This document shows positions 1 to 64,000 of a stretch of DNA of 64,000 nt, in pieces. Below the pieces are notes generated by a model. That model did no database searches, was not told the origin of the DNA, and worked only from the letters and a program-made list of their open reading frames with translations. The stretch comes from Prorocentrum cordatum (Eukaryota > Sar > Dinophyceae > Prorocentrales > Prorocentraceae): the NCBI GenBank assembly GCA_963575745.1, contig CAUYUJ010020600.1:10001-74000 (forward strand), given 5' to 3'. Positions within the stretch are counted from its first letter, which is position 1, and every line of letters begins with the position of its first letter. The position numbers were made by a program, and so were the translations under genes.

Positions 1-127
1 CCCGTGTGAAGGGAGCCAGACCTCACCCACGCGTCACTTCTGACCACGACCAGGTCGAACTGAGCCCCGTGGGCCTTCACGTCGACCCCGAAGACGGCTT
101 GAGGACCGGGCGCCTGGGTTGCTTAGG

Positions 128-283
128 CCATATTTCGGGAGACTCTTCATGGGGGGGGATCCCATGGGGGGATAGGATCCCAAGGGGGGGGGATCCCATA
201 GGATCCCCTGGGGATCCCATTGGGGGGGATCCCCTCCTGCCCCCCCATGGGATCCCCCCCCATGGAGAGTCTCCCGAATATTG
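128..283. repeat. Foldback element rich in GGATCC
   Basis: The two ends are inverted copies of each other over about 45 bp. Both carry TCGGGAGACTC or its complement, then a G or C run, then GGATCCCATGGGGGG. The interior repeats G-run plus GATCCC several times, so the whole stretch can fold on itself. It has no coding potential. It is probably a short non-autonomous foldback or MITE copy; no target duplication was recognised. Confidence 0.7.
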
Positions 284-289
284 GGAGCG

Positions 290-1990
290 TGGGGTCCGAA
301 CTGCGGCTCTCAGACCTTCCTCGCGGGCCGACCGGGGAAGCGCCTGGGGCCGCCTGGGGCGCTCTTGATCTGGAGGCCCAGGTCCTCGAAGCGCTCTGCG
401 GCACCCAATGCCGAGGACTGAGTTTCCAGGAAGGCGGGGAGGATTGCTGATGTCCTGGCGCCATTCCCCTCAGTGACCACGGAGCGAAAACGGGCCTTTC
501 TCAGAAAGCAGGAGGCGAAGGAGCAGGGGGAGAGATAAGGCGGAGGGAAGACGAGGAGAAGGAGGAGGAGGAACGGAGATATGAGGCTCGAAGCTTTTCT
601 TCCTCATCACCATTCTTCCTCATTCCTCATCCTCCCGTTCCCCCTTCCGTGCTTATCTTGGTAACTGGTCCGCATGCGTTTTGCCCCACCACCCCTCTCT
701 GTCTCCTTCCTATCCCTCCTCCCCCTCCTATGCCTGCAGGTTGGCGACTGCTTCCTTTCGATCATCCCGTTCCGCTCTGGGGTGAACGTGTGCGAGTTGC
801 CAGCAACGGTGGCACGGGGGCCAATCTCTCGAGTACAGTCGAGCATCTGATTATGAATCCTCCTCCCGAGAAGTTGGGCCATCGTTTCTTGGCCAACGTG
901 CTGGAAAGCTGGCCATACTGTTCGGGCATGTTCGCCCCTCCAGCGTTAAGGGCAGAAGTTGGCCCAGGCTTGTTTTAAGAAACTTCCGGACAGCTGGCCC
1001 AGACTTCTTAAATGATGATCTTCGTGGTTCCATGTTCGGCAGTATCGGTTGCGGGCGTTCCAACTCGGGGCCTCCTGTTCGAGGGATGGCGAAGTTGACG
1101 TCTCGCTCTCGGCGCACGAGCTCGAGAAAGTATGGCTCGAGGGCGGGTGCGCTGGCTGGGCAAAGGCTGTCGGAAGTGACAGCGTAAACCCTGAGACAGG
1201 TCAGGGATGGCGCGCCCAGGGATCCCAGAGTCTGCCAATCCTTGATCTGTCGCCGCGCCATTTGTTCCGACGCGCGGCCTTCCGTCTTGGGGAGGGCGCT
1301 TCGGCCATTAGGGCAAACGCCGCCTCGGGTGCGGTGGGCTTGCCGTGGTGCTTGCCGCGGTGCCGGCTTCGTCTGCTGGGGCACGGGACGCAGGATTTGC
1401 CGTGGGCTTGCCGTGGTGTCGGCGACGTCCACTCGGGCGCGTCGAGAACAAACGGCGCGGCGACATTCGACGTGCGCGGGCAAGACGTTTGGGCCTCTTG
1501 CGTCTGGCGCTTCGAAGCTCGTGCTCGTACTACTCCTCAGCATCACCATCCCCTGGCTCCCACGACCCATCCTTGCTGCTCTCACAGAGAAATCGGCGCA
1601 TGTGCCGGGCTCGTGGCACCATGTTGAAAGGTTGCGTTTGCGGAGAGTTTGGCCTAGCAAATAGCCGACAGTCTTCCCGCCCCCTTCACTCTCACCCGCA
1701 TCTGCACGGACTATGGTACCTACAGCACTTGTTCACCATGGCGAGCAAATTGCACTAATCTGTTTTGTTGTCCTCCAGGCTATTACTTTAAACGTATCAT
1801 GGCTAGCGCGATTCGTGATGTAGTTCTTCGCGGTAGGGAAGAACGAACCCTGCAAAAAGTGGTTGCAACACATCGTTTGTTTGATGACAACAGTTGGAGG
1901 GAACGTTCCGACACAGTGGCGGTGAAAATCACGATCTCAGGCTCCTAGACATCAGATTCTGATTTGACAGCCTGTACGGACCCACCAGCA
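290..1990. other. No recognised gene
   Basis: GC-rich, mostly non-repetitive DNA. Open frames on both strands between about 850 and 1660 overlap each other and show no domain, motif or splice pattern that I recognise. A short A/G-rich patch lies at 530-600. Nothing here can be assigned. Confidence 0.5.
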
Positions 1991-1994
1991 CTGC

Positions 1995-2130
1995 ACTCCT
2001 CGTCCTCGTCATCCTGCTCTTGTGCGCCCCTGTCATCCTCACCCCTCTTGTGGACGGCCTCCTCCTCCTCCTCCTCCTCCTCCTCCCATGCTCCCCGTTT
2101 CTCCGCGCCTCCTTCCTCCTCATCACCGCA
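1995..2130. repeat. TCC-rich tract
   Basis: Pyrimidine-rich imperfect TCC repeats. This is the first of many GGA/TCC trinucleotide tracts in the window. Confidence 0.85.
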
Positions 2131-2154
2131 TCATACGGTGGGAGCGTTCGTTTA

Positions 2155-2330
2155 GGAATGCGCCCAGGAGGCCACAGACCCTGGAGGATTTCTTATCTGA
2201 CGAGGGCGGCGGTGATACCCAGGGCCGGTCCACGATTAGAATTCCATTGGCATCCAGACCCTGGAGTCCTTATCTAAGGTTTCCTTGTCCAATGCCCCCA
2301 CCGTGTCCCACCATGCACAGGCCCTGACGG
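2155..2330 (+). repeat. Dispersed repeat, partner at 61448-61585
   Basis: GAGGGCGGCGGTGATA and its flanks recur in diverged form inside the last visible intron of the AAA gene (61448-61585). Both copies start with a GCCCAGGA-type word and end near CACCGTG. This is a two-copy dispersed repeat of unknown type. Confidence 0.5.
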
Positions 2331-2439
2331 GGACGACGTTCGGTGCGGCATGCCGGCAGAACGACCAGCTTCTCTGCATGAGCCTTATCATCGCGTTGGA
2401 GAGAGCGCTTCGATGGGCAATGATGTTCGAGCGCTCGCC

Positions 2440-3060
2440 ATCGGCGGAGGAGAATGAGAAAAACAGGAGGAGGGAGGGCGAGGGAAGGGGAGGGGAAGGG
2501 GGAGGAGGTATGAGTATGAGTATGACCATGTGACAAAGTCAAACGTGCCAACATACGTGACGAATTACACATGAAGGCATGACTATACACGACCACGGCT
2601 CTGCTTCTCACGTGCACTTAAAACCTTAGGCCACAAACCACGCGAGACCCTATCGAGATATACAGCTCGATGTGTGGTGACACGCTGGGTGCAGACCTTG
2701 CCAAGTTCACGCAAGACCTCGGAAGCAAAGCACCCGCACAGCTTACAATACCAAAGCTTAAGATGTGTATGATATTGCATGGCATGACATTGAGGAGGAT
2801 GAGCAGGAGGAGGAGGAGGAGGAGGAGGAGGAGAAGGGGGAGGAGGAGGAGGAGGAGGAGGAGGAGGAGGAGGAGGAGGAGGAGAAGAGGGAGGATGGAG
2901 GAGGAGGAGGAGGAGGAGGAGGAGAGGCAGGGATGAGGAGGAGGATGGGGAGGGCGAGGAGGAGGAGGAGGAGGAGGAGGAGGAGGAAGGGGATACGGAG
3001 GAGAAGATGCGCTCGCAGTGAGGGGCGAAAAAGAAAGACGATGATGAGGAGCTAGAGAGG
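2440..3060. repeat. GGA tracts
   Basis: Short GGA run at 2440-2520 and a long one at 2785-3000 on the plus strand. Long open frames across them are low-complexity poly-Glu/Arg/Gly or poly-Ser/Pro/Leu and are not genes. Confidence 0.9.
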
Positions 3061-3479
3061 GAGGAGATCATCATCCTCCTCGTCCTTGTCCCGCTTCCCC
3101 ACCCTCCATGTTTCTTCCTTCTCTTCGTAGTCATCGACAGTCATCCCCCCCCCCGACGCCTCCGCCGCCCCTAACTCCCCATCCTCCTCCTGCTGCTCCT
3201 GAGAACGACTGCCAGCTGCCTTGTTTTATGGCTTGGGGCATTCCTGTAGATACCATTCAGACGATGCGGACCTCTCGACTGAGATGCGTCGCACGAGCCA
3301 TCGAGCGGACACCGACGTGCGACTGATGCCATTCCTCCTCAGTTCGTCCTCGTCCTCCCTCGTCGGTGGATGTTGTATTCCGTGGGCTCCAGTTGCAACA
3401 CGTGTGCGCAATCCATGGTGAGTGAGTCCTGCACCACTGCATCATGAACAGTCATGTACACCAATACCGTCGAGGACGA

Positions 3480-4405
3480 GTAGAATGACCACCGAGAAGG
3501 ACGAGGAAGAGGGGAAGAGGAGGAGGAGGACGAGGAGGAAGACCGCGGGGGAGGATGAGGAAGAGCAGAAGGAGGAGGAGCTCGACCGCACTCCCTTCTC
3601 AATACCCGTTCCTCATCCCCTTCCGCCTGCCGGAGCACTCCACCGAGGTGTGGGTATTCGACCGAAGGGCGAGTACCCCGTCATGGGGCCTCCCGACGAC
3701 ACAGTGCTGGCCGAGGGCGACGTCCTAATCTTTTTGGTCGGCGCGGGGGGCACCCAGAAAAGCACGGGCGGCAGAGAGCACGGAGGAAGAGGAGGAGGAG
3801 GAGGAGGAGGAGGGGGAACAAGGGCAGGCACCTTGCCTGAGAAAAGGAGGAGGAGGAGGATGAGGAGGAGGAGGAGGAGGAGGATCAGGATGAGGAGGAG
3901 GAGGGGTAGGATAAGGAGGATAACAGTCTAGAATACCTGGTTGTTGCTGTCCCACGGGCAGCGGTCGACAGCGATAGCGTGAGAAGGAGGTGGAGGAGGA
4001 TGAGGAGGAGGATAAGGATGAGGATGAGGATGAGGATGAGGGTGATGGTGATGATAATGATGAGGAGGAGGAGTTGGAAGAGAAGGAGGAGGAAGAGTAG
4101 GTGGGGGAGGACGGAGGAGGACGGAGGAGGAGGAGGAGGAGGAGGAGGAGGAGGACATGGGAGGATAGTTGGCCGTTGCTGTCCAACAGGCAGCGGGCGA
4201 CAGCAATAGAGAGAGAGGAGGAGGAGGGAGGAGGAGGAGGAGGAGAGGAGGAGGAGGAGGAGGAGGAGAAGGAAGAGGAGGAGGAGGAGGAGGAGGAGGA
4301 GGAGGAGGAGGAGGACATGGGAGGATAGTTGACCGTTGCTGTCCAACAGGCAGCGGGCGACAGCAATAGAGAGAGGAGGAGGAGGAGGAGGAGGAGGAGG
4401 AGGAG
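3480..4405. repeat. GGA tract punctuated by a 45-bp motif
   Basis: Imperfect GGA repeats are interrupted three times (about 3939, 4168 and 4328) by a conserved block reading GTTGCTGTCC, then CAGCGG, then GACAGC and ATAG. Two more copies lie at about 11293 and 11483, so the block occurs on both sides of LINE-A. This is probably the older satellite-like DNA into which LINE-A inserted. Confidence 0.75.
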
Positions 4406-4406
4406 T

Positions 4407-4447
4407 TCCGTAGCCATTTTGGCTCAAGTCCGTAGCGGTGGCTCGAG
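4407..4447 (+). other. Tandem DinoSL relics heading LINE-A
   Basis: Positions 4407-4428 match all 22 positions of the dinoflagellate spliced leader (starts TCCGTAGCC, ends GGCTCAAG). A second, shortened copy follows at once at 4430-4447 (CCGTAGC, then GGTGGCTCGAG). It is not an SL RNA gene, because no donor GT follows the AAG and no Sm-type site is seen. Two stacked relics mean two rounds of trans-splicing and reintegration. Confidence 0.92.
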
Positions 4448-4586
4448 GACTAGAGTTCTTTCTGGCACGGGGGATTCACGGCCCCCAACAGCGATCTGCC
4501 AGTTGCATTTCTGGTACTGTAGTGAGGTTTCATCCCTCATTTGCGAACGGTTTACTCTGTGTCATAGTTGCTTGCTTCTCTCTCGG

Positions 4587-5724
4587 ATGTCTCATCTGGG
4601 GAATGGCTGGCAGTGTGGCACATGCGGGTATTTCAATTTCGGCTTTCGGCCGAAGTGCAGGCAGGCGCAGTGTAATGGTCGGAATCCTGACAGCCCTACT
4701 CCTGCCCCTTGGCATCATGTGCCCCAGGGACAGTGGGCAATGGGGCCGCCAGTCTTCGGAGGCGGGGGTGCTGGTGTGCGCCAGCCGAAGCCGCCCAAGA
4801 AAGGAGGCGGCGCCAAGGGCGCCAAGCTCTCTGACGAGATGGCCGAGCCCTGGTTGCAGATGTCCGACGAGCAGTTCGACGCCGCCTGCCCGGCGCTCGA
4901 CCCGTCCACCCGCGAACGCCTACGTGGGCAGCGCTGGAGGGCCAAGCTTGGGCTGGGCCGCATTGCGTCTGTGCAGCAGCTCAAGTCTGCGCAATCAGCC
5001 GTGGATCAAAAAGCCGAACAGCTCCTGGCCGCCCAGACAGAACGCGCTGGGCAAGAAGGAGAAGCACGCGCGTGAGGCCATGCAGGCTTTATGCGATCAT
5101 CGAGTCAAAATCCAGAAGTTGGAGGGGGAGGTCAAGACTCTCATGGAGGAGGCGAGGGAGGCGGCTGCTGGGCGGGCCCCTGCTGCTGCGCCCGCTACGC
5201 CCCCCCAGGGCCTCGGCCTCTTGGCGACGGAGCTCACCGACGCCATGCGCGGCGTCCCCGACGGCACGCTGGGCCCGCTCGAGGCTCCGTTGCGGGCCTT
5301 GCTCGCGGCCTTGGCGCTGGCCGCGCCTGGGGAGCCCGCGCCCCCGGCGCCTGCGGCCGCCGCTGCTGCCCGGCCGGCAGGAGCAGGAGGCGCCGCTGCA
5401 GCAGCACCTGCTGCACGTGCGCCTGCTGCAGCCGCTGGCTTGGATCCTGGGGGCCCTGGAATCCCTGAGCCTGGAGTGCTTGCCGCCGTTCCCGGCTTTG
5501 CGCAGGAGACCGCTGTCGAGCAACACATCCCGTCTGGCGACGAAGGCGAGGATGACGACGACGATTGGGCCGACGGCGGCAAGCCGGCGAGCATGGGCGC
5601 CAAGCGGGCCATCGAGGAGCAGACCTGGCAGGAGATGCTGGAGGCCTGCGATGGTGATCCTGCTAAGCTGGCCACGGTCAATGAGCTTCGGGCGTCCATG
5701 CAGAAGAAGCCCAAGTGCCTTTAG
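4587..5724 (+). pseudogene. LINE-A ORF1, zinc finger and coiled coil
   Basis: Start chosen at the ATG at 4587, just before a RanBP2-type zinc finger: W-x-C-x2-C-x3-N-x6-C-x4-C within about the first 30 residues. Next come a proline/glycine linker, a helical segment, a charged segment compatible with a coiled coil (QKLEGEVKTLMEEAREA), an Ala/Pro-rich stretch, an acidic run (GDEGEDDDDDWADGG) and a Lys-rich end. A one-base frameshift near 5045 separates the zinc finger from the rest. The likely role is binding the element RNA. It overlaps or abuts ORF2. Confidence 0.75.
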
Positions 5725-5728
5725 CCAG

Positions 5729-8700
5729 ATGGCGTTGCACCTCGCCGAGAGCTTTCCGGGGGCGTCCCGCCGCCTTGATTGGCACGCCTCGGGATGGGAT
5801 GCAGGCCCGGCGGTCACTTCGGCGCCTGCCCTGAGGATCTCGGACCCCTCGGGGCCTGCGCCCCCCCGACGGGACCTTGGAAGGGGACGTGGCGCTGGAG
5901 AGGCTGCGGGTTTTCCCCAGCGAGCGGCGGCGGGCGAGGCCCGTGGCGCCGCGGCTGGCGCGACGAGTGATTTGCCATCAGGGCCGACTTCCAGGGAGGG
6001 CGACCAGGGTGGACTCGCTTCTGGTGTGGCGACCGGCATGGCCGGCAGGTATCTGCGGCAAGGAAAGTTGGCATCGAATTTCCGTTTTTATTTTGCCAAC
6101 ACGACGTCTTGGGGGCAGAAAGCCTGGGACTACCTGAACCAGGATGGGGGCTTCCAGGAGGCGGATCTTATCATGATCGCGGAGCACCACCTCCGAGGCG
6201 GCCAACATATTCAGGCCATCAAGCGGTTTAAGCGCTTGGGGTGGTCCACGGTCTCTGAGGCGGCAGTTGCGACGGCTCGTGGGGGAACCCACGGGGGCGC
6301 GTGGGCGATGGTGCGGAAGCATCTCCACCACCTTCCCCTCCATCCAGAGGTTAAGCAGGCAGTGCAGGAACAACGAGACGGACGGCAACGTACGCAGTGG
6401 ACCAGCCAGACGATCCGGATGGCGGAGTGCGACGTGATCTTCATAGTCCTCTACCTGGTCACGGGCTTGGGCCTGCAGGGAGAAAACCTCACTATTCTAC
6501 CGGAGGTCGCGGGCTATGTTCGCACCCAGGGGAAGCCGTACATCATAGCAGGGGACTGGAACATGGAGACCAACGAGGTTGCGGCCAGCGGCATTCAGCT
6601 CTACCTGCATGGTGTTTTCCGTAGCGCACGGGGGCCAGCCCCAGGAGGCGCTCGCACCATAGATTTTTGTCTTGTGTCCGAGGCCCTCGGCCGGACTTTG
6701 GTGCTGAGCTGGGATCCTTGGTCCCCCTGGGCCTCGCCGCGTACGGGTGTTTCGGGAGTGCTTCATTGTGATAAATTTGTCCAACTCCACACCGTATTAG
6801 TCCAGCCTCCTGTCTATGTGCACGCAGCAGGGCCAGACCTCCCTTGGGAAGTCCATCAAGCCAGGGTCCGTGCCTTAGTTGCCCGAGGGATGCAGGCTCC
6901 TGGGTGGGCCCATTTTTCGGCCCCTGCGCGGGCCCTCGGCGAAACGTACATGGCTTTTTGTCTCGCATCGGAGTCCTGCCACACCAATCGCGACTCCTCT
7001 GTTGATTTTCTAGGCGCCAGCATGCATAGGGGTTGGATGGTCGCTGTCCAGGACGCGCCTTTGTTGGAGACTAAGCCGCAAGGGTGGCTGGCGGAAACCT
7101 CCAATCTCTGGGTCTGGTCCGCACTCCATTCCCGGCTCGTCGAGTGGCACGGTCTCTGTAGGAAGTCTCGGCCGCTTGGCTTGGCCCCCGGTCGATTCGC
7201 AGAGGCGCTTGCCCGCGTCAACCGGCTCCCCCGTGTTTTGGGGGAGGGGCGCGAAGAACGCGTGCTTGAAGAATGCAGAAAGTTGGGAGTGCAGGCTGTT
7301 GTGGATCGCCTGGCGGCCGCCCTCAAGATGCTAAGTCAGGTTCTCCGCTCCCTCGAGGCCTCCCTCTCCAGGCTGTCCTCCAGGGGCTTCAAGGATTGGG
7401 CGAGGCAGTCTCTTGGCAAGGGCAGCGGGGCCCTGCACTTCACACCAAGACTTGGGGGTTGGAGGCTCCCGAGCTTAGCTGTGAACGCTCCCCGGAGGGC
7501 GAAATCCTTGTTGACCCGCAGGGTGCCTTGGCCTCGAAGCATGAATTCTGGGGGCACCTTTGGCTCGCGGGGACACAGGACCCCGGGGCAGCCTGGTGGG
7601 GGGATTTCCGTGCCAGAGCCATGTTGGACTCCCGTGATCGGGATCAGCTCACGGGGGACCAGCTTGCAGATGCTTTGAAATGGTTCCGGCCTGTGGTAGG
7701 TCAGGGGGCTGATTTTCAGAATCCAAGGGACTGGTCTAAGCTACCAGTGGAAGCCCATCAGCAACTTCTGGACCTGTTACGAGAGGTCGAGCGCGCGCTC
7801 ACCTGGCCCCCGCAGGTCCGCATGATCATAATCCAGCTGAGTTTTAAGAGCGTCGTCGAGGCCGACAGACCAATTGCCCTCACACAGGGTCTCTACCGAG
7901 TCTGGGGCCGATCTCGACGTTGTGATATAGCGGGCTGGACGTCGGAGCGGGCTCAGTTTTGGGATCGGGCTGCGAGGGACCCGTCGGCCTTAAGGGCGGC
8001 CCTTCTGCGCCAGACCAGCTGCGAGGTGGCTTCCGCCATGGGTTTCAGCTGGATCCAGATTCTCTGGGACCTGGAAAATGTTATGATCATGTTCGGCTCG
8101 ACGCAGTGGTGGACATAGCCAGTCGAGTTGACTACCCGCTCATGCCACTTTTCCTTGCCCTGGATATGCGCCGGGCGCCTCGGCGGCCCCGAGCCTCAGG
8201 GGCGGTTTCTGACATCATCACTCCGGGCAGGAGCCTGCTGGCAGGGTGCTCGCAGAGCGTCGACATTCCCAAATTGGCCATGTGGGATATCCTGGAGACG
8301 GCTCACGCCAATTTCCGCCCCCTGCTCTTGGAGTCTTGGGAGGATGACCTGAGCCAGCGGCACGTCGGTAAAGCTGAGGTCATCTCCCCACAGGCTGCCC
8401 GAGCCAGCGAGGGCCTAGGCCAGCTTCTTCGGGATAGTGGTTTTGTGATCCAGCAAGAGTCAGGCCCTTGCAAACCCTCCCCACCTCGCCCCGGGGATCC
8501 TCGCGGATTTGGCCCGGAAATGTTTCCGCCTCCGGGGGGGCAGAAGCGGTAAGGACCTGGGCATTGGCACGGTAGGTCCGCGGCGCTCTGTCGCGATCCA
8601 CAAGCAACGTTTCGCTGCAGCTAGTCACAGGTCCAGCCAAATTAAGCGCGTAGTCAAGACGGACCGCAGGGCCCAAGGCCTTGTCCGCACCTGTTGGCTC

Positions 8701-10803
8701 CCGCAGGCTCTCTGGGGCTGCGAATCCCAAGGCGCGAGTCCGACGATGGCCCAAGGGGCCAGAGCGGCCATGGCGGGCATGGTGGGGCGAAAGGAAGGTG
8801 GTTGTGCGACCACGGTGCTGCGATGCGCTTTCCAGGGCCCCCACTGTGACCCCATGATGTCCACTAGGATGAGGGTTTTGCGTAAATGGGCCGGTCTTCT
8901 TCCTTCCCTCATGCGAACGAACGAGCATGGGCTCCGCGTTGCGTGGGGCCAGGCGCTCGGTCGCCTGCAGTGCGTGGTGACCCGGTGGAGACGAGTAAAT
9001 GGTTTTGTTGCTGCCGCTGTTGCTTGTCTTCTGGAGGCGGGGTGGAACCCTGAAGAGCCAGACCGTTGGGTGGATCCCGACGGCGAGGTTTTCCACGTTT
9101 AAACTTGCGACCATGAGCGTTTGCTGGATTTGGCTCTGCTCGAAGCCTTCGACAAGCAGGCTTGGAACAAAGCGAGCGAGCATTACCGCGGCAGCAGCCT
9201 CGTAGACCGCGCTGACATGTTTATCCCGCTGCGCAAGCTTAACAAGCTCCGTTCAGCAGGAGCGCACGACCAGGCCGCAGTCTTAGAGATGATTATTTCT
9301 GGGGCTCTTTGGCCGGCGTCTCGGCATTTCGGAGTTGAGGCTCGGAGGCCTTTCCCGAGGGTAGCCGAGGCCCTTCCTTCGGCCCCCTCGGCCCCAACCC
9401 AATTTTCCTCAGGGGGCCGCGGCGTGGTAGACGATGAATTCGATTTTGAAGCCATGGCGCAGGAGGCTGAGAGGGAGGATTTCGCGCAGGAGGAGGAGGA
9501 GGCCATGTTTTGTGAGCTCTGTGATGAGGAGCCGCTTCAGGCCTCTAACCCCGCGTGGACCTCCCCGAGTTGCCCTCGGCGCGGGGCCCCTCAAGAAACC
9601 TTGTTGCACCAGCTCTGGACCTGCCCAGCCAACCTCCAAATCTTTGGATTTAAAGCTGAATTAGTTGCCCAGGCAGAAGATGGCGCGACTGATGCGCCAA
9701 GTTTCTGGCTGAGAGGCCTCCCACCGCTCCCCTGGACCTACCAGCATTGTCGCGTTCCTATCCAGGGCGCGGAGCGCCTCAGTCCGCAGCTCCGAGTGGA
9801 TTCTTTCCAGCTTGATTCGGGGTGTGTGATCGGGTCGGACGGGGCGGGCGGGGAGGAGAGCGAGGACCCTAGGCTGAGGCGCTGTGGCTGGGGTTTTGTC
9901 ATTCTCCGAGGAGCCCAGCACTTGGCCTGGGGACTAGGCCCCATGCCGGGTGATCGGCAGACGGTCCCAGCAGCAGAACTATATGCTATCACGCGTGCCG
10001 CCCAGCTTCCCACTGGGCCGATCACTTGTGTTATAGATAATGCCGGTGCTGTCTCGGGCATCCGTGCGGGGCCCCGCATCAAGCACAAAAAGATGGTGCG
10101 GCTCTGGGCCGATTTCTGGGCGGCGGTTGGACAACGGCCGATTGCGATTCGCAAGATCAGGTCGCATTTATCTATGGAGGATGCCCAGACTTTAAATTTT
10201 GACCCCATAGACTGGCAAGCAAATCGATTGGCTGACAAGGCGGCGGAGGAAGGTGCGCGTTCGGCCCAGGTTCCTTTTGAGGACCGTCGGAACGTGTTCC
10301 TCGCTGACAACCTGTGCTCCCAGGTCCTGGATTCCATCTTGGCTGTTTCAGTTTCCCTGGTCAAGCAAGCGCCGGCCCTGTACGGGGCAGCGGCCAAGGG
10401 GAATCGCCAGGAGGAGGCCAAGACCCGTTCCGCCCAGGCCAGGCAGGCTCATCTTGAATCCTTGGCCTTCCTGTTGAGCCAGACCCAGCACTCCGTGGAG
10501 CAGCGGGCTCATGGACCCTGGAGGTGCGCAATTTGTTTTGCACGTGACGGAGGGGACAAAGAAGCCTTCCTGCGGTCACCGTGTGCGGGTTTTCCTACTC
10601 AAATCCATGATTCCCATCATGTCGATGCGTTCAGGGGTGTGTTTTGGTGCCAGGTCTGCGGTGGGACGGGTGTCCCTTCTCGCGGGAAACTCCAGAAACT
10701 TGGCCGTCGATGCACCCCTGGGCTCACCGACCACGGGAAGAGGGTATTGAACTGTTTGACAGCAGGGAAATTGCCCCCAGATCTCAAGGCTTGGCCTGAT
10801 TGA
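5729..10803 (+). pseudogene. LINE-A ORF2: endonuclease, reverse transcriptase, RNase H
   Basis: The endonuclease (EEP/APE-like, about 6040-6790) shows AEHH, IIAGDWNM, TIDFCLVS and a terminal HCDK. The reverse transcriptase (about 7850-8950) shows RPIAL, DLE-type motif A, GRSLLAGCSQ and a catalytic WEDD at 8340-8348 where Y/F-x-DD is usual. RNase H (about 9820-10250) keeps all four acidic residues: SDGAGG, PAAELYA, VIDNAG and RLADKAAEEGA. A C-x2-C cluster follows near the end. Frame changes near 7435, 8080 and 8500 and an in-frame TAA at 9100 disable it. The next possible start is 6038; 5729 is the first in-frame ATG after ORF1. Confidence 0.88.
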
Positions 10804-10959
10804 TCGGGGAAGGCTGTGCCGTCTCCTGTCGCGGGCCTCGGCGGGGCTGTCGCCCCCCGTCGTTGGTCGACAAACCTCCACTGATGGAGGCGGCACGGCT
10901 TTTGTTTTCCCTCCCCTTTCGGAGGCCCTCAGTGGACCCTTCCTCCGCAGGCAGGTAAG

Positions 10960-11560
10960 AGGTAAGAGGAGGAGAGGAGGAGGAGGAGGAGGAGGAGGAG
11001 GAGGAGAAGGGGAAGGAAGAGGAGGAGGAGGAGGAGGAGGAGGAGGAGGAGGGGGAGGGGGAGGAGGAGGAGGAGGAGGAGGAGGAGGAGGAGGAGGAGG
11101 AGGAGGAGGAGGAGGAGCTGGAGCTGGAGCTGGAGCTGGAGGAGGAGGAGGAGGAGGAGGAGGAGCAGCAGCAGCAGCAGCAGCAGCAGGAGCAGGAGGA
11201 GGAGCAGCAGGTGAAGGAGGAGGAGAACGGAGGACGCAGGACGGAGGAGGATGATGGGGGACGGAGGAGCAAGACGGAGAAGGAGGAGGATAATCGGCCG
11301 CAATCTCCAGCGGGCAGTGGCCGGCAGCGCCATCGAGAGGAGGAGGAGGAGGAGGAGGAGGAGGAAGAGGAGAAGGAGAAGGAGAAGGAGTAGAAGGAGG
11401 GCGGAGGAGGAGGAGGACGGAGGACGGAGGAGGAGGAGGAGGAGGAGGAGGAGGACGACGACGACGACGACGACGACGTAGGCAGCTGCACTGTCCAAGG
11501 GGCAGCGGCCGACAGCGATAGCGGGAGAGGAGGAGGACGACGGAGGACGGAGAACGGCGG
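10960..11560. repeat. GGA tract with two 45-bp motif copies
   Basis: GGA repeats with GCA, GCTGGA and ACG variants. The block also seen left of LINE-A recurs at about 11293 and 11483. Open frames here are low-complexity artefacts. Confidence 0.85.
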
Positions 11561-11784
11561 AGCACGGAGGACGGAGGAGTGGGGGAACCTCACGCTGGCG
11601 GCGCGGGCTGGGGCCCTCGGGCGCTCAGCCTGGCGGAGGCGCGCTCACGCGCGGGCCTTGGCGCTCCGGGCGTGGCCCGCGCCCTGAGGACACCGCAGGC
11701 GTGCGCACCGACCACGGCGTCGGTCCACCCCGCCAGCCGCCCTTCCACCAGCCTCGGGCCAGCCGAGAGGGTAGGATAAGTGAG

Positions 11785-11935
11785 GGGGGCGTCACGAAAT
11801 CTGCTGCATGCCGCCGGTTTCCGCCCCGCCGCCAGGCCCACTCCTCGATACATGGGCGCCTCCCAGCTCCATGAGGCGCTAGAAAGACCAGCTACGTGAG
11901 CTGATCCTCTACCCTGCCCTTTGCTGTCCTACCCT
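11785..11935 (+). repeat. 135-bp dispersed repeat, copy 1
   Basis: Shares ACGAAATCTGCTGC, CGCCGCCAGGCCCA, CCTCGATACATGGGCGCC and AGCTACGTGAGCTGAT with 17690-17825 in the same order and orientation. Type unknown; the GC-rich, non-coding character suggests a short mobile element. Confidence 0.75.
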
Positions 11936-11989
11936 ATCGTCCGCCCCGACAGCTGGGCGCCAGCGCCGCCCTTGCTCCCCGAGGGCCTT

Positions 11990-12125
11990 CCATTACTCGC
12001 AGAGTGCCTACCCGCAAACGGCCGAGCAAAGAGCAAAGGTGCACTGGGTCGTCGACCCCCCGCGGCGTATCCAGGCCATTTGCGAGCAGCTGCTTTGCGA
12101 GTAGAGTGGAAAGCGCTGGTCCACT
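11990..12125 (+). repeat. CTCGCA-ended repeat, copy 1
   Basis: CTCGCAGAGTGCCTACCCGCAAACG at the left answers GCGAGCAGCT and GCGAGTAG at the right as imperfect inverted ends. A second copy lies at 56815-56945. Probably a MITE-like element of about 130 bp. Confidence 0.65.
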
Positions 12126-12224
12126 TGCACCAGCTGAGCCTCAGAGCCGCCGCGCGCGCAGCAGGCTTGCCCCTGCTCATTAGACTGCGCAGCGCGGGCG
12201 GCGCGGTTCGAAGAAGAAAAAACG

Positions 12225-12340
12225 CCATACGCATAAACGTTTGGCGCTCTGCGCGGATTTCTTGTATCTGCGCGGTCCCAGCGCAGATCCAAGAAATCTG
12301 CGCGGAGCGCCAAAAGTCTATGGTTGTGACGTTTATGTCC
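12225..12340. repeat. GGCGCTCCGCG foldback family, copy 1
   Basis: Inverted ends of about 37 bp: TTGGCGCTCTGCGCGGATTT at 12240 and its complement ending GCGGAGCGCCAA at 12303-12313, separated by only a few bases. Longer members at 38697, 56065, 56996 and 61589 carry a GC-rich core. This copy has lost the core. Confidence 0.8.
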
Positions 12341-12605
12341 GGTGGTCGTGCCACAGGGCATGCCTGACCTTGGGACCACTAGGCCTCGCAGCGCCAGACC
12401 GGTGACCTTCGGAGCCGGCGTCGCCAGCCGCCGAGCACGTTGCGGCCAAGCAGCAGTCGCCCACCGAGGCGATGCTATCCAGAGGCGTCGTGCGCCGGCT
12501 GCCCGCGACCGTGTGCAGACGGCAGATGCGTCACAGCGGGCCGTGACACGCGGCAGGCACGGCCGCGCGCCACGATGGCGCGGCCAACGCGGCTACGGAG
12601 GCAGA

Positions 12606-12780
12606 CCCAGACCCCCGACGTCATGATTTTTTCATGACGTCGACCCCATGAGGTCCTGACCCCTTCCCCGGGACCGGTTTCGTTTTGTCGACTGTCCCGA
12701 GGCCCGGCGAGGGCCTCCAGAGGCAGCAAATGGCGAGAAACCTCCGGCCGTGATTTTTCCATCATTCGAGGGGCTTTGGG
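12606..12780 (-). mobile_element. CCCAGAC MITE, minus orientation
   Basis: Typical member of the most abundant short element in the window. It has CCCAGAC at one end and a CTTTGGG remnant at the other, a palindromic end GACGTCATGA/TCATGACGTC around a T run, then GGGACCGGTTT, CGAGGCCCGGCGAGGGCC, GCGAGAAACCTCC and GTGATTTTT. It is non-coding, about 175 bp, and must be moved by enzymes encoded elsewhere. Confidence 0.8.
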
Positions 12781-12950
12781 AAGGCCGAAAAGGGGCAGCG
12801 GCACCCCGAAGGCCGCCGCGCCTGGTCGGCGACGGCGCCCCCCTCGCCGCGCCAGCTTCGCCGTGCCATGGGGCACTCTTCGCACTCGGGAGAAAGAGGC
12901 TCTGACGCCTGACAGGTGAAGTGACGTTGATGGGCGCATTTTCCACCACT
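12781..12950. other. GC-rich block after MITE, unassigned
   Basis: A GC-balanced, non-repetitive block of about 150 bp lying between a MITE and a GGA tract. Exons elsewhere in the window sit in the same kind of setting, but no domain is recognisable here. Confidence 0.3.
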
Positions 12951-12954
12951 ACCA

Positions 12955-13245
12955 TGGGTAGGAGAGGGAGGAGGAGGAGGAGGAGGAGGAGGAGGAGGAG
13001 GAGTTGGAGTTGGAGTTGGAGTAGGAGGAGGAGGAGGAGGAGGAGGAGGAGGAGGAGGGGGAGGAGGAGGAGGAGGAGGAGGAGGAGGAGGAGGAGGAGG
13101 AGGAGGAGGAGGAGGAGGAGGAGAGGAGGAGGAGGGGGAGGAGGGGGAAGGACGAGGAATGCGGAGGAGGAGGAGGAGGAGGAGGAGGAGGAGGAGGAGG
13201 GGGAGGAGGGGGAGGAGGATGGATGGATGGATGGATGGATGGACT
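12955..13245. repeat. GGA tract ending in GGAT repeats
   Basis: Long GGA array with short GGAGTT interruptions, then seven GGAT units at about 13217-13243. Low-complexity frames only. Confidence 0.92.
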
Positions 13246-13696
13246 CGGCATTGCGCTGTGAGTCTGAAGACACTCACCCCTCGAGCTCACGCAAAGAGAG
13301 ATCGCTCGGGGACACCTCTGAGCAGTCGTGCGATCTCCTCGGACCGAACGAGGTCAGGCGTGTGGGCGCGCCGTGCAGCTGTGATCACCTTTGATCAGAG
13401 CCGAGCAGGACAGGAAACAGGAAGACGCCCGCGGGCGGGGGGTGATACCCCTCTGGCCCCTGCGGGCCGAGCTCGACGGCGCGGAGAGCACCGAGCAGGC
13501 TCCCTGGACACCCAGAGTCCCCGAGAAGGACAAAAAAAAACCAGGCCGAAGAAAAGAGCCGACGGCGCGCCCTAGAGACCAGGGGCGGCGAGAGCGACTA
13601 GAGGGGCCTGGTGCTACAGCGAAGCTACTGGAGGGACTCACGTCGTCACGTAGTGTGCTGGTCGCCCATCTCTTTCCGTAGGATCCGCCACCCATG
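13246..13696. other. No recognised gene
   Basis: Unique-looking GC-rich sequence between a GGA tract and the end of the minus-strand LINE fragment. It contains an A run at 13533-13541. No motif identified. Confidence 0.4.
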
Positions 13697-15290
13697 TCAG
13701 CCCTTCTGGCCGTAGTGGATTTGGCGGTTCTTGTCTAGCAGTTTCTGGGCCATCGATTCCAGGTGGCCCAGAGGGGCCGTCCCCATCTTCTGGCGGCCGC
13801 CCAGAACGTCGAGGCATGTCTCCCGAGGGCCGTCTGGGTTGACGCTCTTCAGTGTGATCTGGTCCGCGTTAGCGAACTGCATCCTGGTGTACTGGTCGTA
13901 GTGGCGCGTGCGCAGCCTGAGGTGGAGCAGAGCTCCGAGCCCGTCCCCATGCAAACGAACTGCTGGTAGAAGGTACGCGGGAGCACGTGCCCCTGCGGGG
14001 CCTCCTGCTCCACGGAGGCCGACGGGTACTTGAACTCGGCGTGAGCGATGTACAAATGTGGTGAGTTGGGGCTTCGCCTCGGGGACCTGCTCCGCCTCTG
14101 CGTACATCTTGCCCGCTTCCCGAGCTGCGACGATCGAAGTAGCCGTGGGCGGGGTCACGATGCTGATCCATTCCGAGGCCGCGAGGTCCCTGAGCTGCTG
14201 GGCGTGCTGGCGCGCCATCTTGGGGAGGAACGTGACCGCCTGCTGCAGGTCGCGCGACTTCAGGGCGCCCTCCAGACGAAGCATGATCGTGTCGTAGTCC
14301 CAGGTGTGCAGCGCGTGGGCCTCGAAGATGTCGCCCGCGTAGACAGAGCGGTGGTCTCGATCGTACAATGTGTTGAGGCGGCGTCCTGCTCCCATGGGGG
14401 GCCTTGCACTTGCACGGGGCGTGGAGGAAGTCGATCCTGCGTGACCGTCCGTGCGCCCCGATGAAGGTGTCCCCGCTGACAAAGAAGGTGTCGTGGTCCG
14501 AGAGGAACCGTTGCCAAAGACGTCCAGAAAGGCCCTCCAGCTCCAGGAAGGGGCCCACGGCGCTGTCGACCTCGCTCCACAAGTCGGGCTCGAGCAGGGA
14601 CGGGGGGCCGAGAAACGTCTCGTCCACGGAGTCGCCGAGCTGAGGTCTGCCCCGCTGAAGGGCGCGCGTCGACTGCCCACAGACTCCAGCGTGGTGCGTG
14701 CCCACGAGATCATAGCGTGGGTCACCTGGCGGTATGAGTTGCGGCTGGAGCAGGATTCGGATGGCACAGAAAGGTGCCGAACCATGAGGAGCACGTCCGA
14801 GGAGCGGCACTGTCGCGCCGCAGCAGCCCGAGAGCGCCGCGGGCGGAGGGTAGATCCGACGTAGGTGTGCCTGCGGAAACCGCTGGTGTAGGAAGATGCT
14901 CCCCCCGCAACTCTTGTTGGTCCAGCCGAAGGAGAGCTCCCAGTGGTAGTCGTGCTGAAAGAGGCTGTGGCGGCCGACCAGTGTCGGGCGGCGGCTCGTC
15001 CCAGGGAAGAGGATCACGCCCATGTAGTGCTCGCAGGTGATCTCCTGCGCGCGGGTGCTGCCCGTCAGGTAGAGAGGGTTGTACACGTAGAGCCTGGTGT
15101 GCTGAGCAGGTTGAGGCTCTCGCTCCTGAGTGCGTCCAGGGGCGCGGCAAGCGCCTGTCGACATGTAGGCGGCCGCCCGCGGCGAGAAGCCGACGGCCGC
15201 GAGCAAGAGGAGTGCCTCCATCATGGGCCTCTTGGGCCCCGCGGGCGCGTGGGCATCGCGCGCTGCTCCCCTGGCGGGCGATGAAACAGG
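13697..15290 (-). pseudogene. LINE-D fragment, endonuclease part of ORF2
   Basis: Read on the minus strand, the frame holds HWELSFGWTNKSCGGSIFL, YPPPAAL, then SGDTFIGAHGRSRRIDF. This matches the endonuclease (EEP-like) region of dinoflagellate LINE polyproteins, where the GWTNKS and RIDF words are typical. A helical linker follows (LEGALKSRDLQQAVTFLP and on). At least two frame changes (about 14390 and 14050) break it, and no reverse transcriptase follows, so it is a truncated relic. No SL relic is seen at its 5-prime side, which abuts a GGA tract. Confidence 0.6.
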
Positions 15291-15341
15291 GTGGGAGGGC
15301 CGCGTGTCCCTCGACCTTCAGCCGTGGCGGCGGCTGGGGGA

Positions 15342-15396
15342 GGAGGAGGAGGAGGAGGAGGAGGCGGAGGAGGAGGAGGAGGAGGAGGAGGAGGAG
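15342..15396. repeat. GGA tract
   Basis: Short GGA array upstream (in minus-strand sense) of the LINE-D fragment. Confidence 0.9.
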
Positions 15397-15436
15397 CACC
15401 TCATCCTCCCTTCTCCCCCGTCCTACATGTGGTAGT

Positions 15437-15620
15437 CCCAGAGATCCGATGTCGTGTGTTTTTCAATGCGGGGTCCCTGGAAGGGTCGACCCATTCCCCA
15501 GGACTGGCTTTTCATCCTGAGTCGTTGTTTAACAATCCCGGGGCCCGGTGAGGGCCCCCAGAGGCCGAAAATTGCGAAACACCTCCGTCTTGATTGTTTC
15601 AATGCGTTGGATCTCTGTGG
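15437..15620 (-). mobile_element. CCCAGAC MITE, minus orientation
   Basis: CCCAGAGATCCGATGTC at the start, CATTCCCCAGGAC, CGGTGAGGGCC and GCGAAACACCTCC inside, TCTCTGTGG at the end. Diverged member of the family. Confidence 0.75.
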
Positions 15621-15863
15621 CGGAGAAGGAAAACTTGCCCATCAAACGTTGCGCCTGACCTTGGGACCCGTTGGGCCTCGCGCGCGGCACCGCGGCAGGG
15701 CCCTTCTGCGCCCCCCTCCCGCAGCGGGTGCTCCCCGGGGCCCCCTGGGCGGGCGAGGAGGGCAGCTGGCCGAGGCGCTCGCGGGCGCGCCGGGCCCGGC
15801 GCGGCGCCGCATGGAGCGGTCGCTGGCGGCGGCTCAGAGTCGGGTACTGCTAGAAGTGGCCAA
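15621..15863 (+). other. Possible exon between two MITEs
   Basis: A 240-bp GC-rich block enclosed by a minus and a plus MITE. One frame (around 15750-15860) reads as an Ala/Arg/Leu-rich helix without stops (for example LAEALAGAPGPARRR). CAG precedes several possible starts. No homology recognised; it could equally be non-coding. Confidence 0.3.
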
Positions 15864-16049
15864 CCCAGTCCCCCTCGAGTCTTGAGAACATCACGACGGG
15901 AGGTGTCTCGCTATTGTCGACCTCTGGAGGCCCTCACTGGGCCTCTGGATCATCAAACAACAAGCCAGGATGAGAAACCGGTCCCGGGGAATGGGTCCAG
16001 ACCTCAGGGGCTCGACGTCATGAAAAATTCATGACGTCGGGGGTCTGGG
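15864..16049 (+). mobile_element. CCCAGAC MITE, plus orientation
   Basis: CCCAGTCCCC start, ATCACGACGGGAGGTGTC, GAGAAACCGGTCCCGG and TCGACGTCATGA inside, ending GGGTCTGGG. Near-complete copy. Confidence 0.85.
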
Positions 16050-16262
16050 AAGGGCGCGTTTGGCAAGCCCCGGCACGAGTCGATCGAGTGGGCGAAAGAG
16101 TGGCCGTTCGCCGAAGTGACTTTTGGTGCGGGCCCACCGGGGTCCCCCGATCGCAGAGTCCGATGCTATGGCAGTGGCTTGCGCGCTTGTGTTTGGCCCC
16201 CCCGCGGCTCCTCAAAAAGCCGAGCACTAAAGGTCACTCTTATCCAGGGTCACTCTTGCGTG

Positions 16263-16406
16263 TAGTCGGGCATGTCCCTCCACAAGAGGAATTTGCAAAA
16301 ATATTCCAAACATGGTCTAGGGGCGATGGTTCTGACTATGTTTGGATATGTTTTGACTCTTTTGGCGTTTCTTCCAAGATCCGCCTGTAGGAGGACATGC
16401 CCGACC
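16263..16406 (+). mobile_element. TCGGGCATGTCC introner-type element
   Basis: TAGTCGGGCATGTCCCTCC at the left is mirrored by GGAGGACATGCCCGACC at the right. The 144-bp body has ATATTCCAAA and GGGGCGATGGTTCT, resembling the intron element at 40758-40928. No recognised exons lie beside this copy, so whether it is spliced is unknown. Confidence 0.8.
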
Positions 16407-16444
16407 CAATGCCAGAAGTGGCCAAGGGCGCCTCTGGCAACCCC

Positions 16445-16648
16445 CCCAGATCCACCACGCAATGATTTTTCGTAACGTTGACCCCCAGAGCTCTGGGTCC
16501 AGACCTAGGTCTGGACCCCTTCCCCAGGACCGGCTTCTCATCCCGAGTCGTTTGGTGACGGTCCCGAGGCCCGGCGAAGGCCCCCCGAGGCCGAATTTCG
16601 CGAGAAGCCTCCCGTTGTGTTTTTGTCCAGGACTCGACGGGGTCTGGG
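16445..16648 (-). mobile_element. CCCAGAC MITE, minus orientation
   Basis: CCCAGATCC start, CAGGACCGGCTTCTCATCC, GAGGCCCGGCGAAGG and GCGAGAAGCCTCCCG inside, GGTCTGGG end. Contains a small duplication of the CCAGACCTAGGTCTGG palindrome. Confidence 0.82.
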
Positions 16649-16854
16649 CTGGCAGCCCCCGACGCAGGGCGGGGGGCCAGGCAGCTCCGCAGCAGGCCGC
16701 GGCGCGCCGCCGCGGCGGCGTGGCGCCCCCCCGCGCGGACCCCCATTTGGGGCGCTGCAGGCCAGCGGGGGGCGCTCGGCCAGCGGGGCGGCGCCCGAGG
16801 GTGATGTGGCTCCCGTCGTGCTCAAGGACCACCTCCCAGAACTAATTTCGAGTG

Positions 16855-16985
16855 GTGGTTTTCCACCACCACCACCACCACCATCAGTTGGAGGGGGAGG
16901 GGGTCCTCCTCCTCCGCCTCCTCCTCCTCCTCCTCCTCCTCTTCCTCCTCCTCCTTCCCCCTTCCCCCTTCAACTTATGGTGGTA
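16855..16985. repeat. CCA and TCC repeats
   Basis: Short CCA run (about 16863-16883) and a TCC/CTT tract (about 16897-16960). Confidence 0.9.
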
Positions 16986-17145
16986 GTGGAAAACAGGCCC
17001 ATCATCGAGCACCCAGAGAGGTATCGAAACAGTGTCCAGCGAGTGGCGCCCTCCAGGGCCCGACGCGCGAAAGCCCTCCAGTTTCGGCACTTTCTCTCTG
17101 GTGATCGGGGCTGAAGTGGGTTGAAACATCAGAACCCGAGGGGTA

Positions 17146-17358
17146 CCAGACCCCCTCGCGCTGGGAACAAAAATCACGACGGGAGGTTTCGTCGACAAAA
17201 ATCACGAGGGAAGGTTTTTCGCTACTTTCGGCCCCCGAGGGCCCCCGGCGGGCCTCGGGAGCTTCAAGAGACGGCTCGGGACGACGAGCCGGCTCCGTGG
17301 AAGGGGTCCAGACTTTTGGGGGTCGACGTGGCGAAAAAACACGCCGTCAGGGTCTGGG
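17146..17358 (+). mobile_element. CCCAGAC MITE, plus orientation, with duplicated 5-prime part
   Basis: The AAAATCACGACGGGAGGTTT word occurs twice near the start. Then come GGCCCCCGAGGGCC, GGAAGGGGTCCAGAC and GTCGACGTGGCG, ending GGGTCTGGG. Confidence 0.82.
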
Positions 17359-18100
17359 GAGCTAGCGGAGGCGCCATGCAGTCGAGACGCGCAGGGACGA
17401 CGACGACGACGACGACGACGAAGGGCAACCGACGACCGAGGACGCCGACATTGATAACTGGCAACGCCGACGCCGCCGACGACGACGACCGACGGCGCCG
17501 ATGCCAACGACCGACAGCGCTGCAGACTGCAGACGACGATCACCATCCTCGCTTTCGTCCTCCTCCCTCTTCTCCTTCTCATCCTCATCAATCTCCCTCG
17601 CTCGTCTCTCATCCCCCCCTACTCCCTTGCACCTCCTTCCCCTCTCTCTCCTCTCGGGCCGAACGAGATGAGGGATAGGGAAAGGGGACGGTACGAAATC
17701 TGCTGCGTGCAGTTGGTTTCGGCTCCGCCGCCAGGCCCATTCCTCGATACATGGGCGCCGCGCCGGGAGGCGGCGGGAAAATCAGCTACGTGAGCTGATT
17801 ATCTACCCTACCCTTGGCTACTCGGCACGAACGAAATGGGTACGGGAATAATGGGTACAATAACTATCCAACAGCAGTCCCTGTTCAGTTTGAACAGAAT
17901 TCGCTGTCCGCGCCGCCGCGGCCTGTGTCCACTTGAGACAGAAGGCCGCCTGCCCAACAGTGGCCGCTGATGGTTTGGGACAACATGTGTTGTTGGGCAT
18001 TGAGCCAATTGTTTCCGTACCCCATTCGGGCGTCCAAAGCTATCCCCCCCTTTCGTTCCCCCCGATCATCTCTCCTCCCCCCTCCTCCCTCGCACTTCAT
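17359..18100. repeat. ACG repeats and 135-bp repeat copy 2
   Basis: An ACG run lies at 17398-17420. The second copy of the 135-bp repeat (partner at 11785) lies at 17690-17825. An inverted pair involves CAACAGTGGCCGCTGATG and ACATGTGTTGTTGGGCA around 17955-18000. No gene recognised. Confidence 0.6.
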
Positions 18101-18103
18101 CTA

Positions 18104-18350
18104 GGAGGAGGAGGAGGAGGAGGAAGAGGAGGAGAAGGAGGAGGAGGAGGGAGGAGGAGGGAGGTGGAGGGAGGAGGAGGGAGGAGGAGGGAGGAGGAGG
18201 GAGGGGGAGGGCGGAGGAGGGCGGAGGAGGGAGGAGGAAGGAGGAGGAGGGACTCCCCCCCCTCCTCCCTCGCACCTCTTGCCCCGCTCCCTCCTCTCGC
18301 CCGTCCCGCTTCCTGCCTTGCGCCCGCCTCTCCCGCCTCCCGCCACCCGT
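18104..18350. repeat. GGAGGAGGGA tract
   Basis: Purine-rich GGA/GGGA repeats to about 18255, then a C/T-rich stretch that is roughly their complement, allowing a foldback. Confidence 0.85.
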
Positions 18351-18359
18351 GCTGCACTC

Positions 18360-18616
18360 CGATCGAGGCGCGGAGGTGATAAGGGCCACGTTGGGCGCTC
18401 GGGTGGGGCTCTGGTTTTCGGGCCGGCTCTCGGGTTAATTCGGGCCTGCCCCTCTACAGGGGGAAATGTCAAACATTGTGTTTTTGGTTTTAATACGGCT
18501 TGGGGGCGATTTTTCTATTTGAGGTTTTGACGCTTCTTTGCTCAAACAGTAATATGGGGACGATTGTTTATCATTTGTTGACTATGGGTTAACATGTTGT
18601 GTTAAAAGCTATACAC

Positions 18617-18672
<56 letters not shown>

Positions 18673-19455
18673 TACTAGCACGTGGGGACACTCCGTTCTC
18701 ACCAGTGCCAGGGTTTTCATAGGAGGCGGGCAATACCCCCACTTTGTGGGGGGGCCGGTTCAAGCTCTACCAAATTTCCAAACGACTCTTCGCCACCACC
18801 CACACCCAGCTTCCCGCCCTATGACGTTCGGACACTTCACTTCGTGGCATGCGGACGACCGTGGCTACTATTCAGGGCCCCGCGGCCGACGACGACGGCG
18901 TGCGCGCGCGAAGAAAAAACGAATGTGTCCCGCATGGTATTATTTGACAGGGATGATGGCCCTGGCAGGTGCGCAACCGTTGTCGCAGAAGTTCGAAAAA
19001 GTTGCTCGCAAAAGCCCGTTTGACAGAAATGTTTAAAAAGTGTTGGGTTTCCTACGAATCCGCAAGAGCGCGCGGGATGAGATTTTGACAATTTTTTGTT
19101 GAAAAACCATTGGTTTTTTGATGTTTTTATGTTAAAATCGCTGCGAACACTAAGGTTTTGGAAGGATTTCGTCTTGCGCGCGCGAATGTCCACTTTACCT
19201 TATTTTTTGCAAGGGATTCTTGAAATTTGATTATATTAGAACAAGAAATGTTTTTTCTATTGTTTTTTGCAAGGGAAAGCGGATTACAACAAAACAACCG
19301 GATCCTGTACACACCCTCTTTTCTGAGGCTTCCTCACGAAAATGATGAAAATGTAGTTGCGGCCTAGGCGGCGCAGGGGGGGCGCGCACCAGGGGGCCCA
19401 ACAATAATTATTCTTTAGAATAAATAATGTTCAACAAACACAAAAACAATTAGCC
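18360..19455. other. AT-richer unassigned segment with an AAC tract
   Basis: Less GC-rich than its surroundings. An AAC array lies at 18618-18671. TTTTTTGCAAGGG occurs twice (about 19204 and 19262). There are no frames of note. Confidence 0.6.
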
Positions 19456-19465
19456 TGACGAAAGA

Positions 19466-21080
19466 CCCAACCATACGTAGTTGTGAATACCGCAATTGTG
19501 GATATATTCTTCGGTGGCGCCCCCGGGCCACGAAACGAGTGAGGGGTGTGCCGAAATGGGGGGGTGGAACCGCATGCGAGCGCAGCCACTGGGGCGCTCG
19601 GTGGAGCTCCCTATGGAGCCACGAAACGTGTGAGGGGTGTGCCAGAATGGGGGGTGGAACCGCATGCGGGCGCAGCCACTGGGGCCTTCGGTGGAGCTCC
19701 CTATGGGGCCACGAAACGTGTGAGGGGTATGCCAGAATGGGGGGTGGAACCGCATGCGGGCGCAGCCACTGGGCCTTCGGTGGAGCTCCCTATGGGGCCA
19801 CCGCCCTATGGGGCCACGAAACGTGCTGGGTGGGGCCTTCGGTGGAGCTCCCTATGGGGCCACGAAACGTGGAGGGGTGTGCCAGAATGGGGGGTGGACC
19901 GCATGCGGGCGCAGCCACTGGGGCCTTCGGTGGAGCTCCCTATGGGGCCACGAAACGTGTGAGGGGTGTGCCAGAATGGGGGGTGGAACCGCATGCGGGC
20001 GCAGCCACTGGGGCCTTCGGTGGAGCTCCCTATGGGGCCACGAAGTGTGCGAGGGGTGTGCCAGAATGGGGGGTGGAACCGCATGCGGGCGCAGCCACTG
20101 GGGCCTTCGGTGGAGCTCCCTATGGGGCCACGAAACGTGTGAGGGGTGTGCCAGAATGGGGGGTGGAACCGCATGCGGCGCAGCCACTGGGGCCTTCGGT
20201 GGAGCTCCCTATGGGGCCACGAAACGTGTGAGGGGTGTGCCAGAATGGGGGGTGGAACCGCATGCGGGCGCAGCCACTGGGGCCTTCGGTGGAGCTCCCT
20301 ATGGGGCCACGAAACGTGTGAGGGGTGTGCCAGAATGGGGGGTGGAACCGCATGCGGGCGCAGCCACTGGGGCCTTCGGTGGAGCTCCCTATGGGGCCAC
20401 GAAACGTGTGAGGGGTGTGCCAGAATGGGGGGTGGAACCGCATGCGGGCGCAGCCACTGGGGCCTTCGGTGGAGCTCCCTATGGGGCCACGAAACGTGTG
20501 AGGGGTGTGCCAGAATGGGGGGTGGAACCGCATGCGGGCGCAGCCACTGGGGCCTTCGGTGGAGCTCCCTATGGGGCCACGAAACGTGTGAGGGGTGTGC
20601 CAGAATGGGGGGTGGAACCGCATGCGGGCGCAGCCACTGGGGCCTTCGGTGGAGCTCCCTATGGGGCCACGAAACGTGTGAGGGGTGTGCCAGAATGGGG
20701 GGTGGAACCGCATGCGGGCGCAGCCACTGGGGCCTTCGGTGGAGCTCCCTATGGGGCCACGAAACGTGTGAGGGGTGTGCCAGAATGGGGGGTGGAACCG
20801 CATGCGGGCGCAGCCACTGGGGCCTTCGGTGGAGCTCCCTATGGGGCCACGAAACGTGTGAGGGGTGTGCCAGAATGGGGGGTGGAACCGCATGCGGGCG
20901 CAGCCACTGGGGCCTTCGGTGGAGCTCCCTATGGGGCCACGAAACGTGTGAGGGGTGTGCCAGAATGGGTGTGGGAGGGGGAGGAGGGGGGAGGAAGGGG
21001 AGGAGGAGGAAGGAGGAAGGAGGAAGGAACGCGAGGACCGTCTCTTCAAAACGAGGACCCAACAACACAGGTTGGTTGGG
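19466..21080 (+). mobile_element. CCCAACCA element carrying a 90-bp minisatellite, copy 1
   Basis: Left end CCCAACCATACGTAG with TTGTGAATACC. Right end CGTCTCTTCAAAACGAGG, then GGTTGGTTGGG, the inverse of the left end. Between them lies a 90-bp tandem array (19520-20967) whose units begin GAAACGTGTGAGGGG and end ATGGGGCCAC, followed by a GGA-rich spacer. From 20221 to 20940 eight successive units are identical. 90 is a multiple of three and the unit lacks stops, so long frames on both strands are by-products. Confidence 0.82.
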
Positions 21081-21082
<2 letters not shown>

Positions 21083-21142
<60 letters not shown>

Positions 21143-21239
21143 AAGGAAACAACAGCAACAACAAAAACAACAGCAATAACAAACAACAGCAACAACAACA
21201 ACGAGAACAACTGCAGTAACAACAAACCACAACAACAAG

Positions 21240-21287
<48 letters not shown>

Positions 21288-21290
21288 CAG
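21083..21290. repeat. AAC tracts
   Basis: Two pure AAC arrays (21083-21141 and 21236-21287) joined by imperfect AAC/AGC repeats. They directly abut the CCCAACCA element. Confidence 0.95.
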
Positions 21291-21534
21291 TTTAAGACTG
21301 TTCGCCCTTATTTGCTCGAGTGCCCAATAACGCGTATCTCCCAAACCCTCGATACCCGCCCTCTTCGTCTTCGATCGAAACCCTTTTGGGGGGTATACCT
21401 TTCTTCCCTGCAGGCCGGGCCCCGGCAAGCGGCGGGCCGGCCGCGGACCCTCGGCCTGGCCAGCGGCAGCGCTGATCGGCGGGGCGGCCGCGGACCGTCG
21501 ACCCGACCCCAAGAGGGACGGACAGGGGACCGAC

Positions 21535-22568
21535 CACGACGACGACGACGACGACGTCGACGACGACGGCGACGACGACGGCGACGGCGACGACGACGAC
21601 GAGCGAAGGCGAGAGCGAGAGAGAACGACAGCAGGGCCACAGGGACACGAAGTAGGCCACGAAGGGCGACAGCGGGGACACGAAGGGAATGCGTATGGGG
21701 CCACGAGGAGCGCGAACGAGCGGGGGCCACGAAGGGCATACGTATACTGGGCCGCGGAGGGCAAGGACGGGGCCACTAAGGGCAGCAACGGGGCCACGAA
21801 GGGCAGCGAGGGGGCCACGAAGGGCGACAGCGGAGCCACGAAGTGCAGGAAGGGGGCCACGAAGGGCGACAACGGGGCCACGAAGGGCATGTGCATGGGG
21901 CCACGACGGGCGCGAACTATCGGGGGCCACGAAGGGCAGATCATGCGGGGCCACAGAAGGCAACGACGGGGCCACTGAAGGTAGCAACTGGGCCACGTAG
22001 GGTCCACAAACGGCGACAGCGGGGCCACGAAGGGCACGCACCTGGGACCACAACGGGCGCAAACGAACGGGGGCCACGAAGGGCATACGTATACTGGGCC
22101 GCGGAGGGCAAGGACGGGGCCACTGAGGGCAGTAACGGGGCCATGAAGGGCAGCGAGGGGGCCACGAAGGGCGACAGCGGGGCCACGAAGGGCATGTGCA
22201 TGGGGCCACCACGGGCGCGAACGAGCGGGGGCCACGAAGGGCATACATTTGTGGGGCCACGAAAAGCAGCGAGGGGGCCACGAAGGGCAGCGAGGGGGCC
22301 GCGAAGGGCTGCAACGGGGCCACGAAGGGCTGCGGGGCCACGAAGGGCTGCGGGGCCACGAAGGGTTGCGACGGGGCCACGAAGGGCTACAACGGGGCCA
22401 CGAAGGGCTGCAACGGGGCCACGAAGGGCAGCGAGGAGGCCACGAGGGGCTGCAACGGGGCCGCGAAGGGCAGCGAGGGGGCCACGAAGGGTTGCAACGG
22501 GGTTACGAAACAAAGCGAGGGGGCCACGAAGGGCTGCAACGGGGCCACGAAGGGCAGCGAGATCCCGA
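21535..22568. repeat. ACG run and 21-bp minisatellite
   Basis: An ACG tract (21535-21605) leads into an imperfect 21-bp tandem array of GGGGCCACGAAGGGC plus six variable bases, sometimes expanded with GCATACGTATACTGGGCCGC. The GGGGCCACGAA core is the same as in the 90-bp minisatellite. Confidence 0.85.
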
Positions 22569-22589
22569 TTCTTAGGTGATCTGTGATGG

Positions 22590-22870
22590 AGTCCTAAACG
22601 TGAGCGCGACTCCTGGGTGCCTCGGTGTCGGGAGCGATGCGACTGAATAAATTGCAAGAATTTCCACCGCAAGGACGCTACTCTTCAGTGGATTGCAACC
22701 ATGTCTCCAGCGAGAGCGCGACTCCAGAGCGCCGGGAGAGCGATCCCTGAGTAAATGGTAAGGAAGTTCCAAGCGAGAGCGCGACTCCTGAATAAAATGA
22801 CATCTCGGGCGGGAGCGGGGGTCCTGGCTAAATTGTGAGGAAGTCGCAGGCGGGAGCCATTGTTGTTGCA
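22590..22870. repeat. GAGAGCGCGACTCC tandem repeat
   Basis: GAGCGCGACTCC-type words recur about every 50-90 bp with GAATAAA or GAGTAAA and GGAAGTTCC between them. This is a degenerate minisatellite. Confidence 0.6.
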
Positions 22871-22929
22871 ACCCGGGGGCCAACGACACAGTTTGACACT
22901 CAAGATTTTCCCTGCTAAAAACACGGTGC

Positions 22930-23280
22930 GAGCCCCGGGAAGGGCACTTCAATCGAGAAGAAACAATGTGCACCGGACCGGGGGGATCAACAATAGTTAT
23001 TTTTCAGAAGTGGGAGTTCAACAAAACACAAGAAAAAACGCCCAGACTCCGCCTGCAGGAGGACGTGCCCGACCGAAGTCTGGGTCTGGGAGCCCGTGCG
23101 CGGCCAAAGCTCGCCGTGGCCCGGGAGGCCCCTCCGCGTTTCCGTCGGCGGCGCTCTCCCGGGTGGCGGCGCGACGGCCGTGCGCACCCGCTCCCGGCTT
23201 CGGCAGCGCGGGGGGGAGGACATGGGGGGGGGCCCGACCTTCCCGAGTGCCATAAAATAACACTCCAGATTTATAAACCT
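22930..23280. repeat. Half of an introner end and a 67-bp direct repeat
   Basis: GCCTGCAGGAGGACGTGCCCGACC at about 23051 is the right end of the TCGGGCATGTCC element; its left end is not found. CTCTCCCGGGTGGCGGCGCG and following sequence at 23152-23218 recur at 23330-23396. Confidence 0.6.
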
Positions 23281-23410
23281 ATCGGGACTGCCTCAAACCT
23301 CGACAGGAATTAGAACGTCGATGTCCTGGTGCTCTCCCGGGTGGCGGCGCGACGGCTGTGCGCACCCGCTCCCAGCTTCGGCAGCGCGGGGGGGGAGCAG
23401 CAGGCCACAG

Positions 23411-23531
23411 GCGAACCCTACCCCTACCCCCCACGATTTCTGAGGGGGGGGGCTCGCTTCGACCAGGAGCTCCCGAGCGAAGTGTACCCCCCCCCCCCCC
23501 TCAGAAATCGTGGGGGGTAGGGGTAGGGCTC
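23411..23531. repeat. Foldback with 40-bp inverted ends
   Basis: CCCTACCCCTACCCCCCACG, then ATTTCTGAGGGGGG, is mirrored at 23490-23531. The loop is itself inverted (GCTCGCTTCG/CGAGCGAAG). Non-coding. Confidence 0.85.
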
Positions 23532-23539
23532 GCATGTGG

Positions 23540-24150
23540 TCCCCTGAGGAGGACAGGGGGGGTGGGCGGAGGAGGGGAAGCGGGGAGGAGGAAGAGGAGA
23601 GCAGAGGGTCCTCCTCCTCCTGCTCCCTCTCCCTCCCTTGTTTCTTCTTGCTGCGCCTCCCTCGCTCCAGTCTCCCTGCTCGCACTGCAGACGCGACGGG
23701 CCACTGTTCCTCTCCTTTCGTCATGCCCCATCTGTTCTCTGATGTCTTCTCGGCGGCCGCCTCAATCAGTGCCAGAGCCAACCGAGACCCGACCGAATAC
23801 CCTAGCTGCCAGTGCTTAACGAGCGCCGCTAGGTCGGATTGGCACCAACATGCTTACATTCTCTGTCGCTGGAGCCGAATGCAAAGAGTACCAGCTGTTA
23901 TCGCGACATACCACCCCTTGCCTTTCCTCCATCCCTTCGACCAGCATCCCCACTTCAGATCACTCCTTGACCCTTGATCGCTCTTTTCGCGCTCGTCCTT
24001 CCTTCCGCCTTTCTCCTTCCTCTGTTCGAGAGGACCGATAAAAGGGGGGAGCGGAGGTTCCCAACCACGTGAAGAGAGACAGCCGCACGGGCCTGAAGAG
24101 GAGCCAATGGCGAGAACATGTGGCGCACTTTTGGAAGGGAAGGGACGAGG
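23540..24150. other. No recognised gene
   Basis: Mixed C/T-rich sequence with short GGA patches. No domain, repeat partner or splice pattern recognised. Confidence 0.4.
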
Positions 24151-24154
24151 AGGG

Positions 24155-24366
24155 AGGAAGGAGAGGAGGAGGAGGAGGAGGAGGAGGAGGAGGAGGAGGA
24201 GGAGGAGGAGGAGGAGGAGGAGGAGGGAGGGAGGAGGAGGGAGAAGGAGGAGGAGGAGGAGGAGGAGGAGGAAGGAGGGAGGAGGGGGAGGGGGAGGAGG
24301 ACAAGCTAGGTGCGCTCGCGTCATATCTGACATCCTACCCCTCCCTCCCATCCCTTACCATGGCGT
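24155..24366. repeat. GGA tract plus a block inverted at 32827
   Basis: A GGA array (24155-24300) is followed by a 60-bp block (GCGTCATATCTGACATCC, then CCATCCCTTACCATGGCG). Its reverse complement occurs at 32827-32886. Both copies adjoin low-complexity sequence. Confidence 0.8.
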
Positions 24367-24529
24367 AGATCCCCTCTCTACTCGCACAGTCGGATGTCGA
24401 GCAGGGCAATGATCCCGAAAGGGTACGCGATGCATTGTAGAGCACGGCATGGCATGGCGTAGAAGAGCACCGCAAAGCGTAGTATCAACCTAGCATTGCA
24501 TTGCATGCCGTGGCATGGCACGGGAAATG

Positions 24530-24725
24530 ACGCCAGCGCTGCAGCGGGAGCACGAGTCGAAACGAGCGGAAGCGCGGAAATGAGGCCAGCGTTGCAGCGG
24601 GAGCACGATTCGGAACAAGCGGAAGCACGGAAATGAGGCCGCGCTGCAGCGGGAGCACGATTCGGAACGAGCGGGGCCCGAAAATGAGGCCGGCGCCACA
24701 GCGAGAGCAGCATTTTGAAAATTAT
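24530..24725 (+). repeat. 58-bp tandem repeat, copy 1
   Basis: About four units with GCAGCGGGAGCACGATTCGG, AGCGGAAGC and GAAATGAGGCC. The reverse-complement array lies at 32200-32420. Confidence 0.8.
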
Positions 24726-24737
24726 CTTGGCGAAGGA

Positions 24738-26525
24738 CCCAAACAGATGCAATTGTGAATAACGCTTTGTGGGTGTCGCTTTCGGTGGGGCTCCTTATGG
24801 GGCCACGAAAGGCGTGCCACGAAATATTGTCCTGGGCGTACGGGACGCATGAGGGCGGTAGCACTGGGGCCTTCGGTGGAGCTCCCTATGGGGCAACGAA
24901 ACGTGTGAGGGGTGTGCCGAAATGGGTGCGGCGCCGCCATGCCAACGCAGTCACTGGGGCCTTCGGTGGAGCTCCCTATGGGGCCACGAAACGTGTGAGG
25001 GGTGTGCCGAGATGGGCGCGGCGCCGCCATGCCAACGCAGCCACTGGGGCCTTCGGTTGAGCTCCCTATGGGGCCACGAAACGTGTGAGGGATGCGCCGA
25101 AATGGGTGCGGCGCCGCCATGCCAACGCAGCCACTGGGGCCTTCGGTAGAGCTCCCTATGTGGCCACGAAACGTGTGAGGGGTGTGCCGAAATCGGCGCG
25201 GCGCCGCCATGCCAACGCAGCCATGGGGCCTTCGGTGGAGCTCCCTATGGGGCCACGAAACGTGTGAGGGGTGTGCCGAAATGGGTGCGGTGCCGCCATG
25301 CCAACGCAGCCATTGGGGCCCTCGGTGGAGCTCCCTATGGGGCCACGAAACGTGTGAGGGGTGTGCCGAAATGGGTGCGGTGCCGCCATGCCAATGCAGC
25401 CACTGGGGCCCTCGGTGGAGCTCCCTATGGGGCCACGAAAACGTGTGAGGGTGTGCCGAACACGGGTGCGGGGCCGGCCATGCGAACGCATCAATTGGGG
25501 GCCTTCGGGGAAGCCTCCCGGCCCCCGATTTGTGGCCACGAAACGTGCGAGGGGTGCTGTGCCGAATGGGTGCGGGCCCGCCACGCCCCAAACCAGCCAA
25601 TGGGGCCTTCGGTGTAGCTCCATATGGGGCCACAAACGGTGCCAGGGATGTGCCGAAATGGGTTGCGCGCCGCCATGCCAAAGCAGCCACCTGGAGGCCT
25701 TCGTGGAGCTCCATGGGGGCCACGAAACGTGTGAGGGATTGTGCCGACATGGTTGCCGGCGCCCCATGCCAAACGCAGCCACTGGGGGTCTCTTTTCGGT
25801 GGAGCTCACCATGGGGCCACGAAGCGTGTGAGGGGCGTGCCGGAAATGGGTGCGGCGCCCGCATGCCATCGCAGCCACGCGGGCCGTCGGTTGGAGCCCC
25901 TATGCGGCCACGCAAACGTGTGATGGGGTTGTGCCGAAATTGGTCTTCCGCTCGCCATGCCAACGCAGCCCACTGGGGCCTTCGGTGGAGGCTCCCTATG
26001 GGACACGAAAACGTGTGAGGGGTGTGCCAAATGGGCGCCCTCCCCCCCCCCCCGGCGGCCGCCATGCCAACGCAGCCAATTGGGCCTTCGGGGAGCTCCC
26101 TATGGGGCCACGAAACGTGGTGAGGGGTGTGCCAAATTTGGGCGCCGCAGCGTGCCATTGCCAACGCAGCCACTGGGGCCTTCGGTGGAGCTCCCTATGG
26201 GGCCACGAAACGTGTGAGGGGTGTGCCGAAATGGGCGCGGCGCCGCCATGCGAACGCAGCCACTGGGGCCTTCGGTGGAGCTCCCTATGGGGCCACGAAA
26301 CGTGTGAGGGGTGTGCCGAAATGGGTGCGGCGCCGCCATGCCAACGCAGCCACTGGGGCCTTCGGTGGAGCTCCCTATGGGGCCACGAAACGTGTGAGGG
26401 GTGTGCCGTGATAGTGGGAGGAGGGAGGAGGGAGGGGGGAGATGGCGGAGGAGGAGGAAGGAAGGAGAGGAGACGCGGGGCACCGTCTCTTCAAAACGAG
26501 GACCCAACACCACAGGATGGTTGGG
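24738..26525 (+). mobile_element. CCCAACCA element carrying a 90-bp minisatellite, copy 2
   Basis: Left end GACCCAAACAGATGC with TTGTGAATAACGC. Right end CCGTCTCTTCAAAACGAGG, then ATGGTTGGG. The array (about 24790-26410) holds some 18 diverged units that differ from copy 1 in the middle (GCGGCGCCGCCATGCCAACG), with several indels around 25440-26050. Same architecture, older array. Confidence 0.82.
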
Positions 26526-26534
26526 AACAAATGC

Positions 26535-26660
26535 AAGCGAAAACCCAACTCCCGGGAATCCTGTGTGTAAAAAACGAGTACGCGGGGGGGGGTGGCGAAC
26601 ATTTCCAGCACGTCATCAGGGGAAGAGGGAGAGTAGATTTCATATTGAGTAAATGTGGTG
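26535..26660 (-). repeat. Dispersed repeat inverted at 32085
   Basis: The CCGGGAATCCTGTGTGTAAAA, ACGAGTACGCGG, CATCAGGGGAAGAG and TTCATATTGAGTAAAT blocks occur as reverse complement at 32085-32200. Both copies abut GGA/TCC sequence at the same end. Confidence 0.75.
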
Positions 26661-27225
26661 GAGAGGAGAGGAGGAGGAGGAGGAAGGAGAAGAAGAAGGG
26701 AGGAGGAGGAGAGGAGGAGGAGGAGGAGGAGGAGGAAGAGGAGAAGGAAAGAGGAAGAGGAGGGAGGAGGAGGAGGGAGGAGGAGAGGAGGAGGAGGATG
26801 AGGAGGAGGAAGGGAGGAGGAGGAGGAGGAGGAGGAAGAGGAGGAGGAGGAGGAGAGGAGGGAGGAGGAAGAGGAGGAGGAGGAAAGAGGAGGAGGAGGA
26901 GGAAGAGGAGAGGAGAGGGAGGAGGAGGAAGAGGAGGAGGAGAGGAGGAGGAAGGAGGAGGAGGAGGAGGAGGAGGGGGAAAAGGAGGAAAAAGAGGGGA
27001 GGGAGGAGGAGGAGGAGGAGGAAGAGGAGCAGGAGGAAGAGGAGGAGGAGCAGGAGGAGGAAGTGGAGGAGGAGGAGGAGGAGGAGGAGGAGGAGGAGGA
27101 GGAGGAAGAGGAGCAGGAGGAAGAGGAGGAGGAGCAGGAGGAGGAAGTGGAGGAAGAGGAGGAGGAGGAGGAGGAGGAGGAGGAGGAGGAGGGGGAGGAG
27201 GAGGGGGAGGAGGAGCAGCAGGAGG
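26660..27225. repeat. Long GGA tract
   Basis: About 560 bp of imperfect GGA. Open frames over it encode only Glu/Arg/Gly or Ser/Leu/Pro runs. Confidence 0.95.
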
Positions 27226-27420
27226 CCGTGTGCAAACGGCTCCGTGGGCCCTGCAGGCGTGGCACTGCAAAGATTGCGAGGCCACGAGCGCCCCCCGGCC
27301 TCCAGGCCGCAGGAGGAGGCTTGCCGCCAGGGAAACCATGCACTGTACCACTCCTTGGTCGAAGATCGACGACGCCTCAGGAGACGCCAACGTTGCATTG
27401 ATCGCGTCGTAGACAGAATC
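27226..27420 (+). other. Possible exon, unassigned
   Basis: A 195-bp island of normal complexity between a GGA tract and a MITE. Two frames are open; one ends in a basic helix (VEDRRRLRRRQRCIDRVVDR). No family recognised and no splice partner identified. Confidence 0.25.
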
Positions 27421-27726
27421 CGGACGGCAGGTTTTCGGGCCTCGGGGGGCCCTCGACGGGCCTCGGGGCCGTCAAAAAACGACTCAGGATAAAAAAAAAT
27501 GGTCCCGGGGAATTTCCCCTGGACCGTTTTTTTTCGGAAGTCCCGACCCTTTCAAAGGGTCCGGATTCCAAGGGCCTTTTTTTGGGAAGTCCCGACCCTT
27601 TTTGGGGAAGTCCCGACGCTTTTTCTGGAAGTCCCGACCCCCTTGTTTGGGAAGTCCCGACCCTTTCAAAGGGTCGGGACTTCCAAGGACCCCGTGTTGA
27701 GAAAATCAGGACGTCGCGTGTCTGGG
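27421..27726 (+). mobile_element. CCCAGAC MITE with expanded 27-bp internal repeat
   Basis: The left part has GGCAGGTTTTCGGGCC and GACTCAGGATAAAAAA. The interior is expanded into about five GGGAAGTCCCGACCCTTT-type units that can form hairpins (27525-27690). The right end has AAAATCAGGACGTCGCGTG, then TCTGGG. Confidence 0.7.
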
Positions 27727-27915
27727 AACGCTGTACGGTGCATGCAGGTCGTCCGCGGATGTATTCGGCGGCACGCCGAAAGGGGGCCGGGGCCTGCGGA
27801 GGGCCCGGAGAACTGGAGGGTCAAGATGGGAAGGGGGCAGCGAGGGCTGCAGAAAAGGAGGCCGTTTGGGCCGGGGCCCAGAAGGGGGACCTCGGGGGCG
27901 CGAAGAGTGCACCTC
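27727..27915 (+). other. Block between two MITEs, unassigned
   Basis: Non-repetitive and GC-rich. One frame reads as an Ala/Gly/Lys-rich stretch. Possible exon, no evidence beyond its setting. Confidence 0.25.
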
Positions 27916-28084
27916 CCCAGAGGTCCGACGCCGAGATGTTTCCAATGCGGGGTCCCTGGAAGGCTCGGCCCATTCCCCAGGACCGGTTTTTTATCCGGAG
28001 TCGTTTCCTCACGGTCCCCTATGGAGGGCCTCCTATGGAGGCCGAAAGCTGCGAGAAACGTCGGTCATGCGTCGGATCTCTGGG
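27916..28084 (-). mobile_element. CCCAGAC MITE, minus orientation
   Basis: CCCAGAGGTCCGACGCCGAG start, CAGGACCGGTTTTTTATCC and CTGCGAGAAACGTC inside, ATCTCTGGG end. Confidence 0.8.
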
Positions 28085-28390
28085 TCGCTTGGCCCCCCCC
28101 CCGCCCGGTATCCCCCCCCCCCCGTGCGGCGCTCCACTGTTTTCCCAGGGGTCGGCCGGCTGCTCTCCCCGAGGGCCGCTCCTGGCCGGCGGCCCCCAGG
28201 GGGCCCGGGCAGAGCGCCGCGGGAGGCTCACGAGGAGTGCGGCCACGTCTGGGGCGGGGGGGGGGGGGCCCGCGGCCAGCGGGGCCCTCTGGGCGCCACG
28301 GCGGGAGGGGACAGGTCCGCAGGCGGAGCCCGTCGCCCCCTCTCGCTGGCGACCTTTCCCCCCCGCCTCCCCGAGAGGTCTCCGCCCGAA

Positions 28391-28501
28391 GCCAGCGCCC
28401 TGGTGGGCGGGCGAGGACCTCGATGGAGTTCTCCGCCGCGCCCCGAGGAGGCCAGAGGAGGACGGTGCCGTGCCCCCCAGGCCCCACCAGCGCCGATCCC
28501 A
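28391..28501 (+). repeat. 111-bp inverted repeat, left arm
   Basis: AGCGCCCTGGTGGGCGGGCG through CCACCAGCGCCGATC is present as a near-perfect reverse complement at 31513-31629. The two arms enclose 3 kb. One frame stays open (EARGGRCRAPQAPPAP). Either a shared exon-like fragment or a mobile-element end. The preceding sequence 28085-28390 is GC-rich with long C and G runs and was not recognised. Confidence 0.75.
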
Positions 28502-28513
28502 AGCAACATTGTC

Positions 28514-28695
28514 TCCAGACGTCGTGATTTGTTCACGGCGTCGACCCCGAGAAGTCTCGCCCCAGTCCCCAGGGCTGGTGTTTCATGCCGAGCCGTTTCT
28601 GTTGACGCTCCCGAGGCCGGGCAAGGGCCCCCGGAGGCCGAAAGTAGCGAGAAGCCTCCCGTCGCATTTGTTTCACAGCGCGATGGGGGTCAGGG
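28514..28695 (-). mobile_element. CCCAGAC MITE, minus orientation
   Basis: CCAGACGTCGTGATTTGTTC start, CCCCAGGGCTGGTGTTTC and GAGAAGCCTCCCGTCGC inside, GTCAGGG end. Confidence 0.78.
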
Positions 28696-28699
28696 AAAG

Positions 28700-29050
28700 C
28701 CTGGCTGCTCAGAAATCAGGAGGAAAAGAAACACACAGACACAATGAATCCTCGATTTCCCAGAAAATATGGGAAAATATGGGAAGTGGGGAGGAAGACA
28801 GAAACCCAGAAAATATGATAAAATATGGTAAATTATTTTATTTGTGTGTATTTATGTGTGTGTCCTGGGGCCCCGTCAAGAAGCGGGGGAACGCCCTGGG
28901 ACGCACCCCAAGGGGAGACCATTCAGACGCGCCGCTCCGTCGAGGCTGAACGCCCCCACGTCGTACATCACAGGGGTGGCCCCAGCATGGCGGGTCCGTT
29001 CGGAAGCCCCACGAAGCCTGGGATGGGGGTCGGCATGTCCCCTGTTGGCC
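28700..29050. other. A/T-rich patch and unassigned sequence
   Basis: AAAATATGGG-type repeats at 28765-28830, then TTTATTTGTGTGTATTTATG. The remainder has no recognised content. Confidence 0.5.
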
Positions 29051-29054
29051 TCCT

Positions 29055-29158
29055 CCGTAAGAACGGTTTCTTGAAGGCAGATCTGCCTTCAAAAACCGTT
29101 CTTACAGAGTAGACCATTGTTTGAAGGCAGATCTGCCTTCAAAAAACCGTTCTTACAA
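29055..29158. repeat. Near-perfect palindrome plus a half copy
   Basis: GTAAGAACGGTTTCTTGAAG at 29055 pairs with its complement ending AACCGTTCTTAC at 29104 around a central AGATCT. The right half recurs at 29118-29158. It can form a hairpin or cruciform. Confidence 0.9.
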
Positions 29159-29306
29159 GGTAAGATCAGCTCGTGCTGGCCCACGGGCCCCGTGCCTCGC
29201 AGCCCTAGCAGGTCCGGTAAGATGCTGGCCGATCCTCTGACAACGGGTGCAGTGAGGCTGTGGATGGCAGCTCGGCCCTGATCGTCCGTGACGGCCTGGC
29301 AAAGGA

Positions 29307-30104
29307 CCCAACCATATGCAGTCGTGGGCACCATCGTTGTATGCACCGCGTTCGGTGGAGCTCCCCATGGGGCCACGAACTGTATAAGGGGTGTGCCAAA
29401 ATGGGTGTGGCGGCCGCATGCGAGCGCTGGCATCTGGGCCTTCGGTGGAGCTGCCTATGGGGCCACGAAGCGTGTGTGAGGGTTTGCCAACATGGGTGCG
29501 GCGGGCGCATGCGAGCGCTGGCATTTGGGCCTTCGGTGGAGCTTCCTACGGGGCAACGAAACTTGCGAGGGGTGTGCCACAATGGGTACGACGGCTGCAT
29601 ATGAGCGCTGGCATTTGGGCCTTCGGTAGGCCTGCCTATGGGGCCACGAAGCGTGTGTGAGGGTTTGCCAAAATCGGTGCGCCGGGCGCATGCCAGCGCT
29701 GGCGTTTGGGCCTTCGGTGGAGCTCCCTATGGGGCCACGAAACGTGTGAAGGGTGTGCCACATGGGTGCGGTCGGACCATGCGAGCGCTGGCGCTTGGGC
29801 CTGCGGCAGAGCTCCATATGGGGCCATGAAACGTGTGAGGCGTGTGCCAAAACGGATGCGGCGGGCGCACGCGAGCGCTGGCATTTGGGCCTCCAGTGGG
29901 GCTCCATATGGGGCCACGAAACGTGTGAGGGGTGTGCCAAAGTGAGGGGGGTGACGGGAGAAGGGAGGAGGGGGAGGAGGAGAAGGATAGAGGAGGAGAA
30001 GGAGGAGGAGGAGGAGGAAAAGGTGAAGGAGGAGAAGGAGGAGGAGGAGGAGAGGAGGAGACGCGGGGATCTCTCTTCAAAACGAGCACCACAGGATGGT
30101 TGGG
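29307..30104 (+). mobile_element. CCCAACCA element carrying a 90-bp minisatellite, copy 3
   Basis: Left end CCCAACCATATGCAGTCGTG. Right end CTCTCTTCAAAACGAGCACC, then ATGGTTGGG. About seven array units (29355-29945) carry GAGCGCTGGCATTTGGGCC in place of the middle of the copy 1 unit. A GGA spacer precedes the right end, as in the other copies. Confidence 0.82.
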
Positions 30105-30264
30105 AAAAAGTCAGGGCGGGAGGTTTTCGTTATTTTCGGCGGGTGCCCTCGCCAGGCCCTGGGACCGTCAATAAGCGCATCAGGATGGAAAAACGGACTT
30201 GGGGAAAGGGTGATGAATCCTGAGGACGGCGACTTAAAAAAGGTCAGGACGTCGCATGTCTGGG
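30105..30264 (+). mobile_element. CCCAGAC MITE, plus orientation
   Basis: CAGGGCGGGAGGTTTTCGTT, CCCTCGCCAGGCCCTGGGACC, TTAAAAAAGGTCAGGACGTC, ending TGTCTGGG. It begins exactly where the preceding composite element ends. Confidence 0.75.
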
Positions 30265-30397
30265 ATAAAGCGAGAACCCAACCCCACCCCCAGTCCCGAC
30301 CCCCACCCCCGAATCAGGGATCCAGGACTGGCGGTGGAGGATTTTCTGGATTCAGTCCCGACCCCCTGAATCACCAGTTCGGGAGTGGGGTCAGCAA

Positions 30398-30588
30398 CCC
30401 AGAGATCCGATGTCGCGATTTTTTCAATACGGGTCCCCGGAAAGCTCGACCCATTCCCGAGGACCGGATGTTCATCCTGAGTCGTTTCTTCACGGTCCTG
30501 GGGCCCGGTGAGGGCCCGCCCTTATATAGAAGCCAGAAATTGCGTCAAAACGTCCGTCTTGATTTTTCCCAGGCGTTGGATGTCTGGG
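30398..30588 (-). mobile_element. CCCAGAC MITE, minus orientation
   Basis: CCCAGAGATCCGATGTCGCG start, GAGGACCGGATGTTCATCC and CGGTGAGGGCC inside, ATGTCTGGG end. Contains a small TTATATAGAAG insertion. The DNA from 30265 to 30397 is C-rich and unassigned. Confidence 0.8.
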
Positions 30589-30689
30589 CCTGGGCTTGGG
30601 GGTGGACTCCCCGTCCTTCAGCAGCAGCAGCAGCAGACCACCCCGACGGGCCTTGCCCCAGCGGGCCCCCCAAAATGATCCTGGCGAGG

Positions 30690-30893
30690 GACACAACTAT
30701 ACGCTGTCGTGAGTGCCGGGTGGTGGGTGCCGCGAGGAGGCGGGGAGCTAGGGAGGAGGCGGAGGAGGACAGGAGAGGAGGAACGCGGGGGGAAGGGAGG
30801 AGGGAGGGGGAGGGAGAAGGGGGAGGAGAGGAGAGGAGGAACGCGGGGCGCTGCCTCTTCAGAGCGAGGACCCGACACCACGGGATGGTTGGG
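30690..30893 (+). mobile_element. CCCAACCA element without minisatellite, copy 4
   Basis: The degenerate left end GGGACACAACTATACGCTGTCG and the right end CTGCCTCTTCAGAGCGAGG, then ATGGTTGGG, match copies 1-3, with a GGA spacer between. The 90-bp array is absent. Confidence 0.65.
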
Positions 30894-31250
30894 AAGCACC
30901 CCCGCCGAGGCGATGGGCAGAGGGCCGCACCCGCGGGATCGAGGCGGGGCCCCGGCGGCTCTCCAGGCCTGCAGGGCCCACCCACCCGCTGCCCGCGCTC
31001 CGGCCCCGGGGTCGACGTGCAGGCGCCCGCGCGGGGGCGGGCGCCCTCCGCGTGGGGATAGAGAGAAAGAATTGCCTCGCGTGGTGAGAAGGAGGAGGAG
31101 GAGGAGGATGAGGAGGAGGAGGAGGATGAGGAGGAAAAGGCGGAAGAGGAGGAGGACGCGTAGAGAGGAAAAGGCGGGAGGAGGAGGAGGAGGAGGAGGA
31201 GGAGGAGGAGGAAAAGGCGGAAGAGGAGGAGGAGGAGGAGGAGGAGGAGG
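30894..31250. repeat. Unassigned GC-rich block and GGA tracts
   Basis: 30894-31080 is GC-rich and unrecognised. 31085-31250 is GGA repeat with AAAGGCGG interruptions. Confidence 0.7.
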
Positions 31251-31252
31251 GA

Positions 31253-31408
31253 AAGACGGGAGGTTGTTCCCCGTCTTCGGCCTCCGGGGGCCCCTGCCGG
31301 GCCTCGGGGGCGTCCAAGAGCGGCTCGGCACGAGAAGCCGGTCCCAAGGAAGGGGTCCAGACCTCTGGGGGTTGCAGTGGTGAACATGTCACGACGTCGG
31401 GGGTCTGG
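31253..31408 (+). mobile_element. CCCAGAC MITE, plus orientation
   Basis: GACGGGAGGTTGTTCCCC, CCTGCCGGGCCTCGGG, GAGAAGCCGGTCCCAAGG, ending CGGGGGTCTGG. Confidence 0.8.
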
Positions 31409-31512
31409 AGAGCACGTTGTGTGTGTGTTTTCGGCCTCGGGGCGGCGAGGGCCTCACATGGGCCGTCAAAAGCGGCGGTGACACGGGCGGTGGTGACGCT
31501 GGGGTGTGGTTC

Positions 31513-31629
31513 GCGATCGGCGCTGGTGGGGCCTGGGGGGCACGGCACCGTCCTCCTCTGGCCTCCTCGGGGCGCGGCGGAGAACTCTATCGAGGTCCTC
31601 GCCCGCCCACCAGGGCGCTGGTTGCGAAC
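31513..31629 (-). repeat. 111-bp inverted repeat, right arm
   Basis: Reverse complement of 28391-28501 with very few differences, starting GATCGGCGCTGGTGGGGCC. Confidence 0.75.
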
Positions 31630-31654
31630 CGCACCGTGTGCAATGCACACACTG

Positions 31655-31770
31655 GCGAGCCGTCGACAAAAGACGACTCGGGACGAGATGCCGCTCCCTC
31701 CTGCTGGGAAGGGGTCGAGACCCCTGGGCTCGAAGTTGCGAACAAATCATGAAGTCGGCGGGGGGGGGGC
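31655..31770 (+). mobile_element. CCCAGAC MITE, 3-prime part
   Basis: CGACAAAAGACGACTCGGG, GGGAAGGGGTCGAGACC and AACAAATCATGAAGTCGG represent the second half of the family consensus. Confidence 0.6.
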
Positions 31771-32200
31771 GAGCGCGCAGGGCGGGCGGGGAGAAGGAGG
31801 AGGAGGAGGAGGAGGAGGAGGAGGACCCAGCGATCCCCCACCCAGTGCCCTTGCACTGTCCGGGGCCGCATCGGTCTCGTGGGCCGCGGCCGGCGCGCGA
31901 GGGAGGGCGCAGAAGGGAGGGCGGGGAGGGGAGGAGAGGGAGGCGAGAGAGGGCGGGAGGCGAGGGCTGGAGGGGGGGGGGGGGGGCGGGCGGGAGACGG
32001 AAGGGAGAGCGAGGGGGAGCGAGGGAGGGAGGGGGAGGGGGTCACCCTCCCCCTCCCTCCCTCGCTCTCCCTCCTCCTCCTCCTCCACAATTACTCAATA
32101 TGAATATACTCTCTCTCTTCCCCTGATGGCGTCCGGGTGATGGCCGCGCACCCTCCGCGTACTGTTTTTTAATGCACAGGATGCCCGGGAAATCCCGGGA
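31771..32200. repeat. Purine-rich sequence and dispersed repeat copy
   Basis: GGA and GGGAGGGA runs (31795-32040) with an opposing TCC stretch. Then 32085-32200 is the reverse complement of the repeat at 26535-26660. Confidence 0.75.
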
Positions 32201-32420
32201 AACGACTCTCGCTGAGGCGCCGGCGTCATTTTTTCCCAAAATGCTGCTCTCGCGCCGGCGTCATTTTTTCCCAAAACGACTCTCGCTGAGGCGCCGGCGT
32301 CATTTTTTCCTAAAATGCTGCTCTCGTTGAGGCGCCGGCTTCATTTCTGCTCCCGAATCGTTCCGAATCGTGCTCCCGCTGCAGCGTGGGCCTCATTTTC
32401 GGATCGGTGCTTGGCCTCCG
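32200..32420 (-). repeat. 58-bp tandem repeat, copy 2
   Basis: Units of GCCGGCGTCATTTTTTCCC plus ACTCTCGCTGAGGC. The right part (AATCGTGCTCCCGCTGCAGC) is the reverse complement of the array at 24530-24725. Confidence 0.8.
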
Positions 32421-32484
32421 TCGTTCAGGATGGCGTTCTCGCCCCAGCGCGGGCCTTTTTCTCGCGCGCCCATCCGCCCGCCAC

Positions 32485-32725
32485 CACCGCGCCGCACCAC
32501 CACCACCACCACCACCACCACCACCCACCACCACCACCCACCACCACCACCACCACACCACCACCAGCACCACACCTCACCACCACCACCACTACCAACC
32601 ACCACCACCAAACACCCCACCACCACCAGCACACCACCACCACCACCACCACCACCACCACCACCACCACCAACCACCACCACCACCACCACCACCACCA
32701 CCACCACCACCACGACAACCACGCA
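32485..32725. repeat. CCA tract
   Basis: About 240 bp of nearly pure CCA, followed by ACGC repeats to about 32745. Confidence 0.95.
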
Positions 32726-33085
32726 CACACGCACGCACGCACGCACGTGCACCACCACCCACTACGCACGCGCGCGCGGAGCCACAGGTCCGCTACGACA
32801 CGCGTCCGCGGATAGAGAAAGTCAGCGCCATGGTAAGGGATGGGAGGGAGGGGTAGGACGTCAGATATGACGCGAGAGCACCTGGCTTGTCGCTCCCCCT
32901 CCCTCCCTCCCTCTCCCTCCCTCCCTCGCTTGTTTCCCTCCCTCCCTCCCGGAGGAGGAGGGAGAAGGCGAGGGAGGGAGAGAAGGGGGGGGGGGAGGGC
33001 GGGAGGGAGGCGGGCGGGAGGCGTGCAGGGGGGGTTGCCGCGGCAGGGCGCGGGGGCGCGCGCGGCAGGGGCGGGAGGGCCGCAG

Positions 33086-33164
33086 GGACCCGGCTCGATG
33101 CCGCGCCGCCGCTCGCCCATGGCGCGGCGGGCCCGCTGGTGGACCGCCGCCTGCCCAGCCTCAG
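33086..33164 (+). CDS. Exon 1 (left edge uncertain), N-terminal region
   Basis: Reads as [20 protein letters not shown] after a possible CAG acceptor at 33085. It joins the next exon in phase (2 nt + 1 nt). No start codon is visible in frame, so an earlier exon is likely. The splice point is ambiguous: a donor 12 bases earlier (GCCCAG) also keeps the frame. Confidence 0.45.
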
Positions 33165-36100
33165 GTCGGGCATGTCCCTCTGCAGGAGGGGATTCAAGAA
33201 TAGCTTCGTATTCCAAAAATACAGAGAGAAGGGGAGAAACAATGAAACAAAAGCCTGGGGGCGATGTTCGATTTGCTGGACAATGTTTGACAGGGCTGGG
33301 CCTAAACGCTGTGTTGCTGGGCTTCGGCTGTGTTTTGTGCTTCGCTTTGGCAGGGAGTGGCACAGGAGGACAGCCAGAGCAAAACGACCAACAAGACAAA
33401 ACCAAAACACGAAAAAGAACGCTTAGGTCCAGACTTGATTTCTTAATATGAAGGCCTGACGGCCGGTGCCGCCGACCCTGCAAGTCACCAACGACCAGGA
33501 GGGGGAGGAGGAGGAGGAGGAGAAGGAGGAGGAGGCAGAGGCGGAGATAAGGAGGAGGCGAAGAGGCGGAGGAGGAGGAGGAGGAGGAGAAGGAGGAGGA
33601 GGAGGAGGAGGAGGCGGAGATAAGGAGGAGGCGGAGGAGGAGGAGGAGGAGGAGGAAAAGGGCTCCCCCCTCCAAAGCTGTCCTGTGGGGGGGCCGTGCC
33701 CGACCTGAGTCCGGCCTTCGCCGCGGCGCCCGTGCTCGTGGCCCTCCCGGGCCGCCGTGGCGCTCTGCGCCTCTGCTGGGGCACGCTGCCCGCCGCGGGC
33801 GCCCGCGCCGCGCCCGCGCCGCGGCGCCCCGGCGCCCGGCGGGGGGCGGCGCGGGCCGCAGCCGCGCCGCCCGACGGCGAGCTCCCGAGCAGGTCCGAGG
33901 AGGAACCGCAGGCACGAGATCCCAGACATCCAACGCATTGAAGAGATCAAGACGGAGGTTTTCCCAATTTTCGGCCTCTAGGGGCCTCGGGACCGTCACA
34001 AAACGACTCAGGATGAAAAACCGGTCCCGGGGAAGGGGTCCAGACTTCTGGGGGTCGACGTCATAAAAAATCATGACGTCTGGGGTCTGGGATCGCGTCG
34101 TGACAAACTCCAGACGGGAGGCTTCTGGCCGTGTTCGGCCCCCGGGGGGCCCTCGCCGGGCCTCGGGAGCGCAAAGAAACGACTCAGGACGAGAAACCGG
34201 TCCCGGAGAAAGGGTCGGGACTTCCAAGGACAGCGACCTGAAAAGATCAGGACGTCGCATGTCTGGGACCCAGACATCTGTCGTGTCTAAAAGATCGTGG
34301 CAGAGGTTTTGCATCGTTGTCGGGATGAGAAACCGGTCGCGGGGAAGTGGTCGAGAGGTCGGGGGCCCGCGTCTCGAAGAAATCGAGACGCCGGATGTCT
34401 GGGAAAGGGCCCAGACCCCCACGCGCTACGACAAAAAAAAGATGGGGTCAATGCAAACGGGGGTCAGTCAGAGCGCCGGATCTTGCAGGATCCTGCAGAG
34501 GGGCTTGGGTGCGGGATGCTGCAGGATCCTGCTGCCTGATCTTGCAATGCCCGTCTGAACCGGGTCTGAATTGACCCGGGTCAGAAGATCCTTGATCCGA
34601 GGAGGAATGGGCCCATACCGACGCGCGCGTTGCGACAAAAGTCACGACGGGAAGTCTTTCGCTATTTTTTCTGCCTCTGGGGGCCATTGCCGGGCCTCGG
34701 GAGCGTCAAAGAACGGCTCAGCATGAAACACCGGTCCCAGGGAAGGGGTCCACACCTTTGGGGTCCAGACATGACGTCGGGGGTTTGGGTCAGAAGCCTC
34801 GGAAGTCCGCCGTCCTGCGGAGAAGTTTTCTGAGCCTTCCCCGAAGACCCAGAACACCTCTCAGAAGGCGCGAGGGCTTCTGAGAAGCCCAGCCGCCTTC
34901 TGAGAAGGCCGTCTCATTTTCACTTGCCCCCCTCGCTCGTCGCCGAGATACCAGGGGTGCCCTCGTGTCCTGTGTCTCGCGACCCATGCCCCCTACACTG
35001 CTATGGCAATATGGCTCTCGGAAGGGTCTTGTGTCCTCTCGCGTGTCTTGTTCAATCAAGTCCGACTGTACCCGTGCCTCGTTCTTGCCTGGCAGGCCTT
35101 CGTCACCACGGCTGGATTCGCTTCAGCTTTTCGTTTTCTGGTCAGAAGGCGATCCAGGAGAGGTTCGGGGAGTACTTAGCGGTATCGATATTGCGGTGGT
35201 TCTGCAGTCTCGGGATGCGTTCCAGCAGCTGCGCCTCGTCGAGAGGCGTCCCGAGGTGCCCAGATCGTCCCGAGTGGCCGCCAGTGACTCGAGCCATGCC
35301 TCGAATACACCCGCCTCCTCTCAGAGGAGGAGCAGGTACCGATACCGCCGCTGCCCTTCCCCGGTTGTGCCTGTGTGGGCCTCCTGGGGCGGCTGGGTCC
35401 GCTTCGGCTTCCTGCTCAGCACGCGCCCCAGGAGAGGTCCGGGGAGAGCTGTACATCCCCAGACCCCCGACGTCATGATTTTTTCATGACGTCGATCCCC
35501 TGATGGTCTGGACCCATTCCCCGGGACCGGTTTCTCATCCTCAGTTGTTTTTTGCCGGTCCCGAAGCCCGGCCTCCAGGGGCCGAAAGGAGCGAGAAACC
35601 TCCCGCCATGATTTTCCCACGCCTCGAGGGGCGTCTGGGCATTTATGTCGGCATTTCCTCGCTGGCCCCAGCAGGGGCGACCTGGCGATCGCGGAGCTCC
35701 TCCTCGGGGCCTACGACGCCGACGGCGACGGCGTGCTGAGCGCCGCAGAGGCTGCCGAGCTCGCGCTGGACGCGGGGCAGGGCGGCGCCGGCCCCGCGGA
35801 GGGCCCCCTGGCGGTGCTGTCCGCGCTGGGCAGCGGGGCCCGCCTCTCCAAGGAGGGCCTGCTCTCCATGTACGCCGGCAGATCGGAGGACCGGCACCGT
35901 GCATCAGAGCCCCGAATCATGAGGGTATATAACTCGGGTCCGGGCCAACTCGGACTCGTGTTGCGGCATATTCCGGACCCGAGTGACCCCGGGCCTGAGC
36001 TTCCCCGGATTAGTCGGGCGTCCAGAGCCCCAAATCATGAGGGGTAATTCTGGTCAGGGCTAACTCGGGTTCCTTTCCCGGGAATCCCAACCCGAGTTAC

Positions 36101-38518
36101 CCCGGACCCGAGTTACCCCGGATAGCTCGAGCACCCAAGTTCAACCCCAAACCCCTTTGGGTCATGAAACAATCACGCCGGCAGGTCGAAGGATCAGCAC
36201 CCTTCACTGGGTAAACGCGAACGTTCGTGAAGCTGCGCGCGGGCAGCACTCCCTGGACACGGTATGAATACTATCCTATCTACCATCACGATCGACAATA
36301 AATGCCTCGTCTGCGAGATAGTCTACGGAAACATACGATATTGCCAATATCATCATCGTCGCTCCTGGCCAGAAGGACGCTGTTTCGTCGGTCGCACGTT
36401 GCACACCTATCCCTGGTCACCTTCGACACGCACGAGATGCCTCCTGGAACATGTAAGTGATGCCGTCGACTGTCATCGAGACTATCACGATCCCGAAGCA
36501 CTTCGAGCCCACCTTCCCACGCACATCCCTCCGTCGCCACGTGGACCCTGGCTCAAAACAGTCCCGCGCTCCGCGCGGACGGCCACTCGAGACGGCGAGT
36601 CGGCCAGACCGCAATCCTTCCCTGCACCGGTTTCGAAGCGCGCTGACACAGCACCATTGCGGCGTGAAGTGCGCCTAGCGGCTGACCGACTGATTGGTAT
36701 TACGCAAGATGCCAAGCCCACGATTACACGCACGAGACGGACCACACCACGTGTGCTAACGCGCACACAGTTGGGTACCACCAACTACAGCTTGGCGACT
36801 CGAACGACTCTGACTTCTACACCTGCTCTACTTGCGCGACCTGCACCACCACCTGCAGATGGCGAGCACGGGCAGCCAGGCGGTCCAGCCGACCGCACAG
36901 AGGCCGAGAGCCCCTTGGTGCGGCCCCCGACCGTCCTCGGCCAAGTCTGGCAACTCTTTCAGCGCCTCCAAGGACGGCGAGCCACCAGCCAAGAAACGAG
37001 GGGCAGCCCGACAACCAGACACAACCCCCCCCGAGGAGGAGAACAAGGCGATGGACATGGACGCGGACGAGGCCGACGCCGAACCACGCCGAGCCCGACG
37101 CCGAGGCGGACGACGAGCACACAGAGGTCACCATACGGACAAGAGCTGGACGAACAAGGACAAGAACATGCACGCTCTCCTCATGCCATTGATGACCTTG
37201 ACGCTTCAGAACACGCAGAAGATCAGGCTACTCATGTTCGCGGTGGCCGATACGTGGACGATGCCCAGTAATTCACCCGCTTCTCACACACACACCAGCG
37301 ACGAATTGGAGGGGTTTCACAAGAGGGTCAACGGCTACATGTCAGAGCAGAACAAAGAGGCACTACAACGCCTGGGCCCACTGACCCCAGCACTGGCCTT
37401 GGCGATGCTGGAGGGACTGGCAGCATGCGAGATCGGAGGCCGAGTCAAGCAGCTGATCAACGACTACCTCGAGCAGTGCCAGCCAGCCGACGAGGCCAAG
37501 GAACCCACCATCGACGTGGACCTCCTCACCCAGCAGGTCTCGTTCATCAGGATAAAGAAGACCCACGATCCCAACGTCGCCAAGCTGGCGATCGGAGCAC
37601 ACGACTGGCCAGCCCGACAGCTCGTCATCGACGGGCTCCGTGCCGAGGGGAAAGCTCGCCACCACGTGGGCCCCGCCCCCGCGGGCTGGACGGAGGAGGA
37701 GATCTCGGTCTGGCCGGAGCACTTCAAGAAGATAGGCGGATAGTGATCACAGTTGGCGGGACCCTCCCAGGCACGTGCTTCCAACCATCACCAACGCCAA
37801 CGCCTGCGTCAGCTATCACCGGCCCGACCTTGTCAGAGGATAGTGCGCGCTTATCAGACCATGCTGTCAATCCAGATGAGTACGCCGCTGATGATGAGGC
37901 CGCCAACTTTCTTTTATCGCAGTAGCTGACGCAGCCCCGTCCCCCGAGCTCGAGCGGTCACGCTAGTTAGTCTCCACTCTCCTCTTCCCTCCTCGCCTGC
38001 CCCACAGAAAACCAGATCCCAAATCCAGATGTCCCTTCTCCCGCTAAATTGTGTGGCAGGTTTTTTTTGATGAGCTCGTCCGAATCCTTAGATTGAGCAG
38101 CAGCGCAACCGTGCCTCGATAGGATGTTCACTCCAGGAGCAAACGCTTGTCTGCAAGGGCCGCGAAGGGGGATTGACAAGGGGGATAGGAAGAGCTGGCC
38201 CCTTTCCAAGAAAGCCGCCCCAGAGAAAGGGTTAGGGTTTTCTCCGCTGCTCCGCCTTGGCTGCCCGCATGAGCGAGCAGAAGCGTTGCAGCGCACAGCC
38301 GCAGAAGGCGCGAGGCAGCCCCCCCCTCAGCGGGGGGCGCGCTGCAGCGACGAGCATCACTGCATACTTCTCTCAGGCGTTCCCGCTGTGTCGGCAGAGG
38401 TTTCGGTGTTGATCGGGGCGGCGGAGATGCCAGCGTGGTTTAATACATTGCAGCCTGCTTCGAACTTTCAGAGTCTCTCTTCGCTCCCATGTCGTCGTTT
38501 TAATATATTTTATATATA

Positions 38519-38574
<56 letters not shown>

Positions 38575-41500
38575 AGGGAAGGGGTCGAGATTTCATGGGG
38601 GTCGACGTTACGAACAAATCATTACGTCGGGGGTCGGTGACCGACCCCTGATCCCCTTCCGTATCCTTACGCATCGATTTTTATACAGCGAGACAACAAC
38701 ACGTTTGGCGTTCCGCGCGGATTTCTTGGATCCGCGCCGGGCTCTCCCCGGCGACGCCTCCAGCGCCGCCCCCGGCGCGCTCCGCACGCCAGGGACGAGG
38801 TGTCCAGCGCAGTTCCAAGAAATCCATGCGGAGCGCCAAAAGTTTATGTTTACGCCGTGCGTATGCTTATGTTTTATTTGTATTCGTATTTTTTCTTATT
38901 ATTATTATTATTATTATTATTAGTTTTCTTATTCTTCTTATTATTATTATCATTATAAGTATTGGTAGTATGTGTCTTAGTATTCGTATTATTCTTATTA
39001 TTATTCTTCTTATTATTCTTCTTCGTCGTATTATTACTATTATTCTTATTATCCTGCTTCTTCTTCTTCTTATGATTAGTATGCTTATTCTTCTTAGTAC
39101 AAGAATTAGTATCAGCATCACTCTTACAATGATATCGTTAGTAGTACTACTATTACTATCATCCGTAAGGGTTTCGCCCCCTGTCGCCGGCACCCTGTCT
39201 CGGAGAATGGGAAATGCAGCAGCGAAATCTTGAGGCCTTGGCGCCACCGTGAAGCAGTGTCGGGACTTCACGCGAAGACGATGAGTAATCGGCAGGACAC
39301 ATTGGGATGTGGATGGTAGTGTTGAATTCGATGGTGTACTTCCATGGTTTACGGCTTCGGATGTGCGACTCGTGCGTAACGTGCGAGGGTTTATTGCTTC
39401 GGGGTCCCAAACATAACGTAAGCTACGCAAATGTATGGCTTCGAAGACGCGAACATTGAGTAATTTACGTACGCAGGTTGATGGCTTCGGACACGCTATT
39501 ATGGTATAATTTTCGAGGGTGTATGGCTTCGGGTTGCAAAATTGCATCACTTACGCGGGTTCATGTCTTCGGAGACGCGAACATCATGTAATTTTCGACG
39601 GTTTATAGCTTCGGGGACGCGAGTACAGCGTGAGTTACAAGCGTTTGTGGCTTCGGGCATGCAAGCATTACGTAATTTAAACAACGTTTATGTCGTAGGG
39701 GATACGAATACGGCGTGTATTGCGAAGGTGGCTTCGGGGACGCGAAAGTTGTGTAATTCGCGAGGGTGCATGGCTTCGGGGACGCGAATACTGTGTATTT
39801 TAAAAGGGTTTATGGCCTCGGGGGCGCGACTTAAATATGTTTGTACGTGTCCCACGCCCCCCCTGAAATCCTGATACCCTTCCTAGGAGGTGCTAACCAG
39901 AGTGTTCTTCGGTTCCCCCCCCCCCGCGCGGTCTACAACAAGGAAGAGTAGGCAACAAGAAGCAGAACTGTAACAGTAGAAACTGGAAACTGGAACTGGT
40001 GCCGGCAACAGAAAACCCTCATCCTACAGCCTGGTGGCCCCACAGGGGGCCGGCAGATTCCTCCTCGTCGTTTTCTTCTTCTTGTCACCCAGACCCCCAC
40101 CATGCCAGCGCCCCAGTTGGGGATGCACCCCTCGGAGCCCGAAGGAAACAGCCTGCATCCCCATCTAGAGGGGCGTAAGTCGGCCAGGGGCCCGGGCCAC
40201 GCCCGTGCTTAGAGGAGCTGCTCCGGCACTGCGAGGGCGCCCTCGCCCCGCGGGTGGACTCCCTGGCGACCTTCGGCGCCATGGCCGTGGTGACCGTGCG
40301 CCTCGGGCGCGCGCTGCGGCGAAGGTTGTACGCCGGGCTGTCGAGGGAGGCCGCAGGCTCGGGGGCCCCCAGACGGGGTGGTGACCACACCGTGCGGTGA
40401 GTCGGTGGGGATTCGGGGTCACCCCACGGTTGGGGGACTCCAGTCCCTCTCCGAGGACGTCTCGGGCGACAGGGGCCTCCAGGGTCCCAAGACCGTGCGT
40501 TGACGGTCCGTGCGGGGAGGTCTTGGGGGATTTCGAGGTCACCTCACGGTCTGTCACCGCACCGCTTCGGGACTCCAAACAGGCAGCGGCAGGTGGGTGC
40601 TGCAGGAGGTGGGGGTCGGGCCCACCCGCGTGCGCGTCGGGTGGCTGTTCGCCGGGCTCGACGAGCGGGCGGACCCGCGGACCTGCGCGCTGCAGTTCGT
40701 GGACGTGGCGGGAGAGGCGAGGGCTGCGCTGGAGAGACACGCCGGGAGGGTGACGCGTAAGTCGGGCATGTCCGTCTACAGGAGGAATATCCCAAAATAG
40801 TATTTAAAAATATCTGGGGACGATGTTTCTAGTTTCTAGTATCTATTTGCCTATTCCTGGAGATGGTTTGACGATTTGTTTGATGTTGTGCCCAAAATCC
40901 GCTTGCAGGGGGACATGCCCGACCTAAGGTGACGCGGCTGCCGGAGCCGGAGGAGGGCGTCGGCGCCGCGCAGGCGCCGTACAGCTTGCTGGGGGCGCTC
41001 AGCAGCCTGGCGGGCACGCTGGGCGTGGCGCTGCCTTGGCAGAGGGACGCCGCGGGGCCTCCGCGCCAGGCCGCGGTGGCCGAGGAGAGGGCGGCCGCAA
41101 TGAGGGACGAGGCGCGCAGGGCACTGGTGCCGATGCTGCAGCGCCTGCAGGGCATGCAGGCCAAGAAGGAGGAGCAGGACACCTCCGAGGACGACGTCAG
41201 CAGAGCGTACAAGAGCGTCAAGGACTTCAAGGTGCTCGCCAGGGGCGACCCCGCCTTCGTCGACATGTCGGACCTGCGCGGGTGCCCGGAGATCCGCAAG
41301 AAGCTGGCCGAGCTGGTCGAGGTCCAGGGGGCGCTAATTAAATATGGTCCTGGCCCAACGCGCCCCCCGCTTGTCCCTCCATTCTGACACCCCGGGAGCA
41401 CTAAGGGCCTCGTGAAGGGTGCTCTGGAGGCCGTGGGGGGTTCCTTGGGAACGCCTGCGACTCCACAGGCCAGGGAAACCTCTGGCAACAACACCCTCTC

Positions 41501-44500
41501 TCCTCGTCCTCGTTCCCTCCCTTCCTCCCTTTCTTCCTCGCCGTCCTCCTCCTCTTCCTCCTCCTCCGCCTCCTCCTCCTCCTCCTCCTCCTCCTCCTTC
41601 TCCTCCTCCTCCTTTTCCTCCGTCCGTAGCCATTTTGGCTCAAGTCCGTAGTGTTTCGCTCAGGACTTCAGATATTGTAGGAGCTGTTGCATACGGTGTA
41701 CTGTACACGGGTTTCCCACCTGAGCACAGCACGATATCTTTTTCGCACGCGAGCACGGAAGGCCCATGGCGCCCTCGCATGCTTCTCAAGGCGGTGCGCC
41801 GCCCTCGCGACACAAGCACAGACGCCAGGCGTGGGCCAAACCATAGTATTGTAAGCACTGTTGGTCGCATCAGACTGGCGATCGGTGGTGGGGCAGAGCG
41901 GATCTCGATCACTGTTCGCTACGCAAGCAGCCCAAGGCGTCAGCATTTGCAGGGATCAAGCAGCCAGCCACTCCCTCTGTGTCGGCGCTGAAGGCCCCAG
42001 CGCAGCCCGACCCCAAGCTCACTGCCGAGCTCAAGAGGTTGCGCGAGGAAGTTACACAGCTACGGAAGAAGGAGGTCGCAACCAAGCCCGACGGCCACGC
42101 CATGGATGTCGACGAGGGCAAGGACAGCGACGCAGACTTACGCAAGGAGGTCGGGGCCGTCACCGGGAAGCTTCAGAAAGTTGCAGACCTGGAAGGCCCA
42201 GAGTGCGATGAGTTGCGGGAAAAGTTGCGAGCACGGCAGACCACCTTGCGAGGTCAGATCTTTCGCGGCAAGACTCTGGACACGCGGCTCAAAGAGATGT
42301 CCTTTCAGCACACGAAGTTGGTCAAGAAGCGGGAGCGCCAGACCGAAGTGGTCGAGGAGCTCAAGCAGGTGGTGGCAGAGGCGCAGAAGACTGTGGAGGA
42401 CACGGCCGAGGCGCTTCAGGCCACAGTCGCGGAGATCACAAAGTTGGAGGCCGAGCGGTGCCAGTTGGTGGCTGGCGCGCCACGGGCCCCTACGAAGCCC
42501 GCCGACGACGGCGCACAGGGGCTCAAGCAGCTCCTTGACAGCAACCTCACGGTCGAGAAGTGCGGCGAGTTGCTCGAGGGCTTTGGTGGCAAGCCGGCTT
42601 TGGCGCAGAAGCTGCACGAGTGCTTGGCTGAGGCGAAGGTGGCGGAGGATTCGCACAGTGCTCAGCAACGCCGCGCCGCCGATGAGGCGAGGCAGCAGCA
42701 GCAGCAGCAGGAGGCCGAGCAGGCCGTTCAGGCTGCTGCAGCTGCGACGGCTGAGCACTGGCAGCGCTGGGAGCAAGCCATCCCGTCGGAGGCGGGCGAT
42801 CCAGCGGCGCTGCGAGAGTTCCTCCGCTCGGTCGAGCAGCACGCGCCCGATGATGAAGGTGAATTGCGTGAAGCAGCCAAGCGGGCGGGCGCCATGTTGT
42901 TGTCGTTCGCGAAGCGGCACAAAATGGGTTAGTTGGCTGTTGGCGTTGATTGGCACGCATGTGTGCTTGTTCTCTTGAGTCGGCACCATGACGCGCATTG
43001 CTACTGTCAACGCTACTTCGTCCAACCCGCCCGCTGAGACGTTCGAGGCCGATGCTCCTGTGCTAGGAGATGAGCAGCCTATCATGTGCGTACAGGAGCA
43101 TCACGCCACGGCAGCGAAGATGGGATCATTTCAAGGCCGCATGAGCGCGGTCGGCTACCACGGCGCGTGGGCCCCAGCCAAAGAGACTGGCCACGGGCAT
43201 GGCACAAGCGGTGGCGTGGCGGTGATTGCGCCGAAGAGGGTGCAGGTTACGGCTGGGCCCTTGCTGGCCGACACCAAATGAGTGTTGTTGGACGAGAGAA
43301 TGGTCGCGGCGCTAGTGCGCACTTGGTTCAAAGGGGGCTTCGTGGCGGCGTCGGCCCATCTCCATGTCGGCGAAGAGATGGGACAGAAGAATATGGCATT
43401 GCTCACGACGTTGACTCAGTACCTGCTTAGATTGCGAGCGCTTGGGCATGAATGGATTGTTGCAGCTGGCTACAATATGGACCGCGCCCCGATGCAGCCG
43501 TGGGCGACATCTATAGGAGGAGTGCTGGTGGCGCCGTCTGCGCCTACATGTATTCAGAGTACACCAGGAAGGACGAGTGACTACTTCATCATGCCTGAGG
43601 GATTCGCCATCCGTTCTGGAATGATTGATGCGGTGGACGCTGCGACGATCTGGCCACGCAGGCTTGCGTTGATGCAAGTTCACGCCAAAGACACAGTCAT
43701 GCGGCGCCGAGTTGCTGATCACTGGCCAAGCCTGGTTGCGGGAGGTTCCCACGTAATTGGAAGAGGCTTCATGGTGATATTTAACATGCCACGACAGCTA
43801 ATCAGTTGACAGGGTATCGAGGCTGAGCTTCTGGACCGACATGACGTTGCTGGACCCCGTCTCCACGGTTACGAAGGCAGAGCTGGAGAGAACCAAGCTC
43901 GTTGGAAGAAGCTCCGCGCAGTCCCACAGCACCGACAGCCTCGACCCCCGCGCGGGTGTGCAGCGCGGAGTGCAGCGGCCAGGTGGGCCAGGCATCTGCG
44001 CAGTGCGCACACCGCGCTGGAGTCGTGCATTCCCAACCTTGACGCGGAAGTGGCCGAGCAGCCAATGAGGTCGAAGCGCGCTGCCAAGGTTCTGATCGAC
44101 ACCGAGGCCTTCCTCGGCAGGATCCAGAGGCTCGACTGGGTGTTCGCGCACCTCGACGAGCTGGCGGCAAGGTTTTTCAGGTGTGGAGTGGATGCGGTGG
44201 GTGACCCGTCTACGCCCGATTTGATCGAGCGAGTTTTGTCAGTTTTGTCCCTGGCCCAGGACAAAGAACCGCACTTTTCGCCGGCAAAGGGGGGGCCTGG
44301 AAGTCTGGGGTCAGGGATGCGTGCCTGGACGGGGCCAAAGCTTCCCATCGTTTTACCAAGGTCCGTGGAACCCAAGAGGTGCTCACCGAGGAGCATCGGA
44401 TCCAACCGTTCGAGCTTGCCGCCGAAACGCGCCACGAATGGCCCCGTGTTCGGGCCACTCACACTTGCGACGAGTTGCAGCTGCCAAGCGATCCGCAGGA

Positions 44501-47500
44501 TTGGGCGAGCCTGCCGCCGCTCGGGGTCGACGATTTGAGGAGAGCGATTGCGCGAGTTCCCCCGAAGACGGCGGTTGGCCGTTGTAAGATCAATCCTCGT
44601 GCGTTCCAGTACCTTCCTGAGGCTACGCTAGCCGGGCACTCGTCTGGCCGAGCAAGCGCTTAGTGAGCAGCTTGTCAGGCTGCCAATGCCCGACGGCGGC
44701 CACAGGCTAATCGCTATTCTAGAAACGATTCTGCGAGTCTTGGGACGCAGTCGGCGCACTGTGATTGATGAGTGGGAGGCGGGGAGTCGTGCTCGAGAGT
44801 TTGGGGGGTCTGGGAAGGGTAGAAGTGCGTCGGATTCAGCGTTCGAAGTGAACCTTTCGGCCGAGGTAGCCAGAGCCAGAGGCTGGCACTCGGTAGCCCT
44901 CTTGCTAGACATGATTAAACGCTACGAAATGATAAAACTCTCGGTCCTGTTTCAGATGTTTCGGCAGGTAGGTTTCCCGCTCCGCCTTGGGTGGATGGTC
45001 ATCCAGACTTAGATTGCCCCTTGGAGGATTGACGCGGTCGCATCACTTTCGGAGCCCCATCGTTTCTTTGCCAGGGATTGTAGCTGGATGCCCGGCTGCT
45101 ACCTCTATTACGATGGCAGTGCTGCTGAAACCAGTTAAGTTTGATTTGAAGAATTCCAGTCCAGGCCAGAACTTTAATTGACGATGTCTCTCTGCACTGC
45201 TCAGGTCCTGACCCTGGGCGAGGTGAGGTGGTGCTTGCTACGGGTCGGGAGTTGCGTCGTCTTGTGCGGCCGATTGGCCTTCTGCTGCTACCTAATACGT
45301 TTGGGGTTGTTGCCGCCAGCTTGGCCGCTTCCAAGCACGTGGCAATGTCGGCCAAGTTGATGGGAATGCAGGGCTATGATCACATGCGAAACCTTGATCA
45401 TGGTTTGTTTGGCAGGCGTGCTCTCCGAAAGGTGGGAGCCAAGAGGCGAGTGGCGCTGGTCAAGAGGAAGCAACGCATCCAGGTGCTCAAGAAGTCTGCG
45501 GGCACCAAGGTTGCTGGCTTGCGGCGCACAGGCCTCGTGCCCAGCGGAGGCCACGGGGCCTCGGTATCAGGAGTGACCACTGACACGCTCAGAACCCAGG
45601 GCCTTAGCTGGGAGCCTTATGGGGGCGGGCGGTGCTTCTCACGGCACTGGTTTCTTGCATGCCCACAAGGGCCCCAGCTTTGACCCCATCTTTGATGCTA
45701 CGATCCCGCTGGTGTCCTGGTATTGCCGCTGGGTATGGGATCGGAAAGCGCCCGATTCTGACATGCGAGTTGCCTGCTCGGCTGCTCGAGCTCGTTTGCG
45801 TGATCGCCCTCGCTGGGATCGCGTCCAGGGGCCTATTGGGGCGGTCATTACTCGTTGGGGCGAGTTGGGTGGGATTTGATTTCTCACCGTCAACTCAGGA
45901 CTGACCAGGGCGAAAATATTTGTCTGTTCACCGCTAGCCCCTGGGTTGTCAAGCTGCGTTTGCGCGAGGGCACCAGTCGCGCCCAAGTGCGGCAGATGTT
46001 GGAGGCGATTCCCGAGACCTGCGGCGATGAACATGTCTGTGGGGGGGGCGCGCTCCGATGAGGGATATTGGCTGTTCAGGACCCCCCTAGGCAAGCGGCC
46101 CTGAGAGGCCTGATCAGCGGGAAACTTTCGCCGCCCGCCAAGAAGCATCAGCATGGCTACGCGGCCAGTCCCCAGCGCGAATTTGGTTGCGATGCCCTCG
46201 GCACTTTCGGCCACCAGTGGCATGAGTGTAAACGAGCTTGGGAACCCAGTGATGACACAGCCGAGGCATCCCTGCTTCCAGACGACGTGATTGAGCATGT
46301 GAATTGGCTGCGGGACAAAGCAAAAGCCCCCCCCCCCCCCCCGACTTCGACACTTTGGAGTTGGCGCATGGTGTTCCCGTCCTCCCACTCAGCATTGCTT
46401 TTGCCCCAGCCAAGTATCCTCCCCAGTTTCTGGGGTGCCACGAACATGCCGTGGGGCTTTCAACTTCTTACCGTTCCTGGTCTTTCGAACGGTCTACCCG
46501 AGGCTTGCCGCTGCTGGTGGGCTGCGGTCGGGCTCAGTCCTGGGGGCTGACCCATTTGGGCGCGTTTTGGGCCCCTTTCAGGGGCCATCCAGACCGCCCC
46601 CAGGGCCTCAAGGTATGCGTTGCTGCAGGCGGTCCGCCTTGGCCCGAGTCGGGTCGAGCTTATCAGTGATCACCTCTCAGCGGTGCAAGAGGCATCGAGC
46701 TAGTCTGCCGAGCTAGCTACAGGTAGTCACAAGCACGCGGGCATTTGGCGTGATTTGTTTCAGTTGTGCCCAGCAGGAGCTCCGCCTAGTGAGAGGCCCC
46801 GAGTCCGCTGGACCCCTGCCCGCGGAGACCTAGACTCCCTCTTGTTTGGCGTGTGCGCTTCGAGCCTGGATGGAACCGTGGACACTGCGGTTTTCGATTA
46901 TCTGGGCAACATGTGGGCCGATTTCTTTGCAAAGCTGGGGGCGAAGCAGCATGCCATTGCTATCCTCGCCGCCGGCGTAGTTGAAGGATGCGAAAAAGAC
47001 GTCGGTTTCTGGGTCCGGTCGCTCAGTTTGTCGCGTCTCAGGCTGATTCCTCTTCCATGTCTGCGAGGCCCAGCCGTAATCCCTTGGCGGTGCCTCAGCT
47101 CTCCCTCCTATCTCACGACCTGGAGGTGGCGGAGAGCGGGGGGGTGAGGTGCACGGTGTGCCACTGCTCAGGCAAGACTTCGCTCTCTCGAGCAAAGCTT
47201 GAGCAGCCTGGCAATAAGTGTGAGTCCACGCCGCTCCACCTGTATCTCTCAGCTGCTAGAGCGGAGCGTCACAATGGCCTCTTCCCTAGGGCGCGAAGCG
47301 ATGCTGTCTAGAACGCCTGTCGTGAGCTGGGGCTCACTTACGATGGCCTGCACGTGCAGGCACTGGAAACTTTCGGGTATCGGGGCCATTGCGTGCAGGA
47401 CACAGTCAAGTTTTTGCTGTGCCACCGCCGCGGCGCCCGCGCCTCCATTGAGGCCCCAGTGTCGAGGGGCCTTCTGGCGGACTGCCGAGGCCATGCGGAA

Positions 47501-50500
47501 AGGGCCTCAGCGCAGTCCCGGCGCATTGAAGCTGCTCTAGCGGGTCGCGAGGTCCGCTGGGTGGCGCAGGCCATGGTGGTAGGCAGCGGCTGGCGCCGTC
47601 GGGCTGCTTGCCACCGCGGCCTGCGCCTTAGTGGCCCTCGGCCTGCGCGGAGGGCCGCGGGGCCGTGGCGGCGGGAATCCCGCGCCCTCCACCATTTCCC
47701 TCGCCCGCCAGCCCTCATCCGAATCGGATGTTGCGCCTCGGCCTGATCCCTGATCCCCCTCCTCCTCCGTAACAATGTTGGCTCAAGTTCAACCGCTCGG
47801 CTCTGGTAGTTGAGCTTGTCTGTAGCCGGAGGGCCTTCCTTGCTCGAGGTCCGTCAGTTCAGCTTTTCGATCTTCGGGTGAGCTTCAGGCCTCGCGAGTT
47901 TGGGCCGCGCTCTTTTCTCATGTGCCATGATCTCTGCCGCTGCTGCGCCTGCCGACTCCGACCTCGCGCGCGCCCTGCAGATCCTCGACGGCGCCCCCAC
48001 GTTGCCGCCGCAGGCCATTGGCGCCGGCAGGGTGGCAAGGGCGCCAGATCTGCAGGGATGAGTCCGACGCCGTGCGGGCCTCGCTCACCGAGGCCGTGCG
48101 TTCCGCAGTCGGCCAGACGGCGGCCAGCAACCACGACGCCCTCCTGGTCGCCATCGACGGCTTCAGGGCGCAGGTCACCGCCCAGTCCACCTCCATAGAC
48201 CAGCAGCTGCAGGCGGCCATCCGCCCGCAGGTCGGCGATCCCTCACGCCGTCCCCAGGCCCAGTTGGACGCTCACACCGCTTCCATCCGCGAGCAGGGCT
48301 CTCGCCTCGACGCGCGCGATGCTGAGTTTGGGCGCATGCGGGCTCAGCTTGATGAATTTCGCAAGCTTCTGGCTGTTGCTGAGCAGCGGCGTGCGGCTCC
48401 TGTGGCTGCCCCAGACGGTTCCGACCGTGACCTTGATGCCTCCATCTTGGCCGCTGTGGCCCAGCGGGCAACGACGCTCGTCTCTGGGCTCACCTTCACG
48501 TCTGACGAGCACGAGATCGAGGCGCGGGGCCAGGTCCCCACTAGGTGCCTCGTGGTGCAGTTCGCTGGCATGGGCGGCCCAGCGGCGAGGAAGGTGATCC
48601 GTGCCCTCTCTGGCCTCAAGCAGGGCGGCTCCTGGCGCGAGTCCACAGTCGCTCTCCCTGGCTCCGACGTGGACGCCCGCTTGCACTTCGGCCCCGACAC
48701 GTCGCCCAAGCAGATCAAGACGCAACTCGCTTTGCGCCGCTGTCGCGCGGCCATCGCCGAGGGCATCCTTGCCCATCACATGTTGCGCAGCCACCGCCGG
48801 AGGGGCATCCTCTCCATTGGCTGGGACAATGTGCTGCGGGTGGAGCGGGCCCTGGCGGATTATCCTCCTGCTCTCTTCTGGGACTCCGATCGCCCGTCGA
48901 AGCACGGGCTCTCCAAGGACGCCATGGTGCGCGCGACCGCCCCCATCGCGGCAGCCCAGGAGCCCGTCAATCGGCGCCCTTGACGCCGCGCAATATTCGA
49001 GCGTTCGCGCCCCCCCTCAAACCTTGCGGCCTCTCCGCTACGACGTTGCACCCGGAACTGCCGAGCTCTTCTGCTTCAAGCTGCGGGTGGGAGGCCCAGC
49101 TCGAAAAAGCAGTACTTGTCTCGACTCGCCCCTGGCTGCGCCGTGGCATATCTTCAAGAAGTTCACCGCGTCGAAGCTCAGCTTCGTCGATGCGTGGCTG
49201 TTACCCCTCCTGGCGCGCAGGTCTACACGAGTTCTTGCGGCGATGGCCGCGCGGATCGCAGTCGCGGCGGCGCGGCCATCCCCCTCCCCCGGCTTGCCCA
49301 GGCAGCGGGAGATCCATCCGGAGGAGGAGCAGAAGGAGGCGGAGGAGCAGGAGGAGCAGGAGGAGGAGGAGGAGGAGGAGCTTGTTCAGATCTAGCAGGT
49401 GGCTCCTGTGCATGGGCGTGTCGTTCTTCTTCGGGGGCCTGCGGGCTCGCGGGCCGCCCTGCGTCGCGAGCGCGCGCGGCCACGACTGGACGGTTGCCGA
49501 GGTGCGCTCCGCTACGGCTGCGATCAACGCGGAGCTGGCCGCGGCTACCGCCGCACCCTGCGACCACCTCGCGGTCGCCAATGGGGACTTCATGTTCTCG
49601 TGCGAGGAGGCGCTCGTCGCGGGCGCACCCGCGGCCGGGGCCTCTCACGCCGCACGCCGTCGCCCTGGTCGCGCTTCATTGCGGGGGCAGGTGCTGATCA
49701 AGATTGCGGAGATCCTGGGCAGCGGGGCGACGCACTACGGGCGCGCCCCTGGTTGGGCTGCCGCCGTCGATCGGGTCTCCGTCTCCTTGCAGCGTTGGCA
49801 GATCTGCCAGCTGCGCGCGCGCTCGGCGACGGCGGGGGTGGCCGCCGAGGTGTCCGGCTATCTCAGACCACGTCGCGGTCGCCGTCTCATCTACTTCTCG
49901 TGCAACTCGTCCTCCTGCTCAGCGATTGGCGCCGAAAGCTGTTTGACAGGATCCCCCGTTTCGCGCTCGCCTTCGCGGCCTGGTCGGATCGGTGGATCGG
50001 CAGGGCGCGCCGCCCCCCATTCGTCTGGAGCGGCACAGAGAATTACTGCGAATCGCGGGGGCGGAATCCAGAGGTCCTGCGCGAGGCCTCCGCGGCTCTC
50101 GACTCCGAGTCGGCACGGCTGCGGTCTCCAATTGGGAAGCATATCTGTCTGACATCTCTTCGTCGTCCTGGTGGCGCCAAGGCTGCTGGCCCGCGCGATC
50201 GCCCGGGCGCCCCTGCCGCGCGCTGCCGCCCTGCCTTCTCTCGCAAGCCGCGGGGCAAGGAGGTTGCGCCCTCATGCGTTCCCCAATGGCTGCCGCCAAT
50301 CGCCGACGCGCATCCCCCACCCCCCGCCATGCACGCGCCGAGGAAACCGAATCGCTCCGCCCGCGATTCAGCGCCCAGGGTGGACGGCTGACCGCGCGCC
50401 GCACGGTCTGCCGACAAGTTCGGCGCGACGGTCTTGATGGACGCTCTGGGCCGGGTGCGTTCGTGGCGGGCGCTCTCTCGCGATGCGCCGACGACGCTGC

Positions 50501-52015
50501 GGGCGTTCCTTCCGCCGTCTCTGACCAGGGGCGGGCCCAGGGAGAGTGCGCGCCCGTTCTGCCGACAAGGTCAGAGTGCCGGGGTTGCGCAGCACTGACA
50601 GCAAGTTTCTGTCGTCGGCGACGAATCGCGCCACCCCCCCCGCGCTGTAGGTTGTCGCCCCCCTGTGCTGGCAGGGATTCGTGCCTCGACATATCTTGGA
50701 GCTCGACAGCTATCGCCGACGCCGCCGCTCTCTCGGGACTTGCCCCTCCTGGCCCCCCCTGGACGTCGGCAGGGCTTTCCCGCCCCTGAATCAGGAGTTC
50801 GTGATTTTCATCCTTCAGCACCTCGGTGTCCCTGAGGCCTTTTACGCGTCTGTGAGCTTCCTGCGCGCCGCGATTGGGGGCGTCGCCTCGTCGGGCGGGG
50901 GGCGCCTCGATCTTCTGGGCTCGCAGTGGCATTATTCAGGGCCGGGGGCTCTCGGGGTCTTTATGCCATCGCGTCGGCCGCCTTCTCGCGGGATCTCGCG
51001 CACTGCGTCGAGCGCCTCCGACGAGGCCTCGCGCGGGCCTGCGCCGACGACATTGGCGGAGCCATCGCGCGCGTCTCCGACCTCCTTGCCAGCTCGAGCC
51101 TCAAGGCCACCAAGTGCCTCGCGGTTCCTCTCTCTGGGTCCTACAGCGCCGCTCTCGCTATGGACGCCTCGACTGCAATCGTTGGTCTGGTTCCCGAATG
51201 GGCCTCTTTGGGGGCAGCTGCCGAGTTGCTCTACTTTGGCATTCGGATGGGCCCTGGTGCCACGGCGTCCAGATGTTGGGCCGATCCCGTGGCCGTCCTC
51301 TTTCTCGCGGCGGCTCGAGCTATCGGCCGCGGCACGACGCCCCCGAGCGTCTCGGTGCATATTTATTTCACGCGCGCTGTCTCCACAGAATCATACGAAG
51401 CGCAGTTTCGGCAGCCACCCTCGGACATGCGGCGACTGGGCCCCCCCGTCCTCGCTCAAGTGTTTCGCATTGTGCTGAGCGCGTTCTCTCTGGCGGCGCG
51501 GTCTCTTCCCGGGCTTCGGGGTGGACCTCGCATTGTCCGATGGGATCTAGCGTGCATGGCGGCGCTCCGCGCGGGTCACCTTCCCCGAGCACGCGGTGGT
51601 GTTGGAGCGCCCGCGCTGTTTTGTCGCTGACCCCTCCGACTGGCGCACGCTTGACACGTTGGCCTCAAACTGCCCCAACTTCTGGAAGTCCGAGGCCCTC
51701 GTTGAGACTCCTGCTGCTGCTGCTGCCGACGGGGCCGGCGATCCGCTGCTCGGCGTGGCCTCGGAGGCTGCGCGGCGCTAGCTCGCCAGCGCCTTCCTTC
51801 TGAGCCTTCACAGAGGACTCCTGTCGAAGGACGCCAGAGCGCGAGGGTTTCTGAGAAGAGTCCCTCCGCCTTCGGAGAAGGCCCGCTCCTTCTCCTCCTC
51901 CTCCTCGTCCTGATCATCCTCCTCCTCCTCCTCCTCCTCCTCCTCCGCCTCCTCCCCCTCGTGATCCTCCTCCTCTCTCCCTCCTCCTCCTCCTCCTCCT
52001 CCTCCTCCTCCTCCT

Positions 52016-52051
<36 letters not shown>

Positions 52052-55000
52052 ACTCTTTTCCCTCCTCCTCCTCCTCCTCCTCCTCCTCCTCCTCCTGCTC
52101 CTCCTCCTGCTCCTACTCCTTTTCCTCCTCCTCCTCCTCCTCGTCCTCCTCCTCTCGTCCTCCTCCCCCTCCTCCTTCTCCTCCTCCTCCTCCTCCTCGT
52201 CCTCCTCCACCTTCTCGTCAACATTTGCAAGAGTTTCACAGATTGAGGGCGACCCGTTTTCAAAATGTGTTTCTCGCTTCAGCGCCGCGCACATACGTTT
52301 GAAAGATTCTCAAGTTGTTCGCTGTTCGCAGATTGAGGGCGACCCGTTTTCAAAATGTGGTTGTCGCCGTAGCGCCGCGCACATTATTTCTGAGAGTTTG
52401 CAAAAGTTTCACGGGTTGAGGGGGACCCGTTTTCAAAATGTGGCTCTCGCCGGGCACATTCATGTTTAACAGGTGCTAGAAGTTCACGGGTTGAGGGTTG
52501 CTCCTTTTCCAAAATGTGGTTCATGCCTTAGCGCCGCGCACATTTGCTTATAAAACTTGCAAGAGTGTCACGGCATTCCTGGATCAAAGTACCAGAAATT
52601 GCGTATTGGAAGGATTCTGGATTTTCTGGGCGCGACAGTTACGTTGATTCGCGGTGTTGAAGTTCCAAGAGTGGCGTTCTGGCGCGTTTCGGGATCGTCA
52701 AACGCAACAGTCAGGTTCACCCATGGCCCCATGGCGTTGGATTCCCGAGAACAATGTTTTGGCATGCTTCAGGGTCTTCAAACGGTTGTCTTCCAACGAA
52801 GCAGTTTTCCAAATGGAAATGAACCGTTGTAGGGGCCTGCGTAGAGGGAGCTGGGAGGGGGGGGGGATCCAACATCGCTCATGGTTGTTGGGTTTTCACT
52901 GGCCCTCCTCCTCCTCCTCCTCCTCCTGCCCCTTCTCCTCCTCCTCCTCCTCCTCCCCCTTCTCCTCCTCTTCCTCCTCCTACTCCTCCTCCTTGCTCCT
53001 TCTCCTCCTCGCTCGTCGCTCCTCCTCCTCCTCCTCCTCCTCCTCCTCTCCTCCTCCTCCCTCCTACTCCTCCTCCTCTCCTCCTCCTCCTCCTCCTCCT
53101 CCTCCTCCTCCTCCTTCTCCCCTCCTCCCCCTCCTCCTCCTACTCCCTCTCCTCTCCTCCTCCTCCTCCTCCTCCTCCTCCTCCTCCTCCTCCTCCTCCT
53201 TCTCGTTCCTGCTCCTCCTCCTGCTCCTCCTCGCCGCCGAGAGAGGTGGTCCGCAACCCGGAGCGCTTCCGGAAGGTCGGGGCGACGCCCCCCAAGGGCG
53301 TCCTCTTCTGCGGGGAGCCCGGCACGGGCAAGACGTACGCCGCCCGCGCGGTGGCCTCGGCGGCCGGGGTGCCTTTCCTGGCCGTCTCTGGCAGCCGGGG
53401 GCAGCGACAGACCCAGACCCCCTCGGGTCATGAAGAAATCACGACAGGATGTATTGCCCCTCGTTCTTCGCTCCTCCTCCTCCTCCTCCTCCTCCTCCTC
53501 CTTCTCCTCATCCTGCTCCTCCTCCTCCTCCTCCTCCTCCCTCCTCCTCCTCCTCCTCCTCCTCTCCCTCCTCCTCCTCCCTGTTCCTCCTCCTCCTCCT
53601 CCTCCTCTCCTCTCCTCCTCCTCCTCCTCCTCCTCCTCCTCCCCTCCTCCTCCTCCCTCTCCTCCTCCTCCTCCTCCTCGTCCCTGCTCCTGCTCCTCCT
53701 CCTTCTCCTCCTCCTCCTCCTCCTCCTCCTCCTCCTCCATTCTTGTTCCTGACAACTAATTTCTCCCTGTCGCACCCCGAGGCCAGATTTTAGGGTGGGC
53801 TGGGCGTTTCGCCTGAGACTTCCTCACTATCTCTTACCCTGAAGCTTAAAAAGTGGCAAGAGTTGCACAGATGGATGGCGGGTGGTTTTCAAAATGTGCC
53901 TCTCGCCAGAGCGCGACGCACACTCGGTTTAAAAAAAATGCAAGAGCTTCACGGATTGAGGGCGGGTCGTTTTCAACATGTGTTTCTCGCCTTAGCGCGG
54001 CGCACATTCGTTTTAAAGACTTACAAAAGTTTCACGAATTGAGGGCGGGTGGTTTTCAAATTGTGGCTCTCGCCTTAGCGTGGCGCACATTCGTGTAAAA
54101 AATGCTAAAGTTGAATGAATTGAGGGCGAGTGGTTTTCAACATGTCACTCCCGCCTTAGCGCAGCGCACAGTCGTTTTAAATATGTGCGAAAGCTTCACG
54201 GATTGAGGGCGGTTCCTTTTTCAAAATGTGGTTCTCGCTTGAGCGCGGGGCATTTTGGTTTTAAAGATGCACATTCGTTCCAACAATTTGCAACAACAAA
54301 AAAATCACGGATCGAGGGCGGGTGGTTTTCATTATGTGGTTCTCGCCTCAGCGCGGCGCACATTCGGCTTAAAGATTTGGCAAAAGCTTCGCGGGTTGAG
54401 GACGCGTGGTTTTCAAAATGTGGTTCTCATTATAGCGCGGCGCACATTCTCTTTAAACATCTGCAAAAGTTTCATGGATTGAGGGCGGCTCATTTTCAAA
54501 ATATGGTTCTCGCTTTAGCGCGGCGCACATTTGTTTCAAATTTTGCAAGAGTTCCACGGACTCCCATCATCAACGTACCAGACATGGTGTTTGGAAGGAT
54601 TCAGGATTTTGTGGGCGCAACAGTTACGTTGATTCTCTGTGTTGAAGTCCTACGAATGGCGTTCTGGCACGACTCAGGATCGTTAAGACGCCACAGTCAG
54701 GTTGATCCGTGGCGTTGGAATCCCAAGAACAATGTTTTGGCATGCTTCGGGGTCTTCAAACGGGCGTCTTCCAACGAGGCAATTCCATCAACGGAAATGA
54801 ACCGTTGTAGGGGACTATGAAGAGGGAGCTTGGAAGGAGATGTTACTCCAACATCGTTGATGACTCTTGGGTTTACACTGGTCCTCCTCCTCCTCCTTCT
54901 CCTCCTCCTCCTCCTTATCCGCCCTATCCTACCTATGGTTGTGATGGTGGAAAATCGCCCATCACCCAGACCTCCTCGGGCCATGAAAAAATCACGACGG

Positions 55001-58000
55001 AAGGTTTCTCACTATTTTCGGCATCCGGGGGCCCTTGCCGGGCCCTGGGAGCGTCAAACAACGGCTCAGGATGAGAAGCTGGTCCCGGGGAGCGGGTCCA
55101 GACATTTGGGGGTCGACGTCATGAAACAATCATGACGACGGGGGTCCGAGGATCGTGGGGGACAGGCATACAGTCGGGCCGAGGTGCACAGTGGGGGCGC
55201 GCGTCAAGAAACCATCTGGGGCGTTCCAGAAAATAGCCTTGCCTTCGAGGGTCGGAGGGGTTGTCATCTCTTCCGCCGCGGAGGGAGGCGGAAGGCCGGC
55301 GGAAGTAAAACGAGGCCGCCTCCGCCAGCGGAAGCTGGCGGAAGGGCGGCGAAAGGGGGCGGGAATAGAAGCGGAAGTAAAACATGCGCCCCCAAGAGAT
55401 GAAAACATGTTGGGGTTCAGGGTTTCCGGAGTCGGCCATATGCTGTTCGTCAGGGATCTTGGGTTCCTTCGTTCCGCGAGTTGCGCGGTAACTTCCCACA
55501 GCCGTTGAAGAAGCTGCTGCGTTCTGGGTGCTCTGGGTTTCCCCTCAGGTGCACCTCGCGCGCGGCTTTTCAGAAGTGGGTTTCTTGCGGCCGCGCCCGC
55601 ACTTTAGGCACAAGGGGGGATGTCGGACGGGGCTTGGACGAGAACGAATCCGTTTCAGAGCGTTCCGGGACGCTCCCAGAGCGCTCCAGAGCGCTCTGAG
55701 AGGGCCGCGGCGCCCGAGACATCCTCGAGGACCGCTGGATTCCAGAGGTTCTCGAGTTCTTCTCACCCGATTTGATCCTCGTCCTGGCTTCGTCTTACGA
55801 CGCATCGACCCCCAATCGTCTACTCATCGCCGACAGGGCCCGATAACTCCACCCCGCCTAATAACGCTGTGATGTATTATCGGGCGACTATCGCCGATCT
55901 ATCGGAGATGTCTCGCCGATTCCAGGTCGATGTTTTGCCCCCTATGCCAGTCCCCCAAATCGTTGCTTCTCAGGCAGCGACTTCCGGCAGTCGCCCTTCT
56001 CTGGAGTTGGGACGTCCATGACCCTCAGGACGCGAGGAGAAACAACATAGTATGTGGTTTGCACGTGAATGTTCGGAGCTCCGCGCAGATCTCTCGGATT
56101 TGCGCAGGAACCCCGTGGCGACGCCTCCAGCGCCGCCCCTGGCGCGCTCCACGCGGCCGAGGGGAGGGGTCCAGGGCGGATCCAAGACATCTCCGCGGAG
56201 CTCCGAAAGCTGATGTTCATGCTGTGTCCTTCTCCTCCTTGTGAGGATGTTCGACGAGGCCAGGAAGCGGGCCCCGTGCATCATCTTCGTCGACGAGATC
56301 GACTCCCTGGGCGTGGCCCGTAGGCAGGGCCCGACGGCCTTCCAGGACGCGGGGGAGATGGGCGGCTCCGTCACCCGCGACCAGGACTCCAACCTCAACG
56401 CCTTGCTGGCGAAGATGGACGGCTTCCAGCCGTCGTCGGGCGTGCTGTTCCTCGCCGCCACGAATCGCCCCGAGGTGCTGGACGAGGCGCTGCTCCGCAC
56501 GGGCCGGTTCTCGAGAAGAAGAGATGCACGCAGCTTTTTCGCGACCGAGTCTTGGGCCAAAATGGTCTCGGAAGCTCTTTGGGGGTGCTCTTGGGGCATT
56601 GTTGGGGCCCTGCTGACATCTTGAAGGCTGTTGGATCCTTCGGGGCCCTTCTGGGATCGCTTTGGGGCGTGTGCGAAGTTCCTCCGAGGGGTCGGGGAGC
56701 CTCCTGGGGCTTTGTCGGGGTGCTCGGGGCGATGAGTTGACGGCATGCCGGGCCTGATCAATTGCGTCCGCTTCGTCCTCCTGACTCCCTGCAAAAGTGA
56801 CCGAGCGCGGTCCACTACTCGCAAAGTGCCTACTCGCAAACGTCCGAGAACACACATGTTCGCCTGGATGTAGTGGACCGTAATTCCCCGCGGCGAATCA
56901 AGGCCATTTGCGAGCAGCTACTCCTGCGAATCGTGGAACGCGTTCGTCTAAAATGGACCCTTCCTGCCTCCTCCCCCTCCCCTCTGCCCCCAGTGCGTGG
57001 GAGCTCCGCGCGGGGATTCCTTGCATGGGCGTGTGGCCCCCCTGGCGACGCCTCCGGCGACGCCCCTGGGCGCGTGGAGCGCGCCAGGGAGGGGAGTCCA
57101 GCGCCGATGCAAGAGATCCGCGCGGAGCCCCGAAAATGTGCCTACCCATCGGTCGTTGAGAGTAGGAAGCTGTGGATTCCCAGATTCCGATCTACTTTGA
57201 GCGCCTTCTTACATCAACGATCGAGTAACTGGTTTCCCCTCTTCCGTCCTCTTCAGGGGGCGGGCGGACACCCGATCTGCTTTCAACGCCTTCCTACTTC
57301 ACGTTTCTACCTACTGCTTCCGACCGATGGGTACAGACGGCCCGGATTAGTAGGTCCACCCTGCCAGATTAAGGGTACCCTCGTGTCCTGTGTCTTGCGA
57401 CCCATGCCTCCTGCATTTCTGTGGCAACGTGGCCCCCGGAAGGCTCGCGTGTCCGACTGCACTGCTTCCGACCGATGGGTATGCCGTTTTTTCCCCTCGT
57501 GCAGGTTCGACCAGCGCGTGGAGTTCAAGCTCCCCGACGCGGCGGGCCGCGCGGAGATCCTGGAGGCCGCCGCGCGGGCGCTGGTCTTCGAGCAGCCCCC
57601 CGACTTCGAGGCGCTGGCGGCACAGACACCGGCGTTCTCCCCCGCGGACCTGCAGGGGGTCCTGAACAGCGCGGCGACCAGGGGCAACCTTTCCAGAACC
57701 CCTCGAGTCATGAGAAAATCACGACGGGAGGTTTCTCGCTATTTTCTCCCTCTGGAGGCCCTCGCATGGCCTCGGGACTGTCAAAAAACAGCTCAGGATG
57801 GGAAACCGGTCCTGAGGGATGAGTCCAGACCTCAGGGGGTCGACGTCATGAAAAAATCAGGAGCAACGTGAGGGGGGGGGAGATAGATAGGTTCAGGGGG
57901 GATGCATCGATCCCAAGTCGCCCACTCCTCCCTGATATAGGCGCTGCCTGGAGCCCATCCGCCGATCCATCGGCTTTGAGTCGCCGCTTCTGGGTCGATG

Positions 58001-61000
58001 TTTTCTGTTCTCCCCCGGAGCCGGTCGACCCCCACCCCCCCCTGCGGTCAGGAACTTCACCTCGACGTGCCGCTCCGCCGATCCTGGAACGCCACGCTTC
58101 GGCGCGACGCGCTGTCCACGTCCCGAAGCCCGAGCCTCGGAGTCCTGGGCTCCTCCCGGGGGCCCGCGGAGAGCGGAGCAGCGCGCCAGCCGCCTGCCTG
58201 GGGGTGTAGCAGGTCGCCGGGGCCGCCGCAGCGATGTACGCGGAAGCAAAAGAGTTCCCGGCCGTAGCCGCCCGAGGGCCCGTGGTCCAGGGAGGGAGAA
58301 CCACCCGGACCCGACAGCTGGCGTTTTTACGAAACGGCCCTGGGCGTTTGCTACGGCCCTGGGCGCTTACCAAGCAGCCCTGCCTGGTTCGATTCCTTCC
58401 TTGGGTGCGTTTACTAAACGGCTGCGCTTGTCGGGGTGATTATTCTGAGGGTGGATTTTCGTCCCTCTACGTGGAACCCCCCGAAGCGCTCGGGCACCTC
58501 AGGGGCCTCAGGGCCCACGAAGAGCGTGCCCCACGAGGTCTTGCAGCAAGAGTTCTGCTCGCACGCGTCAGTACTGTGTATTGGGCGAGGCGCCAGGCGA
58601 AGGGCAGGCCCTTTCTGCTCCTCCTTCTCCTCCTCCTCCTCCTCCTCCTCCTCCTCCTCCTCCTCATCCTCATCCTCCTCCTCGTCCTCGTCCTCGTGCT
58701 TGTCCTCCTCCTCCTCCTCCTCCTCCTCCGTCTCCTCCTCCTCCTCCTCCTCCTCCTCCTCCTCCTCCTCCTCCTCCTCCCTCCTCCTCCTCCGCCCCTC
58801 CTCCTCTCTCTCTCCCCTCCCTCCTCTCTCATCTCTTGTCCTCCTCCTCTTCCTGCTCCTCGTCCTCGTGCTCGTCCTCCTTCTCATCCTCCGTCTCCGT
58901 CTCTCTCCTCCTCCTCCTCCTCCTCCTCCTCCTCCTCCTCCTCCTCCTCCTCTCCTCCTCCTCCCTCCTCCTCCTCTCCTCCCTCTTGCGTCTCCTCCTG
59001 CGTCTCCTCCTCTCTCCTCCTCCTCCTCCTCCTCCTCCTCCTCCTCCTCCTCCTCCTCCTCCTCCTCCTCCTCCTCCTCCTCCTCCTCCTCCTCCTCCTC
59101 CTCCTCCTCTCCTCCTCCTCCTCCTCCTCCTCCTCCTCCTCCTCCTCCTCCTCCTCCTCCTCCTCCTCCGTCTCCCTCCTCCTCCTCCTCCTCCTCCTCC
59201 TTCCTCCTTCTCCTCCTCCTCCTCCTCTCCTCCCTCCTCCTCTCCTCCTCCTCCTCCTCCTCCTCCTCCTCCTCCTCCTCCTCCTCCTCCTCCTCCTCCT
59301 CCTCCTCCTCCTCCTCCTCCTCCTCCTCCTCCTCCTCCTCCTCCTCCTCCCCTCTTCGGTGTGGCATGGGGAGGCGCCGGGGTCGGGGGGCGCGAGAGCC
59401 CCGAGTCGTGCGGGCCTCGCGGGCTCCGCCACCTGCGCGGACGGGATGCGCTGGCAGCAGAGCACGCTCAACGATCACCTTTGCCCTGCTGTTGGGAGTG
59501 AAAAAAGGAGTCTGGGGCAACGTTAGGGGGGATAGGTTCTGGGGGGGGGAGGGGGGGGGAAGAGGAAGAAGAGGAAGAAGAAGAAGAAGACGAAGAAGAA
59601 GAAGAAGAAGAAGCAGAAGAAGAAGAATAGGAGGGTGAGAAGGAGGAGGAGGAGGAGGAGGAGGAGGAGGTGGAGCTGGAGGAGGATAAAGAGGAGTCAG
59701 GGGCAACGTTAGGGAGGGATAGGCTCAGCGGTGGGGGGGGGAGCCATCGACCCATAGTCGCCCATGCATCGGCGCCGGGAGCCCGACAGGGCCGCCCGCA
59801 CCCAGGGAGCGTGCGGGTCCGCCCATCGAGGGCCGATCGCCGATCTCTCGGCGTTGTGTCGCCGATGCTGGCCGATGTCCCCCCCCCCCCGCCGAGCTGG
59901 TCACCCCCTCACGTGGCCCGTCAGGCGATGGACGCCGCGTACGCCGGGCTGGACGCCATCGCCGCTCCCGCCGTGGAGAAGAGCGTGCAGGAGGTGCGCT
60001 CGCGGAAGGCCAAGGCGAAGCCGGAGGGCCAGTTCCAGGCCGCGCAGTCCCAGACATGAAGTCACGACGCGGCGGAAGGTTGTTCTGCCTGTCTTCGGCC
60101 CCGGGGGGGCCTTCGCCCGGCCCCAGGGAGGATAAATCGATAACCACTCGGGATGGAAGAGAGAGCAGCTCCTGCGGAAGAGGACGGGACTCCTGGAGAC
60201 CCCATATTGAAAAAGTCGAGGCATCAAATGGTTGGAGGAGGAGGAGGAGGAGGAGGAGACGGAGACGGAGGAGGAGGAGGAGGAGGAGGAGGAGGAGGAG
60301 GAGGAGGAGGAGGAGGAGAGAGGGAGACGAGGATGAGCAGGAGGAGGAGGAGAAGGAGGAGGAGGAGGAGGACGAGGAGGAGGACGAGGAGGAGGAGGAG
60401 GAGGACGAGGAGAAGGAGGACGAGGAGGAGGAGGAGGAGGGGGAAGAGGACAAGAGAGGAGAGAGAAGGGAGGAGAGAGCAGGATGAGCAGGAGGAGGAG
60501 GAGGAGGAGAAGAAGGAGGAGGAGGAGGAGACGGAGGAAGAGAGGAGGAGGATGAGAAGCAGGAGGAGGAGGAGGAGGATAATGAGGAGGAGGAGGAGGA
60601 GGAGGAAGAGGAGGTCCGGGGTTGCAGGTCACGCAGTGCGTCGACGTGACCTTCCGGGACGTCCGGGGCCACGACGAGGCCGTGGAGGAGCTGCGGGACC
60701 TGGTGGACGCGCTGAGGCACCCCGAGCGCTACGAGGCGGTCGGCGCCGTGGCTCCCCGCGGCGTGCTCCTCGAGGGCCCCCCGGGCGTGGGCAAGACGCA
60801 CTGCGCCCGCGCCTTGGCGGGCGAGGTCCCGGGGGCCCCCAAGCGATGTGGTGGTGAGTCCGCGGGGATTCGGGGTCACCTTGCGGGTGTGGGGCGATGT
60901 CGGAGGTCTTCGCGCGTCTTCGTCGGTTCTTGCTGGTCTTCTCGCCTCGGGATGCTTCACAGCAGCTGCGCCTCGTCGAGGGCGTCGTGGGGGTGCCCGG

Positions 61001-62338
61001 ATCGCCCCGAGCGGCCGCTGGAGACCCGAGGCATGGCCCCGAGACCAAACTTTCGGAGGAGGGCCAGTGTGGTGAGTCAGTGGGGATTCAGGGTCACCGC
61101 GCGGGTTTGGGACTCGGGTCGTTCTCCGAGGGCGTCTCGGGCGGCCAGGGACCTCCCGGGTCCCAAGGCCGTGCGGTGACGGACAGTGCGGTGAGGTCTC
61201 TTGGGGGTCCAAGGTCACCGCGCGGTCCGTCAACAAACGGTTCGGGGGCCCCGAACAGGTCGGGCTGCCGTTCTTGTCCGCCTCCGGCAGCGATTTCCAG
61301 GCGTCCCGGTACGCTGGCCAGGGCACGCAGCTGGTCAAGCGGCTGTTCACGCTGGCGAGGAAGCTGCAGCCTTGCATCCTGTTCATCGACGAGGTTCGAA
61401 GACGACTGGACTGCATAAACACACGGTGCAGGCGTTTGTTGAGGAATGTGCCCAGGAAGCCCGAGACATTGGAGAATCCCTTACCTGGTGAGGGCGGCGG
61501 TGATATCCATGGCCATGCCTCAATTGGTGTTCTACCCGGATTCTACCCGCTTCGAGACCTTGATCCAACACCCTCACCGTGAACTTTCAGAGCTCCCCAG
61601 GGATTTCGTGGATCTGTGTTGGGGCCTCTGGCGCCTCTGGCGTCGCCTCTGGCGTCGCCCCTGGCGGCCTCCGCGCGACAGGGAGGGGGCCCAGCGTGGA
61701 TCCAAATAATCCGAATGGAGCGCTGACAGTTTATGTTTATGCAGTTGTTTCTTCCGCATGGCTGACAGAGCCATCGGGGAGGCCCACACGACTCGTTTGT
61801 CCGTTCTCCCTCTCCTCTCTCTTCTCCATGGCTGGCGCTTCCCATGATGGAGCACCCTTTCCCTCGCTCCTCATCATCATTGCAGTCGTCTCATGAGAAA
61901 ATGGGCAGCGTTAAGACATGGGTTCGTCTTCGCTGGCATTGTCTCGAATGTTGCCCGCGTGAGGTCGCGCGTGGGCGCCCTCGCTCCACTGCAGCGTGCC
62001 GCGCGGGCGGCCCGCGCAAGCTGCGGCGCGCAAGGTCGCCATACCATCTGGCGTAAGATCTGTTTCTGTTCGTCTTGCTGCAGTGCCTCCTCTGCGCCAT
62101 TCTACGAGAGGGTCCTCTGCTCCTCTGCGAGAGGGTCCTCTGCGAGAGGGTCCTCTGCTCCTCCATTCCCCCCTGGGGCCATTCTACGAGAGGGTCCTCT
62201 GCGAGAAGGGGCTCCTGCCCACCGCCACCCAGAGAGGTGGACGCCCTGGGGCGGAGGCGGAGCGGCGCGGCGGCGGGAGCCGAGCAGGATAGGGAGAACA
62301 CGATGATGCAGCTGCTCGTCGAGATGGACGGCTTCGAG
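33086..62338 (+). CDS. EF-hand, tandem FtsH-type AAA+ ATPase gene (14 exons seen, 3-prime end not reached)
   Basis: Exons: 33086-33164, 33710-33892, 35675-35877, 40213-40356, 40583-40749, 40929-41321, 53246-53390, 55974-56028, 56246-56506, 57505-57673, 59925-60038, 60628-60825, 61259-61393, 62237-62338. Reading phase is kept across all 13 joins, giving about 780 residues. Order: Arg/Ala-rich N-terminus, EF-hand, two hydrophobic segments with a soluble stretch between (as in FtsH N-termini), AAA module 1, short linker, AAA module 2. FtsH proteins normally have one AAA module followed by a zinc protease with HExxH. None is seen between the modules; any protease domain would lie downstream. Likely an organelle-membrane ATPase or unfoldase. 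Donors are GT, GC or GA. The 5-prime start and 3-prime end are uncertain. Confidence 0.82.
33165..33709 (+). mobile_element. Intron made of a TCGGGCATGTCC introner
   Basis: The intron begins GTCGGGCATGTCCCTC at the donor and ends GTGCCCGACCTGAG at the acceptor, the two inverted ends of the element seen at 16263 and 40758. It has grown to 545 bp by a unique AT-richer part and a GGA tract at 33500-33660. A clear target duplication is not visible; CCCAGCC and TCCGGCC at the two sides may be a decayed one. Confidence 0.7.
33710..33892 (+). CDS. Exon 2, Arg/Ala-rich N-terminal region
   Basis: A hydrophobic stretch ([11 protein letters not shown]) is followed by an Arg/Ala/Pro-rich stretch lacking acidic residues until near its end. 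That composition fits an organelle-targeting presequence, but the true N-terminus is unknown. Ends in phase 2 before GTCCGA. Confidence 0.6.
33921..34403 (+). mobile_element. Three CCCAGAC MITEs head to tail
   Basis: Copies at 33921-34091, 34092-34267 and 34269-34403, each opening CCCAGAC or directly after TCTGGG and closing TCTGGG. The first two contain GACTCAGGA, AAACCGGTCCC and a GACGTC-type end; the third is shortened. All lie in the intron after exon 2, the first 28 bp past the donor. Confidence 0.82.
34470..34585. repeat. Short palindromes
   Basis: GCAGGATCCTGC occurs twice (about 34485 and 34521). A perfect inverted pair ACCGGGTC/GACCCGGGT surrounds TGAATT at 34558-34581. Function unknown. 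Confidence 0.6.
34625..34789 (+). mobile_element. CCCAGAC MITE, plus orientation
   Basis: AAAAGTCACGACGGGAAG, TGCCGGGCCTCGGGAGCG, GGAAGGGGTCCACACC, ending GTTTGGG. Confidence 0.78.
34955..35050 (+). repeat. 95-bp dispersed repeat, partner at 57365
   Basis: CCCTCGTGTCCTGTGTCTCG, GACCCATGCC and TATGGCAATATGG also occur at 57365-57450, same strand, in another intron of the same gene. Confidence 0.75.
35205..35310 (+). repeat. Dispersed repeat, partner at 60943
   Basis: CAGCAGCTGCGCCTCGTCGAG and GTGCCC-GATCG-CCCGAG-GGCCGC follow the same order at 60943-61042, inside the intron between exons 12 and 13. Confidence 0.7.
35458..35639 (-). mobile_element. CCCAGAC MITE, minus orientation
   Basis: CCCAGACCCCCGACGTCATG start with a perfect palindromic end, GGGACCGGTTTCTCATCC inside, GGGGCGTCTGGG end. 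It lies 35 bp before the EF-hand exon. Confidence 0.88.
35675..35877 (+). CDS. Exon 3, EF-hand
   Basis: Codes for a canonical EF-hand loop [12 protein letters not shown] (positions 1, 3, 5, 12 = D, D, D, E) preceded by a helix ([11 protein letters not shown]) and followed by a helix. A Gly/Ala-rich stretch and [10 protein letters not shown] come next, perhaps a degenerate second helix pair. Acceptor CAG|G; donor GCAGAT (a GC donor). Suggests calcium sensing by the protein. Confidence 0.82.
35925..36130. repeat. AACTCGGGT foldback
   Basis: TAACTCGGGTCCGGG at the left and CCCGGACCCGAGTTA at the right are inverted; the same words recur inside on both strands. It lies in the intron after the EF-hand exon. 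Confidence 0.75.
36188..38573 (+). mobile_element. Poly(A)-tailed insertion of 2.4 kb
   Basis: Ends in 52 uninterrupted A (38522-38573). It splits a CCCAGAC MITE: the MITE start (TCATGAAACAATCACGCCGG) stops at about 36187, and MITE sequence resumes (CAGGGAAGGGGTCGAGA) right after the A run, with about 100 bp of the MITE missing. CAGG occurs at both edges and may be a short target duplication. It encodes the 294-residue ORF at 36859. No SL relic at the 5-prime edge. Either a 5-prime truncated retroelement or a retroposed mRNA. Confidence 0.75.
36859..37743 (+). CDS. Intact 294-residue ORF of unknown function in the poly(A) insertion
   Basis: ATG start at 36859; the frame is open a little upstream with no other ATG. 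Residues 1-76 are Pro/Ser/Ala-rich and then acidic, with a PAKKR patch near 43. Residues 77-91 are strongly basic ([15 protein letters not shown]). From about 100 to the end a mostly helical region includes [14 protein letters not shown] and [18 protein letters not shown]. No catalytic motif, zinc finger or membrane segment. The disordered, basic then helical layout resembles retroelement ORF1 or gag-like RNA-binding proteins, but no family is recognised. A 780-nt untranslated region and the A run follow. Confidence 0.55.
   Translation: MASTGSQAVQPTAQRPRAPWCGPRPSSAKSGNSFSASKDGEPPAKKRGAARQPDTTPPEEENKAMDMDADEADAEPRRARRRGGRRAHRGHHTDKSWTNKDKNMHALLMPLMTLTLQNTQKIRLLMFAVADTWTMPSNSPASHTHTSDELEGFHKRVNGYMSEQNKEALQRLGPLTPALALAMLEGLAACEIGGRVKQLINDYLEQCQPADEAKEPTIDVDLLTQQVSFIRIKKTHDPNVAKLAIGAHDWPARQLVIDGLRAEGKARHHVGPAPAGWTEEEISVWPEHFKKIGG
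38574..38650 (+). mobile_element. CCCAGAC MITE, 3-prime part (split copy)
   Basis: GGGGGTCGACGTTACGAACAAATC, then ATTACGTCGGGGGTC, is the right end of the MITE interrupted by the poly(A) insertion. Confidence 0.75.
38697..38862. repeat. GGCGCTCCGCG foldback family, copy 2
   Basis: TTTGGCGTTCCGCGCGGATT at the left and its complement ending GCGGAGCGCCAAA at the right, around a GGCGACGCCTCCAGCGCCG core. Full-length member. Confidence 0.85.
38870..39160. repeat. TTA/TTC repeat tract
   Basis: Imperfect TTA repeats with TTC variants, the most AT-rich stretch in the window. Confidence 0.92.
39330..39845. repeat. Minisatellite of about 40 bp
   Basis: Diverged units built on GGCTTCGGGGACGCGAATAC plus an AT-rich half (GTAATTT, GAGGGTTTAT). 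About twelve units, in an intron of the AAA gene. 39846-40212 that follows is unassigned intron sequence. Confidence 0.8.
40213..40356 (+). CDS. Exon 4, first hydrophobic segment
   Basis: Begins in phase after the EF-hand exon (giving [13 protein letters not shown] at the join) and contains [18 protein letters not shown] followed by arginines. This could be a transmembrane helix with a positive flank, as in FtsH N-termini. Acceptor TTAG|A, the only case here besides exon 2 not followed by G. Donor GCTCGG. Confidence 0.65.
40357..40582 (+). mobile_element. Intron homologous to the intron at 60826-61258
   Basis: Shares GGTGAGTC-GTGGGGATTC, GGGTCACC, CTCCGAGG-CGTCTCGGGCG, GGTCCCAAG-CCGTGCG, GAGGTC-TTGGGGG and AACAG at the acceptor with 61073-61258, in the same order and spacing. 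Two introns of one gene are therefore copies of one sequence family. Inner palindromes TCGGGGGCCCC lie near both ends. Confidence 0.8.
40583..40749 (+). CDS. Exon 5, soluble N-domain
   Basis: Reads [20 protein letters not shown], then [20 protein letters not shown]. Position and pattern fit the small domain between the two membrane helices of FtsH (including the segment that precedes the second helix). Followed by donor GTGACG. Confidence 0.65.
40750..40928 (+). mobile_element. Introner with 8-bp target duplication
   Basis: GTGACGCG at 40750-40757 is repeated exactly at 40929-40936. Between them lies an element with inverted ends (TAAGTCGGGCATGTCC and GGACATGCCCGACCTAAG). The donor GT is the first two bases of the left duplication copy; the acceptor TAAG is the last four bases of the element. 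Removing 40750-40928 restores an unbroken frame ([12 protein letters not shown]). This is direct evidence that a DNA-transposon-like element created the intron. Confidence 0.9.
40929..41321 (+). CDS. Exon 6, second hydrophobic segment and start of AAA module 1
   Basis: Contains [20 protein letters not shown], a likely second transmembrane helix. A charged coiled region and then the N-terminal signature of AAA module 1 ([20 protein letters not shown]) follow. It ends LVE and continues VVRNPERF in the next exon, which matches the FtsH pattern before Walker A. Phase 0 at the donor GTCCAG. Confidence 0.78.
41525..41622. repeat. TCC tract abutting LINE-B
   Basis: Imperfect TCC repeats run directly into the SL relic at 41623. 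Confidence 0.92.
41623..41663 (+). other. Tandem DinoSL relics heading LINE-B
   Basis: 41623-41644 matches all 22 SL positions (starts TCCGTAGCC, ends GGCTCAAG). 41646-41663 (CCGTAGTGTTTCGCTCAG) is a decayed second relic in the same spacing as in LINE-A. Confidence 0.92.
41940..42932 (+). pseudogene. LINE-B ORF1, long coiled coil
   Basis: About 320 residues, almost entirely charged helix: [17 protein letters not shown] near the start, [20 protein letters not shown] in the middle, a Gln/Ala-rich segment, and a short globular end (FAKRHKMG). No ATG lies at the left edge in this frame, so the beginning is broken or shifted. Probable RNA-binding ORF1 protein. Confidence 0.65.
42988..47750 (+). 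pseudogene. LINE-B ORF2: endonuclease, reverse transcriptase, RNase H
   Basis: ATG at 42988. Endonuclease (42988-43809): [17 protein letters not shown], then an in-frame TGA at 43279, then WIVAAGYNM in place of AGDxNM, and TSDYFIM. Reverse transcriptase (about 44540-45590): [45 protein letters not shown] (motif A), [15 protein letters not shown] with the DD at 45180-45185. RNase H (about 46500-46990): [21 protein letters not shown] and [16 protein letters not shown], with the usual Glu after RA changed to Ser. A C-x2-C cluster (RCTVCHCSG) follows at about 47150. Multiple frame changes. Confidence 0.82.
47766..47787 (+). other. Diverged DinoSL relic heading LINE-C
   Basis: 19 of 22 positions agree with the SL (TCCGTAACAATGTTGGCTC, then AAG). 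It sits at the head of a LINE like the two perfect copies. Confidence 0.75.
47927..48983 (+). pseudogene. LINE-C ORF1
   Basis: ATG at 47927 ([20 protein letters not shown]), then a frame change near 48020-48057 into the main frame ending at 48983. The main part has an amphipathic coiled-coil-like region ([19 protein letters not shown]) and a folded region ([19 protein letters not shown], then [20 protein letters not shown]) that looks like a nucleic-acid-binding fold. No zinc finger. Confidence 0.65.
48985..51781 (+). pseudogene. LINE-C ORF2: endonuclease and reverse transcriptase
   Basis: Endonuclease pieces in shifting frames: [22 protein letters not shown], then a GGA insertion at 49320-49380, [10 protein letters not shown] where GDFNF is expected (about 49585), an [13 protein letters not shown] stretch, and ISDHVAVAV with SDH at 49863-49871. 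Reverse transcriptase: [15 protein letters not shown] (motif A, about 50760), [16 protein letters not shown] (motif B), CADDIGG with DD at 51046-51051, and [11 protein letters not shown]. Broken by many frame changes. Confidence 0.75.
51885..52215. repeat. TCC tract
   Basis: Imperfect TCC with TGCTCC blocks, just after LINE-C. Confidence 0.93.
52218..52915 (+). repeat. 80-bp minisatellite plus 330-bp tail, copy 1
   Basis: About four units (TTCACAGATTGAGGGCGACC, TTTTCAAAATGTG, GCGCCGCGCACAT) lead into a conserved tail (TTACGTTGATTC, GGCGTTCTGGC, AACAATGTTTTGGCATGCTTC, GAAATGAACCGTTGTAGGGG) that ends at a TCC tract. A second copy with the same order lies at 53853-54905. Confidence 0.85.
52905..53232. 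repeat. TCC tract before exon 7
   Basis: TCC repeats ending 13 bp before the acceptor of exon 7. It could serve as an extended polypyrimidine tract. Confidence 0.93.
53246..53390 (+). CDS. Exon 7, AAA module 1, Walker A
   Basis: [46 protein letters not shown]: the FtsH pattern before and after the P-loop, with an intact GxxGxGKT. Acceptor GAG|G; donor GCAGCC. Splits the SGSDF word shared with module 2. Confidence 0.92.
53412..53745 (+). repeat. Truncated CCCAGAC MITE and TCC tract
   Basis: CCCAGACCCCCTCGGGTCATG with AAATCACGACAGGATG is the left end of the MITE family, starting 21 bp after the donor. The rest is replaced by TCC repeats (53470-53745). Confidence 0.8.
53853..54905 (+). repeat. 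80-bp minisatellite plus 330-bp tail, copy 2
   Basis: About nine units, then the same tail as copy 1 (TTACGTTGATTC, AACAATGTTTTGGCATGCTTC, GAAATGAACCGTTGTAGGGG) ending at a short TCC tract. Copies 1 and 2 flank exon 7. Confidence 0.87.
54965..55150 (+). mobile_element. CCCAGAC MITE, plus orientation
   Basis: CCCAGACCTCCTCGGGCCATG, AAATCACGACGGAAGG, GGATGAGAAGCTGGTCCCGG, GGGGTCGACGTCATGA and a GACG end. Nearly complete. Confidence 0.88.
55151..55973. other. Intron sequence, partly repetitive
   Basis: GGCGGAAG words repeat at 55265-55370, and AGAGCGCTCC-type inverted words lie at 55660-55705. 55800-55935 belongs to a family (GCCGATCTATCGG, TCGCCGATTC, TCGATGTT) also found at 57895-58005 and 59740-59880. 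No exon other than 55974-56028 recognised. Confidence 0.6.
55974..56028 (+). CDS. Exon 8, AAA module 1 pore loop
   Basis: A 55-nt micro-exon giving [18 protein letters not shown]. It fits exactly between exon 7 and exon 9 and aligns with [18 protein letters not shown] of module 2. The F-S-G takes the place of the FtsH pore-loop F-V-G. Acceptor CAG|G, donor GACGCG (GA type). Found by frame and homology to module 2. Confidence 0.88.
56029..56245. mobile_element. Intron consisting of a GGCGCTCCGCG-type foldback
   Basis: The 217-nt intron is mostly one foldback copy (about 56065-56225): TTCGGAGCTCCGCGCAGATC at the left, ATCTCCGCGGAGCTCCGAA at the right, with the GGCGACGCCTCCAGCGCCG core. Donor GACGCG, acceptor GTGAG|G. 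Confidence 0.82.
56246..56506 (+). CDS. Exon 9, AAA module 1, Walker B to arginine fingers
   Basis: [20 protein letters not shown] (Walker B), a longer insert than usual ([14 protein letters not shown]), [11 protein letters not shown], then [19 protein letters not shown] with sensor 1 Asn and both Arg-finger positions (LLRTGRF). Splits between R and F of GRF. All ATPase residues are intact. Confidence 0.93.
56815..56945 (+). repeat. CTCGCA-ended repeat, copy 2
   Basis: CTCGCAAAGTGCCTACTCGCAAACG, CCGCGGCG, CCATTTGCGAGCAGCT; same layout as 11990-12125. Inside the intron 56507-57504. 56507-56814 before it is unassigned. Confidence 0.75.
56996..57134. repeat. GGCGCTCCGCG foldback family, copy 4
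   Basis: GGGAGCTCCGCGCGGGGATT at the left and ATCCGCGCGGAGCCCC at the right, with the GGCGACGCC core. Same intron as the CTCGCA-ended repeat. Confidence 0.82.
57365..57480 (+). repeat. 95-bp dispersed repeat, partner at 34955
   Basis: ACCCTCGTGTCCTGTGTCTTG and GACCCATGCC; also CTGCTTCCGACCGATGGGTA twice (57316 and 57463). Confidence 0.75.
57505..57673 (+). CDS. Exon 10, AAA module 1 lid
   Basis: [20 protein letters not shown], then [20 protein letters not shown] and NSA: the FtsH pattern after the arginine fingers and through the lid. Acceptor CAG|G; donor GCGACC. Joins the next exon as [12 protein letters not shown] in phase 0. Confidence 0.92.
57693..57866 (+). mobile_element. CCCAGAC MITE, plus orientation
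   Basis: CCAGAACCCCTCGAGTCATG, AAATCACGACGGGAGGTTT, GGGAAACCGGTCCTGAGG, GGGGTCGACGTCATGA. It starts 19 bp after the donor of exon 10. The right end runs into the next repeat. Confidence 0.85.
57867..58610. other. Intron sequence with a CGATC-rich repeat copy
   Basis: 57895-58005 resembles 59740-59880 and 55800-55935. The remainder is GC-rich and unassigned. GGCCCTGGGCG occurs twice at 58340-58365. Confidence 0.5.
58615..59350. repeat. Very long TCC tract
   Basis: More than 700 bp of TCC with few interruptions, the longest simple tract in the window. Frames across it are artefacts. Confidence 0.96.
59500..59924. repeat. AACGTTAGGG repeat, GAA/GGA tract, CGATC-rich repeat
   Basis: GGGGCAACGTTAGGG with GGGATAGG at 59514 and 59702. 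GAA/GGA tract 59560-59690. 59740-59880 ends GCCGATGTCC, close to the acceptor of exon 11, as the related copy does before exon 8. Confidence 0.7.
59925..60038 (+). CDS. Exon 11, linker between AAA modules
   Basis: [20 protein letters not shown], then a Lys/Arg-rich stretch. It corresponds to the end of the FtsH AAA lid (MDxAxxxxxAG) and stops where the HExxH protease would begin. Phase 0 at both ends. Donor GCCGCG. Confidence 0.82.
60039..60627 (+). mobile_element. Intron with MITE abutting a degenerate target duplication, plus GGA tract
   Basis: GCCGCGCAGT (60039-60048) directly precedes CCCAGAC of a MITE (60049-60226). The following exon starts GTCACGCAGT, an 8-of-10 match, as expected for a diverged target duplication. 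A GGA tract (60236-60612) fills the rest, so the acceptor is preceded by purines rather than pyrimidines. Confidence 0.78.
60628..60825 (+). CDS. Exon 12, AAA module 2, Walker A
   Basis: [50 protein letters not shown]: a second FtsH-type module with an intact P-loop. 198 nt, phase 0 at both ends. Donor GTCCCG. Confidence 0.92.
60826..61258 (+). mobile_element. Intron homologous to the intron at 40357-40582
   Basis: 61073-61258 matches the intron after exon 4 in word order. 60845-60900 is a second partial copy of its left end (GGTGGTGAGTCCGCGGGGATT). 60943-61042 is the dispersed repeat shared with 35205-35310. A tandem or nested insertion probably enlarged this intron. Confidence 0.8.
61259..61393 (+). 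CDS. Exon 13, AAA module 2, pore loop and Walker B
   Basis: [20 protein letters not shown], then [20 protein letters not shown] and DE. Y-A-G at the pore-loop position. Walker B ILFIDE is complete. Phase 0 at both ends; donor GTTCGA. Confidence 0.93.
61589..61725. repeat. GGCGCTCCGCG foldback family, copy 5, diverged
   Basis: AGCTCCCCAGGGATTTCGTGG at the left, TCCAAATAATCCGAATGGAG at the right, with a triplicated CTCTGGCGTCGCC core. In the intron 61394-62236, which also holds the repeat shared with 2155-2330 (at 61448-61585). Confidence 0.7.
62098..62216 (+). repeat. 15-bp minisatellite before exon 14
   Basis: GCGAGAGGGTCCTCT repeated five or six times with CTGCTCC spacers and a duplicated CCATTCTACGAGAGGG. 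61726-62097 before it is unassigned. Confidence 0.85.
62237..62338 (+). CDS. Exon 14, AAA module 2, after Walker B
   Basis: [20 protein letters not shown], then [12 protein letters not shown], exactly the FtsH segment after Walker B. Donor GATCAC (GA type) inferred from homology. The sensor 1 and arginine-finger exon expected next was not found before 64000, so the gene continues beyond the window. Confidence 0.9.
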
Positions 62339-62433
62339 GATCACCACCCACCAAGCCGCCCCGAACCCAACCCGAAGGCCCCAATGTTGCCCTTCATTCC
62401 CAGTGGGGGGGGGGCGTTGGAGAACATCGAAAC

Positions 62434-62446
62434 ACGCGCGCGCGCG

Positions 62447-62497
<51 letters not shown>
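62434..62497. repeat. CG then CA dinucleotide repeat
   Basis: About ten CG units followed by about twenty CA units, alternating purine-pyrimidine DNA able to adopt Z-form. It lies 100 bp after exon 14. Confidence 0.95.
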
Positions 62498-62499
<2 letters not shown>

Positions 62500-63032
62500 A
62501 CTTACATGCATGGAAACCGTACCCCCCCCCCGCCCCCAACGAAATGTGGGTGTTCGTGCTTGGGGCGGGGTAGCCTGTTAGGAAGTCACAGGAGGGGCGA
62601 CGCTCCCAGGGTCGCCCCAGGGCCTGCGCACACATGGCGGCAACGTTTCTGCGGCCTGAGGCGGGTGGGGATGTTGTTTGAATTCGGGGTTGTTGTCAGA
62701 CATAAATATTTTATAGAGATACATGCATTTATAACTAAACAAGTGTTCCTGCTAAACAATTTAAACCGTTTGCGGCGTAGATCGGGCTTTTCTGTCGCAG
62801 GTGCGAATTCTGAAGCAATCTTGGCTCGGGCCTGAGGAGCCGCCGAGCGCAGTGAAAGCTAGAAGCACACGCCAAGAGAAGCAGCGAACCTGGCAAAAGT
62901 GGGCACCCTCCTACGATCCCCTCCCTAAGGTTTTTTGGGGCGGGCCACGAGGTGCCAGGGAGCCCAAGATAGCCCAAGAAGGCTCCGAGATGGCCTCCAA
63001 GATGGGATGGTTCTAGTTCGAGATAGGGGGGC
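62500..63032. other. No recognised gene
   Basis: Presumed intron. An AT-richer patch lies at 62690-62780. No frame resembling the missing AAA exon. Confidence 0.45.
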
Positions 63033-63194
63033 CCCAGACATGCTCGCGTCGTGAACAAGAACCACGGCGGGAGGTTTTGAGCAGCGCTCGGCCTCCGGGG
63101 GCCCTCGCTGGGCCCCGGGATCGTCAAACAGTGGCTCGGGACGAAAAGTCGGCCCTGAGAACAGTGTCTGGACTTCTGGAGACTCAGACATCCG
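63033..63194 (+). mobile_element. CCCAGAC MITE, plus orientation
   Basis: CCCAGACATGCTCGCGTCG, CCACGGCGGGAGGTTTTG, CTCGCTGGGCCCCGGGATCG, ending in an ACTCAGACATCCGG variant. Confidence 0.75.
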
Positions 63195-63366
63195 GCTGCT
63201 CCAATTTTTTCGATGCATGGGCCCCCGAGATCTGGACCACTTTCCCCGGGACCGGTTTTTCGTCCTGAATCGTTTCTTGACGTTCCGAGGCCCAGCGAGG
63301 GCCCCCAAAGGCCAAAAATTGCCAGAATCCCGCCGCTCCCATTTATTTTGGAGCGTCGGGACTTCC
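63195..63366 (-). mobile_element. CCCAGAC MITE, minus orientation
   Basis: CAATTTTTTCGATGCATGGG, CCCCGGGACCGGTTTTTCG, GAGGCCCAGCGAGGGCC. It directly faces the preceding plus copy, forming an inverted pair. Confidence 0.75.
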
Positions 63367-63507
63367 GGAGATTGAACAGATCAGGACATCGGGTGTCGGG
63401 GGCAGGCCTTCTCAGCAGGCGGCGAGGCTTCGTAGGAGCCCCCCCCCCGGCCTTCCGAGAAAAACCACCTCTGCCTTCGGAGCCTCCTGGGAAGGCCTGC
63501 CCGGCGC

Positions 63508-63585
63508 GGTGTCGTGATTTTTGTCCACTGCGGGGTCCCCGGAAGTCCCGGCCCGTTTCCCAGGGCTGGCGGTTGCAGTCTAGGC
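63508..63585 (-). mobile_element. CCCAGAC MITE, fragment
   Basis: GTCGTGATTTTTGTCC, GGGGTCCCCGGAAGTCCCGG, TTTCCCAGGGCTGGCGG. Confidence 0.55.
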
Positions 63586-63589
63586 CTCC

Positions 63590-63985
63590 CAGATGGGGTC
63601 GGAGTAGATGGGGTCGAAGGATTGGTCCGCATCGCCGATGCTTCGGCGATGCGGCTCGGTGCGGAGCCCGAGTTTTTTCCTACTTGCCTCCTTGCTGCTC
63701 CTCTCTCCCTCCTTGCCCTGCCAATGATCTACACACCTGTCGCGCTTCACTTCCGTCCCGCTTCACATTGATTGATCGATCACTGGCCGTGCAGCTGCGC
63801 GGCGCGACGGCGCCAACTTGCCGGGCCCCCGCCGGCCCTCCTATGGCAAGTCCGAGTCCGAGTCCGAGTCCGATGGCGCCGATACGTCGTCGACCTCGCG
63901 GATGCATCGCCAATACATCGCCGATCAATATTGGCGATTGGGCGCAATCCTCCGACCCCATCTATTCGGACCCTATCTAGGAGGT
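63590..63985. repeat. Foldback with CCCCATCT ends and CGATGC words
   Basis: AGATGGGGTCGGAGTAGATGG at the left is answered by CTCCGACCCCATCTATTCGG at the right. Inside, ATCGCCGATGCTTCGGCGAT is a palindrome and GAGTCC repeats at 63850-63870. Related in word content to the CGATC-rich repeats in the AAA gene introns. Confidence 0.7.
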
Positions 63986-64000
63986 CCCTATGCAAAGGGT

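Follow-up and report, generated by a model that had tools for sequence, protein, structure and literature searches.

The window analysed here, a stretch of 64,000 nucleotides from the dinoflagellate Prorocentrum cordatum to which all plain coordinates below refer, contains a DNA element with terminal inverted repeats (TIRs), and the insertion of this element into a coding exon, with duplication of 8 bp of target, is well supported. The family to which the element belongs is large and diverse and consists of short, nonautonomous DNA transposons of the cut-and-paste type, with the anatomy of a MITE. Judging from reading frames and splice signals, the insertion is furthermore likely to be an intron.

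The element and its host exon

The MITE-like, nonautonomous element is 171 nt long and lies at 40757-40927 on the forward strand, as placed by the register of its family, by a DNA search of its own genome and by an nhmmer profile, and it is too short to contain a transposase. The left TIR, or A end, is GTAAGTCGGGCATGTCC (40757-40773, forward strand; family consensus TTAAGTCGGGCATGTCC) and matches the reverse complement of the right TIR, or B end (TTAGGTCGGGCATGTCC; 40911-40927, reverse strand), at 15 of 17 positions. A preliminary description, made from the letters alone, had pointed to inverted ends built on the 12-base core TCGGGCATGTCC, and this core is indeed present at 40762-40773, with its reverse complement at 40911-40922, the inverted ends reaching 17 nt in all. 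The same description had reported the 8-mer GTGACGCG at both edges as a perfect 8-bp duplication. The 8-mer does occur at 40750-40757 and 40929-40936 and the length of 8 bp agrees with the family, but the register of the family lies one base to the left, so that the target site duplication reads GGTGACGC at 40749-40756 and again at 40928-40935. The identical direct repeat is 9 bp in this copy (GGTGACGCG, 40749-40757 and 40928-40936), because the usual first base of the element, T, is here a G. The profile, built from 49 copies with the matches of the window left out, recovers 40757-40927, and in the DNA search 37 of 39 other matches span the query from base 1-4 to base 167-171. The insertion had also been called a near-intact record, which is appropriate for its duplication but not for its interior, since the window copy is only 74-78% identical to each of the 39 other scored matches (identity was scored for 40 of 2738 candidates, self included).

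The flanks of the element are strongly coding. The upstream coding stretch of the host gene runs on the forward strand over 40583-40749, its start after AAACAG| being a probable one read by eye, and the downstream stretch over 40929-41336 on the same strand, with a presumed end. GC by codon position is 0.81/0.54/0.94 upstream (40591-40748) and 0.74/0.48/0.96 downstream (40929-41330) with no stops in either, while the upstream frame, if read on unspliced, meets a stop inside the element. Removal of 179 nt, or of any length equal to it modulo 3, joins the two frames, and the earlier claim that removal restores the coding frame thus holds good. Since the flanks are strongly coding and the 179-nt removal joins their frames, the element interrupts one formerly continuous coding exon, and insertion into an exon is nearly certain. 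The sequence expected of the uninterrupted site, with the element removed, is ...CGGGAGGGTGACGCGGCTG....

The host gene is single-copy in the assembly, where its only two matches are its own two exon parts, and the search of the genome against itself found no empty allele of the locus. A protein search with the host fragment found no relative among candidates limited to 0.55-1.75 times its 191 aa, and a Pfam search with this fragment, fragments of the C281 locus described below and four further open reading frames from the window gave nothing at or above the curated cut-off. Further upstream, 40357-40582 is by eye a probable preceding intron of the host gene, with a GC donor, an AAACAG|G acceptor and CAG|GC at both ends.

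Family size, target site and exonic copies

The assembly searched comprises 21,875 contigs with 4,128,499,153 bases. In it the 12-base core forms exact pairs spaced by 121-151 nt at 2293 places and by 60-90 nt at a further 99. The reversed control pattern occurs at 0 places genome-wide, and with 2293 exact pairs against none the inverted ends are not due to chance. If only the window is considered, 13 matches to the 12-base end with at most 2 mismatches stand against 9.03 expected, which is not a significant over-representation. The exact pairs make up only a small fraction of the family, since exact 17-base termini number 23,035 altogether (TTAAG- 4279, GTAAG- 628, TTAGG- 17,103 and GTAGG- 1025). 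Across the assembly TTAGG-type ends outnumber those of the TTAAG type fourfold, and relatives with two B-type ends, or more variable A ends, may be the cause of this excess.

The properties of the family were read from a sample consisting of 49 of the 50 listed short-class places (99 counted), the 50 listed long-class places (2293 counted) and both window copies, which with one extra span in L051 gave 102 pairs, 100 of them distinct. Flank matching at every offset in these 100 copies has a single answer, namely an 8-base duplication set five bases away from the core at either end. The duplication is perfect in 23 copies and has at most one mismatch in 43, where 500 shuffles of the right flanks gave on average 0.67 and never more than 4 copies with at most one mismatch, and the match per position is 0.64-0.80 against 0.26-0.49 expected, with background level just outside the 8 bases. 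A genome search for inverted end pairs with 8-bp duplications had been proposed as a check on the preliminary description, and its outcome, both in number of pairs and in duplication length, is favourable. The preferred target, taken from the 43 best duplications, is NNCTAGNN, whose four central positions are C in 28, T in 26, A in 31 and G in 35 of these copies. Core-to-core length is 84-165 nt in 99 of the 100 copies and 400 nt in one, the sampling patterns having admitted 84-114 and 145-175 nt only, and the long size class has a consensus of 159 nt, TTAAGTCGGGCATGTCC...GGACATGCCCGACCTAA, derived from 51 copies of 139-165 nt. The first element base is T in 76 copies and G in 16.

The family is accordingly short, bounded by TIRs, flanked by a target duplication of fixed length, high in copy number and free of transposase, which are the features of a MITE. 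It is also, like introners, repeated at many loci of one genome, and it bears the marks of DNA transposition (TIR and/or target duplication) that are absent from some published introner families. MITEs of the hAT and P superfamilies are likewise short and non-coding, with TIRs and an 8-bp duplication, and the target NNCTAGNN resembles the P-element site, GGCCAGAC, and the Buster-type hAT site, NNNTANNN. The element ends, however, presumably match neither hAT nor P termini, and no transposase is linked to the family. In the papers searched in full text, the core and its complement turned up in one unrelated paper.

Several further repeats were observed in the window. A second full-length copy of the family lies at 16261-16409 between flanks that are not recognisably coding, and its target duplication is gone (6 of 8 positions mismatched). 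Degenerate or partial copies found by nhmmer at 33161-33312, 18435-18539 and 23019-23077 bring the total in the window to about five. A tandemly repeated 90-bp unit, CCACTGGGGCCTTCGGTGGAGCTCCCTATGGGGCCACGAAACGTGTGAGGGG and so on, forms arrays at 19489-21106, 24764-25512, 26073-26462 and 29327-29994; these are spread over 10 kb, and several neighbouring 300-nt copies are 100% identical to the reference copy.

Insertion of the family into coding exons, with 8 bp duplicated, is demonstrated at the level of compared sequences by a second exonic copy, L078 (C281:421527-421677), which interrupts a multigene family. Paralogues 65-76% identical were found in the same genome and are unbroken through the insertion point; C14889, C16044, C14383 and C3120 cover the whole 170-residue query and C14397 covers residues 2-170. 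The junctions of four of the five (C14889, C16044, C14397 and C3120) read continuously, for example GVEVFETHGHVGLPDKW with TTCGAGAC|CCACGG, and it is the comparison of the C281 copy with these four uninterrupted junctions that establishes exonic insertion. The tandem gene twin of L078, L105 (C281:409180-409365), is interrupted by an element at the identical base, likewise with this duplication, the junction of both being TACGAGAC-element-GACG(G/A)GACCCA.

At C281 the element ends put TAA codons in frame, and among nearby GT/GC/GA donors and AG acceptors neither copy has a message-restoring or an AG|G solution. To say that the locus lacks any usable splice sites would be too strong, as the scan gives one in-frame stop-free pair in L078 (AG|A, four codons dropped) and four in L105 (all AG|A, one to five codons dropped). 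The locus speaks against automatic intron birth. Nor were the twins, which at first sight suggested strong constraint on the exons around a rapidly changing element, retained as proof of splicing, because their upstream exons are near-identical in DNA (133 of 135 bases) and their element interiors are no closer than random pairs (67% alike against a random-pair mean of 71%, rank 1042 of 1326). Downstream, 118 of 131 bases agree between the twins, and the 12 differences within the 40 codons compared comprise one synonymous change and 11 in codons with a changed residue (8 residues). Conversion, independent insertion and element replacement are possible origins of the twin elements.

A preference for exons is not apparent. 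Four settings of a test for coding flanks in matching frames were passed by 2, 2, 3 and 3 of the 100 copies, against 1.04, 0.44, 0.92 and 0.49 for shuffled partners, and random points in the same loci had coding flanks in 78, 78 and 62 of 990 cases at the 60-, 90- and 120-nt settings. The first codon model used was contaminated by CCT repeats, and the second drew part of its training set from the exons of the window and C281, for which its scores are circular. The window copy passes always, and alone in a stricter setting, while L078, L044 and L047 pass in some. L047, which passed two of the four settings, was rejected as low-complexity CTG/CTC sequence, and so were L072 and L067, which appeared non-coding on reading; L039 has an open frame but is ambiguous. 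Two sampled copies, those of the window and of C281, are thus clearly coding on both sides, and L044 is plausible. The latter has a GC-AG|G pair with both sites in the duplication and a restored frame (CGCAG|GCC...TGCAG|GTG), and although its coding status is weaker it could be a second intron. A bias toward genes is reported for some introner families; as for exons, the family here is not enriched in them (3 of 100 copies against 62 of 990 random points, Fisher p = 0.27). Birth of an intron by a transposon-like introner, as originally described, is consequently sustained as regards a TIR insertion into an exon with an 8-bp duplication, but not as regards a dedicated introner family, with only 2-3 of 100 copies having coding flanks; the family is a MITE that may at most be an occasional introner.

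Splicing of the window copy and competing readings

For splicing of the window insertion we consider two candidate introns on the forward strand, one of 179 nt at 40750-40928 (GTGACG...CCTAAG|G), the removal of which would restore the pre-insertion message exactly, and one of 152 nt at 40757-40908 (GTAAGT...TTGCAG|G), the removal of which would leave 27 nt (9 codons, GHARPKVTR) in frame. The element, presumably moved by a transposase encoded elsewhere, inserted into a continuous coding exon and duplicated its 8-bp target. In the former case the spliceosome would remove 40750-40928 from the pre-mRNA. The second and third bases of the left duplication would then serve as the GT donor, while the last A of the element and the G that opens the right duplication would form the AG acceptor, and after it would come the G that dinoflagellate acceptors prefer. 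The earlier assignment of the donor to the duplication is thereby kept, but the acceptor would not belong wholly to the element, as had been stated. The paired 17-nt ends could in addition, on the strength of the predicted fold, bring both splice sites together in the RNA.

A scan near the element for GT/GC/GA donors and AG acceptors forming in-frame, stop-free pairs gave 11 pairs for the window copy, 8 of them AG|G, and only the 179-nt intron returns the uninterrupted sequence, which the other ten, the 152-nt intron included, do not. Because of these ten alternatives our confidence in both candidate introns was lowered very slightly and the remaining pairs were admitted as a reading of their own. 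The legality of the 179-nt sites is only modest evidence, since of the 100 copies (window copy included) 18 have sites for exact removal, G(T/C/A)-AG|G, in the sense orientation and 11 in the antisense one, or 6 in sense if GT-AG|G is demanded; among the 43 copies with good duplications the figures are 7, 7 and 2. We count the intact host frame as the stronger argument for splicing. GC3 of the host flanks is 0.953 and there is no stop in 191 codons, whereas in a simulation with 15% neutral change GC3 falls to about 0.85 and the frame stays free of stops with a probability of 0.11. This argues against decay only if the insertion is old, however, and its age is uncertain, since identity to consensus does not correlate with mismatches in the duplication (n = 51, rho 0.07, p 0.63), for which reason divergence was rejected as a clock for individual copies.

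As a donor, the GTGACG of the 179-nt intron is inferior to the GTAAGT that lies seven bases further on, and the sites of the 152-nt intron, both of which are closer to the general spliceosome consensus, are the most orthodox of the 11 pairs. The same insertion might therefore be spliced at the donor at 40757 and the acceptor ending at 40908, in which case the message would keep 19 nt of the element and the second duplication as a nine-codon in-frame insertion. The frame does remain open across the retained 27 nt, and the window copy departs from the family consensus towards better sites both at the donor (T1 to G) and at the acceptor (CTGTAG to TTGCAG). A first-base G is furthermore found at 628 of 4907 A-type termini (12.8%) and 1025 of 18128 B-type termini (5.7%), and in the 100-copy sample at 16 A ends against 4 B ends (Fisher p = 0.008). 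As G1 is also numerous at B-type ends it is no clear mark of splicing, and with no more than a two-fold difference in the genome counts, a built-in GTAAGT donor was rejected as a hallmark of the A end. Nine residues would moreover be added to the protein, although a published introner with both sites in the element adds 12 nt (parts of PMC9860276 on such introners). A weak donor is in any case no bar to the 179-nt intron, since in the P. cordatum gene models, as given in passages of PMC10666404, GC donors (51.4%) are commoner than GT (24.7%) and GA are about equal to it (23.8%), while 79.7% of acceptors are AGG. On balance we regard exact removal of 40750-40928 as having nearly an even chance, and splicing of the 152-nt intron as rather unlikely. 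That the insertion is spliced at another of the in-frame pairs, for instance with a GTCTAC or GCATGT donor inside the element or an upstream GC donor, and with a few codons changed, appears highly improbable, for although nine such pairs are stop-free in the scanned zone, none exactly restores the message and chance in an open GC-rich frame accounts for them.

It is also conceivable, if unlikely, that the MITE disrupts the gene and is not efficiently spliced, the gene copy being on its way to loss or the allele having been hit recently. The absence of exon enrichment agrees with this, as do both C281 copies, which lie in coding exons with no solution of the AG|G or message-restoring kind and are followed by downstream stretches whose differences mostly change residues. 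The window copy, however, has a message-restoring AG|G solution, and both of its flanks retain an extreme codon bias and frames that are intact. Splicing may occur even at C281, given that an acceptor usage of 79.7% AGG makes AG|A possible in this lineage (PMC10666404, in part). With 9.8 introns per gene in P. cordatum, according to the same passages, the element could in principle have been placed later into or instead of an intron already present at the site, but this is scarcely credible, since the candidate intron is nothing but the element and one duplication, and the duplication extends into both coding flanks. Finally, we think it quite doubtful that a very large MITE family is here, in a bloom-forming dinoflagellate, becoming an introner, in which case one family would hold both published routes of intron birth and the step between them. 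Most copies start with TTAAGT, but about one in eight A ends has G first and would hence offer a ready GTAAGT donor facing a built-in YAG|G acceptor, and other copies would borrow both sites from the duplication.

Relation to known introners

Intron making by elements with TIRs and target duplications is already known, and the present family is a new example of such elements. In Symbiodinium microadriaticum the donor is provided by a 4-bp duplication (Gozashti et al. 2022, PMC9860276, in the parts on TIR introners), and the introners of this and other dinoflagellates (also Roy et al. 2023, as summarised in passages of the review PMC11453091) are, like the family here, short TIR elements with target duplications. 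The S. microadriaticum type, with its donor from the duplication, its acceptor from the element and intron birth by DNA transposition, corresponds to what is proposed here, but the duplication in that example is 4 bp against 8 bp, and few copies here are candidate introns. Aureococcus sp. introners carry both sites and add codons, from 4 bp of element and 8 bp of duplication (PMC9860276, legend to Fig. 2F); an 8-bp duplication, both sites carried and codons added are also what the 152-nt intron would involve, although the addition is 12 nt against 27 nt and the alga is unrelated. Introners with inverted and direct repeats have been described from Amoebophrya (Farhat et al. 2021, PMC7789003, in part), and inverted-repeat introner elements are enriched in the introns of P. 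cordatum itself (Dougan et al. 2023, PMC10666404, in part). The latter have direct repeats close to the intron ends as well as inverted repeats, 8-20 nt in length, but are defined by pattern within annotated introns and with direct repeats of 3-5 nt; neither a family nor an 8-bp duplication nor a target consensus is described in these passages of the paper. Among the papers listed on introners in dinoflagellates, Prorocentrum, target site duplication and intron gain, no title or abstract start names the present family.

If it is spliced, the window insertion would show cleanly how a defined transposon family gives birth to an intron, and this in a lineage that is among the richest in introns. 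The family, with its ends, 8-bp duplication, NNCTAGNN target and thousands of copies, some of them exonic and one with uninterrupted paralogues, offers tangible material for determining how many of the insertions into exons turn into introns and which of them fail, a question beyond the design of surveys that take annotated introns as their starting point.
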